64,000 bases of DNA. Origin: Oryzisolibacter sp. LB2S (lineage in GTDB: Bacteria; Pseudomonadota; Gammaproteobacteria; Burkholderiales; Burkholderiaceae_C). The notes under the pieces were generated by a model, which saw nothing but the letters and a program-made list of their open reading frames with translations, had not been told where the DNA came from and made no database searches. A program made the position numbers and the translations under genes. Positions 1 through 64,000 of the stretch are shown one piece after another (position 1 is the stretch's first letter; each line of letters opens with the position of its first letter). Location of the stretch: the NCBI RefSeq assembly GCF_040732315.1, contig NZ_CP160388.1, forward strand, positions 186,001 to 250,000, written 5' to 3'.

Positions 1-167
1 GCCGGCGGCAGCTCCATGCCGGCTGCGGGCGGCGGGTCGTCACGGTCGAGCGTGGCCGCCAGGGCGTGTACCGGCGCGGGCACGAGGCTGTCGCTCAAGG
101 TCTCGCTCCTGCCCTGCCAGGTCTGCAGATGGGCCAGCTCGGTGGCGTCTATGGTGGTATCCGTCAT
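1..167 (-). CDS. HTD2-like (MaoC/FAS1-type) acyl-CoA dehydratase, 3' end outside window
   Basis: Only the first 55 codons are present and the rest lies beyond the left edge. The N-terminus reads MTDTTIDATELAHLQTW, then GRSE, LVPAPVHALAATLDRDD and a proline run. That pattern is typical of the N-terminal hotdog domain of mesaconyl-C4-CoA/itaconyl-CoA hydratases and the mitochondrial HTD2 family, which hydrate 2-enoyl-CoA thioesters. I chose the ATG at 167; an in-frame ATG at 176 would add MAA. The gene is divergent from the SDR at 368, and its likely role is in the same acyl-CoA pathway. The family call rests on a short segment. Confidence 0.6.
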   Translation of the reverse strand, partial: MTDTTIDATELAHLQTWQGRSETLSDSLVPAPVHALAATLDRDDPPPAAGMELPP

Positions 168-209
168 GGCCGCCATGGTCGCGGCGGATGGGCGGCCGTG
201 CAATCCACG

Positions 210-299
210 TTTGTGAAACCGTGCCTTCCGCGCCCATGAAGCCCCACCCTGATGCGGGTGCGCTTTCACGCAGCCAAAGCCCGGCCTAGCGATTGCGAA
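210..299. promoter_or_regulatory. Divergent promoter region with candidate LysR-type operator half-sites
   Basis: The 200-bp gap between the divergent dehydratase and SDR genes contains TTTGTGAAA (210-218) and ATTGCGAA (292-299). The same ATTGCGAA recurs at 11305-11312 in the second divergent region of the island. TTTCACAAATGCGAA, which combines the reverse complement of the first motif with a variant of the second, lies just upstream of the LysR gene (15921-15935). A shared operator for the island regulator is an inference from these matches. Confidence 0.35.
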
Positions 300-367
300 A
301 TGGCGCGCGCCGGCCTTTGCGTTCATGCTTGCGCGCTGATCGACAACGAACCCATAGGACGACGAAC

Positions 368-1285
368 ATGGCGCAGAAGATGGTGCAGGACAAGGTGGTG
401 GTGGTCACGGGAGCCGGCGGCGGCATAGGGCGCGACATGGCGCTGGCGCTGGCCGCGGCGGGCGCCAGGGTGGTGGTCAACGACATCGGCACCTCGACCA
501 GCGGCGAGGGAACGGACACCGGCCCAGCGCAGAAGGTGGTCGAGGAGATCAAGGCCGCGGGCGGCCAGGCCGTGGCCAACACCGACAGCGTGGCCGAGGC
601 CGCTGCCGCCGCGCGCATCGTGCAATGCGCGGTGGACAGCTTTGGCCGCATCGACGGCGTGGTGAACAACGCCGGCATCCTGCGCGACCGGTTCTTCCAC
701 AAGATGAGCCTGGACGAGTGGGACGCCGTGGTCAAGGTACACCTCTACGGCAGCTACTACATGGCGCGCGCGGCGGCCAACCACTTCAAGGAGCAGGCGA
801 GCGGCGCCTTCGTGCACATGACCTCGACCTCGGGCCTGATCGGCAACTTCGGCCAGGCCAACTACAGCGCGGCCAAGCTCGGGCTGGTCGCGCTGTCCAA
901 GAGCATTGCCCTCGACATGCAGAAGTTTGGCGTGCGCTCCAACTGCATCGCGCCCTTTGCCTGGAGCCGCATGATCGGCTCGATTCCCACCGACACGCCA
1001 GAGCAGCAGGCGCGCGTGGCCAAGATCCAGCAGATGACGCCCAACAAGATCGCACCGCTGGCGGTCTACCTGCTGTCGGACGCGGCCAAGGACGTGAACG
1101 CCCAGGTCTTCGCCGTGCGCAACAACGAGATCTTCCTGATGAGCCAGCCGCGCCCCGTGCGCTCGGTGCACAGGAGCGAGGGCTGGACGCCCGAGTACAT
1201 CGCCGAGCATGGCATGCCGGCGCTGAAAAGCAGCTTCGTGCCCATGGAGCGCTCGGGCGACGTCTTCTCATGGGACCCCGTCTGA
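368..1285 (+). CDS. SDR-family 3-hydroxyacyl-CoA dehydrogenase-like oxidoreductase
   Basis: A 305-residue classical short-chain dehydrogenase. The nucleotide-binding motif TGAGGGIG is at residues 14-21, NNAG near 100, a serine of the MTSTSG strand near 153, and the catalytic YxxxK at Y166/K170. The sequence resembles the dehydrogenase unit of the peroxisomal multifunctional enzyme MFE-2 (17-beta-HSD4 type), which oxidises 3-hydroxyacyl-CoA with NAD. A MaoC/hydratase-2 protein, the other MFE-2 activity, follows at 1422, which supports a beta-oxidation role. The ATG at 368 follows an AGGACGA ribosome site; upstream in-frame codons lack one. The C-terminal roughly 60 residues extend past the usual SDR core. 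Confidence 0.85.
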   Translation: MAQKMVQDKVVVVTGAGGGIGRDMALALAAAGARVVVNDIGTSTSGEGTDTGPAQKVVEEIKAAGGQAVANTDSVAEAAAAARIVQCAVDSFGRIDGVVNNAGILRDRFFHKMSLDEWDAVVKVHLYGSYYMARAAANHFKEQASGAFVHMTSTSGLIGNFGQANYSAAKLGLVALSKSIALDMQKFGVRSNCIAPFAWSRMIGSIPTDTPEQQARVAKIQQMTPNKIAPLAVYLLSDAAKDVNAQVFAVRNNEIFLMSQPRPVRSVHRSEGWTPEYIAEHGMPALKSSFVPMERSGDVFSWDPV

Positions 1286-1316
1286 CCAACCTCACGACCG
1301 CAGAAAAATGAATACC

Positions 1317-1380
1317 GTCACCCCGGCGAACGCCGGGGTCCAGGCCCCCTCCTCTGGATTCCGGCTTGCGCCGGAATGAC
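1317..1380. repeat. Pair of intergenic palindromes (CCCCGGCGAACGCCGGGG / ATTCCGGC..GCCGGAAT)
   Basis: Two hairpin units face each other and are bounded by GTCA...TGAC, giving an overall inverted element between the SDR and MaoC genes. The units resemble the short ATTCC-N8-GGAAT palindromes known as dRS3 in Neisseria and common in many proteobacteria. Related copies in this window are at 4592-4737, 14776-14860 and 44780-44815. Confidence 0.8.
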
Positions 1381-1382
1381 GC

Positions 1383-1394
1383 GGGGGGGGGGGG
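1383..1394 (+). repeat. G12 homopolymer upstream of the MaoC-like gene
   Basis: Twelve consecutive G residues lie 27 bp before the ATG at 1422, immediately after the palindrome pair. Tracts of this length slip during replication in other bacteria and can change promoter spacing. No such role is demonstrated here, and length error in sequencing is also possible. Confidence 0.7.
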
Positions 1395-1421
1395 CGGTGC
1401 GGCATCTCAAAGGACAAGCCC

Positions 1422-2315
1422 ATGGCCATCGACTACCACCACCTGAAGAACCGGGTCTTCGCGCCCGTGCACCAGCATTACACCGAGCGCGACACCATGC
1501 TCTACGCGCTGAGCCTGGGCCTGGGCAACGACCCGCTCGCCGCCGCGGCGCTGCCCTTTGTCTATGAGGGCATGCCGGGCGGCCTGCGCGCCCTGCCCAC
1601 GCTGGCCGTGGTGCTCGGCTACCCGGGCTTCTGGGCGCGCGAGCCGGACACGGGCATCGACTGGGTGCGCCTGCTGCACGGCGAGCAGCGCGTGCGCTGG
1701 CACAGGCCGTTGCCGGCCGACTGCGCCGTGGTCGGCAAAAGCCGCATCACCCACCTCACGGACAAGGGCGCGGACAAGGGTGCCATCCTGATTGCCGAGC
1801 GGCGCCTGGAGACCGAGGCCGGCGAGCCCCTGGCCACCATGCAGCAGGTGACCTTTCTGCGCGGCGACGGCGGCTACAGCCAGCAGGGTGACGGACAGCC
1901 GAGCGACGAGCCGTTGCCGGCGCTGGCGCCCACGCCGCAGGATCGCGCGCCGGACTTCAGCGACAGCCAGGCGATACGCCCCGAGGCCGCGCTGCTCTAC
2001 CGCCTGATGGGCGACTACAACCCGCTGCACGCCGACCCTGAGGTGGCGCGCAAGGCGGGCTTCGAGCGCCCCATATTGCACGGCCTGGCGAGCTATGGCC
2101 TCGTGGCCCATGCGCTCCTGCGCCAATGCGCGGGCGGCGATGCGGCGCGGCTCAAGGCGCTCGATATCCGCTTTGCCGCGCCGGTCTACCCGGGCGAGAC
2201 CCTGGTCACCGAGATCTGGCGCGTGCCCGGCCAGGACGGCCAATACCAGCTGCGCGCGCGCGTGGCCGTGCGCGACAAGCTGGTGCTGAGCCACGGCTAC
2301 GCCGAGTTGGCCTGA
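1422..2315 (+). CDS. MaoC-like hydratase-2 family enoyl-CoA hydratase
   Basis: 297 residues, the length of two-hotdog (R)-specific hydratases. The C-terminal half carries the hydratase-2 signature GDYNPLH with Asp198, Asn200 and His203 as the expected catalytic set, followed by ERPILHGL. The N-terminal half is the degenerate substrate-binding hotdog seen in MFE-2 hydratase 2 and HTD proteins. It should hydrate trans-2-enoyl-CoA to (R)-3-hydroxyacyl-CoA, the substrate of the SDR at 368. It follows the palindromes and the G12 tract and precedes an enoyl-CoA hydratase in the same direction. Confidence 0.85.
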   Translation: MAIDYHHLKNRVFAPVHQHYTERDTMLYALSLGLGNDPLAAAALPFVYEGMPGGLRALPTLAVVLGYPGFWAREPDTGIDWVRLLHGEQRVRWHRPLPADCAVVGKSRITHLTDKGADKGAILIAERRLETEAGEPLATMQQVTFLRGDGGYSQQGDGQPSDEPLPALAPTPQDRAPDFSDSQAIRPEAALLYRLMGDYNPLHADPEVARKAGFERPILHGLASYGLVAHALLRQCAGGDAARLKALDIRFAAPVYPGETLVTEIWRVPGQDGQYQLRARVAVRDKLVLSHGYAELA

Positions 2316-2325
2316 ACCGCTTCCA

Positions 2326-2432
2326 CTCCCTCTCCCGCGTGCGGGAGAGGGCTGGGGGGAGGGGGCATGCCATCGGCATTGCGCCCAAACCACCCCCTCA
2401 CCCCCACCCTCTCCCCCAGGGGGGGCGAGGGA
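2326..2432. repeat. CCCTCTCCC-type palindromic intergenic element
   Basis: CTCCCTCTCCCGCGTGCGGG then AGAGGG, a spacer, and CCCTCACCC/CCCTCTCCC in opposite orientation form a compound inverted repeat between the MaoC and enoyl-CoA hydratase genes. This motif class is widespread in GC-rich proteobacterial intergenic DNA and is unrelated to the two other palindrome families in the window. It may act as a transcription attenuator, but no T-run follows. Confidence 0.65.
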
Positions 2433-2451
2433 GTCCATACCAGGAGACCGC

Positions 2452-3249
2452 ATGCAAGACGCCCCCGTATTGACCGCCGTGCAGGACGGCATAGGCACCA
2501 TCACCCTGAACCGCCCCGAGGCGCGCAACGCGCTCGGCCAGGCCATGCGGCCGGCCCTGGCCGCCGCCGTCACGCAGATGCGCGACGACAAGGCCGTGCA
2601 CGCCGTCATCCTCACGGGCGCGGGCGGCGCGTTCTGCTCGGGCGGCGACATCTCGGCCATGCTCGACCCGGCGCGCCAGGGCCTGACCTTTCGCGACGGC
2701 ATGCGCGCGCTGCACCAGTGGTTCCCCGAGCTCGTGAACATGGAAAAGCCCGTGATCGCCGCCGTCGACGGTCCGGCCTTCGGCGCGGGCCTGAGCCTGG
2801 CGCTGGCGGCGGACTTCGTGCTCGCCACGCGCCGTGCCCGGTTCTGCGCCGTGTTCGGCCGCATCGGCCTGATCCCCGACCTGGGCGCGCTGCACCTGCT
2901 GCCGCGCATCGTGGGCCTGCAGAAGGCCAAGGAACTGGTCTTCACCGCGCGCACCCTGGACGCCGAGGAGGCGCGCCGGCTTGGCATGGTCTGCGACATC
3001 GTGGAGGACGGCACCGCGCTGACCGAGGCCGCGCAGGCGCTGGCAAGGCGCTTTGGCGATGCGTCCACGGCCGCCATCGGCATGGCCAAGACCATCATGA
3101 ACCAGTCCTTCGAGAGCGACGCGCGCACCATCGCCGAGCTCGAGTCCTACGGCCAGAGCCTGTGCCGCAGCTCGCCCTACCACCAGGAGGCAATTCAGCG
3201 CTTCAAGAACAAGGAGCCGCTGCGCTTCGATTGGGATAGGCCGGCATGA
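2452..3249 (+). CDS. Enoyl-CoA hydratase/isomerase (crotonase) family protein
   Basis: 265 residues with the crotonase fold: the oxyanion loops GGAFCSGGDIS and FGAGLSLALAADF are intact. Of the two hydratase glutamates, the first position is occupied by the FCAVF segment with no acid. The second is an aspartate in GLIPDLGALHLLPR. That pattern fits isomerase-type members such as the epoxyphenylacetyl-CoA isomerases better than a classical hydratase. The start follows CAGGAGACCGC. The gene is 12 bp upstream of the CoA-hydrolase/transferase and almost certainly co-transcribed with it. Substrate unknown. Confidence 0.85.
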   Translation: MQDAPVLTAVQDGIGTITLNRPEARNALGQAMRPALAAAVTQMRDDKAVHAVILTGAGGAFCSGGDISAMLDPARQGLTFRDGMRALHQWFPELVNMEKPVIAAVDGPAFGAGLSLALAADFVLATRRARFCAVFGRIGLIPDLGALHLLPRIVGLQKAKELVFTARTLDAEEARRLGMVCDIVEDGTALTEAAQALARRFGDASTAAIGMAKTIMNQSFESDARTIAELESYGQSLCRSSPYHQEAIQRFKNKEPLRFDWDRPA

Positions 3250-3261
3250 GGGCTGGTCGCG

Positions 3262-4551
3262 ATGAACCCTGACAACGCTACCCTGGCCGAGCGCCTGCAG
3301 CAGCTGATCCGCCCCGGCGATACCCTGTGGTGGGGCCAGGCCCAGGCCGAGCCGCTGACGCTCACGCGCGCCGTCGTAGCGCACCGCCATGCGCTCGCGC
3401 GCGGCGGGCGGCTCGGCGTGTTCGTGGGCATGGCGGGCTCCGACACCCTGCAGCCCGCGCAGGCCGATGTGTTCGACTTCTTCGGCTATGCCGCGGGCGG
3501 CGCGCACCGGGCACTGGCGGCCGCGGGGGTGCTCGACATCGTGCCCAGCCACTACTCGCACCTGCCCGGGCTCATAGAGAGTGGCCGGCTGCCCGCCGAT
3601 GTGCTGCTGCTGCAGGTATCGCCCGCCGACGCCCAGGGCCGCCACAGCTGGGGCATGGCGCAGGAATACCTGCCCGCCGTGCTGCGCCGCGCGCGCGTGG
3701 TGATCGCCGAGGTCAACCCCGCCGTGCCCTGGACCCATAGCGGCCCCTGCCTCAGGGCGTCGGACTTCGCGCTGCTCGTCGATGCCGAACACCCGCCGCT
3801 CGAGCCCGGCCGCGGCGCGGGCGGCGCGGCCGAGCAGGCGATTGCGCACCACATTGCCGGCCTGATCGAGGACGGCGCCACGCTGCAGCTCGGCGTGGGC
3901 AATCTGCCCGAGGCCGTGCTGGCCGCCATGCATGGCCACCGCGACCTGGGCCTGCACAGCGGCGCCGTGGGCGACGGCATAGCGGCATTGGCCGAGGCCG
4001 GCGTGCTGACCAACGCGAAAAAGAGCATCGACCCTGGCGTGGGCGTGGCCGGCATCCTCATGGGCGGCGAGCGCCTGCGCCGCTGGGCGCACCGCAACCC
4101 GCAGATCGAGCTGCGCGCCACCAACTACACGCACCACCCCGAGGTGCTGGCCGCAAGCCACAAGCTCGCCGCGATCAACGCCGCCATCGAGGTCGACCTG
4201 ACGGGCCAGATCAACGCCGAGGTGGCCGCCGGCGGCTACGTGGGCGCCGTGGGCGGTGCCATGGACTTTCTGCGCGGCGCGGCCCGCAGCCGCGGCGGCC
4301 TGCCCATCGTCGCGCTGCCGGCCACGGCCAAGGGCGCAAGCCGCATCGTCGCGCAGCTGTCCGGCCCCGTGAGCACGCCGCGCGCGGACGCCGGCCTCAT
4401 CGTCACCGAGCATGGCGTGGCCGACCTGCGCGGCCAGACCCTCTCGCGCCGCGTGCGCCGGCTGATCGACATCGCCGCGCCCGAGCACCGCGAAGACCTC
4501 GAGCGCCAGGCGCATGCGCTGCTGCGCCGCTGTGGCGCGGTGTTGTCATGA
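3262..4551 (+). CDS. Acetyl-CoA hydrolase/transferase family protein
   Basis: 429 residues, family I CoA-transferase architecture of the acetyl-CoA hydrolase/4-hydroxybutyrate CoA-transferase type. Recognisable pieces are GVGNLPEAVLAAM for the CoA-binding region, EVDLTGQINAE, which holds the glutamate that normally forms the enzyme-CoA thioester, and TEHGVADLRGQ near the C-terminus. It would transfer CoA between acyl groups or hydrolyse an acyl-CoA, activating or releasing the pathway acid. It sits 12 bp after the crotonase gene. Donor and acceptor cannot be read from sequence. Confidence 0.82.
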   Translation: MNPDNATLAERLQQLIRPGDTLWWGQAQAEPLTLTRAVVAHRHALARGGRLGVFVGMAGSDTLQPAQADVFDFFGYAAGGAHRALAAAGVLDIVPSHYSHLPGLIESGRLPADVLLLQVSPADAQGRHSWGMAQEYLPAVLRRARVVIAEVNPAVPWTHSGPCLRASDFALLVDAEHPPLEPGRGAGGAAEQAIAHHIAGLIEDGATLQLGVGNLPEAVLAAMHGHRDLGLHSGAVGDGIAALAEAGVLTNAKKSIDPGVGVAGILMGGERLRRWAHRNPQIELRATNYTHHPEVLAASHKLAAINAAIEVDLTGQINAEVAAGGYVGAVGGAMDFLRGAARSRGGLPIVALPATAKGASRIVAQLSGPVSTPRADAGLIVTEHGVADLRGQTLSRRVRRLIDIAAPEHREDLERQAHALLRRCGAVLS

Positions 4552-4591
4552 AGGTGGCGTGTGCCGCAGATTCTGAGAATGAACACCAACC

Positions 4592-4737
4592 GTCATCCCC
4601 GCGCAGGCGGGGATCCAGGCAGGCGCCACAGACATACCGTGTGTCGCGAGCGGTCATCCCCGCGAAAGCGGGGATCCAGGTGCTACCCATGCCGTCGATT
4701 CGTCGCTGCCGTGGATCCCCGCCTGCGCGGGGATGAC
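4592..4737. repeat. Three palindromic units of the GTCATCCCCGCG..CGGGGATCC type
   Basis: Copies begin at 4592 (GTCATCCCCGCGCAGGCGGG) and near 4654 (GTCATCCCCGCGAAAGCGGG). A third copy in the opposite orientation ends at 4737 (CCCCGCCTGCGCGGGGATGAC). Each unit is a 7-8 bp stem with a 4-5 nt loop. They occupy much of the gap between the CoA-transferase and thiolase genes. Confidence 0.85.
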
Positions 4738-4774
4738 GGAGGGCGAGGCATCGGCAGAAGTCGTTTCAAACAAT

Positions 4775-4823
4775 CAAATTGATAGCTGCTTGCGCTTGAT
4801 GCATAAGCGATAGAGCCATTTCT
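4775..4823 (+). repeat. GATAGCT palindromic repeat, copy 1
   Basis: CAAATTGATAGCTGCTTGCG followed by CTTGATGCATAAGCG and GAGCCATTT. The plan is AT-rich flank, GATAGCT, a GCGCTT/AAGCG hairpin, GAGCC and an AT-rich flank. At least eight relatives occur elsewhere in the window, several inside or at the ends of genes. This copy lies 27 bp before the thiolase start. Confidence 0.85.
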
Positions 4824-4849
4824 CTTATCAAACCCCAAGGAGACCCACC

Positions 4850-6058
4850 ATGCGCCGAGCCGCCATCGTCACCCCCGTCCGCACCGCCGTCGGCACCTTC
4901 GGCGGCAGCCTGCGTCCCGTGCCCGTCGAAGAGCTCGCGGCCACCACGGTGCGTGCCGTGGTCGAGCGAAGCGGCATAGACCCCACGCGCATCGACGACG
5001 TGGTGTTCGCCCAGTCCTACGCGAGCAGCGAGACGCCCTGCGTGGGCCGCTGGGCCGCGCTGCAGGCGGGCCTGCCGGTGGCGGTGCCGGGCATGCAGCT
5101 CGACCGGCGCTGCGGCGGTGGGCTGCAGGCCGTGGCCACGGCCGCGATGATGGTGCAGAGCGGCGCGGCCGACGTGGTGATTGCCGGCGGCGTCGAGAGC
5201 ATGAGCAACATCGAGTACTACAGCACCGACATGCGCTGGGGCGCGCGCTCGGGCAACGTGCGCTTCTATGACCGGCTCGACCGCGGGCGCGAGCGCTCGC
5301 AGCCCGTGGAGCGCTTCGGCAAGATCAGCGGCATGATCGAGACGGCCGAAAACCTCGCGCGCGATTACGCCATCACGCGCGAGCAGGCCGACGCCTACGC
5401 CCTGCGCAGCCACCAGAAGGCCGCGGCCGCCTGGGCCGCGGGCCGCTTTGCCGACGAGGTCGTGCCCGTGCAGGTGCCGCAGCGCAAGGGCGAGCCCATC
5501 ACCTTTGCCCGGGACGAGGGCTTTCGTGCCGACGCCACGCCCGAGAGCCTCGCGAAGCTGCGCGTCTTGATGCCAAACGGCACCGTGACGGCCGGGAACG
5601 CCAGCCAGCAAAACGATGCGAGCGCCGCCTGCCTCATCGTCGCCGAGGACAGGCTCGCCGAGCTGGGCCTGACCCCCATAGCCACGCTGGTCGGCTGGGC
5701 CGCCGCGGGCTGCGAGCCCTCGCACATGGGCATAGGCCCGGTGCCGGCCACGCAGAAGCTGCTGGCGCGCCTGAACCTCACGCTCGACGACATGGACCTG
5801 GTCGAGCTCAACGAGGCCTTCGCCTGCCAGGTGCTCGCCGTGCTCAAGGGCTGGGGCTGGCAGGACCAGGCGGCCATAGAGCACAAGCTCAACGTCAACG
5901 GCTCGGGCATCTCGCTCGGCCACCCGATCGGCGCCACGGGCGTGCGCATCCTGGCCACGCTCTTGCACGAGCTCGAGCGCAGGCGTGGCCGCTACGGCCT
6001 CGAGACCATGTGCATAGGCGGCGGGCAGGGGATTGCTGCGGTGTTCGAGCGCGTGTGA
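4850..6058 (+). CDS. Acetyl-CoA C-acyltransferase (thiolase)
   Basis: 402 residues, full thiolase length. The nucleophilic cysteine is Cys88 in LDRRCGGGLQA, the NEAFA motif is present, His358 lies in GHPIGATG, and the second active-site cysteine is Cys388 in CIGGGQG. It would cleave 3-ketoacyl-CoA to acetyl-CoA and a shortened acyl-CoA, or run in reverse. Gly-Gly after Cys88, where most thiolases have Ala/Met-Ser-Gly, is a mild deviation. The ATG follows AAGGAGACCCACC. The gene follows the CoA-transferase and precedes two binding-protein genes. Confidence 0.92.
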   Translation: MRRAAIVTPVRTAVGTFGGSLRPVPVEELAATTVRAVVERSGIDPTRIDDVVFAQSYASSETPCVGRWAALQAGLPVAVPGMQLDRRCGGGLQAVATAAMMVQSGAADVVIAGGVESMSNIEYYSTDMRWGARSGNVRFYDRLDRGRERSQPVERFGKISGMIETAENLARDYAITREQADAYALRSHQKAAAAWAAGRFADEVVPVQVPQRKGEPITFARDEGFRADATPESLAKLRVLMPNGTVTAGNASQQNDASAACLIVAEDRLAELGLTPIATLVGWAAAGCEPSHMGIGPVPATQKLLARLNLTLDDMDLVELNEAFACQVLAVLKGWGWQDQAAIEHKLNVNGSGISLGHPIGATGVRILATLLHELERRRGRYGLETMCIGGGQGIAAVFERV

Positions 6059-6065
6059 GCGTGCA

Positions 6066-6097
6066 TGCCTAACGAGGACTGAACCCCGGGTTAGGCA
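6066..6097. repeat. TGCCTAAC...GTTAGGCA inverted repeat
   Basis: Exact 8-bp arms at 6066-6073 and 6090-6097 with a 16-nt spacer that itself contains AACCC/GGGTT. The inner seven bases match the integron attC cores RYYYAAC and GTTRRRY, but the element is far shorter than a functional attC and shows no L boxes. It lies just after the thiolase stop and may simply be a stem-loop. Confidence 0.5.
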
Positions 6098-6170
6098 AAT
6101 GCAGATTCACATGCCGCGGCCGGGCGCGCACCATGCGCCGCGCCAATCACTCAATCACAGGAGACATCGC

Positions 6171-7151
6171 ATGACCGCTTCGCGCCGCCTTTCGCTGGCC
6201 GCCCTGGCCGCCCTGGCCCTGGCACCTCTGGCCTCGGCCCCCGTCGCCGCCCAGGACGGCCAACCCTTGCGCCTCATCGTCGGCTATGCCGCGGGTGGCC
6301 CCGTGGACCAGGCCGCGCGCCTGTTCGGCCAGGCCCTGGCCAAGGAGCTCAATACCAGCGTGATGGTGGAGAACAAGACCGGCGCCAACGCCACCATTGC
6401 CGGCAGCGAGGTCGTGCGCGCCAAGCCCGACGGCCTGACGCTGTGGTATGCCGCCAGCCCCACCATCACCATCAGCCCCAACGTGATGAGCAAGATGCCG
6501 TTCGACCCGGCCAAGGACCTGGCACCGGTGGCGCCCATCCTCAGCTACTACAACCTGCTCGTGGTCAACAACAACGAGCCGTACAAAGACCTGAAGGAGC
6601 TCGTCGCCTACGCCAAGGCCAACCCGCGCAAGCTGGCCTATGGCTCGGCCGGCGTGGGCGCATCCAACCACCTGGGCGCGCTGCTGTTCGCGCAGCGCAG
6701 CGGCATAGAGATGAACCACATCCCCTACAAGGGCAACGCGCCGGCCATGACGGATGTGATCGGCGGCCAGCTCAACATGATGCTGGACATCATCAGCACC
6801 GCGAGCAACTACGCCCACGCGGGCAAGGTGCGCCCGCTGGCCGTGACCTCGCCGCAGCGCAATGCCGCACTGCCCGATGTGCCGACCTTTGCCGAATCGG
6901 GCATAGACGGCCTGCAGGGCTTCGACGTGGGCGGCTGGTACGGCATCTACGGCCCCAAGGGCATGGCGCCCGAACTCGTGGCCAAGCTCAACAAGGCCGT
7001 GAATGCCGCGCTGGCCCAGCCCGAGTTGAAAAAGCGCTACAAGGAGCTGGGCTACGACGAGTGGACCGGCAGCCCCCAGACCCTGGCCGAGCGCGCCGCC
7101 AAGGAGCGCGCCATGTGGGCCACGGTGACGCACGGCATCGCCGTGGATTGA
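6171..7151 (+). CDS. Bug-family tripartite tricarboxylate transporter substrate-binding protein
   Basis: 326 residues. A cleavable signal peptide (MTASRRLSLAALAALALAPL, processing near AQDG) precedes a Bug/TctC fold. Family marks are RLIVGYAAGGPVDQAARL at the start of the mature protein, MPFDPAKDLAPVAPI, and NHIPYKGNAPAMTDVIGGQL. Such periplasmic proteins capture carboxylates and pass them to TctAB permeases or to sensors. No TctA or TctB is encoded nearby, so this is an orphan receptor, probably for the acid the island degrades. The start follows CAGGAGACATCGC. Confidence 0.9.
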   Translation: MTASRRLSLAALAALALAPLASAPVAAQDGQPLRLIVGYAAGGPVDQAARLFGQALAKELNTSVMVENKTGANATIAGSEVVRAKPDGLTLWYAASPTITISPNVMSKMPFDPAKDLAPVAPILSYYNLLVVNNNEPYKDLKELVAYAKANPRKLAYGSAGVGASNHLGALLFAQRSGIEMNHIPYKGNAPAMTDVIGGQLNMMLDIISTASNYAHAGKVRPLAVTSPQRNAALPDVPTFAESGIDGLQGFDVGGWYGIYGPKGMAPELVAKLNKAVNAALAQPELKKRYKELGYDEWTGSPQTLAERAAKERAMWATVTHGIAVD

Positions 7152-7221
7152 GCAGCCCAGGCGCATCGTGGTGCGGTTCACGCGGCCCACGAACCTCCTC
7201 GCTTTCACAAGGAGACATCCC

Positions 7222-8205
7222 ATGACCATCCACCCCACCCGCCGCCAAATCGTCGCAGGCGGCCTGCTGGCCGCGGCCGCCCAGCCCCTGGCTGCCCTGG
7301 CAGCCGACGCCTGGCCGAGCAAGCCCGTGCGCTTCATCGTGCCCTTTCCGCCCGGCGGCCCCGTGGACACCACGGCGCGCGCCGCAGGTCAGAAACTGGG
7401 CGAGATCTGGAACACGCCCACCGTCATCGACAACCGCGCCGGCGCCGGCGGCGTGGTCGGCGCCCAGGCCGCGGCGCGCGAGGCGCCCGACGGCTACACC
7501 CTGTTCATGGGCGCCATTCATCACTCGGTCAACCCCACGCTCATGGGCAATCTGCCCTACGACATCGAGAAGGATTTCGCACCCATCAGCTTCGCCGCCA
7601 TGTTCCCGGTGTTCATCGTGGTCCACCCCTCGGTGCCGGCCAATACCGTGCAGGAGCTGATCGCCCTGGCCAAGAAGCCCGGCAGCACCTTGAGCTACGC
7701 CTCATCGGGCAACGGCGGCGGCACGCACCTGGCGGGTGAGCTGTTCAACATGGAGGCCGGCACCAAGCTGCAGCATGTGCCCTACAAGGGCAGCGCGCCG
7801 GCCATGAACGATCTGCTCGGCGGCCAGGTGCAGATCATGTTCAGCGACGCGCCCACGGCGCTGCCGCAGATCAAGGCCGGCCGCGTCAAGGTGCTGGCCG
7901 TGGCCAGCAAGAAGCGCTCGGCCATGCTGCCCGATGTGCCCAGCGCCGCCGAGGCCGGCCTGCCCGGCTACGAGGCCTATTCCTGGACGGCGCTGTTCGC
8001 ACCGGCCAGGACGCCCCAGGCCGTGCTGGACAGGATCAACGCCGACTTCAACACGGCCTTCAAGGACCCGGCCGTGCGCCAGCGCCTGCTCGACGCCGGC
8101 GCCGAGGCCGCGCCCGGAACGCAGCAGGAGATGCGCGACTTCCTGCGCGCCGAGATTGCCAAATGGGCCAGGGTGATCAAGACGGCGGGGATTACGACGG
8201 GGTGA
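7222..8205 (+). CDS. Second Bug-family substrate-binding protein, probable Tat substrate
   Basis: 327 residues, paralogous to the gene 70 bp upstream. The signal begins MTIHPTRRQIVAGGLLAAAA: the TRRQIVAG twin-arginine region suggests Tat export, unlike the Sec-type leader of its neighbour. Mature features are VPFPPGGPVDTTARA, NLPYDIEKDFAPI and HVPYKGSAPAMNDLLGGQ. Tandem binding proteins of this kind usually differ in ligand. An AAGGAGACATCCC ribosome site supports the start. It is the last gene before the low-GC reverse transcriptase insert. Confidence 0.9.
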   Translation: MTIHPTRRQIVAGGLLAAAAQPLAALAADAWPSKPVRFIVPFPPGGPVDTTARAAGQKLGEIWNTPTVIDNRAGAGGVVGAQAAAREAPDGYTLFMGAIHHSVNPTLMGNLPYDIEKDFAPISFAAMFPVFIVVHPSVPANTVQELIALAKKPGSTLSYASSGNGGGTHLAGELFNMEAGTKLQHVPYKGSAPAMNDLLGGQVQIMFSDAPTALPQIKAGRVKVLAVASKKRSAMLPDVPSAAEAGLPGYEAYSWTALFAPARTPQAVLDRINADFNTAFKDPAVRQRLLDAGAEAAPGTQQEMRDFLRAEIAKWARVIKTAGITTG

Positions 8206-8429
8206 GAGGTGCTCCGATTGCTGATCGCTGTGCGGTTGGGTTGATTGCAGGGGCTGGAGCAGTAGCTCTGCCACCTGCTATTGACCCATTGCAGACGTTT
8301 AGCCCACGAGTGTGACAGGCAGCTCGGCAGCGATTGAAGTCCGTCAACCCCTTGGTATCAAAGTCGACATTCGGCCAGCAGGGTGCGGGCCAATGTCAGC
8401 TATGAGGACCCACCACTTCAAGCCATCGT

Positions 8430-9713
8430 TTACCGCTCCTTCGCGATGGCCGTCTGCAACCGCCCCCAGAGTGGGCGCAGTTGCCTTCGGATCTCCTTGG
8501 AGTTCATCATCTGTGCAGCCGTGTAGCCGTATCTCAGGAAGTTCCGTTTGCCCAGATGGGAGTACCTGGCAAGGATCTTTCGTTGGTACAGCTGCCGCTC
8601 GTAGGCGCCCTTGGCGTTCTTTGCCTTGTTTCTGCTGCGCATCGTCTGCTTAGCTAGGCTTACGCCGCGCTTCATGCGGTTCGAGAACTTGGCGAATGCG
8701 GCCGAACGAATGAGGATCCGCTTGCCATCAAAGAGGAACCCCAGGTACTGTAGGGGCTGATTGCAGGCTTGGGCTGCCCCCTTCTTGACGAAGGAGCAGG
8801 TGTCGGTTTTTGCTGGATTGATGGTCAACTTGAGCTTGCCTACTTCGGCGATGCAGAACTTCTTAGTTTTCTCTGCCAGGCTCGTGGGCATGATGAAGAG
8901 GATGTCATCGCAGTACCTCATGTACAGACCGCCTTGCCTCTTGGCGAAGCCGTGCGCGGCTGCGTCAAAGTCGAGCATGTAAATATTGGAGAGCAGGGCG
9001 CTGATCGGGGTTCCTTGCGGAATGCCGCATTTGTGCTGGTTGACCTTGACGAGCCCAGCTGCGCGAACGTCCTGCTTGAAGTCGGCAGGGCTGCAGAGGC
9101 GATGTCTTCCGCCGCCTCGGGGGTTGTGCACGGACACACCAAGTGCCGCGAAGCAGTCATTGCGGTCAACGAATGAGAACTTAGTCAGCGCCTTGAAGAC
9201 AGCGTAGTGGTCCCGCGGAAGGGACGAGGTGTTCAGCAAGCGCATCCATCGTTGCTTGAGCTGCGCGTGATCAATATTGTCAAAGAACTTCGTGACATCC
9301 AGCGCGACTGCCACGCAGTCTCCGCGCGCGCTGATCTCGTCGAAAGCGGCTTTCGCAAAGTCAATATTGTTCTTTCCCAGTGAGCGAAACGCGAGGACGC
9401 AGTCACCCAGTCCTTGCTGCCCGAGTACTGCCTCGTACAGCTTGCTCAGAGCTTCTGCATAAAAGCTGAAGATCAGCGAATCGCCATGCGCCGCATATGA
9501 AATCTCGCGGTCCTTAGGATGGCAATCAAGCTGTCCGGTGGTCTTGTCTTGCTTGATCTTGGTGGTATGAATCTGGAACCGGATCAGGGGCCAGAAAGAG
9601 TGCGCTGCCACAGCTTCCGGATTCGTGACCAAGGTCGTAGCCTTCTGAAAGTTCAACGGCTCGTCGAAGTGCAAATAACGGCGTTGCCGAAACCAGGTTG
9701 GCTTGTCCTGCAT
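8430..9713 (-). CDS. DRT2-type (UG2) defence-associated reverse transcriptase
   Basis: 427 residues. All core RT motifs are visible: motif A in ALDVTKFFDNIDH, motif B in GIPQGTPISALLSNIYMLDFD, the catalytic YCDD in LYMRYCDDILFI, then KLTINPAKT and LQYLGFLFDG. There is no maturase, HNH or protease domain. The opening RRYLHFDEPL, RPISYAAH-like and RYSHLGKRNF segments are what I recall of DRT2/UG2 enzymes, which reverse-transcribe an adjacent upstream RNA into concatemeric cDNA during phage infection. Here a structured 5' region with the expected layout lies directly upstream. No Shine-Dalgarno precedes the ATG. Base composition is visibly less GC-rich than the flanking genes, consistent with horizontal acquisition. 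It splits a catabolic island. Confidence 0.88.
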   Translation of the reverse strand: MQDKPTWFRQRRYLHFDEPLNFQKATTLVTNPEAVAAHSFWPLIRFQIHTTKIKQDKTTGQLDCHPKDREISYAAHGDSLIFSFYAEALSKLYEAVLGQQGLGDCVLAFRSLGKNNIDFAKAAFDEISARGDCVAVALDVTKFFDNIDHAQLKQRWMRLLNTSSLPRDHYAVFKALTKFSFVDRNDCFAALGVSVHNPRGGGRHRLCSPADFKQDVRAAGLVKVNQHKCGIPQGTPISALLSNIYMLDFDAAAHGFAKRQGGLYMRYCDDILFIMPTSLAEKTKKFCIAEVGKLKLTINPAKTDTCSFVKKGAAQACNQPLQYLGFLFDGKRILIRSAAFAKFSNRMKRGVSLAKQTMRSRNKAKNAKGAYERQLYQRKILARYSHLGKRNFLRYGYTAAQMMNSKEIRRQLRPLWGRLQTAIAKER

Positions 9714-9969
9714 GCAAAGTAGGGCTTGGTAGCAAAACCGGGGAGGGATAAGACCGTGGCAATCTTCACCACCCTCCCCGGCTTAACCGAGTGACAACTC
9801 ATCACCATCTTGCGACACAGGGCCGCGTAGCCACGCGTGTTAACAATGTCGTACAGTTACCTGGAGACAACCATGAGGCTGAGATTCCAAGTGCAGTGGT
9901 CAAGTTGGATCGGCATGGCCGGGTGGCTTGACATCCTGTGACATACCCTCAACACAATTTTGTTGAGGC
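9714..9969 (-). ncRNA. Predicted DRT2 template ncRNA upstream of the reverse transcriptase
   Basis: In transcript sense the region begins with the perfect hairpin CCTCAACA-AAATTG-TGTTGAGG (9968-9947). It then has ACA (9939-9937), a possible ATGTC/GACAT stem (9934-9930 with 9850-9846), an inner GTCAAG/CTTGAC stem (9932-9927 with 9904-9899) and a second ACA (9840-9838). It ends with a 10-bp stem CCGGGGAGGG/CCCTCCCCGG (9781-9738) 24 nt before the RT start. Known DRT2 RNAs are a few hundred nucleotides long, and two ACA motifs support template jumping. The exact 5' and 3' ends and the promoter are not resolved. Confidence 0.75.
9838..9936 (+). other. Predicted rolling-circle cDNA unit encoding a never-ending neo frame (33 codons)
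   Basis: This is the cDNA sense of the stretch between the two ACA motifs. When the 99-nt unit is repeated head to tail, TTGACA (9928-9933) is followed after exactly 17 nt by TACAGT (9852-9857), a promoter absent from the chromosome. GGAG (9863-9866) lies 6 nt before ATG (9873). From that ATG the frame reads MRLRFQVQWSSW... to ...LLTMSYSYLETT and re-enters ATG after 33 codons with no stop. In the chromosome the same frame ends at TGA (9939-9941) just past the unit. The unit length, a multiple of three, and the junction promoter are direct readings; production of a Neo protein is inferred from the DRT2 mechanism. Confidence 0.75.
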
Positions 9970-10011
9970 GATGCAAGGTTAACATGGTAGCGCGGGCTTG
10001 CTATTGCGAGA

Positions 10012-11235
10012 TCAGCCGACCTTCAAGTACTTGCAAGTGCTCTTCGACAGCGGCTTGAACGCCTGGTCGCCCGAAATGGTTGTCAGCACCTTGTAGTAGT
10101 CCCAGGGGTAGTTCGATTCGGCCGGCTTCTTCACTTGCACCAGGAACATGTCGTGCACCATGCGCCCGTCCTCGCGCAGCCGGCCGTTCTGCGCAAACAT
10201 GTCCGACAGTTTCATGCCCTGCAGCTGCTTGACCACGGCCTGCGCATCGTCGGTGCCCGCGGCCTGCACGGCCTTGAGGTACTGCGTGACGGCGGAGTAG
10301 TCGCCTGCCTGGATCATGGATGGCATCTTCTTCATCTTGCCGAAGAAGCGCCGCGCCCAGGCACGGGTTTCGTCGTTGCGGTCCCAGTAAAAGCCTGTGG
10401 TGAACACCATGCCCTGGCCGTGCTTGAGGCCCAGCGCGTGGATGTCGTTGATGAACATGAGGCTGGGCACGATGGTCTGGCTCTTGGTGATGCCGAACTC
10501 GTTGGCCGCCTTGATGGCGTTGACGGTGTCCGAGGTGGCGTTGGCCAGAGCGATCACCGGCGCCTTCGATCCCTGGGCCTGCAGCAGGAAGGATGAGAAG
10601 TCGCTGGCGTTGAGCGGGTGGAAGGTGCTGCCCACGATCCTGCCGCCGCCGGCCTGCACGAACTCGGTCAGGTTGGCCGCCATGGCCTTGCCGAAGGCGT
10701 AGTCCACGCCCAGGATGAACCAGTCCTTCTTGCCCTGGGCGAGGATGCCGTCGGCCGCGCCCTTGGCCAGCGCGTAGCTGTCGTAGGTGTAGTGGATGGC
10801 GGTGGGCGCGCAATGCTCGTTGGTCAGAATGTCGGAGGCGCCGCCGGTGTTCATCACCAGCTTGCTGCGCTCGCGCGCCAGGTTGTTCACGGCCACGGCG
10901 ACGGCGGTGTTGTTGAGGTTGATGATCAGGTCCACGCCGTCGCGGTCGAACCAGGTGCGTGCATGGGTGGCGCCCACGTCGGCCTTGTTCTGGTGGTCTG
11001 CCCAGACGACCTCTATCTTCTTGCCCAGCACGCTACCGCCGAAATCCTCCACCGCCATCCTGGCCGACTCCAGCGAGCCACGCCCTGCGGTGTCGGCGTA
11101 CAGGCCCGACATGTCGGACAGCACGCCTATGCGCACCACGTCGTCGGATATTTTTTGCGCCTGCGCGCCAAGGCCGGCCCCGAGGCCACAGGCCAGCAGG
11201 CACGAGAGAAAGAGCGGGTGATGGCGGTGCGGCAT
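10012..11235 (-). CDS. Branched-chain amino acid-type ABC transporter substrate-binding protein (LivK-like)
   Basis: 407 residues with a signal peptide (MPHRHHPLFLSCLLACGLGA, cleavage near AQA) followed by KISDDVVRIGVLSDMSGLYAD, the periplasmic-binding-protein type 1 fold of LivK/amide/aromatic-acid receptors. Later marks are GVDYAFGKAMAANL and MVFTTGFYWDRND. Close relatives often serve aromatic or aliphatic acid uptake, which fits the surrounding acyl-CoA genes. The ATG at 11235 follows GGAGACAAC. No permease or ATPase gene is adjacent. A hairpin 40 bp downstream belongs, I think, to the DRT2 RNA rather than to a terminator of this gene. Confidence 0.9.
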   Translation of the reverse strand: MPHRHHPLFLSCLLACGLGAGLGAQAQKISDDVVRIGVLSDMSGLYADTAGRGSLESARMAVEDFGGSVLGKKIEVVWADHQNKADVGATHARTWFDRDGVDLIINLNNTAVAVAVNNLARERSKLVMNTGGASDILTNEHCAPTAIHYTYDSYALAKGAADGILAQGKKDWFILGVDYAFGKAMAANLTEFVQAGGGRIVGSTFHPLNASDFSSFLLQAQGSKAPVIALANATSDTVNAIKAANEFGITKSQTIVPSLMFINDIHALGLKHGQGMVFTTGFYWDRNDETRAWARRFFGKMKKMPSMIQAGDYSAVTQYLKAVQAAGTDDAQAVVKQLQGMKLSDMFAQNGRLREDGRMVHDMFLVQVKKPAESNYPWDYYKVLTTISGDQAFKPLSKSTCKYLKVG

Positions 11236-11304
11236 GTTGTCTCCGGTTGTTGATGGACGATCAGCGCCGCATGCTAGGGATGGGCGGCCGGGCTTTGCTA
11301 CGTG

Positions 11305-11312
11305 ATTGCGAA
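11305..11312. promoter_or_regulatory. ATTGCGAA motif in the divergent livK-like/OB-fold promoter region
   Basis: GTGATTGCGAAAC lies in the 242-bp gap between the divergent binding-protein and DUF35 genes. The core matches the copy at 292-299 in the first divergent region of the island and nearly matches AATGCGAA upstream of the LysR gene. It is a candidate operator for the LysR regulator at 14972. Confidence 0.3.
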
Positions 11313-11477
11313 ACAAGGTGTTCGGCTGTGCGAAAGCCGGGAAATCCCGCGCCATGGCATTGCGCGGCGGCGCCGCGAAAGCCGCCCTTTCAAATTGCCG
11401 AATTGAAGCGCGCCGCCACTGCGGGCATGCTGCGGGCAATTGCATTCACATGCCGGGGTTCGCCCGGTCGTCACTTC

Positions 11478-11861
11478 ATGCAAATGAGCGCCCAAACCCA
11501 CTACCAGGCCGAGCTCGATGCCGGCCGCTTCTGCATACAGCAGTGCCCCGCCTGTGAGCGGCATGTATTCGCCCCGCGCGAGCTGTGCCCGCATTGCGGC
11601 GCCGGCGGCCTGCGCTGGGTGCGCGCGAGCGGCCTGGGCACGGTCTATTCCACGAGCACCATTGCGCGCAAGCAGGACGCGGGTGGCAACCACAACGTGG
11701 CGCTGATCGACCTCGACGAGGGCGTGCGCATGATGAGCCGTGTCGAGGGCCTGGTGCCCGAGGCCGTGACCATTGGCCTGCGCGTGCAGGCCCATGTCGG
11801 CCAGAAGGACGGGCGCGGCCTGGTGCTGTTCACGCCCGTCGCGCAGGGAGGTGCCGCATGA
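11478..11861 (+). CDS. DUF35-type zinc-ribbon/OB-fold protein, thiolase partner
   Basis: 127 residues. An N-terminal helix is followed by a rubredoxin-like zinc ribbon (CPACERHVFAPRELCPHCG) and an OB-fold of the DUF35 family, ending LVLFTPVA. Proteins of this family form tight complexes with SCP2-type thiolases or aldolases and channel acyl-CoA. Its stop overlaps the start of exactly such a thiolase (ATGA at 11858), so co-translation is likely. An alternative ATG at 11484 would drop two residues. No strong ribosome site is visible. Confidence 0.88.
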   Translation: MQMSAQTHYQAELDAGRFCIQQCPACERHVFAPRELCPHCGAGGLRWVRASGLGTVYSTSTIARKQDAGGNHNVALIDLDEGVRMMSRVEGLVPEAVTIGLRVQAHVGQKDGRGLVLFTPVAQGGAA

Positions 11862-13066
11862 GCCGCATCCCCCCATCGCATCTGGACGCCGCCGCCGTGA
11901 ACCGCGGCCTGCGTGGCCGCGTGGCCATTGCCGGCGCCGCCACCTATGGCTGCGGCGAGGCGCCCGGCATGGACGACATGACGCTCTTGGTGCGCGCCGC
12001 GCAGGCGGCCGTCGCCGACGCGGGCCTCACCATGCAGGACATCGACGGCCTGGCCACCTGCAGCGTCAACGCGAGCATGTGGCCCATGCCGGTGATCGAG
12101 CATCTGGGCATCAACCCGACCTATGTGGACGGCACGATGATCGGCGGTTCGAGCTTCATCGCCCACCTGCTGCCCGCGATCCGCGCGCTCGAGGCCGGGC
12201 AGTGCAAGGCCGTGCTGGTGTGCTACGGCAGCGCCCAGCGCAGCGCCACCTTTGGCCGCAAGGAAAGCATTGCCGCGCGGCGCTTTCTCGACCCCCAGCC
12301 CTATGAGTTTCCGTACGAGCCGGTGCTGCCCGTCACGGCCTACGCGCTGGCCGCGGCGCGCCACATGCACGAATTCGGCACCACGCGCCGGCAGCTGGCC
12401 GAGGTGGCCGTGGCCGCGCGCGCCTGGGCGCAGAAGAACCCCGAGGCCTTCATGCGCGACCCGCTCAGCATCGACGAGGTGCTGGCCGCGCGCCCCATCG
12501 CCAGCCCGCTCACGGTGCGCGACTGCTGCCTGGTGACCGACGGTGGCGGCGCCATCGTGCTCACGCGTGCCGAGCGCGCGCGCGATCTGCCGCGCCCCCC
12601 TGTCTATGTGCTGGGCAATGCCACGGCGGTCTGGCACCGGCAGATCTCGTGCATGCCCGACCTGACGACCACGGCGGCCGCGCAGTCCGGCGCCCAGGCC
12701 TTCGCCATGGCTGGCATGCGGGCCGCCGACATGGACATGGCCCAGGTCTATGACGCCTTCACCATCAACACCATCCTGTTCCTGGAGGACCTGGGCTTCT
12801 GCGCCAAGGGCGAGGGCGGCGCCTTCGTGCAGGACGGCGGCATCGCGCCCGGCGGGCGCCTGGCCGTCAACACCAATGGCGGCGGCTTGTCCTGCGTGCA
12901 CCCGGGCATGTACGGCATCTTCGCGCTCATCGAGGCCGTGCGCCAGTTGCGCGGCGAGGCCGGTGCGCGCCAGCTGCCAATACACCGCACGGCCGTGGTG
13001 CATGGCAATGGCGGTACGCTGTCGAGCCAGTCCACGGCCATCCTCGGCACGTTTGACACCCTCTGA
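11858..13066 (+). CDS. SCP2-type thiolase / acyl-CoA C-acyltransferase-like protein
   Basis: 402 residues. It begins with a thiolase core of the lipid-transfer (SCP-x) class: VAIAGAATYGCGEAPGMDD, an LATCSVNASM region, and the C-terminal TNGGGLSCVHPGMYG segment that replaces the usual GHPxGATG histidine loop. In this class catalysis depends on the OB-fold partner encoded immediately upstream with a 4-bp overlap. It could perform thiolytic or retro-aldol cleavage of a branched 3-keto- or 3-hydroxyacyl-CoA. A second, ordinary thiolase at 4850 shows that the island has both types. Confidence 0.85.
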   Translation: MSRIPPSHLDAAAVNRGLRGRVAIAGAATYGCGEAPGMDDMTLLVRAAQAAVADAGLTMQDIDGLATCSVNASMWPMPVIEHLGINPTYVDGTMIGGSSFIAHLLPAIRALEAGQCKAVLVCYGSAQRSATFGRKESIAARRFLDPQPYEFPYEPVLPVTAYALAAARHMHEFGTTRRQLAEVAVAARAWAQKNPEAFMRDPLSIDEVLAARPIASPLTVRDCCLVTDGGGAIVLTRAERARDLPRPPVYVLGNATAVWHRQISCMPDLTTTAAAQSGAQAFAMAGMRAADMDMAQVYDAFTINTILFLEDLGFCAKGEGGAFVQDGGIAPGGRLAVNTNGGGLSCVHPGMYGIFALIEAVRQLRGEAGARQLPIHRTAVVHGNGGTLSSQSTAILGTFDTL

Positions 13067-13087
13067 AGAGCGAAAGGAGCATCGATC

Positions 13088-14245
13088 ATGATCCGCGACC
13101 CTGAAATTCTGGAAGCCCTGCTCGACAGCGTGCGCCGCTTCGTGCGCGAGCGCCTCGTGCCCGCCGAAAACGAGGTGGCCGAGACCGACGAGATCCCCGA
13201 GGCGATCGTGCAGGAGATGCGCGAGCTCGGCCTGTTCGGCATGACCATCCCCGAGAAGTTCGGCGGCCTGGAGCTGACGATGGAGGAGGAATGCCGCGTG
13301 CTGCTCGAGCTGTGCCAGACCGCGCCCGCGTTCCGCTCGGTGATAGGCACGACGGTGGGCATAGGCTCGCAGGGCATTTTGATCGACGGCACGCCCGAGC
13401 AGCAGGCCCAGTGGCTGCCCAAGCTGGCCACGGGCGAGGTGATTGCCTCGTTTGCGCTCACCGAGCCCGAGGCCGGGTCGGACGCAGCCTCGCTGCGCAC
13501 CACGGCCGTCAAGGATGGCGACCACTACGTCGTCAACGGCACCAAGCGCTTCATCACCAACGCGCCGCACGCCGGCATGTTCACGCTGATGGCGCGCACC
13601 AATCCGCAGAACAAGGGCGCGGGCGGCGTGTCCTCGTTCATCGTCGATGCGAAAAGCCCCGGCATCAGCTTCGGCAAGTACGACGTCAAGATGGGCCAGA
13701 AGGGCGCGCACACCTGCGACGTGATCTTCGATAACGTCAAGGTGCCCGCGGCCAACCTGATCGGTCTGAAGGAAGGCAAGGGCTTCAAGACCGCGATGAA
13801 GGTGCTGGAGAAGGGCCGCATCCACATCGCTGCCGTGGCCGTGGGCGTGGCCAAGCGCATCCTGCGCGACGCGCTGGCGTATGCGCTGGAGCGCAAGCAG
13901 TTCGGCCAGCCGATCTGCGAGTTCCAGCTGGTGCAGGCCATGCTGGCCGACAGCCAGGCCGAGCTCTACGCGGCCGAGTGCATGACGCTGGACGCCGCGC
14001 GCCGGCGCGACGATGGCCTGCCGGTGTCCACCGAGGCCTCCTGCGCCAAGATGTTCGCCACCGAGATGTGCGGCCGTGTGGCCGATCGCGCGGTGCAGAT
14101 CCTGGGCGGCGCGGGCTACATGGCCGAATACGGCATAGAGCGCTACTACCGCGACGTGCGGCTGTTCCGGCTGTACGAGGGCACGACGCAGATCCAGCAG
14201 ATCATCATTGCGCGCAACATGATCCGCGAGGCCCGCGACGCATGA
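13088..14245 (+). CDS. Acyl-CoA dehydrogenase
   Basis: 385 residues, a complete FAD-dependent acyl-CoA dehydrogenase. The substrate and flavin signature FALTEPEAGSDAASLRTTA lies near residue 125, and the C-terminal RLYEGTTQIQQIIIARNMIR contains the glutamate that serves as catalytic base in most members. It introduces the trans-2 double bond and passes electrons to ETF. It starts 21 bp after the SCP2-type thiolase behind a GAAAGGAGCATCGATC ribosome site and is clearly in the same operon. Chain-length preference is not predictable. Confidence 0.93.
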   Translation: MIRDPEILEALLDSVRRFVRERLVPAENEVAETDEIPEAIVQEMRELGLFGMTIPEKFGGLELTMEEECRVLLELCQTAPAFRSVIGTTVGIGSQGILIDGTPEQQAQWLPKLATGEVIASFALTEPEAGSDAASLRTTAVKDGDHYVVNGTKRFITNAPHAGMFTLMARTNPQNKGAGGVSSFIVDAKSPGISFGKYDVKMGQKGAHTCDVIFDNVKVPAANLIGLKEGKGFKTAMKVLEKGRIHIAAVAVGVAKRILRDALAYALERKQFGQPICEFQLVQAMLADSQAELYAAECMTLDAARRRDDGLPVSTEASCAKMFATEMCGRVADRAVQILGGAGYMAEYGIERYYRDVRLFRLYEGTTQIQQIIIARNMIREARDA

Positions 14246-14303
14246 GCACGCCGGGCCGCTCCCAAGTGCGAATCCCGCAGCGCGCAGCGCGGAGGGTAGT
14301 CCA

Positions 14304-14726
14304 GTGAGCGCGTCGCAACAGCCCCAGGAGCGCAGCGCCTTTCTGCGCATGATGGGCGCGGCCCAGGTGCCGGCGCCCGAAGGCAAGGTGTGGGTGCGCC
14401 TGCCCGAGCTGCGCCCCGAGCTGCTCAACCAGCTGCCCGCCGCGCATGGTGGCGTGATCATGGCGCTGCTCGATTCCGTCATGTCGCGCGCCTGTGCGCT
14501 GCAGCCGGGCGCGCCCTCGCAGACCGCGGTGACGGTGGAGATGTCCAGCCGCTTTCACCGCCCCGCGCGCGGCGCGCTGCTGGCCGAGGGCTGGGTGGTG
14601 CATGGCAGCCGCAGCCTGTGCAGCTGCGCCGCCGAGCTGCGCGACGCGCAGGGCCAGGTGGTGGCCACGGCCAGCGGCACGTTCAAATACTGGCTCGCGC
14701 CCACGACCTGGGACTCGCGCGAGTGA
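14304..14726 (+). CDS. PaaI-family hotdog thioesterase
   Basis: 140 residues, one hotdog domain. The HGGVIMALLDSVMSRAC helix, carrying the family HGG and the active-site aspartate, is intact, followed by TVEMSSRFHRPARG and a C-terminal TFKYW. It hydrolyses acyl- or phenylacyl-CoA thioesters, probably to recycle CoA in the island. The start is GTG at 14304 behind GGAGGG. A 21-codon frame opened by an ATGA overlap at 14242 runs through the leader and may couple translation to the dehydrogenase gene. Confidence 0.85.
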   Translation: MSASQQPQERSAFLRMMGAAQVPAPEGKVWVRLPELRPELLNQLPAAHGGVIMALLDSVMSRACALQPGAPSQTAVTVEMSSRFHRPARGALLAEGWVVHGSRSLCSCAAELRDAQGQVVATASGTFKYWLAPTTWDSRE

Positions 14727-14775
14727 GGAGCATGCGCGACGCAAGCGACGCCACCGGTTGGACAGCCCCCGCCCC

Positions 14776-14860
14776 GTCATCCCCGCGCATGCGGGGATCC
14801 AGGTGCCACCCAGGCCGTGGCTTCGTCACCGCGTTGGATCCCCGCATGCGCGGGGATGAC
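14776..14860. repeat. Inverted pair of GTCATCCCCGCG..CGGGGATCC palindromes
   Basis: GTCATCCCCGCGCATGCGGG at 14776 and its mirrored copy ending CGCGGGGATGAC at 14860, separated by about 35 bp. Same family as 4592-4737. It lies between the thioesterase and the convergent LysR gene. Confidence 0.85.
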
Positions 14861-14914
14861 GGAGGCCTTGCCGAGGCGGCTCGACAAATTCAGGCACCTG
14901 ATCCGTGATTGAAG

Positions 14915-14965
14915 CCAAAAAAGCCTGTAGCGCTTATCCATCAAGCGCAGATAGCTATATTTAAA
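14915..14965 (-). repeat. GATAGCT palindromic repeat, copy 2
   Basis: Read on the minus strand: AAATATAGCTATCTGCGCTT, then GATGGATAAGCGCTACAGGC and TTTTTTGG. The GCGCTT/AAGCGC hairpin is perfect. It lies immediately downstream of the LysR stop (14972). Confidence 0.85.
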
Positions 14966-14971
14966 GGAGCG

Positions 14972-15895
14972 TCAGGCCAGCGCCAGCCGTCCCTGCGCAT
15001 CGTCCACCAGCATCTGCACCAGCTCCTGCGCGAAGCTGGGCAGGGCGTCGAGGCTGCGCACGCAGATCTGCATCTCGCGCACCGACCAGGCGTCGGACAG
15101 CGGCACGATGGCGATGTCCATGGTCTGGGCGTGGCGGCTGGCGGCGGACTCGGGCAGCACGCCCACGCCCACGCCGGCCTCGATCATGCGGCAGGCCGTC
15201 TCGAAGTTGCCCACCTGGATGCGCTGCTTGATCGGGCGGTGCAGTTGGTCGCTGGCCTGGCGCAAAAAGCTGTGGATGGCGGTCGATTCATGCAGGCCCA
15301 CGTGGTCGAGCTCCAGCGTGTCGGCAAAGGCGATCTGCATCTGTCCGGCCAGCGCATGGCCCTGCGGCACCACCAGCACCAGGCGGTCGCGCCGGTAGGG
15401 CAGGGTCTCCAGGTTCTCGGTGCGCACCAGGCCGGCGACTATGCCGATGTCTGTCTGGCCCTCGGTCACGGCACGCACGATGTCGTGCGAGGGGCGCTCG
15501 CGCAGGTCGATGTTCACGTCCGGATTGCTGCGCAGAAAGTGGCGCAGCACCGGCGGCAGGAACTCGCCGAGCGAAGTGGTGTTGGCAAACACGCGAACAT
15601 GGCCCTTGATGCCGCGCACATATTCCTGCATGTCGCCGCGCAGATGTTCGATCTGGCCCAGCACCATGCGTGCATGGGTCACAAAGGCCTGGCCCGGTGG
15701 CGTCAGCGTCACACCCTGGCTGGTGCGGTAGAGCAGCTTGGTGCCTATGCTCTCCTCCAGGTTCTTGATGCGCGTGCTCGCGGCGGGCAGGGAGATGAAG
15801 GACAGCTCGGCACCGCGCGTCATGCTGTTGGCGTCGGCGATGTGCACCATGAGGCGCAGGTCCACAAGATCGAAATGCATGGCCATGGCGGGCAT
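14972..15895 (-). CDS. LysR-family transcriptional regulator
   Basis: 307 residues. An N-terminal winged helix-turn-helix (FDLVDLRLMVHIADANSMTR, LPAASTRIKNLEESIG, LLYRTSQGVTLTPPG) is followed by a type-2 periplasmic-binding-fold effector domain (VRVFANTTSLGEFLPPVLRHF onward). It is divergent from the CaiB-type CoA-transferase gene, the classic arrangement for autoregulation and control of the neighbour. Shared TTTCACAAA/ATTGCGAA motifs at 210-299, 11305 and 15921 suggest it controls the wider island. In-frame ATGs at 15886 and 15880 would shorten the N-terminus by a few residues; the true start is uncertain. Confidence 0.93.
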   Translation of the reverse strand: MPAMAMHFDLVDLRLMVHIADANSMTRGAELSFISLPAASTRIKNLEESIGTKLLYRTSQGVTLTPPGQAFVTHARMVLGQIEHLRGDMQEYVRGIKGHVRVFANTTSLGEFLPPVLRHFLRSNPDVNIDLRERPSHDIVRAVTEGQTDIGIVAGLVRTENLETLPYRRDRLVLVVPQGHALAGQMQIAFADTLELDHVGLHESTAIHSFLRQASDQLHRPIKQRIQVGNFETACRMIEAGVGVGVLPESAASRHAQTMDIAIVPLSDAWSVREMQICVRSLDALPSFAQELVQMLVDDAQGRLALA

Positions 15896-15920
15896 TGTAG
15901 AAAGCGCGGCGAACGCCTGC

Positions 15921-15935
15921 TTTCACAAATGCGAA
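15921..15935. promoter_or_regulatory. Candidate LysR operator between regulator and CoA-transferase genes
   Basis: TTTCACAAATGCGAA lies in the 93-bp divergent promoter gap. TTTCACAAA is the exact reverse complement of the motif at 210-218, and AATGCGAA differs by one base from the motifs at 292 and 11305. Confidence 0.4.
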
Positions 15936-15988
15936 GCCGCGCCGCGGTGGTGCGCGTAGGATGCGCGAGACACGATTCTTCTACGCCC

Positions 15989-17275
15989 ATGACCGCTGCC
16001 GCCAACTCCCCACACCACTCCAGCGCCGCCGTCGGCGCCCTGAGCCACCTTCGCGTGCTCGACCTCTCGCGCGTGCTCGCCGGCCCCTGGTGCACCCAGA
16101 ATCTGGCCGACATGGGCGCCGACGTGATCAAGATCGAAAAGCCCGGCGATGGCGACGACACGCGCCACTGGGGCCCACCGTTCTTCCCCGACGAGAGCGG
16201 CCAGCCCACGAAGAACGCCTGCTACTACGCCGCGTGCAACCGCAACAAGCGCTCGGTCACCGTGGACATGGCCACGCCCGAGGGGCAGGAGCTGATCCGC
16301 GAACTGGCCAAGCAGAGCGACGTGGTGGTGGAGAACTTCAAGACCGGCGGGCTCAAGCGCTACGGCCTGGACTACGAAAGTCTGTCGGCGCTGAACCCGC
16401 GCCTGATCTACTGCTCGGTCACGGGCTTTGGCCACACCGGGCCTTATGCGCCGCGCGCAGGCTATGACCTGCTGGTCCAGGCCATGAGCGGCCTCATGAG
16501 CATCACCGGCCATGCCGATGGCGAGCCCGGCGGCGGCCCCATGCGCGTGGGCGTGGCCGTGATCGACCTGTTCACCGGCATGTACGCCACCACGGCCATC
16601 CTGGGCGCGCTCGAGGCGCGCCACCGCACGGGCCGCGGCCAGCATATCGACATGGCGCTGCTGGACGTGGCCATGGCCGTGCTGGCCAACCAGGGCGCGG
16701 GTTTTCTGAACGCGGGCAACATCCCCAAGCGCCAGGGCAACACCCACCCCAGCGTCGTGCCCTATCAGGACTTCCCCACGCAGGACGGCAACATGCTGCT
16801 GGCCATAGGCAACGACGGCCAGTTCGCGCGCTTTTGCGAGGCCGCGGGCGTGGACTGGGCGAGCGACGAGCGCTTTGCCACCAACGCCGGCCGCGTGATC
16901 CACCGCGCGACGCTGATCCCCATGATGGCCGAGCTCACGCGCACGCGCCCCACGGCCGACTGGATAGCGCTGCTCGAGGACAAGGCCGTGCCCTGCGGCC
17001 CCATCAACCATATCGGCCAGGCCTTCGACGACGCGCAGGTGCGCTCGCGCGGCCTGCGCGTGGAGCAGCTGCGCTACCCCGATGGCCAGCTGCCGGCCGG
17101 CGAGGTCATCAACCGCGTGGTGACCACGGCCAGCCCGCTGCGCCTGTCGGACACGCCCGTCACGCTGCGCCACGCGCCGCCGGCTCTGGGCCAGCACACC
17201 GAGGAGGTGCTGCGCGAGCGCCTGGGGCTCGATGCGGCGCGCGTGCAGGAGCTGCGCGCCAAGGGCGTGTTGTAG
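15989..17275 (+). CDS. CaiB/BaiF family III CoA-transferase
   Basis: 428 residues. The N-terminal VLDLSRVLAGPWCTQNLADM and ADVIKIEKPGDGDDTRHWGP motifs are diagnostic of formyl-CoA/carnitine-type CoA-transferases. The aspartate that forms the acyl-aspartyl intermediate is expected in IDMALLDVAMAVLANQ. It moves CoA from a donor such as succinyl-CoA or acetyl-CoA to the pathway acid, probably the first step of the island. The start at 15989 lacks a clear ribosome site; the frame is open far upstream but no other credible start appears. Confidence 0.9.
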   Translation: MTAAANSPHHSSAAVGALSHLRVLDLSRVLAGPWCTQNLADMGADVIKIEKPGDGDDTRHWGPPFFPDESGQPTKNACYYAACNRNKRSVTVDMATPEGQELIRELAKQSDVVVENFKTGGLKRYGLDYESLSALNPRLIYCSVTGFGHTGPYAPRAGYDLLVQAMSGLMSITGHADGEPGGGPMRVGVAVIDLFTGMYATTAILGALEARHRTGRGQHIDMALLDVAMAVLANQGAGFLNAGNIPKRQGNTHPSVVPYQDFPTQDGNMLLAIGNDGQFARFCEAAGVDWASDERFATNAGRVIHRATLIPMMAELTRTRPTADWIALLEDKAVPCGPINHIGQAFDDAQVRSRGLRVEQLRYPDGQLPAGEVINRVVTTASPLRLSDTPVTLRHAPPALGQHTEEVLRERLGLDAARVQELRAKGVL

Positions 17276-17293
17276 GGGTGTTGCAGGGTGCAA

Positions 17294-17320
17294 CGAAAAG
17301 AGCGGCCCGCAGGCCGCTCT
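17294..17320 (-). terminator. Rho-independent terminator of gdhA
   Basis: On the minus strand AGAGCGGCC-TGCG-GGCCGCTCT (stem 17299-17320) is followed by TTTTCG. The 9-bp perfect stem ends 27 bp after the gdhA stop codon. Confidence 0.85.
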
Positions 17321-17346
17321 CCAAGAGGTGAAGGCGTGGCCCCGTA

Positions 17347-18639
17347 TCAGGGGTACAGGCCGCGCATCTCGCGCGCATGCAGGATGCGCTTGCAGGCCAC
17401 GATGAAGGTGGCGGTGCGCAGGCTGACCTTGTTCTCCTGCGCCACATGCCAGACGGCCGCGAAGGCCTCCTTCATGATGCGCACCAGGCGGGCGTTGATC
17501 TCGTCCTCGGTCCAGAAGAAGCTCGAGAAGTCCTGCACCCACTCGAAGTAGCTCACCGTCACGCCGCCGGCGTTGGCGATCACGTCGGGCACGACCAGCA
17601 CACCCTTGTCGTGCAGGATGTCGTCGGCCTCGGGCGTCGTGGGACCATTGGCGCCCTCGATGACCATCTTGGCCTGGATCTTGCCAGCGTTGTGCTCGGT
17701 GATCTGGCCTTCCAGCGCGGCGGGGATCATGATGTCGCAGGCCACGCCCCAGAACTCGTCATTGGCCATGGGCTCGGCGCCGGCAAAGCCGCCCACGCCG
17801 CCCGTCTGCTGCACATGGGCGAGCAGCGCGGGCACGTCCAGACCCTTGTCGTTGTGGATGCTGCCCGTGTGGTCCTGCACCGCGACGACCTTGGCGCCGG
17901 CCTCGGCGAACAGCTTGCCCGCCGTGCCGCCCACGTTGCCAAAGCCCTGCACGGCCACGCGTGCGCCCTGCACCGGCATGCCGGTCAGGCGCGCCGCCTC
18001 GCAGCCCACGGTGAACACGCCCCGGCCCGTGGCCTCGACGCGGCCGAGCGATCCGCCCAGATCCACGGGCTTGCCCGTGACCACGCCGGTGGCGGTGGCG
18101 CCCACGTTCATCGAATAGGTGTCCATCATCCAGGCCATGACCTGGGCGTTGGTGTTCACGTCAGGCGCGGGGATGTCCTTCGAGGGGCCGATGATGATGC
18201 CGATCTCGCTCGTGTAGCGGCGCGTCAGGCGCTCGAGCTCGGCCCTGGACAGCGTCTTCGGGTCGACGCGGATGCCGCCCTTGGCGCCGCCGTAGGGCAC
18301 GTTCACGGCCGCGTTCTTGATGCTCATCCAGGCCGACAGGGCCATCACCTCGGACAGCGTCACGTCCTGGTGAAAGCGCACGCCGCCCTTGCCCGGACCG
18401 CGGCTGGTGTTGTGCTGCACGCGATAGCCCTCGAAATGGGCGATGGTGCCGTTGTCCAGCTCGATGGGCACGTCCACGATCAGCGCGCGCTTGGGGCGCT
18501 TCAGGGTCTCGACCCAGCGCGCCAGGCTGCCCAGGTAGGGCGTGACGCGATCCACCTGTTGCAGGTAGATGCCCCAGGGGCCGAGGTGGTTGGGATCCAG
18601 ATACGAGGGCAGAGGGTGGGTGCCGGTCGGCGAGGTCAT
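17347..18639 (-). CDS. gdhA: Glutamate dehydrogenase (Glu/Leu/Phe/Val family)
   Basis: 430 residues, the length of hexameric small-subunit glutamate dehydrogenases. The catalytic lysine region reads [12 protein letters not shown], preceded by [11 protein letters not shown]. The Rossmann motif [13 protein letters not shown] and the C-terminal [13 protein letters not shown] are intact. It interconverts glutamate and 2-oxoglutarate with ammonium; NAD versus NADP use cannot be settled by eye. It stands alone, with a strong terminator downstream and a promoter gap upstream shared with a divergent PACE gene. Confidence 0.93.
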
Positions 18640-18829
18640 GGATTGTCCTTGTGAAACAAATCAAGAACGCAGACTGTATGCCTGGGTGCGTGCACTGTCC
18701 AACGCGTATCTTTTTGCGCGCAATGCATTCGATGCATAGACCCTGTGAGCATCCCCGGCAATGGCCGCGCATGGTGGCCAAGCCCCTGGCGCGGCGCGCC
18801 TTCCGCGCCTGCTCCTATACTGCCGCGCC

Positions 18830-19300
18830 ATGAATGCAACGCCTACGGCGAGCGGCCTGCAGGGCCCCTGGCGCCGCGTGATCTTCGTCACCCTCTACGA
18901 GCTCATCGCCATCATTGCCTCCAGCCTGCTGTTCATGGCCATAGGCCAGAGGGCGCTGGAGTCGGGCGTGATGTCCGTCGTGGCCTCCACGCTGGCCATC
19001 GTCTGGAACCTGACCTTCAACCACCTGTTTGAGAGATGGGAGTCGCGCCAGAGCGTCAAGGGCCGCTCGGTGCGCCGGCGCGTGGTCCACGCCCTGGGCT
19101 TCGAGGGGGGGCTGGCGCTCATGCTCATCCCGCTCATGGCCTGGTGGTTCGATGTAAGCCTGTGGCAGGCCACGCTGATGGAGGCGGGCCTGCTGGTCTT
19201 CTTCCTCGTCTACACCTACGTCTTCAACTGGGTGTTCGACCGCATCTTCGGCCTGCCGGCCTCGGCCCAGGCCTTGCCCGCGGCCCTGCCGTCGGCATAG
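18830..19300 (+). CDS. PACE-family (AceI-like) multidrug efflux protein
   Basis: 156 residues with four membrane helices arranged as two bacterial-transmembrane-pair units. The first unit has RRVIFVTLYELIAI and WNLTFNHLFERWE. The second has RRVVHALGFEGGL, matching the family RxxHxxxFE motif with its functional glutamate, and YTYVFNWVFDRIFG. PACE proteins export chlorhexidine, polyamines and other cations using the proton gradient. The gene is divergent from gdhA and convergent with ccoG. The ATG at 18830 follows a short leader without a strong ribosome site. Confidence 0.85.
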   Translation: MNATPTASGLQGPWRRVIFVTLYELIAIIASSLLFMAIGQRALESGVMSVVASTLAIVWNLTFNHLFERWESRQSVKGRSVRRRVVHALGFEGGLALMLIPLMAWWFDVSLWQATLMEAGLLVFFLVYTYVFNWVFDRIFGLPASAQALPAALPSA

Positions 19301-19334
19301 GCGCCGGCGCGGCCATGGCGCCGCTCGCAGCCCC

Positions 19335-20735
19335 TCAGCGCGGCACCAGGAAGACCGACTTCTCCACCACCCGCGCCCTGCCGTCCGGGGTGCTGATCTC
19401 GAAGTACACGGTGTGCGAGCCCGCGGCCGCGCTGCCGTAGGGGATGTGCAGCTGCACCGGCACCCAGCGCGAGGCGGCCGGGGCTATCTCCACCTCGTCC
19501 TGCGACGCCACGGTCAGGCCCTCCAGGCCATGGGCGCCGATGCGGTAGCGCTGGGGCTGCTCGGTGGCGTTCATGATCTGCAGGCGGTAGATGTTCTCGA
19601 GCTGGCCGCCGGCCACCACGCGCGAGAGGGCCGCGCGGTCGCGCACCACGTCCACCTTCAGCGGCACGCGCAGCGCCAGGCTGGTGAGCAGCGCCAGGCT
19701 CAGGCCCAGCAGCACGGCGCTGTAGACCAGCACGCGCGGGCGCAGCACGCGGCGCAGCATCTGCGCGCCGCTCCAGCGCTGCGCCATGCCGTTCTGCGTG
19801 GCAAAGCGGATCAGGCCGCGCGGGTAGTTCACCTTGTCCATGACGCTGTTGCAGGCGTCCACGCACAGGCCGCAGCCAATGCACTCGTACTGCAGGCCGT
19901 TGCGGATGTCTATGCCCGTGGGGCAGACCTGCACGCACAGCGAGCAGTCGATGCAGTCGCCCAGGCCCGCGGCCTTGGGGTCGACCTTCTTGCTGCGCGC
20001 GCCGCGCGGCTCGCCGCGCTCGCTGTCGTAGGTGACGATGAGCGTGTCCTTGTCGAACATGGCGCTCTGAAAGCGTGCATAGGGGCACATGTACTTGCAC
20101 ACCTGCTCGCGCATGTGGCCGGCAAAGCCGTAGGTGGCCAGGCTGTACAGCCCCACCCAGAACAGCTGCCAGGTGCCGTGCAGGGCAATGATCTCGCTGC
20201 CGAGCGTGCGAATGGGCACGAAGAAGCCGACGAAGGTAAAGCCCGTCCACAGCGCCACGGCGATCCAGCTGAGCTGCTTGGCGCCCTTGCGCCAGAGCTT
20301 CTCCCAGGAGGTCCAGGGCGCCTTGTCCAGGCGCATGCGCGCGCTGCGGTCGCCCTCGATGCGGTTCTCCAGCCACATGAAGATCTTGGTGTACACCGTC
20401 TGCGGGCAGGTGAAGCCGCACCACAGGCGCCCGGCCACCGCGGTGAACAGAAACAGCGACAGCGCCGAGATGATGAGCAGCCCGGTCAGGTAGATGAAGT
20501 CCTGCGGATACAGCACCAGGCCAAACAGGTAGAAGCGCCGTGCGCCCAGGTCGAACAGCACCATCTGCCGCTCGCCCCATTGCAGCCAGGGCAGGCCGTA
20601 GAAGAGCAACTGCGTGACCCAGACCATGACCCAGCGCCAGCGGTTGAAGACGCCGTCGATGGCGCGCGGATAGACCTTGGTGCGGGCGGCGTAGAAGTGG
20701 ATGGTTTTCTGCTTCGGGGGCGTGGCTGTGGTCAT
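19335..20735 (-). CDS. ccoG: Cytochrome c oxidase accessory protein CcoG (RdxA/FixG)
   Basis: 466 residues. Several membrane helices in the first half surround WCGFTCPQTVYTKIF and KYMCPYARFQ. Two ferredoxin-type 4Fe-4S motifs follow (CIDCSLCVQVCPTGIDI and CIGCGLCVDACNSVMD). A last helix anchors a periplasmic Ig-like domain ending the protein. CcoG reduces copper during assembly of cbb3-type cytochrome oxidase. In most genomes it sits beside ccoNOPQ; none of those genes flank it here, although the oxidase may be encoded outside the window. I chose MTTATPPKQK at 20735; the frame extends further upstream. Confidence 0.93.
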   Translation of the reverse strand: MTTATPPKQKTIHFYAARTKVYPRAIDGVFNRWRWVMVWVTQLLFYGLPWLQWGERQMVLFDLGARRFYLFGLVLYPQDFIYLTGLLIISALSLFLFTAVAGRLWCGFTCPQTVYTKIFMWLENRIEGDRSARMRLDKAPWTSWEKLWRKGAKQLSWIAVALWTGFTFVGFFVPIRTLGSEIIALHGTWQLFWVGLYSLATYGFAGHMREQVCKYMCPYARFQSAMFDKDTLIVTYDSERGEPRGARSKKVDPKAAGLGDCIDCSLCVQVCPTGIDIRNGLQYECIGCGLCVDACNSVMDKVNYPRGLIRFATQNGMAQRWSGAQMLRRVLRPRVLVYSAVLLGLSLALLTSLALRVPLKVDVVRDRAALSRVVAGGQLENIYRLQIMNATEQPQRYRIGAHGLEGLTVASQDEVEIAPAASRWVPVQLHIPYGSAAAGSHTVYFEISTPDGRARVVEKSVFLVPR

Positions 20736-21021
20736 GGCTTCTCGTGGGGCGTCGTGGCCGGTCGGCCGGCATGGGCGGCGCGTCTGTCCGTCCGGGCAGG
20801 CTGGCCGCGCAGGCCTCATGTCTTGCCTTGTCTCAAGACTTGTGCCAGCCCGTGGTTTCCGCACTTCGCCGGAAAATTTCCATGCAGATCATGGGCTTGG
20901 CGTTGCCTGGCGAGGGCGGCAAGACTTGCCGCGACTGCCATGGTGGGTGACAATCGCTGCCACATTGGCACCAACTGGCAGTCGGCAGTGACAGCTCGAC
21001 GGCGCAAACCAGGACCCACCC

Positions 21022-22373
<1,352 letters not shown>

Positions 22374-22386
<13 letters not shown>

Positions 22387-22428
22387 CTACCTGCGCTTTG
22401 TGGTAAAGGGCTGGAGGCTATTTTTTAT
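22374..22428 (+). repeat. GATAGCT palindromic repeat, copy 3 (supplies a stop codon)
   Basis: CAAAAACAATAGCTACCTGC followed by GCTTTGTGGTAAAGGGCTGG and AGGCTATTTTTT. The TAG of the element's ATAGCT is the stop codon of the sigma-54 activator gene, so the repeat abuts or forms its last codons (SMQKQ). Confidence 0.8.
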
Positions 22429-22453
22429 GAACTTTTCGCCCGGCACCGTGGGC

Positions 22454-23299
22454 TCAGCCGAATCTGAACGCGGACACATCCACCCCCAGCACGCGATCGG
22501 TGAACACCTTGGCGCCCGCGCTGTCGCCGGCCGCGCCGGCCACCACATGCAGGGGCAGCAGATGTTCCTCGGCGCCCGGCGGGTGGGACAGGCGCCCGGC
22601 CGGGCCGCTGGCGCTGGCCCAGTCGGCCAGCCGCGCCTCGCGCTCGGGCGCGGGCAGGGCCACGGTCTCGGCGAGCCATTGGTCGAAGGCGGTGCTGATG
22701 GCCGCGGAGCGCGGGTCGCCATAGCCGCGCATGTTGTGGTAGCTCATGCCGCTGCCGATGATGAGCACACCCTCCTCGCGCAGCGGCGCCAGCGCCCGGC
22801 CCAGGCGGATGTGGTCGGCCGCGTCCAGGCTTTGCAGCAGCGACAGCTGCAGCACCGGGATGTCGGCCTCGGGGAAGGCCAGCATCAGCGGGATGAAGCT
22901 GCCATGGTCAAAGCCGCGTGCGCCATCCTGCTGCGGGGCAAGGCCCGCGCCCGCCAGCAGGTCGCTCACCCGATCGGCGAGCAGGGGCGCGCCGGGCGCG
23001 GGGTAATCGAGCGCATAGGTGTGGGGCGGAAAGCCGTAGTAGTCAAACAGCATGCCGGGGCGCTCGGCGCTGCTCATGCTGGGTTGCGGCGCCAGCCAAT
23101 GCGCCGTGACGAGCGCGATGGCGCGCGGCCGCGCAGGCAGGCTGGCCGGTATGGCGCGCAGAAAGGCGGCCATGCGATCCCAGGTGCCCGGCGGGTTCCA
23201 GTCCATGAAGAAGCAGGGCCCGGCGCCGTGCGGGATGTACAGCGTGGGCATGCGAGCGGTGGCGGCGGTGGAGCGGTGGGGCAGGGTCATGGGCGTCAT
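22454..23299 (-). CDS. LigB-type class III extradiol dioxygenase (DODA/YgiD family)
   Basis: 281 residues from the ATG at 23299. The metal-ligand histidines of the family appear in order: PHGAGPCFFM, VTAHW, DHGSFIPLMLAFP and EEHLLPLHVVAGA. Bacterial YgiD-type members are zinc-dependent and open catechol rings such as DOPA. Upstream in-frame starts (to 23350) would add a poorly conserved arginine-rich extension and are less likely. No catechol-producing genes are adjacent, so the natural substrate is open. The gene converges with the sigma-54 activator across a GATAGCT repeat. Confidence 0.85.
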   Translation of the reverse strand: MTPMTLPHRSTAATARMPTLYIPHGAGPCFFMDWNPPGTWDRMAAFLRAIPASLPARPRAIALVTAHWLAPQPSMSSAERPGMLFDYYGFPPHTYALDYPAPGAPLLADRVSDLLAGAGLAPQQDGARGFDHGSFIPLMLAFPEADIPVLQLSLLQSLDAADHIRLGRALAPLREEGVLIIGSGMSYHNMRGYGDPRSAAISTAFDQWLAETVALPAPEREARLADWASASGPAGRLSHPPGAEEHLLPLHVVAGAAGDSAGAKVFTDRVLGVDVSAFRFG

Positions 23300-23385
23300 G
23301 TGAGGGTGGATGCGGGATTGTCCAGGCCCTGCCTCACTGCGCCGGCTCATTGCGCCGGCTCATTGCGCCGACTCATCGTGACGGC

Positions 23386-26300
23386 TCATCGCACCATGAT
23401 GCCTTCGACGCGGCGCGCGAAGCGCAGGATCTGCTCCAGGCTGGGGGCCGTGTCGAACGTTGTCAGATGCTCGGTCCAGGCATCGCGCAGCGCCTGGTTG
23501 CGCAGCGCGTCCGCCGGTCTGTCAGGGCCGCTTGCCTGGGCCGGGTCCTGTGCGCCGCTGGGCGCGCGTGCCTGCAGCCATGCGCGCACCACGTCCGGGG
23601 CCCGTGCGCCCGGATCGGCCTTGGTCCATGCGTCGGCCAGGCTCGTGAGCAGCGCCGGGTCGAGGTGGTGCATCGCGGCCAGTGCGACGAGCGACTCGTC
23701 GCTGGCCGCGCCGTCACCACCTTGCTGCCGCTCGTACGCCGCGAACAGCCGCGCGCGGTTGTAGAAACGCTTGACGTGGCGCGGCGTGGGGTCGTAGCTG
23801 ATGACGACCGGGTTCCAGATGCCCAGTGCCTGCATGAAGCGATCGGAATCCTCGGATCGCAGCGCGCCGCCCAGCGCGACCACGACCTGCTCCCTGTTGC
23901 GGCGCAGCCAGGCCAGACCAAGGGCCGTGCATATCACAAGCAGCGCGCCGCCCAGCCATGCCCAGGGCCTGTCGGCCGGGCGTGCTGGTACAAGGCCGAC
24001 CTCCTGGTCTTGCGCCGGCAGCTCCGTGGGCGATGGGGGCGTAGGTGACGGCAACTTCTGGTCCTCCTCTGGCTGCCCAGACGGTCCTGTCTGCGCGACG
24101 GGGGGCGGGACAACCACGAAAGCTTCGCCCTTGCTGCCTTCGTGCAACGCGCTTCCGGTCAAGAAGGCCAGATACAGCACGGACAGGAACGCCACGGCGC
24201 CGACGCTTCGCAGCGCCCAGCGAGGCAACCCCGGGCGCCGGGACTCGGCCGCAGGCGGCGCAGAGGCAAGCTGGTTCAGCCGGTCGCGGTGCTGCGGCAC
24301 CGGCAGCTCGATGTGCACGAGCTTGCGCAGGTAGGCGGTCGGATAGTCCGGGTCCTCGCCGACGGGGGACTTGACGCACTTGAGCACACGCTCCATCGCC
24401 GCGCCGATGACGATGAAGCAACGGCCGACGTCGGCAAGATAGTTCGTCAGCTCCAGCATTCCGTTCACGGTCTCGGGCGTGCAGCGGTCAAGGTCGTCGA
24501 TGAAGATCACCAGCCTGCCGTCCAGCGCGTCGCACAGCAGACGGAACTCGGTGCGGTAGCGTTCCACGGTGCCGCTGGCCTCCTTGCCACCGGCCTCCGA
24601 CTTGCCCTGCGCCGCAGCAAACAGGCTGCGCAACGGCGCCGTGAACTGCAGACCGTAGACCGTGAAGCCCTTCGCAAACAACGCACCCAGCAGTGCTGCG
24701 ATGCCACCAAAGGCCGTGCTGTCGAGCCAGGGGAACATGGGCTGCGGCGGCACCGTCTCCGCGGCGGCGCGTATGGCCTTGCGCTCGCTCGGCAGGAGCT
24801 TGCCGCCGCCGGCGACATTGCTCGCCTCGACGGTGGCAAGCAGATCCTCTGGCTTGGGAAACACGCAGCTGTGGCCGTTCTGCGCAGACGGTTTGCGTTG
24901 CACTGCACAGTTGCTTGCGTCGCCGTCTTCTTCCCATTGCAGGTTGCGCCTGAGATAGCAAAAGACCTCGGGCCGGATCGGAACGGCACTCTGGCCAGGG
25001 AGACGGGTGGGCATGTCGCATGGGTGGACGGTGGGCAAGGTTTGCTCGCCGGCGCGCAGCGTCGTTGACGCGGATGCCGTCTTCGCAAATGGGTCGAGCC
25101 TGGCCAGGCTTGCGCCGGTGATCGCGGTCTGCTTGTGCTGCAGCACATGATGGCGAAAGTTTGCCTGCATGCGCTCATAGGCCCTGCCCCAGCCGTCGGA
25201 CAACAGGTTGCCCGCGAACAGCACCAGCATGATGGCCGTCACGACGGCCACGGTCTTGTAGAACCAGCTGCGTCCCCAGATCAGTCGCGAGCGCACGCGC
25301 CATGCGGCCAGCGGCTGGCGCCACCATTGCGGCACGCCCTGGCTGCGCACCACGTTGAACAGCGCGCTCATCTGCTTGCCTTCCTGCTGGTGGTGCCAGG
25401 CGTTGAACCACGCGGTGCGAAAGCCCGCGCGGTTCAGGTCGGTCTGCAGCATACGCATCACCGAACTCTTGCCGTTGCCCCATTCGCCGGTGACGGCGAT
25501 CGTCACGCGCGGTTCGGTATCACGGTTGCGCATGAACGAGGACAGCGCCTCGACGAGCGGGCGCACGCCGAGCCGATCCAGCGCCTTGTCGGCGACCGGC
25601 TGGTCCGAGCGTAAAAATGTCGCCGCCCCGCCGGTGGCGGCAGCGCGCGACGATTCGACGAAGGCGAGCAGGGTGAACGCCGCCAGTGTCAGCAGCACCA
25701 GCGCCGCGAAGTACCACGGGGCCCAGTAGCGTTGGTACAGGGCGATGGTGTTCCATCGCTGGCCGCCATCGAGTGTGGCGAGAATGGTGCCGTCACGGCC
25801 CACGGCCCAGCCGCGCTGCCCGTCGGCGGCAAAGTGCACGCTGGAGAGCGATGCCCCGGTGCCGCTGGTCTGAGCGACCCAGGAGTTGCCGCCATCGCGC
25901 GTGGCGAGAATGGTGCCGTCATAGCCCACGACCCATCCGCGTTGCCCGTCGGTGGCAAACTGCACGCCAGAGAGGAATGCCCTGGTGCCGCTGGTCTGGG
26001 CGACCCAGGAGTTGCCGCCATCGCGCGTGGCGAGAATGGTGCCGTCATAGCCCACGACCCATCCGCGTTGCCCGTCGATGGCAAACTGCACGCCATTGAG
26101 CCATGCCCCGGTGCCGCTGGTCTGGGCGACCCAGGAGTTGCCGCCATCGCGCGTGGCGAGAATGGTGCCGTCATAGCCCACGGCCCAGCCGCGCTGACCG
26201 TCGACAGCGACCTGCACGCTGTAGAGACCTGCCGTGATACCGCTGGCCTGCTCGGCCCAGGAGTTGCCGCCATCGCGCGTGGCGAGGATGGTGCCGGCCC

Positions 26301-27472
26301 TTCCCACGGCCCAGCCGCGCAGGCCGTCGGCGGGAAAGTGCACGCTGAGAAGCGATGCCTTGGTACCGCTGGGCTGCGCGGCCCAGGAGCTGCCACCATC
26401 GCGCGTGGCGAGAATGGTGCCGCCACTTCCCACGGCCCAGCCGCGCTGGCCGTCGTCGGCAAACTGCATGCTGAAGAGCGGTGCCACAGTACCGCTGGCC
26501 TGCGCGGCCCAGGAGTTGCCACCATCGTGCGTGGCGAGAATGGTGCCGCCATCGCCCACGGCCCAGCCGCGCTGGCCGTCGGCGGCAAATTGCACACTGT
26601 AGAGCCATGCCTTGACGCCGCTGGCCTGGGCGGTCCAGGTGGCGCCACCATCGCGCGTGGCGAGGATGGCGCCGTCGCCGCCCACGGCCCATCCGCGCTG
26701 CTCGTCGACAAAGAACACTGCGGTCAAATCGGCTTGCAGCGGATCCACCTGTGGCACCGGGGCCGGGCTGGCCGGCGGCGCGTTCGGCTGTGGCGCCTGC
26801 TTGGGTAGCGCTTGCTGGACATCAGGCGTCCTGGCGGGCGTTGACTGCCGTGCAGTGCCGGTGGCGGCGGGCGCTATCGGCACGGGTGGCTTGGAGCCGG
26901 AGTCCATCCCAGGTTGAGTCACCGGCATCTGTGCCGGCTGTGCCTTTTGTTCGGGAGGCTCCGCCGCAATCGCCTGCGGCAGCATTGACCAAGCGGCCGA
27001 CACCTTGGTGCGCGTGCCGCCGTCCTGCGTCGTGGGGGGCAGGCATTTGCTGGGCCCAGGTCGCTCCGCCGTCTTCGCTGTGCAGCACAAGCCCGCGGCT
27101 GCCTACCGCCCACAGCTTTTGCGTGCCCGGTAGCAGAAACACTGCATTCAAGTCGCCGCGCACGATCCGGCGCTTGAAGGCATTGCGCTCCAGCGGGTAG
27201 CGCCACCAGTCCAGGCTGCCGACATCCCAGTTGCCCATGGGGCGGAACATGTCGGGGTGGGGCGCCTGGCGTGAGGCGAACCAGGTGCTGCCCAGCAACA
27301 ACAGAAAGACCAGCGCGAGCAGCGCCCAGCGCAGCGCCGCGGGCATGCGCAACGCGGCGCGTGCCGCCGCCGGCCTGCGCGCAGCGGCGCCGGGGGACGA
27401 TTCGGCGCGCGGGGCTCGCGCACCGGCCTGCATCACGGTGGCTTCACCGTTGTCGCGAGGGGCGCTGGACAT
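23386..27472 (-). CDS. Membrane KAP-family P-loop NTPase with tandem Ycf48-like beta-propeller; frame broken at 27034-27039
   Basis: The gene begins at 27472 with a cytosolic tail and a membrane helix (ALRWALLALVFLLLLGSTWF), then a first propeller strand set (HSEDGGATW). The frame shifts within a C6 run (27039-27034, minus strand). Removing one C joins it to the remainder and gives about 1361 residues. Next come a Pro/Ala linker, eight 42-residue DGTILATRDGG-type repeats, a second helix, Walker A GEWGNGKSS, more helices, Walker B LVIFIDDLDRC, and two further helices near the C-terminus. KAP NTPases are often membrane-inserted between Walker motifs and some act in phage exclusion (PifA). The propeller would face the periplasm. 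Function is unknown; a sensor or defence NTPase is an inference. Confidence 0.75.
25770..26720 (-). repeat. Tandem 126-bp coding repeats (42-residue Ycf48/BNR-like blades)
   Basis: Eight consecutive units of 126 bp within the KAP gene, each ending RGWxVGxDGTILATxDGG at the protein level. Three neighbouring units (around 25890-26270) are almost identical at DNA level, sharing CATAGCCCACGACCCATCCG or a one-base variant at 126-bp spacing. The near-identity suggests recent amplification or gene conversion, and copy number may vary between strains. Confidence 0.85.
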
Positions 27473-27591
27473 GTCGGGTTCCTCCGGAGCCTTGAGGTCC
27501 AGGCGAAATTATGGTCACGGGACGGCGCTGCGTACAGGGTCCGCCCCTGACGGCGCCGTGCGATTGCAGCCGCGCGTAAAATCGCGCCCTT

Positions 27592-27702
27592 CCCGAGGAG
27601 CGCTGCAGCGCCTGCCGCACAGGCCCCGAGCCTTGTGCGGCCGCGTCAGGCTCGGGCCGGTGGCGGCTTGACCCCACACGGGTGCAGCAACGGCGCTCAC
27701 CT
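27592..27702 (+). promoter_or_regulatory. SAH (S-adenosylhomocysteine) riboswitch
   Basis: CCCGAGGAGCGCTGCAGCGC at the 5' side, CAGGCTCGGG in the middle, and CAACGGCGCTCACCTG at the 3' end match the conserved core of the SAH riboswitch. The expected GAGC/GCTC pairings are GAGGAGCGC with GGCGCTCAC and CCCGAGCCTTG/CAGGCTCGGG. It ends 37 nt before the metH start. SAH binding normally turns expression on, so that homocysteine derived from SAH is remethylated. A TAAAAT hexamer at 27577 may be the -10 box. Confidence 0.92.
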
Positions 27703-27739
27703 GTCCTTTTCAGCCTTGGGTCTTTCACAGGTGAGCCAG

Positions 27740-30487
<2,748 letters not shown>

Positions 30488-30554
30488 GCCGATCGTCGTG
30501 GCTGCGGGCGGGCGCATACTGCATGCCCGTCCCATTCCCTGCAGGAGCCCGACC

Positions 30555-31085
30555 ATGAACCTTCGACCTCTCTCCCCCGCGCTCGCACTGGGCGCCAGCC
30601 TTGCGCTGCTGACGGCCTGTGCCCACATGGGCGGCCAGGGGCCGAGCGCCAGCGCCAGCCTGCAGCCGCGCAGCGGCTCGTCCGTCACCGGCACGGCGCA
30701 GTTCACGCAGAGCGGCGACAAGGTGCTGGTGCGCGTGCAGGTCAGCGGCCTGCAGCCGGGGCAGGAACATGGCTTTCACATCCACGACAAGGGCGACTGC
30801 TCGGCCCCCGACGCCATGAGCGCGGGCGGCCATTTCAACCCCACCGCGAAACCCCATGGCCCGCAGGATGGGGAGCATCACGGCGGCGATCTGCCCGCCC
30901 TGAAGGCCGACGCCAGCGGCAAGGCCGTGGCGAGCTTCAGCGTGACGGGCGTGACCGTGGCGCCCGGACCCACGAGCATCGTGGGCCGCTCGCTGATCGT
31001 GCACAAGGACCCGGACGACTACAAGACCCAGCCCACGGGCAACTCGGGCGCGCGCCTGGCCTGCGGGGTCATCACGGCCTCCTGA
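30555..31085 (+). CDS. sodC: Cu/Zn superoxide dismutase, lipoprotein
   Basis: 176 residues. A lipoprotein signal ends LALLTAC, so Cys is lipidated. The copper-binding HGFHIHDKGDCS and AGGHFNP motifs, the zinc-loop histidines (HGPQDGEHHGGDLP) and the C-terminal GNSGARLACGVI are all present. It dismutates superoxide in the periplasm, anchored to a membrane. GCAGGAGCCCGACC precedes the start. It lies 67 bp downstream of metH and may be transcribed from it. Confidence 0.92.
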   Translation: MNLRPLSPALALGASLALLTACAHMGGQGPSASASLQPRSGSSVTGTAQFTQSGDKVLVRVQVSGLQPGQEHGFHIHDKGDCSAPDAMSAGGHFNPTAKPHGPQDGEHHGGDLPALKADASGKAVASFSVTGVTVAPGPTSIVGRSLIVHKDPDDYKTQPTGNSGARLACGVITAS

Positions 31086-31118
31086 CGGTCCCAAGGGCCG
31101 CTGACGGCAAGGACCACA

Positions 31119-31646
31119 TCAAGGGCCCGGCGTCATCTCCAGCTGCATCAAGACCATGTTCACGAGCGTGTTCACGGTGGGCCGGCCCGTCTCTATGACG
31201 TAGTGCGCGGTCTCGCGGTAGAGCGGGTCGCGCGTGCGGTAGAGCTCGCGCAGGCGCTCGAGCGGGTCGGCCACCTGCAGCAGCGGGCGGGTGCGGTCGT
31301 GGCGCAGGCGCCGGAAGATGTCCTCGGGCGAGGCGCGCAGATACATCACATGGGCAAAGCCGCGGCGCAGGGCCGCGCGGTTGTCCGCGCGCAGCACGAT
31401 GCCGCCGCCGGTCGACAGCACCATGGGCCCGGGCTGGTCCGCGAGCTCGGCCAGCAGGGCGGACTCATGGTCGCGAAAGGCCGCCTCGCCATGCTGGTCG
31501 AAGTAGCTGCGGATGCTGCAGCCCAGCCGCTCCTCGAGCCGCTGGTCCATGTCGACGAAGGGCAGGCCCTGGCGGCGCGCCAGATGCCGGCCCACGGTGG
31601 ATTTGCCGCTGCCGGGCATGCCGACCAGGGCGCAACGCGTTTGCAT
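31119..31646 (-). CDS. aroK: Shikimate kinase (stand-alone)
   Basis: 175 residues. Walker A GMPGSGKSTVGRHLA, the shikimate-binding DMDQRLEER and GGGIVLRADNR, the FRDHE motif and the lid RTRPLL are all in place. It phosphorylates shikimate in aromatic amino-acid synthesis. In most proteobacteria aroK lies beside aroB and the pil genes; here it stands alone and converges with sodC, so it could be a second copy or the relocated sole enzyme. The ATG at 31646 has no strong ribosome site. The YihY gene diverges 78 bp away. Confidence 0.88.
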   Translation of the reverse strand: MQTRCALVGMPGSGKSTVGRHLARRQGLPFVDMDQRLEERLGCSIRSYFDQHGEAAFRDHESALLAELADQPGPMVLSTGGGIVLRADNRAALRRGFAHVMYLRASPEDIFRRLRHDRTRPLLQVADPLERLRELYRTRDPLYRETAHYVIETGRPTVNTLVNMVLMQLEMTPGP

Positions 31647-31724
31647 GTGTTCGTGAATGCTGTGTGGTGAGGCATGAGTGTAAGAGCCGGGCCGGCGCGC
31701 CGGCGGCTTGCGCACAATCGGCCC

Positions 31725-32624
31725 ATGCCCGACTTCCACTCCAGGCTGCCCGCATGGGCACGGCCTCTTGCCCGCCCCCTGGCGCCCCTGCTGCGTGCCG
31801 TGCAACTGTGGCTGGACGCGGACGGCCTGCGCATGAGCGCGGCCATGTCCTTCTACGGCATGCTGAGCCTGGCGCCGCTCCTGTTGCTGCTGGTGGGGCT
31901 GCTGGGCTGGTGGATTGACAAGGCCTACCTGGAGAGCAACCTCATCACCCAGGTGCGCGCCGTCATGGGCGAACGCGGCGCCGAGGTGGTGCGCATGGCG
32001 CTCGCGAGCGCCCAGGCGCCCGCGCAGGGCAGGCTGGCCTCGGTCGCGGGCTTTGTGCTGCTGCTGTCCGGCGCGACGGGCGTGTTCGCAGAGTTGCAGA
32101 AGGCGCTCGAGCGGCTGTGGCTGCATGGCCAGAGCGCGCCCGAGCGCAAGGCCTGGTGGCGCATGGCCTCGCTGCGGCTGCGCGGTCTGGCCTATGTGCT
32201 GGCGCTGGGCTTTCTGCTGCTGGTGTCGCTGGTGCTGTCCACGGTCATCAAGGCCCTGGCCACCTGGGCCGGCGCACTGCTGCCGTTCGGCTCGGGCCTG
32301 CTGCTGCAGGTGGTCAACGAGGCCGTGTCCTTTGGCGTGGTGGTGCTGCTGTTCCTGGGCCTGATGCGCATCGGCAGCGGCCCCAAGCCGCCGTTGCCCT
32401 GCCTGCTGTGGGGCGCGGCCGTGGGCGCGGCGCTGTTCACCGGGGGCAAGCAGTTGCTGGCGCTGTACCTCACGCGCGCGGCCGTGGTGTCGGCCTACGG
32501 TGCGGCGGGATCGCTGGTGGTGTTTCTGATGTGGATTTATTTCTCGTCGGCCGTGCTGCTGTTCGCCGCGAGCAGCGCCCGCGCCCTGCACGAGGCGCGC
32601 CAGGGCGCCGACGCGCCGTCCTGA
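31725..32624 (+). CDS. YihY/BrkB-family inner membrane protein
   Basis: 299 residues with about six membrane helices. Family features are DGLRMSAAMSFYGMLSLAPLLLLL near the N-terminus and SAYGAAGSLVVFLMWIYFSSAVLLF near the C-terminus. The family was once called ribonuclease BN in error; its members are membrane proteins of uncertain role. I chose the ATG at 31725; an upstream start at 31674 would add 17 basic residues. The gene is followed by the glycine-zipper gene in the same direction. Confidence 0.88.
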   Translation: MPDFHSRLPAWARPLARPLAPLLRAVQLWLDADGLRMSAAMSFYGMLSLAPLLLLLVGLLGWWIDKAYLESNLITQVRAVMGERGAEVVRMALASAQAPAQGRLASVAGFVLLLSGATGVFAELQKALERLWLHGQSAPERKAWWRMASLRLRGLAYVLALGFLLLVSLVLSTVIKALATWAGALLPFGSGLLLQVVNEAVSFGVVVLLFLGLMRIGSGPKPPLPCLLWGAAVGAALFTGGKQLLALYLTRAAVVSAYGAAGSLVVFLMWIYFSSAVLLFAASSARALHEARQGADAPS

Positions 32625-32755
32625 CCGCTGTTTACGCCCGTTACAGCCGGCCCGGCTTTGTGAAGCCGGGGGCGGGGTAGCCTCGACGCACGGCGCCCGG
32701 CCGCATCAGGCCGGGCGCAGCGATTTCCCCGACTACTCCTCCATTGGATCGTTGC

Positions 32756-33505
32756 ATGAACCCTTCCACCACTGCCGGCACGGCCCAGCCTGCCGCGAAT
32801 GTCAAATGGCTGTGGGCCGCCGTGGGCGCGCTCGGCGTGAGCGTGCTGGCCCTGGGCGGCACGCTGCTGGCGCAGAACCTGCGCGGTGATGCGCAGCCCC
32901 AGGCCCTGGCCCAGACTGCCGCGGCGCGCACGCCCGAGTCTGAAATCATCAATGAAAAATCGACTCAAACGCCCGCCAGTAAAGCGCTGACAGCTCCTGA
33001 TACAGGAGCGCCACACGCCGCGCCCAGCCATGCGCCGCAGCAGCCGCGGCGTGTCGCGGCGCGCCCGGCCGACGCCGCGCCGCAGCCCGCGGCCCAGGCC
33101 CGGCCGGCGGCGCCCGTCTGCACCACCTGCGGGCGCGTGGAGTCGGTGCAGGCCGTGGAGCAGGCGGCGCCGGCCACGGGCCTGGGCGCGGTGGCGGGCG
33201 GCGTGCTCGGCGGTGTGCTCGGCAACCAGATCGGCAAGGGCTCGGGCCGCGCCGTGGCCACGGTGGTGGGCGCCGTGGGCGGCGGCTATGTGGGCCACCA
33301 GGTGGAGCAGCGCGCGCGCAGCACCACCGTCTACCAGATGCGCGTGCGCATGCAGGATGGCTCGGTGCGCAGCTTCACGCGCGCCCAGCCCCTGGCAGAG
33401 GGCACGCCCGTGCGCCTGCAGGGCAAGAGCTGGCGCGTCGACGATGGCGGCGCCGACAGCGGCGCGGGTGCGCAGCCGGTGCGCGTGGGCGATGGGGGGT
33501 ATTGA
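32756..33505 (+). CDS. Glycine-zipper 2TM-domain protein with an in-frame repeat-derived peptide
   Basis: 249 residues. An N-terminal membrane helix (WLWAAVGALGVSVLALGGTLL) is followed by a long Ala/Pro linker, a CTTCG motif, and a glycine-zipper pair (GAVAGGVLGGVLGNQIGKG, GAVGGGYVGHQVE). A SlyB/RcnB-like C-terminal strand region follows (YQMRVRMQDGSVRSFT). Such proteins sit in the cell envelope. Residues encoded by 32943-33003 (EIINEKSTQTPASKALTAPD) derive from a GATAGCT palindromic repeat read in frame. A TTG at 32744 is a possible alternative start. Confidence 0.85.
   Translation: MNPSTTAGTAQPAANVKWLWAAVGALGVSVLALGGTLLAQNLRGDAQPQALAQTAAARTPESEIINEKSTQTPASKALTAPDTGAPHAAPSHAPQQPRRVAARPADAAPQPAAQARPAAPVCTTCGRVESVQAVEQAAPATGLGAVAGGVLGGVLGNQIGKGSGRAVATVVGAVGGGYVGHQVEQRARSTTVYQMRVRMQDGSVRSFTRAQPLAEGTPVRLQGKSWRVDDGGADSGAGAQPVRVGDGGY
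32943..33003 (-). repeat. GATAGCT palindromic repeat, copy 4, inside a coding sequence
   Basis: On the minus strand GAGCTGTCAGCGCTTTACTG then GCGGGCGTTTGAGTCGATTT, closely matching the copy at 54842-54896. It lies in the linker of the glycine-zipper protein, keeps the frame open and adds about 20 polar residues. Confidence 0.75.
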
Positions 33506-33570
33506 GGCGCCGGGTTCTACGCCCTCATCCTCTGGGGGGCGTGGCGCCTGAGCCGAGAGCCGGCAAGATC

Positions 33571-34344
33571 TTACTTCTCTACAAACGCGCGCTCGATGAC
33601 GAAGTCGCCCGGGCGCGTGGTATTGCCCTCTTCGAAGTCGCGGTGCTCGAGGATGGTCTTGAGCGAGGCCAGCATCTCCGGGCTGCCGCAGAGCATGACG
33701 CGGTCTTCGAGCGGGTTGAGCGGCGGCACGCCCAGGTCGGTGAACAGCTTGCCGTTCTCGATCAGGTTGGGGATGCGGCCCTGGTTGCGGAAGGGCTCGC
33801 GCGTGACCGTGGGGTAGTACTTGAGCTGCTTGGTTATGAGCTCGCCGAGGAACTCGTGCTTGGGCAGATCCTTGGTGATGTAGTCGTGGTAGGCCAACTC
33901 GGCCACCTGGCGCACGCCGTGGATCAGGATCACTTCCTCGAACTTCTCGTAGGTCTCGGGGTCGCGGATCACGCTCAGGAAGGGTGCCAGGCCCGTGCCC
34001 GTGGACATCAGGTACAGGCGCTTGGCCGGCAGCAGGTAGTCGATGAGCAGCGTGCCCGTGGGCTTCTTGCCGACGATGATGGAGTCGCCCACCTTGATGT
34101 GCTGCAGGCGCGAGGTCAGCGGGCCGTCGGGCACCTTGATGGACAGGAACTCCAGATGCTCCTCGTAGTTGGCGCTGACGATGCTGTAGGCGCGCAAGAG
34201 CGGCTTGTCATTGACCTTCAGTCCGATCATGGTGAAGTGGCCGTTGGAGAAACGCAGCGCCGGGTCGCGCGTGGTGGTGAAGGAAAACAGGCGATCGGTC
34301 CAGTGGTGCACCGTCAGGACACGCTCTTCGTGAAATGCGCTCAT
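33571..34344 (-). CDS. fpr: Ferredoxin/flavodoxin-NADP reductase
   Basis: 257 residues. The FAD-binding RAYSIVSANYEE motif, the NADP-binding STGTGLAPFLSV and a C-terminal FVEK tail, typical of subclass I bacterial Fpr, are visible. It passes electrons between NADPH and ferredoxin or flavodoxin, often in oxidative stress defence or Fe-S assembly. It is monocistronic between the convergent glycine-zipper gene and the divergent ABC transporter operon. Confidence 0.93.
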   Translation of the reverse strand: MSAFHEERVLTVHHWTDRLFSFTTTRDPALRFSNGHFTMIGLKVNDKPLLRAYSIVSANYEEHLEFLSIKVPDGPLTSRLQHIKVGDSIIVGKKPTGTLLIDYLLPAKRLYLMSTGTGLAPFLSVIRDPETYEKFEEVILIHGVRQVAELAYHDYITKDLPKHEFLGELITKQLKYYPTVTREPFRNQGRIPNLIENGKLFTDLGVPPLNPLEDRVMLCGSPEMLASLKTILEHRDFEEGNTTRPGDFVIERAFVEK

Positions 34345-34533
34345 GGATGGAGGGAAAAAATGGAAGGTGGATGATGTGGATTTCGGCGAGTGTCACCGTT
34401 TTCTTATTCACCTGGGGCATAAGCCGAAATGCGCGGCCCGCGGGCCATGCGGGCAAACCCGCACATTGTCGGGCAAACTCGGCCTGGCGGTACAGTCGCT
34501 GCGCTCGGCGACTGACCTGAGGCAAAGGATTCC

Positions 34534-35733
34534 ATGATGCACAAACGCTTTACCGCCTTGCTGGCCGCGCTGGCCTGGGGCCTGGGCGCGGCCCAGGCCG
34601 AAGAGGTCTACACCATTGGCGAGATCAACAGCTACAAGGCCCAGCCCGCCTTCCTCGAGCCCTACAAAAAGGGCATGGAGCTGGCGCTGGCGCAGATCAA
34701 CATCACCGGCGGCGTGAACGGCAGAAAGCTCGTGCTCGTCACGCGCGACGACAACGGCAACCCCGCGGACGCCGTGCGCGCGGCCGAGGAGCTCGTCACG
34801 CGCGAGAAGGTGGACGTGCTCATGGGCAGCTTTCTGTCGCATGTGGGCCTGGCGCTGACGGACTACGCGCAGCAGAAGAAGCGCTTCTTCCTCGCCGCCG
34901 AGCCGCTCACCGACAAGATCGTCTGGGAGAACGGCAACCGCTACACCTTCCGCCTGCGCCCCTCGACCTACATGCAGGTGGCCATGCTGGTGCCCGAGGC
35001 CGCGGCCATGAAGAAGAAGCGCTGGGCCATCGTCTACCCCAACTACGAGTACGGCCAGTCGGCCGTGGCCACGTTCAAGCGCCTGCTCAAGGCGGCCCAG
35101 CCCGACGTGGAGTTCGTCGCCGAGCAGGCCACGCCGCTGGGCAAGGTGGATGCGGGCAGCGTGGTGCAGGCGCTGGCCGACGCCAAACCCGACGCCATCT
35201 TCAATGTGCTGTTCGCGGCGGATCTCGCGAAGTTCGTGCGCGAGGGCCACACGCGCGGCCTGTTCGAGGGCCGCGGCGTGGTCAGCCTGCTCACGGGCGA
35301 GCCCGAGTACCTGGACCCGCTCAAGGGCGAGGCACCGCAGGGCTGGGTGGTCACGGGCTACCCCTGGTACGCCATCTTCACGGCCGAGCATGACGCCTTT
35401 GCCACGGCCTACCGCAAGCGCTTCAAGGACTACCCGCGCGCCGGCTCGGTGGTGGGCTACAACGCCATCCAGTCGATCGCCGCGGGCCTGAAGAAAGCCG
35501 GCAGCGCCGACACCGAGAAGCTCATCGCCGCCTTCCGGGGCCTGGAGGTGCGCACGCCGTTCGGCCCCATCACCTACCGGCCGCAAGACCACCAGTCCAC
35601 CATGGGCGCCTATGTGGGCAAGACCGGGCTGTACGGCGGCAAGGGCGTGATGGTGGACTTCCACTACATGGACGGCGCGAAGTTCCAGCCCAGCGACGCC
35701 GAGGTGAAGAAGCTGCGGCCCGCCGCGCCCTGA
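34534..35733 (+). CDS. ABC transporter substrate-binding protein (LivK-like)
   Basis: 399 residues. A signal peptide (MMHKRFTALLAALAWGLGAA) precedes a type-1 periplasmic binding fold: EEVYTIGEINSYKAQPAFLEPYK, GRKLVLVTRDDNGNPADAV and YPNYEYGQSAVATFK. It is the receptor of the ABC system that follows 17 bp downstream. The ligand may be a branched-chain amino acid, an amide or an aromatic or short organic acid. The double ATG (34534/34537) leaves one residue of start ambiguity. Confidence 0.92.
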   Translation: MMHKRFTALLAALAWGLGAAQAEEVYTIGEINSYKAQPAFLEPYKKGMELALAQINITGGVNGRKLVLVTRDDNGNPADAVRAAEELVTREKVDVLMGSFLSHVGLALTDYAQQKKRFFLAAEPLTDKIVWENGNRYTFRLRPSTYMQVAMLVPEAAAMKKKRWAIVYPNYEYGQSAVATFKRLLKAAQPDVEFVAEQATPLGKVDAGSVVQALADAKPDAIFNVLFAADLAKFVREGHTRGLFEGRGVVSLLTGEPEYLDPLKGEAPQGWVVTGYPWYAIFTAEHDAFATAYRKRFKDYPRAGSVVGYNAIQSIAAGLKKAGSADTEKLIAAFRGLEVRTPFGPITYRPQDHQSTMGAYVGKTGLYGGKGVMVDFHYMDGAKFQPSDAEVKKLRPAAP

Positions 35734-35749
35734 GAGCGGCTGCGCACGC

Positions 35750-37657
35750 ATGAACCTCTCCGGCCTTCTGGCCCAGCTGCTCAACGGGCTGGCGGGCGCG
35801 TCCACGCTGTTCCTTGTGGCGGCGGGGCTGTCGCTGATCTTCGGCGTCACGCGCATCGTCAACTTCGCCCATGGCTCGTTCTACATGCTCGGGCTGTTCG
35901 TGGCCTATTCCAGCGTCGAGCATCTGGCGCCCGCGCTCGGCTTCTGGCCCGCGCTGCTGCTGGCGCCGCTGGCCGTGGGGCTGCTGGGCGCGGCCGTCGA
36001 GCTCCTGGTGCTGCGCCGCATCTACCGCGCGAGCGAGCTGCTGCAGCTTCTGGCCACGTTCGCGCTGGTGCTGATCATCAAGGACGCGGCGCTGTGGCTC
36101 TGGGGGCCGGAGGAGCTGCTCGGCCCGCGCGCGCCGGGGCTCGAGGGCGCGGTCATGCTGCTCGGGCGGCGCTTTCCGGCCTATGACCTGTTCCTGATCG
36201 CCGTCGGCCCGCTGGTGCTGCTGCTGCTCACGCTGCTGCTCAACCGCACGCGCTGGGGCCGCCTGGTGCGCGCCGCCACGCAGGACCGCGAGATGGTCGG
36301 CGCCCTGGGCGTGAACCAGTCCTGGCTGTTCACGGGCGTGTTCGCGCTCGGCGCGCTGCTCGCGGGCCTGGGCGGCGCGCTGCAGCTGCCGCGCGAGCCC
36401 GCGAGCCTGGAGCTCGACATGCTGACCATAGGCGCGGCCTTCGTCGTCGTGGTCGTGGGCGGCATGGGCTCGCTGCCCGGCGCCTTCGTGGCGGCGCTGT
36501 TGATCGCCGAGCTCAAGGCCGTCTGCATCTGGCTTGGCGTGGTGCCCATCGCCGGGGTGGCGGTGGCCTTCCCCAAGCTCACGCTGGTGGTGGAGTTCCT
36601 GGTCATGGCCGTGGTGCTCGTCTGGCGCCCCTGGGGCCTGATGGGCCGGCCCCAGGCCACGGTGCGCAGCCTGGGCGCGAGCGAGGCGCCGCCGCGCGGC
36701 GCGGGCGCGCGCGCGGCGGCCGCGTGGCTGCTGCTGGCGGCGGCGCTGGCGCTGCTGCCGTTGCTGCTGGGCGCGCGCAGCTACGCCCTGGTGCTGCTCA
36801 CCGACATGGCGATCGCCGCGCTGTTTGCCGCGAGCCTGCATTTCATCCTCGGGCCGGGCGGGCTGCATTCGTTCGGCCATGCGGCCTACTTTGGCCTCGG
36901 GGCCTATGGCGCGGCGCTGGTCACGCGCGCGGCGGGCCTGCCCATGGGCGCGGCGCTGGCGCTGGGCGCGCTGCTCGCGGCCTGCGGCGCGCTGCTCTAT
37001 GGCTGGCTGTGCGTGCGCCTGTCGGGCGTGTACCTGGCCATGCTCACGCTGGCCTTCGCGCAGATCACCTGGGCCATCGCCTACCAGTGGGACGCCGTCA
37101 CGGGCGGCAGCAATGGCCTGGCCGGCGTCTGGCCACCCGACTGGGCCGCGCAGGGCGCGGGCTTTTACTGGTTGGTGCTGGCGCTGACCGCGGCCGGCGT
37201 CTATCTGCTGAGGCGCATGCTGTTTGCGCCGCTGGGCTGGTCGCTGCGCGCGGCGCGCGACTCGGCCGCGCGCGCCGAGGCCGTGGGCCTGCACACGCGC
37301 CGCGTGCAATGGGCGGCCTTTGCCATCGCCGGGGCGTTCGCGGGACTGGCCGGGGCGCTGTCGGCCTTCTCCAAGGGCGGCGTGGCGCCCGATGCGCTCG
37401 CGGTCACGCGCTCGGTCGACGGCCTGGTCATGGTGCTGCTGGGCGGCGTGCAGCAGCTCGCCGGGCCGCTCGTGGGCGCGGCGGTCTTCACCTGGCTGCA
37501 CGACAGTCTGGCGCGCGAGACCGACTACTGGCGCGCGCTGCTCGGCGCCGCCATGCTGCTGCTGGTGCTGCTGTTTCCGCAGGGAATTTCTGGGTTTGCG
37601 CAGATGTGGCGGGCGCAAGCAGCTATCAAAAACAAAGTAACCGGGGGCGCCGCATGA
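35750..37657 (+). CDS. Fused LivH-LivM branched-chain-type ABC permease
   Basis: 635 residues, two permeases in one chain. Residues 1 to about 300 are LivH-like (AAGLSLIFGVTRIVNFAHGSFYMLG, MGSLPGAFVAALLIAEL). After an Arg/Ala-rich linker near residue 310 the LivM-like half begins (ALHFILGPGGLHSFGHAAYFGLGAYGA in essence, then AITWAIAYQWDAVTGGSNGL). In most genomes these are separate genes. The 3' end carries half a GATAGCT repeat that encodes the last residues (AAIKNKVTGGAA), and the stop overlaps the ATPase start (ATGA, 37654). Confidence 0.92.
   Translation: MNLSGLLAQLLNGLAGASTLFLVAAGLSLIFGVTRIVNFAHGSFYMLGLFVAYSSVEHLAPALGFWPALLLAPLAVGLLGAAVELLVLRRIYRASELLQLLATFALVLIIKDAALWLWGPEELLGPRAPGLEGAVMLLGRRFPAYDLFLIAVGPLVLLLLTLLLNRTRWGRLVRAATQDREMVGALGVNQSWLFTGVFALGALLAGLGGALQLPREPASLELDMLTIGAAFVVVVVGGMGSLPGAFVAALLIAELKAVCIWLGVVPIAGVAVAFPKLTLVVEFLVMAVVLVWRPWGLMGRPQATVRSLGASEAPPRGAGARAAAAWLLLAAALALLPLLLGARSYALVLLTDMAIAALFAASLHFILGPGGLHSFGHAAYFGLGAYGAALVTRAAGLPMGAALALGALLAACGALLYGWLCVRLSGVYLAMLTLAFAQITWAIAYQWDAVTGGSNGLAGVWPPDWAAQGAGFYWLVLALTAAGVYLLRRMLFAPLGWSLRAARDSAARAEAVGLHTRRVQWAAFAIAGAFAGLAGALSAFSKGGVAPDALAVTRSVDGLVMVLLGGVQQLAGPLVGAAVFTWLHDSLARETDYWRALLGAAMLLLVLLFPQGISGFAQMWRAQAAIKNKVTGGAA
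37611..37637 (-). repeat. GATAGCT repeat, half copy 5, at the permease C-terminus
   Basis: On the minus strand CTTTGTTTTTGATAGCTGCT then TGCGCCC. Only the AT-rich/GATAGCT/GCGC half is present. It encodes part of the permease C-terminal tail. Confidence 0.65.
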
Positions 37658-39168
37658 GCCTGCTGCGCGTCGACGGCCTGTGCAAGTCCTTTGGTGGCGT
37701 GCAGGCGGTGCAGGGCCTGTCGTTCACGCTCGAGCCCGGCGAGCTGCTGGCCCTCATCGGCCCCAACGGCGCGGGCAAGAGCACCAGCTTCAACCTGGTC
37801 GGCGGCCAGCTCGCGCCCGACGCCGGCCGCGTGCTGCTGGACGGGCGCGACATCACGGGCCTGCCGCCGCGCGCCATCTGGCGCCTGGGCGTGGGCCGCA
37901 CCTTTCAGATTGCCCAGACCTTTGCGAGCTTCACGGTGCTGCAGAACCTGCAGCTTGCGCTGCTGTCGCACGACGGCCGCGCCTGGCGCTGGTGGCGCCG
38001 CGCCGAGCACCACCGCCGCGCCGACGCGCTGGCGCTGCTCGACCAGGTGGGCATGGCGGCGCAGGCCGAGCGGCCCTGCAGCGCGCTGGCCTATGGCGAC
38101 GTCAAGCGCCTGGAGCTGGCCATGGCCCTGGCCCATGGGCCGCGCCTGTTGCTCATGGACGAGCCCACGGCCGGCATGGCCCCGGCCGAGCGCCTGGCGC
38201 TGATGCGGCTGGTGCAGCGCCTGGCGCGCGAGCGCCGCATGGCCGTGCTGTTCACCGAGCACAGCATGGACATGGTCTTCGGCCATGCCGACCGCGTCGC
38301 CGTGCTCGTGCGCGGCCGCCTGCTGGCCGAGGGCAGGCCGGACGCCATACGCCGGGACGCGCGCGTGCAGGCCGCGTATCTGGGCACGGAAAACTCTGAA
38401 ATCGATAGCTGCTCGCGCTTTACTGAAACGCCTGGGAGGCCGAAAACACCAATGCTTTCGGTGCAGGGGCTGAACGCCTGGTACGGCGCGGCCCATGTGC
38501 TGCACGAGGTGTCGCTCACCGTGGGCCGCGGCGAGGTCGTGGCCCTGATGGGGCGCAACGGCGCGGGCAAGAGCAGCACGCTCAAGAGCATTGCCGGGCT
38601 GATGCCGCGCATCCAGGGCCGCATCGACTTCCTTGGCCGGCGCATCGACGGCCAGCCGCCGCACCGCATCGCGCGCGCGGGCCTCGGCTATGTGCCCGAG
38701 GACCGGCGCATCTTCACCGAGCTCACGGTGCTGGAAAACCTCGACGTCGGCCGCCAGCCGCCGCGCCATTGGCCGGGCGGCGAGCCCGTGCCGCACTGGA
38801 CGCCCGACAAACTCTTTGCGCTGTTTCCCAACCTCGGCGAGATGCCGCGGCGCCCGGGCGGGCGCATGAGCGGCGGCGAGCAGCAGATGCTCAGCGTGGC
38901 GCGCACCCTCATGGGCCAGCCCTATCTGGTGCTGCTCGACGAGCCGTCCGAGGGCGTGGCCCCGCTCATCGTCGAGCAGATGGCGCGCACCATCGCCGCG
39001 CTCAAGGCGCGCGGCATGGGCATTGTGCTCAGCGAGCAGAACCTGCCGTTCGCCCAGTCCGTGGCCGACCGCGCCTATGTGCTCGAGCAGGGTCGCATCG
39101 TGCACGAGGCCCCGATGGCCGAGCTGGCGCGGGACGCCGCCGCGCGCAGGCAGTTCCTGGGTCTTTGA
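37654..39168 (+). CDS. Fused LivG-LivF branched-chain-type ABC ATPase
   Basis: 504 residues containing two complete ABC domains. The first (LivG-like) has Walker A GPNGAGKST, signature LAYGDVKRLELAMAL, which departs from the usual LSxGxQ, and Walker B LLLMDEPTAGM. The second (LivF-like, from about residue 267) has GRNGAGKSS, MSGGEQQMLSVARTL and LVLLDEPSEGV. The junction ENSEIDSCSRFTETPGRPKT is encoded by a GATAGCT repeat at 38396-38447, suggesting that the repeat removed the livG stop. An internal ATG at 38451 could still yield a separate LivF. Confidence 0.9.
   Translation: MSLLRVDGLCKSFGGVQAVQGLSFTLEPGELLALIGPNGAGKSTSFNLVGGQLAPDAGRVLLDGRDITGLPPRAIWRLGVGRTFQIAQTFASFTVLQNLQLALLSHDGRAWRWWRRAEHHRRADALALLDQVGMAAQAERPCSALAYGDVKRLELAMALAHGPRLLLMDEPTAGMAPAERLALMRLVQRLARERRMAVLFTEHSMDMVFGHADRVAVLVRGRLLAEGRPDAIRRDARVQAAYLGTENSEIDSCSRFTETPGRPKTPMLSVQGLNAWYGAAHVLHEVSLTVGRGEVVALMGRNGAGKSSTLKSIAGLMPRIQGRIDFLGRRIDGQPPHRIARAGLGYVPEDRRIFTELTVLENLDVGRQPPRHWPGGEPVPHWTPDKLFALFPNLGEMPRRPGGRMSGGEQQMLSVARTLMGQPYLVLLDEPSEGVAPLIVEQMARTIAALKARGMGIVLSEQNLPFAQSVADRAYVLEQGRIVHEAPMAELARDAAARRQFLGL
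38396..38447 (+). repeat. GATAGCT palindromic repeat, copy 6, at the ATPase fusion junction
   Basis: CTGAAATCGATAGCTGCTCG then CGCTTTACTGAAACGCCTGG and GAGGCCGAAAACACC. It occupies exactly the linker between the LivG-like and LivF-like halves and is translated in frame. Confidence 0.8.
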
Positions 39169-39300
39169 GAGGCCGTGAGCGCTACACCCCGCAACATTGT
39201 TTGCGGTAGTGACGACTCACTGTGCGAAACGCACAATGCACGCGTCATGCGGCCCATGCCTCCGGCAGCGTGCCGTGCGGCCGACCCGGGAGACGATGCC

Positions 39301-42171
39301 ATGCCGACCTATCTGTTGCGTCAGGGAAGTCAGGATCCATTGGTCACGCGCCTGCGCAAGGCGCTGACGGTCGAGCTCGGGAGCGCGGCCGGCGGCTATC
39401 CGGACCTGAACAAGGGCGGCACGAGCTTCGATGCCACGCTGGATGCGGCGCTGCGCTTCTGGCAGAACGGCCGCGGGCTCATCGCGGACGGCATCGTCGG
39501 GCCCAGCAACATGCTCGCGCTGGGGCTGGCCGACTGGCCGCGCCTCGATTGCAAGCTGGACGTGGACAGCGTCCATGCGCTGTTTCCCGCGACCAAGCCC
39601 GTCAACATCGCGCGCTACCTGCACTATGTGACGGCCGCGCTGCGCGCCCTGAATCTCACGGGCCGCGACATGGTGCTCGCGGCGCTGGGCACGATACGCG
39701 CCGAGACCGAGGGCTTTGTGCCCATCTCCGAGTTCCAGTCCAAGTACAACACCGCGCCCGGCGGCGCGCCGTTTGCGCTCTATGACGGCAAGCTGGGCAA
39801 TCGTCGCGGCGAGGGCGCCATGTTCCGCGGGCGCGGCTTCGTGCAGCTCACGGGGCGCGTCAACTATGAAACCTATGGCGCCAAGCTGGGCATCGACCTG
39901 ACCGCCGCGCCGGATCTGGCCAACGCCCCCGAGGTCGCGGCGCTGCTCCTTGCACTGTTCCTCGACGCGCACAAGGGCGCCATGCAGGCCTGCCTGGACA
40001 AGGGCGACCTCAAGGGCGCGCGCCGCCTCGTCAATGGCGGCTCGCACGGGCTGGACCGATTCCAAAGCGTGTTCGCGCTCGCGCAGCAGGCCCTGCCGGC
40101 CGCCGCCGCCGTGCCGGCGGCCCGCGCCGGCAAGCGTGTGGTGGCCGCGGCCGCGCGCAGGAAGGCGCCCGCGGAGGAGGTGCCCGAGCGCCAGCTCAAC
40201 GCCACGGCCGACGCGCCCGACCTGCGCGACCGCCCCTACATCCCGCCCCCCATCAGCCTTGACCCCGAATGGCCCCGTGCCGACGTGGTGAGCAAGTGGC
40301 TGCCGGCCTATGCCAAGGCCGGCCTGGTGCTCAACCAGGGGCGCGAGGGCGCCTGCACAGGCTTTGGCCTCGCGGGCGTGGTCAACTACCTGCGCTGGGT
40401 GCGCAGTGGCTCACCCAAGACCATGGAGTCGGTCAGCCCGCGCATGTTCTACAACATGGCGCGGCGCTATGACGAGTACGCGGGCGAGAACTACGAGGGC
40501 TCGAGCTGCCGCGGCGCCATCAAGGGCTGGTTCAATCATGGCGTCTGCCTGGAGGAGGACTGGCCCTACCAGGCCACGGCGCAGAAGCCGCCAAGGTTCG
40601 GCTATGCCGAGCGTGCCCGTGGCACCACCGTGGGCGTGTACTACCGCATAGACACCAAGAGCATCTCGGACCTGCAGGCGGCCATCATGAACGTGGGCGC
40701 CATCTATGTCTCGAGCTACGTGCATGACGGCTGGCAGCAGGTGCCCACGAGCAGCCTGCCCAAGAACCACGCGAGCCTGCCCGTGATCGCCTTCGACGGC
40801 GTGCCCAGCCGCGACGCGGGCCATGCCTATGCGTTCGTGGGCTACAACGAACGCGGCTTCGTGCTGCAGAACTCCTGGGGCCCGGACTGGGGAGCGCATG
40901 GTTTTGCCGTGCTGAGCTACGAGGACTGGCTGCAGCACGCCATGGATGCCTGGGTCGTCGCCCTGGGCGTGCCGGGCCTGATAGGCGGCGGGCGCAACGT
41001 GCCGCAGGCCGCGGCCGGGCGCGCCGCGACGGGCCGGGGCTGGTCCGAGAGCCAGACGCTGGACCATGTGATCTCGGTCGGCAACGACGGCCGCATGAGC
41101 CGCTACCTGACCACCGACGAGCGCACGCGCAACCTCTCCTACCAGGTCAGCGTGTTGCCCGACCAGTGGTTTCGCACCCAGGCACCGCAGGGCAAAAAGC
41201 GCCTGCTGATCTACGTGCATGGCGGCCTCAACAGCGAGGCCGATGGGCTCAAGCGCGCGCGTGCGCTGGGGCGGCTGTGCGAGGCCAATGGCTGCTACCC
41301 GCTGTTCGTCGTCTGGCACACCGGGCTGCTCGAGAGCATCGGCTACTACCTCGAGGACTGGCGCGCCGGCCGCCCGGCCGCGGCCGGCATCAAGGAATGG
41401 CTGACCGAGCGCACCGACGCGCTGATCGAATCGACCATAGGCCGCACCGTGGTGCGCGCGCTTTGGAGCGAGATGAAGGAAAACGCCGGCTACGCCTGGC
41501 AGGCCACGCGCGCGGGCGACCTGCTGGCGCGCGCCCTGGGCGAGCTCAAGGCGCTCTGGGGCGACGAGCTGGAGATCCACCTCATGGGGCATTCGGCCGG
41601 CAGCATCTGGCTGGGCCATATGCTGACCTGGCTGGCCAAGGTGCAGGCCACGCCCGGTGCGCCCAGCCTGCGCGAGTCCGTGGCCGGCATACACCTCTAC
41701 GCCCCGGCCTGCACGGTGGACTTTGCCAACCGACATTTCGCCGACAAGGCGCTGCTCGCCAAGACCCATATCGCCGTGCTCAGCGACTCGCGCGAGCGTG
41801 ACGACAACACCGCCTACATCTATCGCAAGTCGCTGCTCTACCTGGTGTCCAACGCGCTCGAGCAGGACCGGCGCACGCCGCTGCTGGGCCTGGAGCGCGC
41901 CCTGACCGGCGAGAACGACCAGAGCAGCTGGGACGGCGCCTCCACCACGGGCGAGACCCTGTCCATCTGGCGCCGCGCCGCGGCCGAGGCCAGGCTCAAG
42001 TCGCGCCTGACGGTCGTGAAGGACGACCGGGTGCTCACGGCCGAGCCCGATGTGCGCATCCCCGCGAGCCATGGCGCCTTCGACAACGACCTGGCCATCG
42101 TCGGCGCCTCGCTCGCGCAGATTTGCGGCCAGCCGTTGCCCGAGCCGCCGCGTGACCTGCGCGGGTACTGA
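39301..42171 (+). CDS. Multi-enzyme protein: PG-binding, GH19-like, papain-like protease and alpha/beta hydrolase domains
   Basis: 956 residues from the ATG behind GGGAGACGATGCC. Residues 1-80 form a peptidoglycan-binding-like module (DAALRFWQNGRGLIADGIVG). Residues 95-270 are GH19/lysozyme-like (IRAETEGFVP, MFRGRGFVQLTGRVNYE). About 310-560 is a C1A papain-like protease with Cys352 in NQGREGACTGFG, His508 in GHAYAFVGYN and Asn524 in LQNSWGPDWG. About 620-850 is a lipase-like alpha/beta hydrolase with YVHGGLNSEADG and the nucleophile Ser765 in LMGHSAGS. No signal peptide or membrane helix is seen. No VgrG, PAAR or immunity gene adjoins it. The combination suggests a secreted toxin or lytic effector, but the function is unknown. 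Confidence 0.8.
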   Translation: MPTYLLRQGSQDPLVTRLRKALTVELGSAAGGYPDLNKGGTSFDATLDAALRFWQNGRGLIADGIVGPSNMLALGLADWPRLDCKLDVDSVHALFPATKPVNIARYLHYVTAALRALNLTGRDMVLAALGTIRAETEGFVPISEFQSKYNTAPGGAPFALYDGKLGNRRGEGAMFRGRGFVQLTGRVNYETYGAKLGIDLTAAPDLANAPEVAALLLALFLDAHKGAMQACLDKGDLKGARRLVNGGSHGLDRFQSVFALAQQALPAAAAVPAARAGKRVVAAAARRKAPAEEVPERQLNATADAPDLRDRPYIPPPISLDPEWPRADVVSKWLPAYAKAGLVLNQGREGACTGFGLAGVVNYLRWVRSGSPKTMESVSPRMFYNMARRYDEYAGENYEGSSCRGAIKGWFNHGVCLEEDWPYQATAQKPPRFGYAERARGTTVGVYYRIDTKSISDLQAAIMNVGAIYVSSYVHDGWQQVPTSSLPKNHASLPVIAFDGVPSRDAGHAYAFVGYNERGFVLQNSWGPDWGAHGFAVLSYEDWLQHAMDAWVVALGVPGLIGGGRNVPQAAAGRAATGRGWSESQTLDHVISVGNDGRMSRYLTTDERTRNLSYQVSVLPDQWFRTQAPQGKKRLLIYVHGGLNSEADGLKRARALGRLCEANGCYPLFVVWHTGLLESIGYYLEDWRAGRPAAAGIKEWLTERTDALIESTIGRTVVRALWSEMKENAGYAWQATRAGDLLARALGELKALWGDELEIHLMGHSAGSIWLGHMLTWLAKVQATPGAPSLRESVAGIHLYAPACTVDFANRHFADKALLAKTHIAVLSDSRERDDNTAYIYRKSLLYLVSNALEQDRRTPLLGLERALTGENDQSSWDGASTTGETLSIWRRAAAEARLKSRLTVVKDDRVLTAEPDVRIPASHGAFDNDLAIVGASLAQICGQPLPEPPRDLRGY

Positions 42172-42525
42172 GGCGCTGCAATACCCGAGTGACGCCTGGG
42201 GATGTTCGGCGTCGTTTGCGATGGCGACTGTGGGTGTCGTTGTCAACTGTCGTCTTCATGCGCCTATCTGTGCATATCGGCATTCATGGGCTCATGTTCC
42301 GTAGCCGGGCTTGATGTCTAAAGCCGGCAATAGGCGGCCGGTTCGCCGCAGTTGCAGCATGAGGCCGGAAAGGCGCTTCAAGATGGCATCAAAACGCGGT
42401 AAATGCATCGAATTTGCGCGTGAATGTCAGTGAACGTCGCTCAACCCGCGCGATCGTCGCCGGGCGTCCGAGGCGTGCGCGATTTCGCCACAATGCGCGC
42501 CATTGCGCCCAAGGAGAAATCGCCC
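42172..42525. other. 354-bp gap before bioB
   Basis: No convincing gene or RNA. It must hold the bioB promoter. It contains small GCCGG-rich inverted repeats (around 42330-42375) of no clear type. Confidence 0.5.
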
Positions 42526-43557
42526 ATGACCCATGCCACGCCCACCCAGGATGCCGCCGCACGCCCCATGCAATGGCATGCGCCCGCCCGCCCCGCCGCC
42601 GCACCGGCCAACGCCCGCTGGACGGTGGAGGCCATCCAGGCCCTGCTGGACAAGCCGTTTCTGGACCTGCTGTTCCAGGCCCAGACCGTGCACCGCGCCC
42701 ACTGGCCCGCGGGCGAGATCGAACTCGCCACGCTTCTGTCGGTAAAAACCGGCGGTTGCCCCGAGAACTGCGGCTATTGCCCGCAATCCGCGTCTTTCGA
42801 GACCGGCGTCAAGGCCGAGAAGCTCATGAGCGTGGAAGAGGTCACGCGCGCGGCACAGGCCGCCAAGGACGCGGGCGCCACGCGCTTTTGCATGGGCGCG
42901 GCCTGGCGCGCGCCCAAGGACCGCGACATCGAGAAGATGAACGCACTCATCGGCGCCGTGAAGGGCCTGGGCATGCAGACCTGCGCCACGCTGGGCATGC
43001 TGCAGCCGCACCAGGCGCGCGCGCTGCGCGAGGCCGGCCTGGATTACTACAACCACAACCTGGACACCGCGCCCGAGTACTACCAGGACGTCGTGAGCAC
43101 GCGCCAGTACCAGGACCGGCTGGACACGCTGCAGGCCGTGCGCGACGCCGGCATCAACGTCTGCTGCGGCGGCATCATTGGCATGGGCGAGGAGGTGGTG
43201 CACCGCGCGGGCCTGATCGCCCAGCTCGCCAACATGGACCCCTACCCGGACTCCGTGCCCATCAACAGCCTGGTGCCCGTGCCCGGCACGCCGCTGGCCG
43301 ACAGCGACCCCGTCGACCCGCTGGACTTCGTGCGCGTGATCGCCGTGGCGCGCATCACCATGCCGCGCGCGCGCGTGCGCCTGTCGGCCGGGCGCCAGCA
43401 GCTCGGCGAGGCCGTCCAGGCCCTGTGCTTCATGGCGGGCGCCAACTCCATCTTCTATGGCGACAAGCTGCTCGTGACCGGCAACCCCGACGTGCAGGCC
43501 GACACCGACCTCATGCGCAAGCTCGGGCTCAAGGGGCTGGAGGTGGCCGGGGGCTGA
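42526..43557 (+). CDS. bioB: Biotin synthase
   Basis: 343 residues. The radical-SAM cluster motif [22 protein letters not shown], the second-cluster residues in [12 protein letters not shown] and the SAGRQQLGE motif are all intact. It inserts sulphur into dethiobiotin. The ATG at 42526 lies 8 nt after AAGGAG and is preferred over ATGs at 42493 and 42424. No other bio gene is adjacent. An IS110-type fragment on the opposite strand abuts the 3' end. Confidence 0.95.
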
Positions 43558-43581
43558 GGCGGCTGCTCCGTCAGGCCAACA

Positions 43582-43908
43582 TGCCTGACTGGCGAAGTGC
43601 CTGACGGCCTCGCGGATGGCGTCGGCGGCGTCGTTCTTGCAGCGCTTGCCCGAGAGGCGGCAGGGGGCGACGAATTGGGGGGGCATCAGGCGCACGCTGT
43701 GGCCGAGCCTCTCAAATTCACGCGTCCAGTGGTGCGCGCCTGAGCACGCTTCCATGCCGATCAGGCACGGCGGCAGGCTGGCGATGAGTTTGAGCAGCCT
43801 CTCGCGCGCCACGCTGGGGCGCACCAGTGCCGGTTTGTCCGATGCGTCCACGCCGTGCACGGCGAAGGCGTTCTTTGCCAGATCGATGCCTACGGTTAGG
43901 ATGGTCAT
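43582..43908 (-). pseudogene. IS110/IS1111-family transposase, N-terminal fragment
   Basis: About 109 codons from the ATG at 43908: TVGIDLAKNAFAVHGVDASD, then PPCLIGMEACSGAHHWTREF, RLMPPQFVAPC and NDAADAIREAV. These are the RuvC-like DEDD N-terminal motifs of this family. Homology stops near 43582 and the frame then runs antisense through bioB, so the element is 3'-truncated. Upstream (43909-44030) could be the remnant non-coding left end that carries the bridge RNA in intact IS110 elements. Confidence 0.85.
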
Positions 43909-44010
43909 GGACTCTCCCTTTCTCACAACGAGTGCGTCGATGAGAGATTGCACTTCCTATCGTGGCACTTTGATGCCGTATCCCGCAACTGCGCGGATCA
44001 CTCGGGACGG

Positions 44011-44034
44011 GGAAGTCCAGTTCATTCGTTAGGC
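44011..44034 (+). other. attC-like right arm (L'-R') before the SnoaL-like gene
   Basis: GGAAGTCC (44011-44018), 9 nt, then GTTAGGC (44028-44034). GTTAGGC fits the integron core GTTRRRY exactly. Its mirror image, CTAAC-N9-GGACTTCC, lies at 44472-44493 on the other side of the gene, with 13 of 13 bases and the spacer length conserved. Confidence 0.55.
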
Positions 44035-44058
44035 GACACAATCCACGTCAGCGCATCC

Positions 44059-44475
44059 ATGCAGGTAAACAGCAAGTCCGTCGTCCGCGCCTTCGTTGAT
44101 GCGATCAATGCGAAAGACTGGGCTCGCCTCCGCGCTGTTCTTGCTCCTGAGTTCAGGCGTCACAGCGTCGCCGCCGGCGAACCGGGTGTTCGTTCGGCTG
44201 AGGATCTTGTTGCTTTCCTGGTGGCGGAGTACGCAACGTTTCCCGACGCCCACGAAACTCTGCTTGACCTCGTGGCAGAGGGAGACAAGGTTGCCGCACG
44301 CCATCTGTTTCGTGGCACGCAGCTTGGTCCCATGGGTCAGTTCCCGCCGTCGGAAAAGGTGCTTGAAGCCACCTATCTCGCGATCTACCGTCTCGAGAAC
44401 GGGCGCATCGTTGAGGCATGGGCCGAGTGGGACAACCTTGCTGGGCTCAAGCAGCTTGGTCACAGTGCAGACTAA
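44059..44475 (+). CDS. SnoaL-like (NTF2-fold) protein, candidate integron gene cassette
   Basis: 138 residues, one SnoaL-like domain: VVRAFVDAINAKDWARLRAV, a TFPDAHETLLDLVAEGDKVA segment and AIYRLENGRIVEAWAEWDN. This fold includes polyketide cyclases, hydratases and many proteins of unknown role. The gene starts 25 nt after a GTTAGGC core, and its TAA stop lies inside the opposite CTAAC core, the usual geometry of an integron cassette. It is less GC-rich than neighbours and sits between two IS110/IS1111 remnants. The reaction is unknown. Confidence 0.75.
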   Translation: MQVNSKSVVRAFVDAINAKDWARLRAVLAPEFRRHSVAAGEPGVRSAEDLVAFLVAEYATFPDAHETLLDLVAEGDKVAARHLFRGTQLGPMGQFPPSEKVLEATYLAIYRLENGRIVEAWAEWDNLAGLKQLGHSAD

Positions 44476-44493
44476 CTGTTTACCGGGACTTCC
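44472..44493 (-). other. attC-like left arm (R''-L'') overlapping the SnoaL stop codon
   Basis: CTAAC (44472-44476), 9 nt, GGACTTCC (44486-44493): the exact reverse complement of the conserved parts of the arm at 44011-44032. GACTAAC matches RYYYAAC at six of seven positions. Confidence 0.5.
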
Positions 44494-44542
44494 CACATAG
44501 TCAACAAGCGCAGGCCATCGACATTCCTTGGTGACGGTATTT

Positions 44543-44760
44543 CTACGTTGACGCGAAGAGACGATGCTGCAAACGAGGAACAGACGGCACATCTGCTGAC
44601 GGTCTTGTTGCACCGCTTCGGTGGTGCGGATCCAGCACGGCCCAGCACATGCGGGCGTTCTTGGCTGCGATGGCCACCACGGCCCGCCAGTAGCCGCGTC
44701 GCTCTGTCAGGCCGCGCGCCCAGTGGCTCACGCAGTCTTGTTTGGGCGTTCGGGTGAGTC
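44543..44760 (-). pseudogene. IS110/IS1111-family transposase, C-terminal fragment
   Basis: The frame reads SHWARGLTERRGYWRAVVAI then AAKNARMCWAVL, the usual tail of IS110-type transposases. There is no upstream catalytic part. It has the same orientation as the N-terminal fragment at 43582-43908 but lies on the wrong side of it to be one interrupted gene, so two insertions or a rearrangement are needed. Confidence 0.75.
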
Positions 44761-44779
44761 AGCATTCACACGATGTCAC

Positions 44780-44815
44780 CTCATTCCGGCGAAAGCCGGA
44801 ATCCAGGAATCGCGC
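44780..44815. repeat. dRS3-like palindrome (TCATTCCGGCGAAAGCCGGAATCC)
   Basis: ATTCCGGC-GAAA-GCCGGAAT is an 8-bp stem with a GNRA-type loop, followed by CCAGG. Same family as 1317-1380. Confidence 0.8.
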
Positions 44816-44911
44816 AGCGCCCAAACCGAACGGTGAACCGAGGCATGTTTCTAATGAATATTGCCTCAATGTCAATACCGTCAAGCGTTGATAGCTATGT
44901 AAAGGCTAGCA

Positions 44912-46453
44912 TCAACTGCCCTGTGCACGCAGCACCCGCCGGTACTGTATGGCCTCGGCCACATGAGCCACGCTCACCGGGCCCGAGCCCGCGAGGTCGG
45001 CAATCGTGCGCGCCACCTTGAGGGCGCGGTGCGTGCCGCGCGCCGACCAGGCCAGGCGTGTGGCGGCCGTCTGCAGAAAGCGCGCGGCGGCCTCGTCGAG
45101 CGCCACCACCTCGTCGAGCTGACGGCCCTGCAGTGCCTGGTTGGGCATGCCCTGGCGCTTGAGCGCACGCTCGTGCGCCTGGGCCACGCGCTCGCGCACG
45201 GCGGCGCTCGATTCCCCGGCGGGCGCACCCAGCAGCTCCGTGGCCGGCAGCTGCGGCACCTCCACATGCAGGTCTATGCGGTCGAGCAGCGGGCCGCTCA
45301 ATTTGCCCTGGTAGCGCGCCACCTGGTCGGGTGTGCAGCGGCAGGCGCGCTGGGTGGAGCCGGCAAAGCCGCAGGGGCAGGGGTTCATGGCGGCGACGAG
45401 CTGAAAGCGCGCCGGGAACTCGGCGCGCTGCGCCGCGCGCGCGATGGTGATGCGCCCGCTCTCGAGCGGCTCGCGCAGGGCCTCGAGCGCGCTGCGCGCG
45501 AACTCCGGGAACTCGTCGAGGAACAGCACGCCCTCGTGCGCGAGCGAGATCTCGCCCGGCCGCGGCGGCGAGCCCCCGCCCACCAGGGCCACGGCGCTGC
45601 AGCTGTGGTGCGGGCTGGCCGTCGGGCGTTGCATCCACTGCTGCGGTGTGAAGCGCCCGGCCAGGCTGGCGATGGCCGCGCTCTCGAGCGCCTGCTCCAC
45701 CTGCATGGGCGGCAGCAGGCCAGCAAAGCGCTGCGCGAGCATGGACTTGCCCGAGCCCGGCGGGCCGACAAGCAGCAGCCCATGTGCTCCTGTGGCCGCG
45801 ATCTCCAGCGCGCGCTTGGCGGCGGCCTGGCCCTTGACGTCGGCGAGATCGGGGCCATCGGCATGGACTGCGGGCGGCGCGGCCACCATGCGCCGCCAGC
45901 CGTCGTCGTCGCCCTCGGGTTCGGGTTCGGGCGTGCTGCCCGCGGGCAGAAAATGCCGCACCACGTCCAGCAGGTGGCGCGCGCGCCAGATCTCGGCGCC
46001 GGGCACCAGGGCCGCCTCCTCGGCGCTGCCCGGCGGCAGCACCAGGCGCAGCTGCTGCGCGCGCAGCGCCAGGCTGGTGGCCAGGGCGCCGCGCACCGGG
46101 CGTAGTTGGCCCGACAGCGACAGCTCGCCCGCAAACTCCCAGCCGCCCAAGCGCGCCGGGTCAATCTGCCCGCTGGCGGCCAATATGCCCAGCGCGATCG
46201 GCAGGTCGAAGCGCCCCGAGTCCTTGGGCAGGTCGGCCGGCGCCAGGTTCACGGTGATCTTCTTGTTCGCGGGGAACTCCAGGCCCGCGTTCTGCAGCGC
46301 CGAGCGCACGCGCTCGCGCGCCTCCTTGACCTCGACATCGGCCAGGCCCACGAGCGCAAAGCTCGGCAGGCCGTTGGCCAGATGCACCTCCACGGTGACG
46401 CTGGGCGCCTGCAGGCCCAGCAGGGCGCGGCTTTGCACCAAAGCAAGACTCAT
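44912..46453 (-). CDS. comM: ComM/YifB-family Mg-chelatase-like AAA+ helicase
   Basis: 513 residues. An N-terminal Lon-protease-like fold domain (MSLALVQSRALLGLQAP, DLPKDSGRFDLPIALGIL) precedes the AAA+ motor with Walker A VGPPGSGKSMLA and Walker B GVLFLDEFPEF. MNPCPCGFAGSTQRACRC carries the family's zinc cysteines. ComM is the branch-migration helicase of natural transformation. I chose the ATG at 46453; upstream in-frame codons are unlike the family. The gene diverges from the nitrogen operon. Confidence 0.93.
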   Translation of the reverse strand: MSLALVQSRALLGLQAPSVTVEVHLANGLPSFALVGLADVEVKEARERVRSALQNAGLEFPANKKITVNLAPADLPKDSGRFDLPIALGILAASGQIDPARLGGWEFAGELSLSGQLRPVRGALATSLALRAQQLRLVLPPGSAEEAALVPGAEIWRARHLLDVVRHFLPAGSTPEPEPEGDDDGWRRMVAAPPAVHADGPDLADVKGQAAAKRALEIAATGAHGLLLVGPPGSGKSMLAQRFAGLLPPMQVEQALESAAIASLAGRFTPQQWMQRPTASPHHSCSAVALVGGGSPPRPGEISLAHEGVLFLDEFPEFARSALEALREPLESGRITIARAAQRAEFPARFQLVAAMNPCPCGFAGSTQRACRCTPDQVARYQGKLSGPLLDRIDLHVEVPQLPATELLGAPAGESSAAVRERVAQAHERALKRQGMPNQALQGRQLDEVVALDEAAARFLQTAATRLAWSARGTHRALKVARTIADLAGSGPVSVAHVAEAIQYRRVLRAQGS

Positions 46454-46534
46454 GGCGTGAACCCTCCCCAACTTGGTGCATGGCGCCACGGCGTCCATGC
46501 GTGTTTGCAGCCAAATGTACCTGTGATTGGGGTT

Positions 46535-46548
46535 GGCACGGTCTGTGC
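46535..46548 (+). promoter_or_regulatory. Sigma-54 promoter of the porin-glnK-amtB operon
   Basis: TTGGCACGGTCTGTGCAT has GG at 46535-46536 and GC at 46547-46548 with ten bases between, and an exact TGGCACG -24 box. The start would be near 46560, 30 bp before the porin ATG. A TTGGTGCA half-site at about 46473 may belong to an NtrC enhancer site. Confidence 0.85.
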
Positions 46549-46589
46549 ATTGAGCGCTGTACCTGCTTTCAACACCTATCGGAGGATCC

Positions 46590-47680
<1,091 letters not shown>

Positions 47681-47702
47681 CCCCCAGTCACGGAGATTTG
47701 CC

Positions 47703-49118
47703 ATGAGAAAACTGATTGCTTCCCTGGCTCTGGGCCTGGGCCTGCTGATGGGCGGCGGCGCCGCCCTGGCGCAGGCGCCCGCCACGACCGAACCGGTGGC
47801 CGAGGCGGCCGCCGCCGCACCCGCACCCGATGCGGCGCCCGCCGCAGCCCCGGCCCCCGCCGCCGAGGCCGCGCCGGCCGAGGCCCCCGCGCCCAAGATC
47901 GACTCGGGCGACACGGCGTGGATGCTCACCTCCACGCTGCTCGTGATCCTCATGATCATCCCGGGCCTGGCCCTGTTCTACGGCGGCCTGGGCCGCGCCA
48001 AGAACATGCTGTCGGTGCTGATGCAGGTGTTCGTGGTGTTCTCGCTGGTGTCGCTGCTGTGGGCCCTCTACGGCTACAGCCTGGCGTTCTCGGGCGAGGG
48101 CAAGTTCTACGGCGACTTCGCCAAGGTCTTCCTCAAGGGCGTGAGCATGGAGACCTTTGGCGCGCTGCCGACCATCCCCGAATACGTGTTCCTCGCCTTC
48201 CAGGGCACGTTCGCGGCCATCACCGTGGCGCTGGTCGTGGGCTCGTTTGCCGAGCGCATGCGCTTCTCGGCCGTGCTCATCTTCGCCCTGCTGTGGTTTA
48301 CCTTCAGCTACGTGCCCATGGCCCACATCGTCTGGGGCGGCGGCCTGCTCGGGGCTGACGGCGCGCTCGACTTCGCGGGCGGCACCGTGGTGCACATCAA
48401 CTCCGGTATCGCCGGCCTGGTGGGCGCCTACATGGTGGGCAAGCGCATTGGCTTCGGCCGCGAGGCGTTCACCCCGCACTCGCTGACGCTGACCATGGTC
48501 GGTGCGTCGCTGCTGTGGGTGGGCTGGTTCGGCTTCAACGCCGGCTCCGCCGGTGCCGCCAACGCTGCCGCGGGCCTGGCCTTCGTCAACACCGTGCTGG
48601 CCACGGCCGCCGCGACGCTGAGCTGGAGCGCCGGCGAGGCGCTGCACAAGGGCAAGGCCTCGATGCTGGGCGCGGCCTCGGGCGCCGTCGCCGGCCTGGT
48701 GGCCGTGACGCCCGCCGCCGGCTTCGTCGGTCCCATGGGCGCCATCGTCATCGGTCTGATCGCCGGCCTGGTCTGCCTCTGGGGCGTGAGTGGCTTGAAG
48801 CGCATGCTCAAGGTGGACGACGCCTTCGACGTCTTCGGCGTGCATGGCGTGGGCGGCATCGTCGGCGCCATCCTCACCGGCGTGTTCGCGGCCCAGGGCC
48901 TGGGTGGTACCGGCGGCCTCACGCCCGACACCTTCAGCATGGGCGCGCAGGTGTGGATCCAGGTCAAGAGCGTGCTGTTCACCATCGTGTGGTCGGGTGT
49001 GGTGTCCTTCATCGCCTACAAGATCGCCGACCTGATCGTGGGCCTGCGCGTCTCCGAGGAGGACGAGCGCCAGGGCCTGGACATCACTGCCCACGGCGAG
49101 ACGGCCTACCACCGCTGA
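47703..49118 (+). CDS. amtB: Ammonium transporter
   Basis: 471 residues. A signal peptide (MRKLIASLALGLGLLMGGGA) and an Ala/Pro-rich periplasmic linker precede eleven membrane helices. The AMT family marks include DTAWMLTSTLLVILMIIPGL, ALFYGGLGRAKN, and the twin pore histidines in VHINSGIAG and DVFGVHGVGG. The cytosolic tail ends AYHR. It conducts ammonium/ammonia and is gated by the upstream GlnK. A strong terminator follows at 49152. Confidence 0.95.
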   Translation: MRKLIASLALGLGLLMGGGAALAQAPATTEPVAEAAAAAPAPDAAPAAAPAPAAEAAPAEAPAPKIDSGDTAWMLTSTLLVILMIIPGLALFYGGLGRAKNMLSVLMQVFVVFSLVSLLWALYGYSLAFSGEGKFYGDFAKVFLKGVSMETFGALPTIPEYVFLAFQGTFAAITVALVVGSFAERMRFSAVLIFALLWFTFSYVPMAHIVWGGGLLGADGALDFAGGTVVHINSGIAGLVGAYMVGKRIGFGREAFTPHSLTLTMVGASLLWVGWFGFNAGSAGAANAAAGLAFVNTVLATAAATLSWSAGEALHKGKASMLGAASGAVAGLVAVTPAAGFVGPMGAIVIGLIAGLVCLWGVSGLKRMLKVDDAFDVFGVHGVGGIVGAILTGVFAAQGLGGTGGLTPDTFSMGAQVWIQVKSVLFTIVWSGVVSFIAYKIADLIVGLRVSEEDERQGLDITAHGETAYHR

Positions 49119-49151
49119 GTCACACCGACCAACCTACCCTCCAAGGTGTTT

Positions 49152-49178
49152 GGGCCCGCTCCATGCGGGCCCTTTTTT
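49152..49178 (+). terminator. Rho-independent terminator of the porin-glnK-amtB operon
   Basis: GGGCCCGC-TCCAT-GCGGGCCC followed by TTTTTT. Perfect 8-bp stem, 33 bp after the amtB stop. Confidence 0.95.
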
Positions 49179-49270
49179 CGCCCAGCGCCGCCGTGTTCAC
49201 GCCCGGCGTTCAAAAAAATCAAAACCGCCCGGGGCGTCGTTTCGGGGCTGCGGCAGTACCATCGCCCCCC

Positions 49271-50392
49271 ATGCAAGCCGCCCTCAGCCAGATCATCGAC
49301 CGCGTGCGCGACAGCGCCGCGCGCCATGCCCCGCTGCGCATCTGCGGCGGTGGCACCAAGGACTTTCACGGCCCGGGCGCGCCGCACCATGTGGGCGAGC
49401 GGCTGGAGATGCGGCAGCTGGCGGGCATCGTGAGCTACGAGCCCAGCGAGCTTGTGGTCACGGCCCTGGCGGGCACGCCGCTGGCCGAGCTGGAGGCGCT
49501 GCTCGCCCAGCATGGCCAGAGCCTGCCTTTCGAGCCGCCGCGCTTTGCCAGGGGCGGCGCAGCCGTGGGCACCGTGGGCGGCATGGTTGCGGCCGGCCTG
49601 TCGGGCCCGGCGCGCGCCAGCGTGGGCGCGGTGCGCGACTACGTGCTCGGCGTGGAGATCATCAACGGCCGTGGCGAGCTGCTGCGCTTTGGTGGCCAGG
49701 TCATGAAGAACGTGGCCGGCTACGACGTCTCGCGCCTCATGGCCGGCAGCTGGGGGCAGCTGGGCATCCTCACCGAGGTCAGCCTCAAGGTGCTGCCCGT
49801 GCCGCCGGCCGAGGCCACGCTGCGCTTTGACTGCGACCAGGTCGAGGCGCTCGCGCGCCTGAACGCCTGGGGCGCAAAGCCCTTGCCGCTCAACGCCAGC
49901 TGCTGGGTCGAGGAGGGCGGCCAGGGTCGGCTCTACGTGCGCCTGCGCGGCGCGCGCGCGGCCGTCGATGCCGCCTGCCGCGGCATGGGCGGCGAGCTGC
50001 AGGACGCGCCCAACGTGCCGGACGACTGGCAGGCCTGCCGCGACCAGCGTCTGCCCTGGTTCACGCAGCGTGCGCCGCAGCACGCGCTGTGGCGCCTCTC
50101 GCTGCCGCAGACCGCGCCCGCGCTGGTGCTGCCGGCGGGTGTGGCGGCGCCGCTCATCGAATGGCATGGCGGTCTGCGCTGGGTGCAGGCCGCGCCGGAG
50201 CAGGGCGCGGCGCTGCGCCAGCTGGCCGCGCAGGTCGGTGGAAGTGCTTCTCTTTTCGTAGCTTCCGGCGCCCAGCAGAATGGCGATGGGGCCGGTTTTG
50301 ATCTTGGTTCTGCGGCCCTGGTCGGCATCCACAGACGGCTCAAGGACGCGTTCGATCCGGCCGGCATCTTCAACCCCGGCCGACTGCTGTAA
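49271..50392 (+). CDS. glcE: Glycolate oxidase FAD-binding subunit GlcE with repeat-derived insert
   Basis: 373 residues. The FAD-binding VAO/PCMH domain shows RICGGGTKDF, FEPPRFARGGAAVGTVGGMV and VMKNVAGYDVSRLMAGSWGQLG. It ends DPAGIFNPGRLL, as in GlcD/GlcE proteins. GlcE works with GlcD and GlcF to oxidise glycolate to glyoxylate at the membrane. glcF follows 73 bp downstream, but the preceding gene is amtB, so glcD is not in its usual place. Residues encoded by 50251-50303 (LFVASGAQQNGDGAGFDL) come from a GATAGCT-family repeat read in frame. Confidence 0.92.
   Translation: MQAALSQIIDRVRDSAARHAPLRICGGGTKDFHGPGAPHHVGERLEMRQLAGIVSYEPSELVVTALAGTPLAELEALLAQHGQSLPFEPPRFARGGAAVGTVGGMVAAGLSGPARASVGAVRDYVLGVEIINGRGELLRFGGQVMKNVAGYDVSRLMAGSWGQLGILTEVSLKVLPVPPAEATLRFDCDQVEALARLNAWGAKPLPLNASCWVEEGGQGRLYVRLRGARAAVDAACRGMGGELQDAPNVPDDWQACRDQRLPWFTQRAPQHALWRLSLPQTAPALVLPAGVAAPLIEWHGGLRWVQAAPEQGAALRQLAAQVGGSASLFVASGAQQNGDGAGFDLGSAALVGIHRRLKDAFDPAGIFNPGRLL
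50251..50303 (+). repeat. GATAGCT-family repeat, copy 7, inside glcE
   Basis: TCTTTTCGTAGCTTCCGGCG then CCCAGCAGAATGGCGATGGG and GCCGGTTTTGATC. It is diverged from the other copies but keeps TAGCT, GGCGC, a GGC(C)GGTTTT end and AT-rich flanks. It is translated within the C-terminal domain of GlcE. Confidence 0.65.
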
Positions 50393-50465
50393 GCCGGCGC
50401 CCATCGCCACATGCGCGCGCCCGCCCGGCCGGCGCCGCGCGGAGCCATTGAGTTAAGGATTCACC

Positions 50466-51704
50466 ATGCAGACCCAGCTCGCCCCCGAGTACCAGAACAC
50501 CCCCGAGGGCCAGGAGGCCGAGGCCATCCTGCGCAAATGCGTGCACTGCGGCTTTTGCACCGCCACCTGCCCCACCTACCAGTTGCTCGGCGACGAGCTC
50601 GACGGCCCGCGCGGGCGCATCTACCTGATCAAGCAGGTGCTCGAGGGCCAGGCGCCCACGCGCAAGACCCAGCAGCACCTGGATCGGTGCCTGACCTGCC
50701 GCAACTGCGAGAGTACCTGCCCGAGCGGCGTGCAGTACGGCCACCTCGTGGACATAGGCCGCAAGATCGTCGAGGAGAAGGTGCCGCGCCCGCTCGCCGA
50801 ACGTGCGACGCGATGGGTGCTCAAGGAGGGCCTGCCCTCGCCGCTGTTCGCGCCGGCCATGAAGCTGGGCCGCAGCGTGCGCGGTCTGCTGCACGAGCGC
50901 CTGCGCGCCAAGGTGCCTGTGCACCAGGATCCGGGCAGCTGGCCCGCACGCACGCATGCGCGCAAGGTGCTGCTGCTCGAGGGCTGCGTGCAGCCCTCCA
51001 TGGCGCCCAACATCAACCATGCGACGGCGCGTGTGCTCGACGCCGCGGGCATAGAGACCGTGGTCGCGCGCGAGGCCGGCTGCTGCGGCGCCGTCAAGTT
51101 CCACCTGAACGATCAGGAGGGCGGGCTGGCCCAGATGCGCGCCAACATCGACGCCTGGTGGCCGTACATCGAGCGCGGCGAGGTCGAATGCATCGTCATG
51201 AACGCATCGGGCTGCGGCGTCACGGTCAAGGAATATGGCCATTTGCTGCGCCTGGACCCGCAGTACGCCGACAAGGCCGCGCGCGTGAGCGGCCTGACGC
51301 GCGACCTGTCGGAGCTGCTGCCCGACCTGGTGCCGCTGCTCAAGGACCGCGTGCGTCCGGCCGGCCGTGCCTTTGCCTACCACCCGCCCTGCACGCTGCA
51401 GCATGGCCAGAAGCTGCGCGGCGGCGTGGAGCGGCACATGGCGGCGCTGGGCTTTGAGTTGCGCGTGGCGCGTACCGAGTCGCACCTGTGCTGCGGCTCG
51501 GCCGGCACCTACTCGGTGCTCAACCACGAGATCTCCCACCAGCTGCGCGACCGCAAGCTCGGCGTGCTCGGCGCGGCCTTTGCCGAGGAGCCGCCCGCGG
51601 CGATTCTGTCGGCCAACATGGGCTGCATCACCCACCTGCAAAGCGGCACCGAGATCCCCGTGCGCCACTGGATCGAGCTGCTGGACGAGGCATTGCTGGC
51701 ATGA
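50466..51704 (+). CDS. glcF: Glycolate oxidase iron-sulfur subunit GlcF
   Basis: 412 residues. Two 4Fe-4S ferredoxin motifs (CVHCGFCTATCPTYQ and CLTCRNCESTCPSGV) are followed by two CCG-type domains (EAGCCGAVKFHL, and CCGSAGTYSVLNHEIS near the end). It carries electrons from the flavin subunits to the quinone pool. It follows glcE and is followed, 52 bp on, by the ProQ-family gene. Confidence 0.95.
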   Translation: MQTQLAPEYQNTPEGQEAEAILRKCVHCGFCTATCPTYQLLGDELDGPRGRIYLIKQVLEGQAPTRKTQQHLDRCLTCRNCESTCPSGVQYGHLVDIGRKIVEEKVPRPLAERATRWVLKEGLPSPLFAPAMKLGRSVRGLLHERLRAKVPVHQDPGSWPARTHARKVLLLEGCVQPSMAPNINHATARVLDAAGIETVVAREAGCCGAVKFHLNDQEGGLAQMRANIDAWWPYIERGEVECIVMNASGCGVTVKEYGHLLRLDPQYADKAARVSGLTRDLSELLPDLVPLLKDRVRPAGRAFAYHPPCTLQHGQKLRGGVERHMAALGFELRVARTESHLCCGSAGTYSVLNHEISHQLRDRKLGVLGAAFAEEPPAAILSANMGCITHLQSGTEIPVRHWIELLDEALLA

Positions 51705-51756
51705 TGGCGGGTTTTGACCCGCCGCGCGCTAGCTGCCATGCCGCGCGCCATTGAGC

Positions 51757-52599
51757 ATGAACGACAACGTCACCTCCGACCAAGTCACGCAGCAGGCCAG
51801 CGCCGAGGCTGCATCGTCCACCCCCGCCATCGCTCCCGTGGCAGACGCCGCGCCGCAGGCCGCCGAGCCGGGCCGGCCCGCAGGGCGCCGTGGTGGCCGT
51901 GGTGGCCGTGGTGGGCGCCGCCGTGGCGGCGAGCGCCGTGAACCGGCCGCGCAGGACGGTCAGGCCACCCCCGCGCCGGAGAAGACCGGCGCAGCCCGCC
52001 CCCAGCCGCGCCGCACCCACCTGCTGCTCGAGCAGCTCGCGGCCTGGTATCCGCAGCTCTTTGGCGCGCAGTTCCTGCCGCTCAAGCGCGGCATCTTCCA
52101 CGACCTGATGGCCGCCCATGGCGAGGCCATCGACAAGGACGCGCTCAAGCTCGCGCTCTCCATCCACACGCGCTCCACGCGCTACCTGAACGCCGTGGCC
52201 CAGGGCATGAAGCGCCACGACCTGCAGGGCCAGCCCGTGGAGGACATGGCGCCCGAGCATGTGCACCACGCGCTGCTGGAGGTGTTTCGCCGGCGCAAGC
52301 CGCGCGAGGGCGAGGACCTTGCGGCCACGCTGCGCCGGCGCATCGCCCAGGCCTTCGAGGCCTCGGGCCTCACGCGCGAGGCCTATGACGCCCTCGTGCG
52401 CGGCCGCGACGAGCGCGCCAACGCCCTGCTCGACGAGGCCTTTGCCGAGGTCGCCGAACGCGACGCCCGCGCCGAGGCCCTGGCGCGCGCCTTTGAGGCC
52501 AGCGGCGCCACGCCCGCGCAGTTCGCCGACATGTACGGCATGGATGTGCACGCCGTGCAGCGCGCGCTGGCACGCGCGCGCCAGCTGCGCGGCGCCTGA
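51757..52599 (+). CDS. ProQ/FinO-family RNA chaperone with RGG-rich N-terminus
   Basis: 280 residues. The N-terminus is Ala/Pro-rich and then strongly basic with RGG repeats (RRGGRGGRGGRRRGGERR), which should bind RNA non-specifically. The ProQ/FinO domain follows (LAAWYPQLFGAQFLPLKRGI, LALSIHTRSTRYLNAVAQG). A long helical tail rich in Glu/Ala/Arg closes it. ProQ proteins bind structured RNA 3' ends and sRNAs. A TTG at 51751 would add two residues. About 500 bp without a gene follows. Confidence 0.88.
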   Translation: MNDNVTSDQVTQQASAEAASSTPAIAPVADAAPQAAEPGRPAGRRGGRGGRGGRRRGGERREPAAQDGQATPAPEKTGAARPQPRRTHLLLEQLAAWYPQLFGAQFLPLKRGIFHDLMAAHGEAIDKDALKLALSIHTRSTRYLNAVAQGMKRHDLQGQPVEDMAPEHVHHALLEVFRRRKPREGEDLAATLRRRIAQAFEASGLTREAYDALVRGRDERANALLDEAFAEVAERDARAEALARAFEASGATPAQFADMYGMDVHAVQRALARARQLRGA

Positions 52600-52946
52600 C
52601 GCTGGTCGGAGCACGCCATTGGGCTGGGTAACGGCGCGCTGACGCTGCTGTTCGCCGTCGACGCCCAAGTGCGTGGCGGCCAATCGCTTGAGTGGCGCCG
52701 ACGGCCATGGGTTGGACGTGGTTCACGCTGTTCGTGACCATCGCCGCAGTGCCCTTGGGGCGCTGCAAACCCCGGCCGATGCGCGAACGTCAATATGAAC
52801 ATCAATCGGGCCGCTTGGCGCGCGTTGGCGCCATGTGTTTCGTCCGGGGCTTCCTGTTGCTCCCCCTCTGCCCTCGAGAAGGCGACGCCTCGAGTGCATC
52901 TGAGTCGGTTCAGAGATCGCATCAACGGTGAGTAGTAGCGCGCAGC

Positions 52947-52983
52947 AATTTGTCGGAATTTTTTACGAGTCAGTCGACAAATT
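52947..52983. promoter_or_regulatory. AATTTGTCG...CGACAAATT palindrome, candidate enhancer site
   Basis: Perfect 9-bp inverted repeat (52947-52955 and 52975-52983) with a 19-nt spacer, centred about 66 bp before the -24 box of the sigma-54 promoter. That distance suits a dimeric sigma-54 activator such as PrsR, which controls PEP-CTERM genes in several bacteria. Confidence 0.55.
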
Positions 52984-53028
52984 ACGTATCAACAAGAAAA
53001 AACTCAATGAAATCAACGATATTAATAT

Positions 53029-53044
53029 TTGGCACGAATTGTGC
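53029..53044 (+). promoter_or_regulatory. Sigma-54 promoter of the PEP-CTERM gene
   Basis: TTGGCACGAATTGTGC: GG at 53031-53032 and GC at 53043-53044, ten bases apart, exact TGGCACG. The start would be near 53056, 42 bp before the ATG. Confidence 0.85.
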
Positions 53045-53097
53045 TTTTGGACTTTCGGGTGTCAACCAATTGTCAACGTCACCTGAAAGGAATCGAT

Positions 53098-53862
53098 ATG
53101 ACCAAGAGACTTGTTTCAATGGCCGCTGCGGTTTTGATGACGCTCGGCACATCGGCGTATGCGGGTACATTTGTCAACGGAGGCTTCGAGGACGGCAACC
53201 TCGGCGGCTGGACCGGTGGTGGTGGTACCTGGTCTGGGAGCCCCGCAGCACCGGTCAACCCTGCCGTCTATAACGGTGGCACGCCCAACAACACCATCAT
53301 GAGTGGCGGGACTGATCCTTACACTGGCGCAAACCGGGTCTATACCGGCAACTATTCGGTGCGGGTGAATGACAGCATCAACAACTACTCGGTCTCGACC
53401 CTGCGTCAGTCGGTGACCAACTACACGGACAACAGCATCTTTTTTGCCTGGAATGCGGTGCTGGAGGCCTCCCATGGCCTGAGCGACTCCGACTACTTCT
53501 CTCTCACCCTGAGGGATGACACGACTGGCACGGACCTGGTGAGCCGTGCCTATAGCTCTGCCGGGGCCATTGGCTCGGGCACTTCGGGCGTGACCTGGAC
53601 CAACTACAGTGGTTGGTACTCCTCTGGCTGGGTCGTGGAGCAGATTGACCTTCTTGCGCTGAACGCGGTGGGCCATGACTTCACGTTGACGCTGCTGGCC
53701 TCGGATTGCCCCTATGGCGGCCATGCCGGCTATGTCTATCTCGACGGCTTCGGCTCCGTCGTTCCGCCCAACGACGTGCCAGAGCCCGGCTCGCTGGCCC
53801 TGCTGGGTCTTGGTTTTGCAGGGTTGGTCGCCGCACGCCAACGCCAGAAGAAGGCTGCCTGA
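53098..53862 (+). CDS. PEP-CTERM sorting-domain protein
   Basis: 254 residues. A signal peptide (MTKRLVSMAAAVLMTLGTSA, cleavage near AYA) precedes a mature Gly/Ser/Thr/Asn-rich beta domain that starts TFVNGGFEDGNLGGWT. The C-terminal sorting signal has VPEPGSLALLGLGFAGLVAA and a basic tail RQRQKKAA. Exosortase cuts at PEP and the protein is exported, usually with exopolysaccharide. GAAAGGA precedes the ATG. Base composition is lower in GC than its neighbours. No exosortase gene is in the window. Confidence 0.93.
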   Translation: MTKRLVSMAAAVLMTLGTSAYAGTFVNGGFEDGNLGGWTGGGGTWSGSPAAPVNPAVYNGGTPNNTIMSGGTDPYTGANRVYTGNYSVRVNDSINNYSVSTLRQSVTNYTDNSIFFAWNAVLEASHGLSDSDYFSLTLRDDTTGTDLVSRAYSSAGAIGSGTSGVTWTNYSGWYSSGWVVEQIDLLALNAVGHDFTLTLLASDCPYGGHAGYVYLDGFGSVVPPNDVPEPGSLALLGLGFAGLVAARQRQKKAA

Positions 53863-53922
53863 TTCGAAGGCTGCCTGATTCGAGTGCGCCGCCCAGGCAT
53901 GCCGGGCGGTGTGCAAGCCAAG

Positions 53923-53945
53923 GGCCGCAGTCTTGCGGCCTTTTT
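53923..53945 (+). terminator. Rho-independent terminator of the PEP-CTERM gene
   Basis: GGCCGCA-GTCT-TGCGGCC followed by TTTTT. A second stem (CCGCCC...GGGCGG, about 53889-53909) lies just before it. Confidence 0.9.
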
Positions 53946-53968
53946 GCTTTGGCGCGCCTCTCAATCGA

Positions 53969-54844
53969 TCAACGATTTTCCAGGCTTGCCCACAGCGCGG
54001 CCAGCACGATGAGCGCGCCGCCGGCGAGCGTGCGCGCGTGCAGCTCGGCCGCGCCCAGCAGTACCGAGGACAGGCTCGCAAACAGCACCTCCGACAGCAT
54101 CACCACCCCGGTGATGGCCGTGGGCAGCCGCGCCGCACCGTATTGCAGCGCCCAGTTGCCCAGCATCAGCAGCAGGGCCAGTGCCACGGCCACGGCGGCC
54201 CAGCGCGGGTCGAAGGCCGGGAAGGCCGGCACCACGCCGAGGGCCGCGCCGGCGCCGGCCCCGACCCAGCCCAGCAGCATGCAGCCGGCAAACATGGCCA
54301 GCATGCGCGCGGGGCCGGGCACGGCGTGCAGGCGGCGCAGCAGCACATTGGTCATGGCAAAGGTCAGCCCGCCGATGAGGGCCAGCCCGTCGGCCAGCGA
54401 CAGGTTGGCCAGCAGGCTGCCCGGGCTGGCTCCCGCCGGCAGCAGCACCAGAGCCACGCCGCCAAAGGCCAGCGCCAGGCGCGCCAGCGCGGCCGGCGTG
54501 GGACGCTCGCCCAGCAGGCGCCAGGCCAGCAGCACCAGCCAGGCGGGCATGAGGTAGAACAACAGCACCACGCGCACCACGTCGCCCACCGTGACGGCCC
54601 AGTTGAAGGCCATGTTGTTCACGCCCGAGTTCAGCGCCAGCAGCCACAGCCCGGGCTGGGCGAGCAGCGCGCGCAGGCTGTCCGGGCGCGCCAGCAGCAT
54701 CAGCGCGCACACCAGCGTGTACATGAGCGCCGTGGCCCACAGCGGGTGCAGGCCCGCGGCCTGCATCTGGCGAAAGGGCCACCAGGACAGGCCCCAGAGA
54801 AAGGCGTTGCACAGCAGCGCGAAGACGGGCAGGGGGGATTGCAT
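53969..54844 (-). CDS. EamA/DMT-family transporter
   Basis: 291 residues with ten predicted membrane helices in two EamA repeats (LLCNAFLWGLSWWPFR at the start of the first; GLALIGGLTFAMTNVLLRRL at the start of the second). Members export amino acids or other small metabolites. I chose the ATG at 54844. A TTG at 54859 would add MKAFF, but those codons lie in a GATAGCT repeat. The gene is downstream of lplT on the same strand and converges with the PEP-CTERM gene. Confidence 0.87.
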   Translation of the reverse strand: MQSPLPVFALLCNAFLWGLSWWPFRQMQAAGLHPLWATALMYTLVCALMLLARPDSLRALLAQPGLWLLALNSGVNNMAFNWAVTVGDVVRVVLLFYLMPAWLVLLAWRLLGERPTPAALARLALAFGGVALVLLPAGASPGSLLANLSLADGLALIGGLTFAMTNVLLRRLHAVPGPARMLAMFAGCMLLGWVGAGAGAALGVVPAFPAFDPRWAAVAVALALLLMLGNWALQYGAARLPTAITGVVMLSEVLFASLSSVLLGAAELHARTLAGGALIVLAALWASLENR

Positions 54845-54896
54845 GAAAAAGGCCTTCAACGCCCGCCAGTCAAGCGCCGAAAGCTATCAAAATTGA
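54842..54896 (-). repeat. GATAGCT palindromic repeat, copy 8, between lplT and the EamA gene
   Basis: Minus strand: ATCAATTTTGATAGCTTTCG then GCGCTTGACTGGCGGGCGTT and GAAGGCCTTTTTCATG. The final CATG contributes the EamA start codon. It shares ACTGGCGGGCGTT with copy 4. Confidence 0.85.
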
Positions 54897-54899
54897 TGT

Positions 54900-56177
54900 T
54901 CAGTGATGGTCGCGCCGCGCCATGCGCCGCAGATGCACCATCTCCTTGGGGTGGTGGCGTACGTTGTGCACATGCCAGCGCAGAATGGCCAGCATGACCA
55001 GCGCCACCAGCAGGCCGAAGGCGGTGATGGCGCCATAGGCCGACAGCCCCATCTTGGTGAACAGGCTGTAGAGCACCCCCATGCCCAGGATGGCGGCCTG
55101 CTCGTTGAAGTTCTGCACGGCGATGGAGCGGCCCGCGCCCATGAGGTTGTGGCCGCGGTGCTGCAAGAGCGCATTCATGGGCACGACGAGAAAACCGCCC
55201 AGGCCGCCGAGCACGATGAGGAAGGGCACGGCCAGCCAGATGCTGTGGATGGCGTTCATGAGCATGACCACCAGCCCCATGGCAATGCCCAGCGGCAGCA
55301 CGCGCACCGCATGCTCCAGGCGCATGCGCATGGACGCGAGCACCGCGCCCGCGGCCGTGCCTATGGCCACCACACCCACCAGGGACGAGGCCTGGGTGGT
55401 GTTGTAGCCCAGGGCCACGGCGCTCCAGGCCAGCACGATGTAGCGCAGATTGCCCGAGACGCCCCAGAACAGCGTGGTCGTGGCCAGCGAGATCTGACCG
55501 AGCCGGTCGCGCCACAGGCGCCGGTTGCAGACCCAGAAGTCGGGCAGCAGCGCCATGGGGTTGCGCGGCATGGGGCGCATCGCCACGCCCGTGAGCGGTA
55601 TGCGCAGATTGATGGCCGCGGCCAGCGCATACACGGGCACCAGGGCCATGATGGCGGCCTCGGCCGGCAGGTCAATGCCCAGGTCCAGGCCCGGCAGGTC
55701 CAGCGCGAGCAGCGGCCCGGCGATGTGCGGCGCGACGAGCTGGCCGCCCAGCAGCACGCCGAGGATGATGGAGGTGATGGTCAGCCCCTCGATCCAGCCA
55801 TTGGCCTTGACGAGCTGCGAGGCCGGCAGCAGCTCGGTGAGGATGCCGTACTTGGCCGGCGAGTAGGCCGCTGCGCCCAGGCCCACCACGCCATAGGCCA
55901 GCAGAGGGTGCGAGCCGAACAGCATCATCAGGCAGCCCAGGACCTTGATGGCATTGCTGATGAACATCACGCGCCCCTTGGGCAGGGAGTCGGCGAACGC
56001 CCCCACCCAGGGCGCGAGCACCACGTAGAACAGCGCGAACATGGGCACCAGGGCCGCGCGCTGCCATTCGGGCGCGCCATCGGTGCGCAGCAGCTCCACC
56101 GCGGTCACGAACAAGGCGTTGTCGGCCAGCGAGCTGAAAAACTGCGCCGACATGATGGTGTAGAAACCGCGCTTCAT
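54900..56177 (-). CDS. lplT: Lysophospholipid transporter LplT-like MFS protein
   Basis: 425 residues from [20 protein letters not shown], twelve membrane helices. LplT features include [30 protein letters not shown] and the [12 protein letters not shown] region. It flips 2-acyl-glycerophosphoethanolamine inward for re-acylation, normally with Aas; no aas gene is adjacent here. An upstream in-frame start at 56276 would overlap the alr promoter and is unlikely. Confidence 0.9.
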
Positions 56178-56320
56178 CGGGTGGCTGGTGGCTCCATCGG
56201 CGCGGCCGATGGCTTGTGAGAAATCGAAACACTCCGTGGAGCGACGGGCGGTTATATCACGCAAGGGCGGCGCCACGGTGCCAGAATGCCCATCCTTTGC
56301 CCTGTGGAGGCCCGCGCCGC

Positions 56321-57418
56321 ATGCCCCGTCCGATACTCGCCACCATTCACCCCGCCGCCGTGCAGCACAACCTGGAGCGCGCGCGCCGCGCCGCGCCCGA
56401 TGCGCGCCTGTGGGCCGTGGTCAAGGCCAACGCCTATGGCCATGGCATAGAACGTGTCTGGGAGGGGCTGCGCTCGGCCGACGGCTTTGCGCTCTTGGAC
56501 CTGGCGGAGGCCGAGCTGCTGCGCCAACTCGGCTGGCGCGGCCCCATCCTGCTGCTCGAGGGCGTGTTCGAGCCGCGCGACCTCGAGCTGTGCTCGCGCC
56601 TGTCGCTCTGGCACGCCGTGCACTGCGACGCGCAGATCGACTGGCTGGCAGCGCACAAGACCCAGGTGCCGCACCGCGTGTTCCTCAAGATGAACAGCGG
56701 CATGAACCGCCTGGGCTTCACGCCCGATCGCTACCGCAGCGCCTGGGCGCGGCTCAATGCGCTGCCGCAGGTGGACGAGATCTCCTTCATGACGCATTTC
56801 TCCGATGCCGACGGGCCGCGCGGCATCGCCCACCAGGTGCAGGCCTTTCACCGCGCCACCGCCGACCTGCCGGGCGAGCGCTGCATCGCCAACAGCGCCG
56901 CCATCCTGCGCCATGGCGGCGAGGGCGAGGTGCGCCTCGACTGGGTGCGCGCCGGCATCGTGCTCTACGGCAGCGCGCCCGACCACCCCGAGCGCAGCGC
57001 CGCCGACTGGGACTTGCGGCCGGCCATGACGCTGGCCTCGCGCCTCATCGGCGTGCAGCGGCTGCAGCCGGGCGACAGCGTGGGCTATGGCTCGCGCTTC
57101 ACGGCCGAGGCGCCCATGACCATAGGCGTGGTCGCCTGCGGCTACGCCGACGGCTATCCGCGCCACTGCGACACCGGCACGCCCGTGCTCGTGGACGGCG
57201 TGCGCACGCGCACCGTGGGCCGCGTGAGCATGGACATGATCACCGTCGACCTGACGCCCGTGCCCCAGGCGGGACTGGGCAGCGAGGTCACGCTCTGGGG
57301 CCGCGCGGCCAACGGCGCGGTGCTGCCCATCGACGAGGTGGCCCAGGCGGCGGGCACCGTGGGCTACGAGCTCATGTGCGCGCTGGCGCCGCGCGTGCCG
57401 GTTGTGGTGGAGTCGTGA
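56321..57418 (+). CDS. alr: Alanine racemase
   Basis: 365 residues. The PLP lysine is in [10 protein letters not shown], the catalytic tyrosine in [12 protein letters not shown], and the C-terminal beta domain has [11 protein letters not shown] and [12 protein letters not shown]. It makes D-alanine for peptidoglycan. The gene diverges from lplT. TGGAGGCCCGCGCCGC lies before the ATG at 56321. Confidence 0.95.
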
Positions 57419-57573
57419 GCCACCCATGGGGAAGGGAGGCGACAAATGAGTTATGCTCAATGACCATTTTCTGGAAACGGTCTTGTTTGCGCTTTATCAA
57501 ATAGCCGCCACGGGTTAACCCTAAGAATGGCTCCGCAACCCCGATGGTTGTCGTCAACGACAAGAGGAGCCCC

Positions 57574-58596
57574 ATGAAGAAGAAGCCCGCCCCCCATTCC
57601 CGCCATGTCCTGCGTCTTGCGCTGGGCGCCGTCTCCACGGCGGCGCTGCTGGCCTCGGCCCCGCTGCGCGCGGCCGAGCCCGTGCAGCCCATCGCGCCCG
57701 CCAAGGTGAGCCACCCCGCCCGGGTGGAGCTGGGCAAGAAGCTCTGGTTCGATCCGCGCCTGTCGCGCTCGGGCTTCATTTCGTGCAACTCGTGCCACAA
57801 CCTGAGCATGGGCGGCTCGGACAACCTCAAGACCTCCATCGGCGACAAATGGCAGAAGGGCCCGATCAACTCGCCCACGGTGCTCAACTCCAGCCTCAAC
57901 GTGGCCCAGTTCTGGGATGGCCGCGCCAAGGACCTCAAGGAGCAGGCCGGCGGCCCCATCGCCAACCCGGGCGAGATGGCCTTCACGCACGACCTGGCGG
58001 TGGACATGCTGCGCTCCATCCCGCAGTACGTGGCCGAGTTCAAAAAGGTCTTTGGCAACGACAGACTGGACATCGACCAGGTCACGCTGGCCATCGCCGC
58101 GTTCGAGGAGACGCTGGTCACTCCCAATGCGCGCTTTGACAAATGGCTCAAGGGCGACAGGAAGGCCATCACGGCGCAGGAGCTCAATGGCTACCGGCTG
58201 TTCAAGGATTCGGGCTGCGTGGCCTGCCACAACGGCCCCAACCTGGGCGGCACGTCGTTCCAGAAGATGGGCCTGGTCGAGCCCTACAAGACCGACAACC
58301 CGGCCGAGGGCCGCTCGGCCGTCACGGGCAACGACGCCGAGCGCTTCAACTTCAAGGTGCCGACGCTGCGCAACGTGGAGCTGACCTACCCCTATTTCCA
58401 CGACGGCGCCGCCGACACCCTGGCCGAGGCCGTGGACACCATGGGCCGCATCCAGCTCGGCAAGAAGTTCACCGACCAGGAGAACGCCGACATCGTCGCC
58501 TTCCTCAAGACGCTGACGGGCGATCAGCCCAAGCTCGTCATGCCGATATTGCCGCCCTCGAGCGACAAGACAAAACGCCCCCAGCCCTTCGAGTGA
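57574..58596 (+). CDS. Dihaem cytochrome c peroxidase
   Basis: 340 residues. A long signal peptide (MKKKPAPHSRHVLRLALGAV onward, cleavage near LRAAEP) precedes two c-type haem sites (CNSCH and CVACH). Other marks are LGKKLWFDPRLSRSGFISC and TPNARFDKWLKG. The enzyme reduces peroxide to water in the periplasm with electrons from cytochrome c. AGAGGAGCCCC precedes the start, and a strong terminator follows. It is transcribed alone. Confidence 0.93.
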   Translation: MKKKPAPHSRHVLRLALGAVSTAALLASAPLRAAEPVQPIAPAKVSHPARVELGKKLWFDPRLSRSGFISCNSCHNLSMGGSDNLKTSIGDKWQKGPINSPTVLNSSLNVAQFWDGRAKDLKEQAGGPIANPGEMAFTHDLAVDMLRSIPQYVAEFKKVFGNDRLDIDQVTLAIAAFEETLVTPNARFDKWLKGDRKAITAQELNGYRLFKDSGCVACHNGPNLGGTSFQKMGLVEPYKTDNPAEGRSAVTGNDAERFNFKVPTLRNVELTYPYFHDGAADTLAEAVDTMGRIQLGKKFTDQENADIVAFLKTLTGDQPKLVMPILPPSSDKTKRPQPFE

Positions 58597-58640
58597 GGCG
58601 CGCCACCGCATGAAAGCCGGCCTGCCTGCAGGCCTTTGAC

Positions 58641-58678
58641 CGGCCGGGGCCCTGACGAGGGGTTCCGGCCGTTTTTTT
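58641..58678 (+). terminator. Rho-independent terminator of the peroxidase gene
   Basis: CGGCCGG (58641-58647) pairs with CCGGCCG (58665-58671), with an inner CCCT/AGGG stem, followed by T7. Confidence 0.92.
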
Positions 58679-58689
58679 CTGGCGCGACT

Positions 58690-59304
58690 TCAGGCCAGCG
58701 CGCGCTGCACGGCCGGGCGCTGGGCCATGCGCGCGTGGTGCGCCGCCACCTTGGGGAACTGCGCCATGTCCACGCCGTCGCTCTTGAGCCAGCCGGCCAT
58801 GGTGAACAGATAGCCATCGGCCACGGTGTACTGCGCGCCCATAACCCAGGGCTGCTCGCCCAGGTAGTGCCGTTCGATCAGGTCAAAGCACTCCGTCATG
58901 TTGGCCGGCACCTTGCGCTGCATGGCGGCCTGGGCCTCGGGCTCGTCGGCCCAGCGCGAGGCGCGCGGGCGGTGGGCGTGGGCGATGTGGACGGTGGAGG
59001 CCAGGTAGCCGTTGAACTCCTGCATGCGCGCCAGGCCAAAGGCGTCGCCGGGCGCGAGCCGCGCCTCGGGAAAGCGCTGCGCCACATAGGTCAGCAGCGC
59101 CAGGGTCTCGGTCAGCGTGCCCTGTCTGGTGACCAGGGCCGGCACGCGGCCCTTGGGGTTGACGGCCAGATAGTCGGGCGAGCGCTGCTGGCCGCTCGCG
59201 AAGTCCACGCGCACCAGGTGGTAGGGCGCCTGGGCCTCCTCGAGCGCGATGCGCACGGCCTGGGCGCAGGTGCCGGGGGCGTAGTACAGGGTCAGTGCGG
59301 ACAT
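58690..59304 (-). CDS. Glutathione S-transferase
   Basis: 204 residues. The thioredoxin-like N-terminal domain reads LTLYYAPGTCAQAVRIALEE with VPALVTRQGTLTET for glutathione binding. The C-terminal helical domain has YTVADGYLFTMAGW. The Gly-Thr-Cys active-site region resembles beta-class GSTs. Substrate unknown. The gene converges with the peroxidase gene and diverges from radA across a GATAGCT repeat. Confidence 0.92.
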   Translation of the reverse strand: MSALTLYYAPGTCAQAVRIALEEAQAPYHLVRVDFASGQQRSPDYLAVNPKGRVPALVTRQGTLTETLALLTYVAQRFPEARLAPGDAFGLARMQEFNGYLASTVHIAHAHRPRASRWADEPEAQAAMQRKVPANMTECFDLIERHYLGEQPWVMGAQYTVADGYLFTMAGWLKSDGVDMAQFPKVAAHHARMAQRPAVQRALA

Positions 59305-59317
59305 GAAATGCTCCTTA

Positions 59318-59364
59318 AGTTATAGCTGTTTGCGCTTGTCTGCAAAGCGCTGGGTGCCAATTTG
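59318..59364 (+). repeat. GATAGCT palindromic repeat, copy 9
   Basis: AGTTATAGCTGTTTGCGCTT then GTCTGCAAAGCGCTGGGTGC and CAATTTGA. Intergenic between the GST and radA genes. Confidence 0.8.
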
Positions 59365-59445
59365 ACCATGAAATATGGGAGGCGACACGGCGCGCCCCAT
59401 GGCCCCGTCCGGGGGATGGCCAGCCCTCGTTATAGTGCCCACCCC

Positions 59446-60828
59446 ATGGCCAAGGACAAAACCCTCTTCACCTGTACCGAATGCGGCGGCAGCAGCCCGC
59501 GCTGGCTCGGCAAATGCCCGTCCTGCGGCGCCTGGAACACGCTCATCGAGACCGTGGCCGAGGCGGCCCCCGGCAAGAACCGGCTGAGCGGCGCCGGCCA
59601 GTACGCGGGCCTGGCCCAGGCGCAGGCGGTGATGCCGCTCGCGGCCATCGAGGCCACCGAGGTTGCGCGCACGGCCAGCGGCATTGAGGAGCTCGACCGC
59701 GTGCTCGGCGGCGGCGTGGTCGAGGGCGGCGTGGTGCTGATAGGCGGCGATCCGGGCATTGGCAAGTCCACGCTGCTCCTGCAGGCCATGGACGCGCTGC
59801 AGCGCACAGGCCTGCCCACGCTCTACGTGACGGGCGAGGAAAGCGGCGCCCAGGTCGCGCTGCGCTCGCGCCGCCTGGGGCTGGACGCGAGCCAGGTCAA
59901 CGTGCTCGCCGAGATCCAGCTCGAGAAAATCCTCGCCACGGTCGAGGCCACCCAACCTGCGGTGTGCGTGATCGACTCCATACAGACCATCTACTCCGAC
60001 CAGCTCACGAGCGCGCCGGGCTCGGTGGCCCAGGTGCGCGAGTGCGCGGCGCACCTCACGCGCCTGGCCAAGGCCACGGGCATCGCCGTGGTGCTTGTCG
60101 GCCATGTGACCAAGGAGGGGGCGCTGGCCGGCCCGCGCGTGCTCGAGCACATGGTGGACACGGTGCTGTACTTCGAGGGCGACACGCATTCGAGCTTTCG
60201 CCTGGTGCGCGCCATCAAGAACCGCTTTGGCGCGGTCAACGAGATCGGCGTGTTCGCGATGACGGAGAGGGGCCTCAAGGGCGTGGCCAACCCGAGCGCC
60301 ATTTTTCTCTCTCAGCACAGCGAGCCCGTGCCGGGCAGCTGCGTGCTCGTCACGCTCGAGGGCACGCGCCCGCTGCTCGTCGAGATTCAGGCCCTGGTCG
60401 ATGGCGGCGGGCCGAGCCCCCGGCGCCTGTCCGTGGGCCTGGAGCGCGACCGCCTGGCCATGCTGTTGGCGGTCTTGCACCGCCACGCGGGCGTGGCCTG
60501 CGCGGACCAGGACGTGTTCGTCAACGCCGTGGGCGGCGTGCGCATCAGCGAGCCCGCGGCCGACCTGGCGGTGATGCTGGCCATTACCAGCAGCCTGCGC
60601 GGCCGCGCCCTGCCCAGGGGCTTCATCGCCTTTGGCGAGGTCGGCCTGGCCGGCGAGGTGCGCCCCGCGCCACGCGGCCAGGAGCGGCTCAAGGAGGCCG
60701 CCAAGCTCGGCTTCAGCGTGGCCGTGGTGCCCAAGGCGAACGCGCCCAAGAAGCCCATTGCCGGCCTCACCATCCACACCGTGGAGCGCGTCGAGGAGGC
60801 CATGGAGGCCGTGCGCGGTCTGGCGTAG
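59446..60828 (+). CDS. radA: DNA repair protein RadA (Sms)
   Basis: 460 residues. A C4 zinc finger (CTECGGSSPRWLGKCPSCG), Walker A GGDPGIGKST, the RadA-specific KNRFG motif (AIKNRFGAVNE) and a Lon-like C-terminal domain (FVNAVGGVRISEPAADLAV) are all present. RadA is a RecA-related motor for branch migration during recombination. I chose MAKDKTLF at 59446. A small membrane protein and ilvE follow in the same direction. Confidence 0.95.
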   Translation: MAKDKTLFTCTECGGSSPRWLGKCPSCGAWNTLIETVAEAAPGKNRLSGAGQYAGLAQAQAVMPLAAIEATEVARTASGIEELDRVLGGGVVEGGVVLIGGDPGIGKSTLLLQAMDALQRTGLPTLYVTGEESGAQVALRSRRLGLDASQVNVLAEIQLEKILATVEATQPAVCVIDSIQTIYSDQLTSAPGSVAQVRECAAHLTRLAKATGIAVVLVGHVTKEGALAGPRVLEHMVDTVLYFEGDTHSSFRLVRAIKNRFGAVNEIGVFAMTERGLKGVANPSAIFLSQHSEPVPGSCVLVTLEGTRPLLVEIQALVDGGGPSPRRLSVGLERDRLAMLLAVLHRHAGVACADQDVFVNAVGGVRISEPAADLAVMLAITSSLRGRALPRGFIAFGEVGLAGEVRPAPRGQERLKEAAKLGFSVAVVPKANAPKKPIAGLTIHTVERVEEAMEAVRGLA

Positions 60829-60904
60829 GAGCCAAGGGCCGCGCCGGCGCGGGCTACGCAGCATCCACAGCCGCCCCTCAAACCCCGCATAGGACAATGC
60901 GCCC

Positions 60905-61333
60905 ATGAATCTGCGCAAGTTCCTCATTCCGCTGGGCATCGTCGCCCTGGTGTTCGCGGCCTGGCGGGCCTATGGTCCGCAGGGCATTCTCACGGTGAGC
61001 GGCGGCCTGGTGATGTGGGCGCTGCTGCACTACACGCGGCTCATGAACGTGATGCAGAAGGCGCGCCACAACCCGATAGGCTGGGTGGGCAGCGCCGTGA
61101 TGCTCAACGCCAGGCTCAAGCCCGGCGTGAATCTGATGCACGTGGTGGCCATGACGCGCGCCCTCGGCGAGCAGCTTTCCGCCGAGGGGCAGGAGCCCGA
61201 GATCTACCGCTGGACCGACGGCACGCAGTCGCATGTGACCTGCGAGTTCGTGGCCGGCCGCCTGGTGCGCTGGCAGCTCGTGCGTCCGGCGGCCCCCGGC
61301 GATGACGCTCCGGCGCCCGCCGGCGAATCGTAA
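60905..61333 (+). CDS. Small membrane protein of unknown function
   Basis: 142 residues. Two N-terminal hydrophobic segments (FLIPLGIVALVFAAW and GILTVSGGLVMWALL) precede a soluble part with MQKARHNPIGWVGSAVMLNA and an Ala/Pro-rich tail. I do not recognise the family beyond its recurrence near radA in related bacteria, which is from memory. A TAAAAT hexamer overlapping its stop may be the ilvE -10 box. Confidence 0.75.
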   Translation: MNLRKFLIPLGIVALVFAAWRAYGPQGILTVSGGLVMWALLHYTRLMNVMQKARHNPIGWVGSAVMLNARLKPGVNLMHVVAMTRALGEQLSAEGQEPEIYRWTDGTQSHVTCEFVAGRLVRWQLVRPAAPGDDAPAPAGES

Positions 61334-61376
61334 AATAGCCGGCTTTGCGACCTTCGCAGTTCTCTAAAGGATCCCC

Positions 61377-62315
61377 ATGAGCCCCGTTGTTCCCTCCATG
61401 GCCGACCGTGACGGCAAGATCTGGATGGATGGCCAGATGGTGGACTGGCGCGATGCCAAGATCCACGTGCTGACCCACTCGCTGCACTATGGCTGCGGCG
61501 CTTTCGAGGGCGTGCGCGCCTACAAGACCGAGCAGGGCACGGCCATCTTCCGCCTGCAGGAGCACACCGACCGCCTGTTCAACAGCGCCAAGATCCTGCG
61601 CATGCAGATGCCCTTCACCAAGGACGAGGTGAACGAGGCGCAGCGCGCCGTGGTGCGCGCCAACGGGCTCGAGTCCTGCTACCTGCGCCCGCTGACCTGG
61701 ATTGGCTCGGAAAAGCTCGGCGTCTCGCCCAAGGGCAACAAGATCCACCTGATGGTGGCGGCCTGGGCCTGGGGCGCCTATCTGGGCGAGGAGGGCATGC
61801 AGCGCGGCATCCGCGTCAAGACCAGCAGCTTCACGCGCCACCACGTCAACATCACGATGACGCAGGCCAAGGCCTCGAGCAACTACACCAACTCCATCCT
61901 GGCCAACATGGAGGCCACGGACGACGGCTACGACGAGGCCCTGCTGCTCGACAGCGCCGGCTTCGTCTCCGAGGGCTCGGGCGAAAACGTGTTCATCATC
62001 AAGGACGGCGTGGTCTACACGCCCGACCTCTCGGCCGGCGCCTTGAATGGCATCACGCGCAACACCGTGCTGCACATCTGCAAGGACCTGGGCCTCGATC
62101 TGGTGCAAAAGCGCATCACGCGCGACGAGGTCTACATCGCCGACGAGGCCTTCTTCAGCGGCACGGCCGCCGAGATCACGCCGATCCGCGAGCTCGACCG
62201 TGTGCAGATCGGCAGCGGCAGCCGCGGCCCCATCACCGAGAAGATCCAGACGGCCTTCTTCGACATCGTCAACGGCCGCAATCCCAAGTACGCCCACTGG
62301 CTCACCAAGGTCTGA
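61377..62315 (+). CDS. ilvE: Branched-chain amino acid aminotransferase
   Basis: 312 residues, fold-type IV PLP enzyme. THSLHYGCGAFEGVRAY, the PLP-lysine region TQAKASSNYTNSIL and GYDEALLLDSAGFVSEGSGENVF are characteristic of BCAT class I. It performs the last step of Leu, Ile and Val synthesis. TAAAGGATCCCC precedes the start. Its stop is 2 bp before the small zinc-finger gene, so the two are co-translated. Confidence 0.95.
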   Translation: MSPVVPSMADRDGKIWMDGQMVDWRDAKIHVLTHSLHYGCGAFEGVRAYKTEQGTAIFRLQEHTDRLFNSAKILRMQMPFTKDEVNEAQRAVVRANGLESCYLRPLTWIGSEKLGVSPKGNKIHLMVAAWAWGAYLGEEGMQRGIRVKTSSFTRHHVNITMTQAKASSNYTNSILANMEATDDGYDEALLLDSAGFVSEGSGENVFIIKDGVVYTPDLSAGALNGITRNTVLHICKDLGLDLVQKRITRDEVYIADEAFFSGTAAEITPIRELDRVQIGSGSRGPITEKIQTAFFDIVNGRNPKYAHWLTKV

Positions 62316-62317
62316 AC

Positions 62318-62524
62318 ATGCCCCAAGCAACTGTCGAACTGCTCGCCAAGGACCTGGACCGCAACGGCGGCGTGTACTGCCCCAACCCCAAGGCGGATAT
62401 GAAGCTGTGGAACAGCCACCCGCGCATCTACCTGGAGATCGGCCACCAGGGGCATGCGCAATGCCCGTACTGCGGAACGCTGTATCGGCTCAAGGAGGGT
62501 GAGGTGGTCGGCAGCGGGCATTGA
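62318..62524 (+). CDS. CHCC-type zinc-finger protein
   Basis: 68 residues. A conserved C-x-H-x-C-x2-C zinc site is seen: YCPNPKADMKLWNSHPR then HAQCPYCGTLYRLKEG. The fold relates to the complex I subunit NDUFS6. The bacterial proteins are uncharacterised and are often found next to ilvE in betaproteobacteria, as here. Confidence 0.85.
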   Translation: MPQATVELLAKDLDRNGGVYCPNPKADMKLWNSHPRIYLEIGHQGHAQCPYCGTLYRLKEGEVVGSGH

Positions 62525-62562
62525 GCCCGGGCGGCATGGCCGCCGGCTTGCTGCTTTCACCC

Positions 62563-63690
62563 ATGCAGGAGTCCAGCAAGAGTCAGCGCCCGCTGCGGGT
62601 GCTGCATTTCGTCACGGGCGGCTTTTCCGGCGCCACCCAGGTGGCCGTCGATCTGTGCCTGGCCGCGCAGCGCGAGCCCGACATGCAGACCCTGCTGGTG
62701 CTCAGGCGCAAGCGCAACACCTCGGCCGCGCGTGTGCAGGCGCTGCGTGACCAGGGCCTGCAGGTGCAGGTGGTGTCCAACTGGCTGCACGCGTTCACCG
62801 TCTGGGAACTGCGCAAGATCATCCGCGCCTGGCGCCCCGACGTGGTCTTTGCCCATGGCTTCAGCGACCATATCTGGGGCCGGCGCGCCGCCGTGGCCGA
62901 GCATGTGCCGCGCATCTACCATGTGGAGCACAACGCGCGCGAGCGCTACACGCCCAGGCGCCTGCGCCAGGCCCTGGCGCTGCAGCCCTTCACCCAGGCC
63001 AGCATAGGCGTATCCGAGGGCGTGCGCACGGCCCTGGTGGAGCGCGGCTTTGCGCCCGACAAATGCCTGGCCATTCCCAACGGCATCGCCCTGCAGCGCT
63101 TTCCCGACAGCCTGCTGCCGCAGCGCTGGGAGCAGCGCGAGCCCGCCATCCTCATGGCCTCGCGCTTTGCGCGCCAGAAGGACCACGCCACGCTGATCCA
63201 GGCCCTGGCCCTGCTGCGCGATCGGGGCCTCACGCCGCGGCTTGATCTTGCCGGCGCCGGCAGCGCGCGCCTGCGCCGCAAGGCCGAGGCGCTGGTGGCC
63301 CGCCTGGGCCTGCAGCAGCAGGTGCGCTTTCTCGGCAATGTGGCCGACCTGCCGCAGCGCCTGGCCGCGACCCAGGTGTTCGTGCTGTCCACCCACTGGG
63401 AGGGCATGCCGCTGGCCCTGGTCGAGGCCATGGCCGCGGGCTGCGCCTGCATCGCCTCGGACGTGGTGGGCGCGCGCGAGCTGCTCGAGGATGGCCGCAC
63501 GGGCCTGCTCGTGGCCCATGCCGATGCCGTGGCACTGGCCAGTGCGCTCGGGCGGTTGCTGCAGGACGCGCAGCTGGCCGAGCGCCTGGGCCGCGCGGCG
63601 CGCGCGCAGGCCTTGCTGACGGGTGGGCACGAACATATGTGGCGACGCTACCGCGCGCTGCTCGATGGAACGGTTACCGGGATCTCATGA
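62563..63690 (+). CDS. Family 4 glycosyltransferase
   Basis: 375 residues from MQESSKSQ; starts at 62536 (ATG) or 62521 (TTG) are also possible. GT-B fold: N-terminal VLHFVTGGFSGATQVAVDL, central HVEHNARERYTPRRL and AIPNGIALQRFPD, and the donor site STHWEGMPLALVEAMAAGC with the EX7E motif. It would add a sugar to a lipid-linked polysaccharide or LPS core. The stop overlaps the next gene (ATGA at 63687), which encodes a membrane ligase-like protein. Confidence 0.9.
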   Translation: MQESSKSQRPLRVLHFVTGGFSGATQVAVDLCLAAQREPDMQTLLVLRRKRNTSAARVQALRDQGLQVQVVSNWLHAFTVWELRKIIRAWRPDVVFAHGFSDHIWGRRAAVAEHVPRIYHVEHNARERYTPRRLRQALALQPFTQASIGVSEGVRTALVERGFAPDKCLAIPNGIALQRFPDSLLPQRWEQREPAILMASRFARQKDHATLIQALALLRDRGLTPRLDLAGAGSARLRRKAEALVARLGLQQQVRFLGNVADLPQRLAATQVFVLSTHWEGMPLALVEAMAAGCACIASDVVGARELLEDGRTGLLVAHADAVALASALGRLLQDAQLAERLGRAARAQALLTGGHEHMWRRYRALLDGTVTGIS

Positions 63691-64000
63691 ATTCGACGAT
63701 TGCGTTCAGGCTGGCGTCGCTGGCGGCGTTTCTGTTGCCGGCGCTGGCGCTCTGGGTTCCTTCGGGCTACTCCTATGCCGCCGTGCTTCTGCTCCTCGGG
63801 GCGCTGTGTCTGGCGCCGCGCTGGTTGCGCCGGCGCCCGGAGCCGGAAGTCCTGTGGCTCGCGGCGTTGTTTGCCGGCATGGGTTGCATGTGGTTCCTGT
63901 TGTCGCTCGATCCCGGTGTAGCGCGCTGGGACAAGGGCAGCAAGTGGCTGCTGGCCTTGCCCTGCCTGTTCTTTCTTGCCGCGTATCCGCCCCGGCCGCG
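63687..64000 (+). CDS. O-antigen ligase/polymerase-like membrane protein, 3' end outside window
   Basis: 104 complete codons to the window edge. Hydrophobic segments (FRLASLAAFLLPALALWVPS, AAVLLLLGALCLAPRWL, LWLAALFAGMGCMWFLLS, WLLALPCLFFLAAYP) with a WDKGSKWLLALP loop resemble the N-terminus of WaaL/Wzy-type proteins. It overlaps the glycosyltransferase by 4 bp. The assignment rests on topology and context. Confidence 0.65.
   Translation, partial: MNSTIAFRLASLAAFLLPALALWVPSGYSYAAVLLLLGALCLAPRWLRRRPEPEVLWLAALFAGMGCMWFLLSLDPGVARWDKGSKWLLALPCLFFLAAYPPRP

Follow-up and report, generated by a model that had tools for sequence, protein, structure and literature searches.

A DRT2-family reverse transcriptase locus in Oryzisolibacter with a predicted never-ending open reading frame on a 99-nt repeat unit

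What does the short stretch of DNA upstream of a reverse transcriptase gene in Oryzisolibacter sp. LB2S encode, and can it be read as a gene at all? The window examined here is a stretch of 64,000 nucleotides of contig NZ_CP160388.1 (positions 186,001 to 250,000 of the forward strand), from a genome of 3.84 Mb in a single contig. A sequence-only reading of the window had proposed that a 99-nt unit in this stretch becomes a never-ending open reading frame (neo) when it is copied head to tail by reverse transcription, and had presented this as a new prediction that matches the DRT2 mechanism. The novelty was overstated, as the texts of PMC11100668 and PMC12039810 already describe rolling-circle reverse transcription to a never-ending open reading frame (Neo) for DRT2, and with it the breadth of the mechanism within DRT2. 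The match to the mechanism is supported, because the reverse transcriptase (RT) is a Drt2 and the unit follows the rule published in these texts. The locus is filed as a member of DRT2 because each defining feature that was looked for in the sequence is present. We are confident in the reading that this is a DRT2-family locus with a likely anti-phage role, in which the template of a non-coding RNA (ncRNA) is predicted to be copied round into tandem DNA that carries a promoter at each junction and a never-ending neo of 33-codon repeats.

The enzyme itself is readily assigned. It matches the Drt2 profiles of PADLOC (621.7 bits) and NCBIfam (571.7 bits against a cut-off of 390), and it matches solved chains named Drt2 with 475 bits over residues 4-425. 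We take these chains to be those of the Klebsiella enzyme. Other DRT profiles of PADLOC score far lower on the same protein (Drt3a 71.7 bits, Drt9 52.7 bits), and the only Pfam match is RVT_1. As in DRT2, the RT is of the Drt2 family without an added domain and its catalytic YCDD is intact. Proteins up to 85% identical to it exist, a comparison made at the protein level only. The Drt2 cut-off is exceeded in 3 of 148 genomes of relatives. At wider ranks the counts are 3 of 398 for the family, 2 of 369 for the class and 1 of 398 for the phylum; each count takes in the window's own genome, and the sets overlap. A plasmid search with P0098 as a second query returned no RT closer than those of the first plasmid search.

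DRT2 systems also have a structured ncRNA directly upstream of the RT on the same strand, and such an RNA is found here (Table 1), with a fold z-score of -4.0. Two guides served to place its 5' end: the extended -10, and the published account of the Klebsiella RNA, where 28 nt stand before the template. The Rfam family RT-12 (RF03016) covers the 3' domain of the ncRNA, and the match ends 1 base past the conserved GCTA. RT-12 is listed in Rfam only as an sRNA and is without the template and the 5' handle, and it lies upstream of a Drt2 RT in 18 of the loci studied here. By analogy, the GCTA of the window would equal G277-A280, the bases with which the Klebsiella ncRNA ends on its 3' side in the numbering used in the text of PMC12039810. 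The hairpin of the 5' handle was found in all 12 loci that were folded (12 of the 18 RT-12 loci given). Among the papers that the literature searches brought up, none was found to name RT-12 together with DRT2, which makes no claim on print as a whole. The DNA of the ncRNA was searched for in E. coli genomes and plasmids and was not found there. Besides RT-12, the sole Rfam RNA match in the window is a SAH riboswitch (RF01057) at 27589-27705 on the plus strand (43.2 bits). In another locus (L115) a second Rfam family, RT-13, matches at 2766-2835 on the minus strand, upstream of a Drt2-like RT that is more distant (34% identical); a further branch of DRT2 may use RT-13 as its ncRNA.

Table 1. 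Features of the DRT2-family locus, in window coordinates
Feature	Position	Strand	Remarks
Variable slot holding the DRT2 block	8210..10011	.	
DRT2 reverse transcriptase	8430..9713	-	427 aa, uninterrupted, YCDD at residue 267
ncRNA (predicted limits)	9730..9968	-	5' end probably at about 9967-9969
ncRNA layout	9730..9968	-	about 28-nt 5' handle, 99-nt template, 111-nt 3' domain ending in GCTA
Rfam RT-12 (RF03016) match	9729..9842	-	73 bits, full model, begins 2 nt before ACA-2
ACA-2, triplet where the cDNA end (TGT) would re-anneal	9838..9840	-	
99-nt cDNA-sense repeat unit (neo proto-gene)	9841..9939	+	
Predicted DNA primer ACAAT	9843..9847	+	probable positional equivalent of Klebsiella GATAT, from alignment and the numbering in the text of PMC12039810
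-10 TACAGT, junction promoter	9852..9857	+	17 nt after the -35 only across the junction
GGAG, predicted neo ribosome binding site	9863..9866	+	
neo codons visible in the genome	9873..9938	+	ATG to CTG, 22 codons; genomic TGA 9939-9941 next
-35 TTGACA, junction promoter	9928..9933	+	
ACA-1, first template triplet (template 5' end)	9937..9939	-	
5' handle hairpin	9947..9968	-	hairpin kept in relatives, sequence differs
Likely extended -10 (TGTTAACCT) of the ncRNA/RT promoter	9976..9984	-	predicted by sequence comparison

How would such an RNA give rise to a gene? The unit rule in the text of PMC12039810 counts ACA-1 in and ends just ahead of ACA-2; it gives 9841-9939, which is the same circle as the 9838-9936 of the sequence-only reading. 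The identical TGT triplets placed by that reading at 9838-9840 and 9937-9939, around a unit of 99 nt, are exact to the base. The predicted head-to-tail junction of unit copies is TTGACATCCTGT/TAACAATG. Across this junction, and only there, TTGACA, exactly 17 nt and TACAGT form a promoter with 10 of 12 bases of the consensus, just as had been claimed. A scan of the linear region 8200-10200 gave no sigma-70-like site at the scan threshold. In the window unit 6 nt separate GGAG from the ATG at 9873, and one of the three frames of the circular unit is stop-free over 33 codons (TMSYSYLETTMRLRFQVQWSSWIGMAGWLDILL). The linear frame in the genome is MRLRFQVQWSSWIGMAGWLDIL, which ends at the genomic TGA; the remaining 11 codons would lie beyond a junction. 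These details of ribosome site, start codon, frame and stop had also been given correctly. The opposite strand of the unit was said to be stop-free in one frame and to have no ATG or junction promoter, and this agrees with what was found: its best promoter match, at 8 of 12, lies clear of the junction, and those that cross it reach 7. The locus thus has the template bracketed by ACA-1 and ACA-2 that is typical of DRT2, a unit whose length is a multiple of three (3n) with one stop-free frame across the junction, and a -35/-10 pair that is present in the sequence only at the junction and is followed by a ribosome binding site and a start codon.

Could these features have come together by chance? 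The window unit was shuffled 20,000 times with dinucleotides preserved, and a junction promoter was counted at 10 of 12 or better with a spacing of 16-18. An open frame appeared in 11,648 shuffles (58%), and a stop-free frame alone is therefore weak evidence. A junction promoter appeared in 57 shuffles, in 30 of them together with an open frame, and all features including a Shine-Dalgarno (SD) site and an in-frame ATG in one. Elsewhere in the window, 600 pairs of TGT triplets 75-135 nt apart on both strands gave 404 units that are 3n and 398 that are open, and none with a junction promoter. The sequence-only reading held that the coincidence of features is hard to explain by chance; for the combination this stands (1 in 20,000), whereas the rarity of the stop-free frame had been overstated. 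The absence of stops and the 3n length are weak evidence alone, and their combination with the junction promoter is not chance. The case for neo is carried by the junction promoter and by conservation.

Conservation was examined in the window and 40 further loci, in two sets of 20, with an RT-12 gathering score of 44.2. This score is reached in the window, in 10 of the 20 loci of one set and in 7 of the 20 of the other, which gives 18 loci. A fixed rule was applied to them: ACA-2 is position 3-5 of the RT-12 model, and the start of the first triplet lies 7 nt ahead of GTCAA, which is the -35 in reverse. One locus (L172) has GTCCA for GTCAA, and the triplet taken was the ACA that repeats ACA-2 at the same place. 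In 18 of 18 loci the unit is 3n, has exactly one stop-free frame, a junction promoter with a 17-nt spacer and complementary jump triplets. The units are 99 nt long in seven loci, 111 in two, 117 in five, 120 in two, and 129 and 132 in one each. The -35 is TTGACA in 17 loci and TGGACA in L172, and the -10 has the form TA(T/C)(A/G)(A/G)T throughout. The RT of the window is 46-78% identical to those of the other 17 loci. For nine clade representatives, with the clades treated as independent, the probability of a 3n length multiplied by that of openness in shuffles is about 10^-9.6. The same unit rule has been reported for 42 close Klebsiella homologues in the text of PMC12039810, and the conservation in the 18 loci extends this published rule. 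Left out of the 18 were the loci without RT-12 (L008-L013, L019, L115, L118 and L119 in the set with 10 such loci; L014-L018, L020, L022, L027, L040, L112, L113 and L174 in the set with 7), L083, with an upstream sequence the same as that of L002, the viral L173, with an RT cut at a contig end, and L249, below the RT-12 score.

The sequence-only reading had proposed that homologues be searched for units that carry stops. None was found among the 18 loci over the RT-12 score, and the one failure is L249, from an order-level relative (G1404). Its RT is 47% identical to that of the window, and its RT-12 match is 36.5 bits against the cut-off of 44.2. At about 1370-1500, L249 has a perfect TTGACA-17-TATAAT junction and a good ribosome site, but the unit is 133 nt long, so that the frame shifts at the junction and stops after 69 codons. 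One other triplet pairing was found in it, GCA/GCA at 135 nt, and this has no open frame. An error of assembly, a dead copy or a variant whose product is finite may lie behind L249.

Does the frame matter, or only the DNA? The concatemeric cDNA of DRT2, or its RNA, could act without translation, and the open frame would then be a by-product of composition and shared ancestry. The frequency of open frames among the shuffled units and the failure of L249 would fit such a role, and so would the weak conservation of Neo at the amino-acid level. Among five loci of the 99-nt clade, amino-acid identity lies weakly above a null with the same changes (P 0.03 to 0.29 in seven of ten pairs). In 11 of the 18 units the neo frame exceeds the open frames of shuffles in hydrophobicity at P < 0.05, and for the window's own Neo the difference is not significant (P 0.14). 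The text of PMC12039810 notes a hydrophobic bias for Klebsiella as well, and puts most of the conserved residues down to promoter and ACA bases. However, a 3n length and an open frame hold in every one of the 18 loci above the RT-12 score, at six unit lengths, and this includes L004, L117, L167 and L170, where the chance of openness is only 12-20%. In addition, stop codons abolish defence in Klebsiella and synonymous changes do not, according to the text of PMC12039810. An untranslated role is thus very improbable, and the preferred reading is that of a translated neo.

Some sequences fall outside this comparison. A scan with a 15-base template motif gave 47 stretches of viral contigs, which were dropped because none encodes the RT. 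A permissive search of the window and 24 loci, which accepted any repeated triplet with a junction promoter, allowed too many choices to count as evidence. It gave open 3n candidate units in distant DRT2 loci without RT-12, which serve as leads only; examples are L009 (ACC/ACC, 126 nt) and L015 and L018 (129 nt each), where the repeated triplets lie in a shared ATTGCA or ATTAC. The locus L001 is a 4.3-kb contig filed under a Planctomycetales MAG with a 99-nt unit 92.9% identical to that of the window; the contig is possibly misbinned or recently moved.

Which property of the triplets is kept? They are ACA/ACA in 14 of the 18 loci, GCA/GCA in one (L006), ACA/GCA in two (L004 and L171) and ACA/ATA in one (L117). 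In the latter four loci pairing between the cDNA end and the second triplet is retained, in three of the four with a single G-T wobble. Because the triplets vary and remain complementary in these loci, it is proposed that complementarity is the kept feature, and the sequences suggest that ACA itself is not. The pairing fits the model of melting and re-annealing in the text of PMC11100668, according to which defence was abolished when the motifs lost their homology.

The window clade differs from the other loci in the length of its leader. The start codon chosen was that preceded at 5-9 nt by a ribosome site. The distance from the end of the -10 to this codon is 15 nt in the window, L247, L001, L081, L002 and L003, 18 nt in L004, and 24 to 27 nt in the ten longer-unit loci measured (L172 excluded), so that the leader of the window clade is about 9 nt shorter than elsewhere. 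The five relatives with the 15-nt distance share the unit length, triplets, promoter spacing, leader and start position of the window. Their RTs are 61-78% identical to that of the window, and 21 to 30 of the 33 Neo residues are identical in the four compared. The RT of L247 is identical to P0018, a protein named Chitinimonas sp. BJYL2. Transcription usually starts about 7 nt after the -10. At the window locus it would start at about 9864, on the GGAG, as the sequence-only reading had predicted, and this arrangement is common to the six loci of the clade. Only 8-10 nt would lead up to the first start codon of each RNA, with a terminal ribosome site at best, and the next repeat would have a complete one. 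With the ribosome site placed on the predicted start of transcription, SD-led translation would set in a repeat later. It is conceivable, although we hold it tentatively, that this neo is double-locked: one junction would make the promoter, a usable ribosome site would come only in the next repeat, and Neo would be made only from cDNA of at least three units; more widely, the jump would be set by triplet complementarity and not by ACA itself. If this were true, the need for at least three units would come near the two to three repeats that make Klebsiella Neo toxic. The text of PMC11100668 gives toxicity from three repeats, and that of PMC12039810 growth arrest from two.

The DRT2 genes lie in a slot of changing content that is flanked by two conserved genes. 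Homology to congeners ends at 8203-8209 in six of six stretches and resumes at 10012-10031 in four of six, the stretches compared being window 8210-10011 and L274-L279. Six other genomes of the genus were searched. In two of them (G004 and G006) the slot holds, by eye, an aldehyde dehydrogenase-like gene, in G002 other genes including the aldehyde dehydrogenase-like one (by eye), and in G005 (L276) a type I restriction-modification set along with further genes, one of them PDC-S02; in G001 and G003 the second flanking gene lies outside the stretch compared. The GC content of the DRT2 stretch (8430-10011) is 55.9% versus 68.6% for the window, and the stretch is read as a foreign block in a variable slot. 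Two repeat-like stretches of the window (4548-4740 and 14700-14860) have translations with SPRRRGS and VIPAKAGIQ or VIPAHAGIQ, and presumably resemble the intergenic repeats of such genomes.

Is the locus still active in its present host? The foreign composition, the slot of changing content and the weaker -10 would fit a decayed, inactive DRT2 locus. Against this, the RT is uninterrupted and keeps its YCDD, the ncRNA matches the full RT-12 model and all features of the unit are intact, and we regard an inactive locus as highly unlikely. On the other side, what counts against the preferred reading is the weakness of TACAGT relative to the TATAAT reported for Klebsiella, the very short leader, the failure of L249, the weak conservation of Neo at the amino-acid level and the lack of significant hydrophobicity in the window's own Neo.

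What the DNA itself shows is a Drt2 enzyme with an RT-12 scaffold, the two triplets, a 3n unit free of stops, a promoter at the junction, a ribosome site with its start codon, and the conservation of these features among relatives. The synthesis of cDNA, its transcription and translation and the defence itself would follow at this locus by analogy with the Klebsiella system. The RT would bind the ncRNA, with priming from the ncRNA 3' end. On reaching ACA-1 it would return to ACA-2 by template jumping, which would yield concatemeric cDNA. Second-strand synthesis would take place on infection, and the promoter across each junction would allow the repeat DNA to be transcribed. Neo would then be translated from endless 33-codon repeats and lead to growth arrest and abortive infection.

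The neo anatomy of DRT2 has been recovered here from raw sequence alone, in a branch with RT identities of 46-78% to the other 17 RT-12 loci. The window and its 17 relatives form a small test set that varies in unit length, leader length and jump triplets. Does triplet complementarity set the jump, and does leader length set the minimum number of Neo repeats? Both questions become testable with this set.

The closest known system is KpnDRT2 of Klebsiella pneumoniae (PMC11100668; PMC12039810; PDB 9c0i and others). According to these texts it likewise has a single RT without an extra domain and an upstream ncRNA, an ACA-bracketed template, a 3n stop-free unit and a junction promoter with a 17-nt spacer, followed by a ribosome binding site and start codon. 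The two differ in several details. The unit is 99 nt in the window and 120 in KpnDRT2, and the text of PMC12039810 gives 117 for most units and 111 or 129 for several. The window unit is shorter than the lengths found named in the texts of both papers; no unit of 99 nt was found there, which makes no claim on print as a whole. The -10 is TACAGT in the window versus the published TATAAT of KpnDRT2, and the ribosome binding site follows it after 5 nt versus 13 nt in the text of PMC12039810. DRT9, DRT3 and DRT10, as far as the published accounts go, likewise combine an RT with an ncRNA and give repetitive DNA products, but their products are homopolymer, dinucleotide or tandem-repeat DNA.
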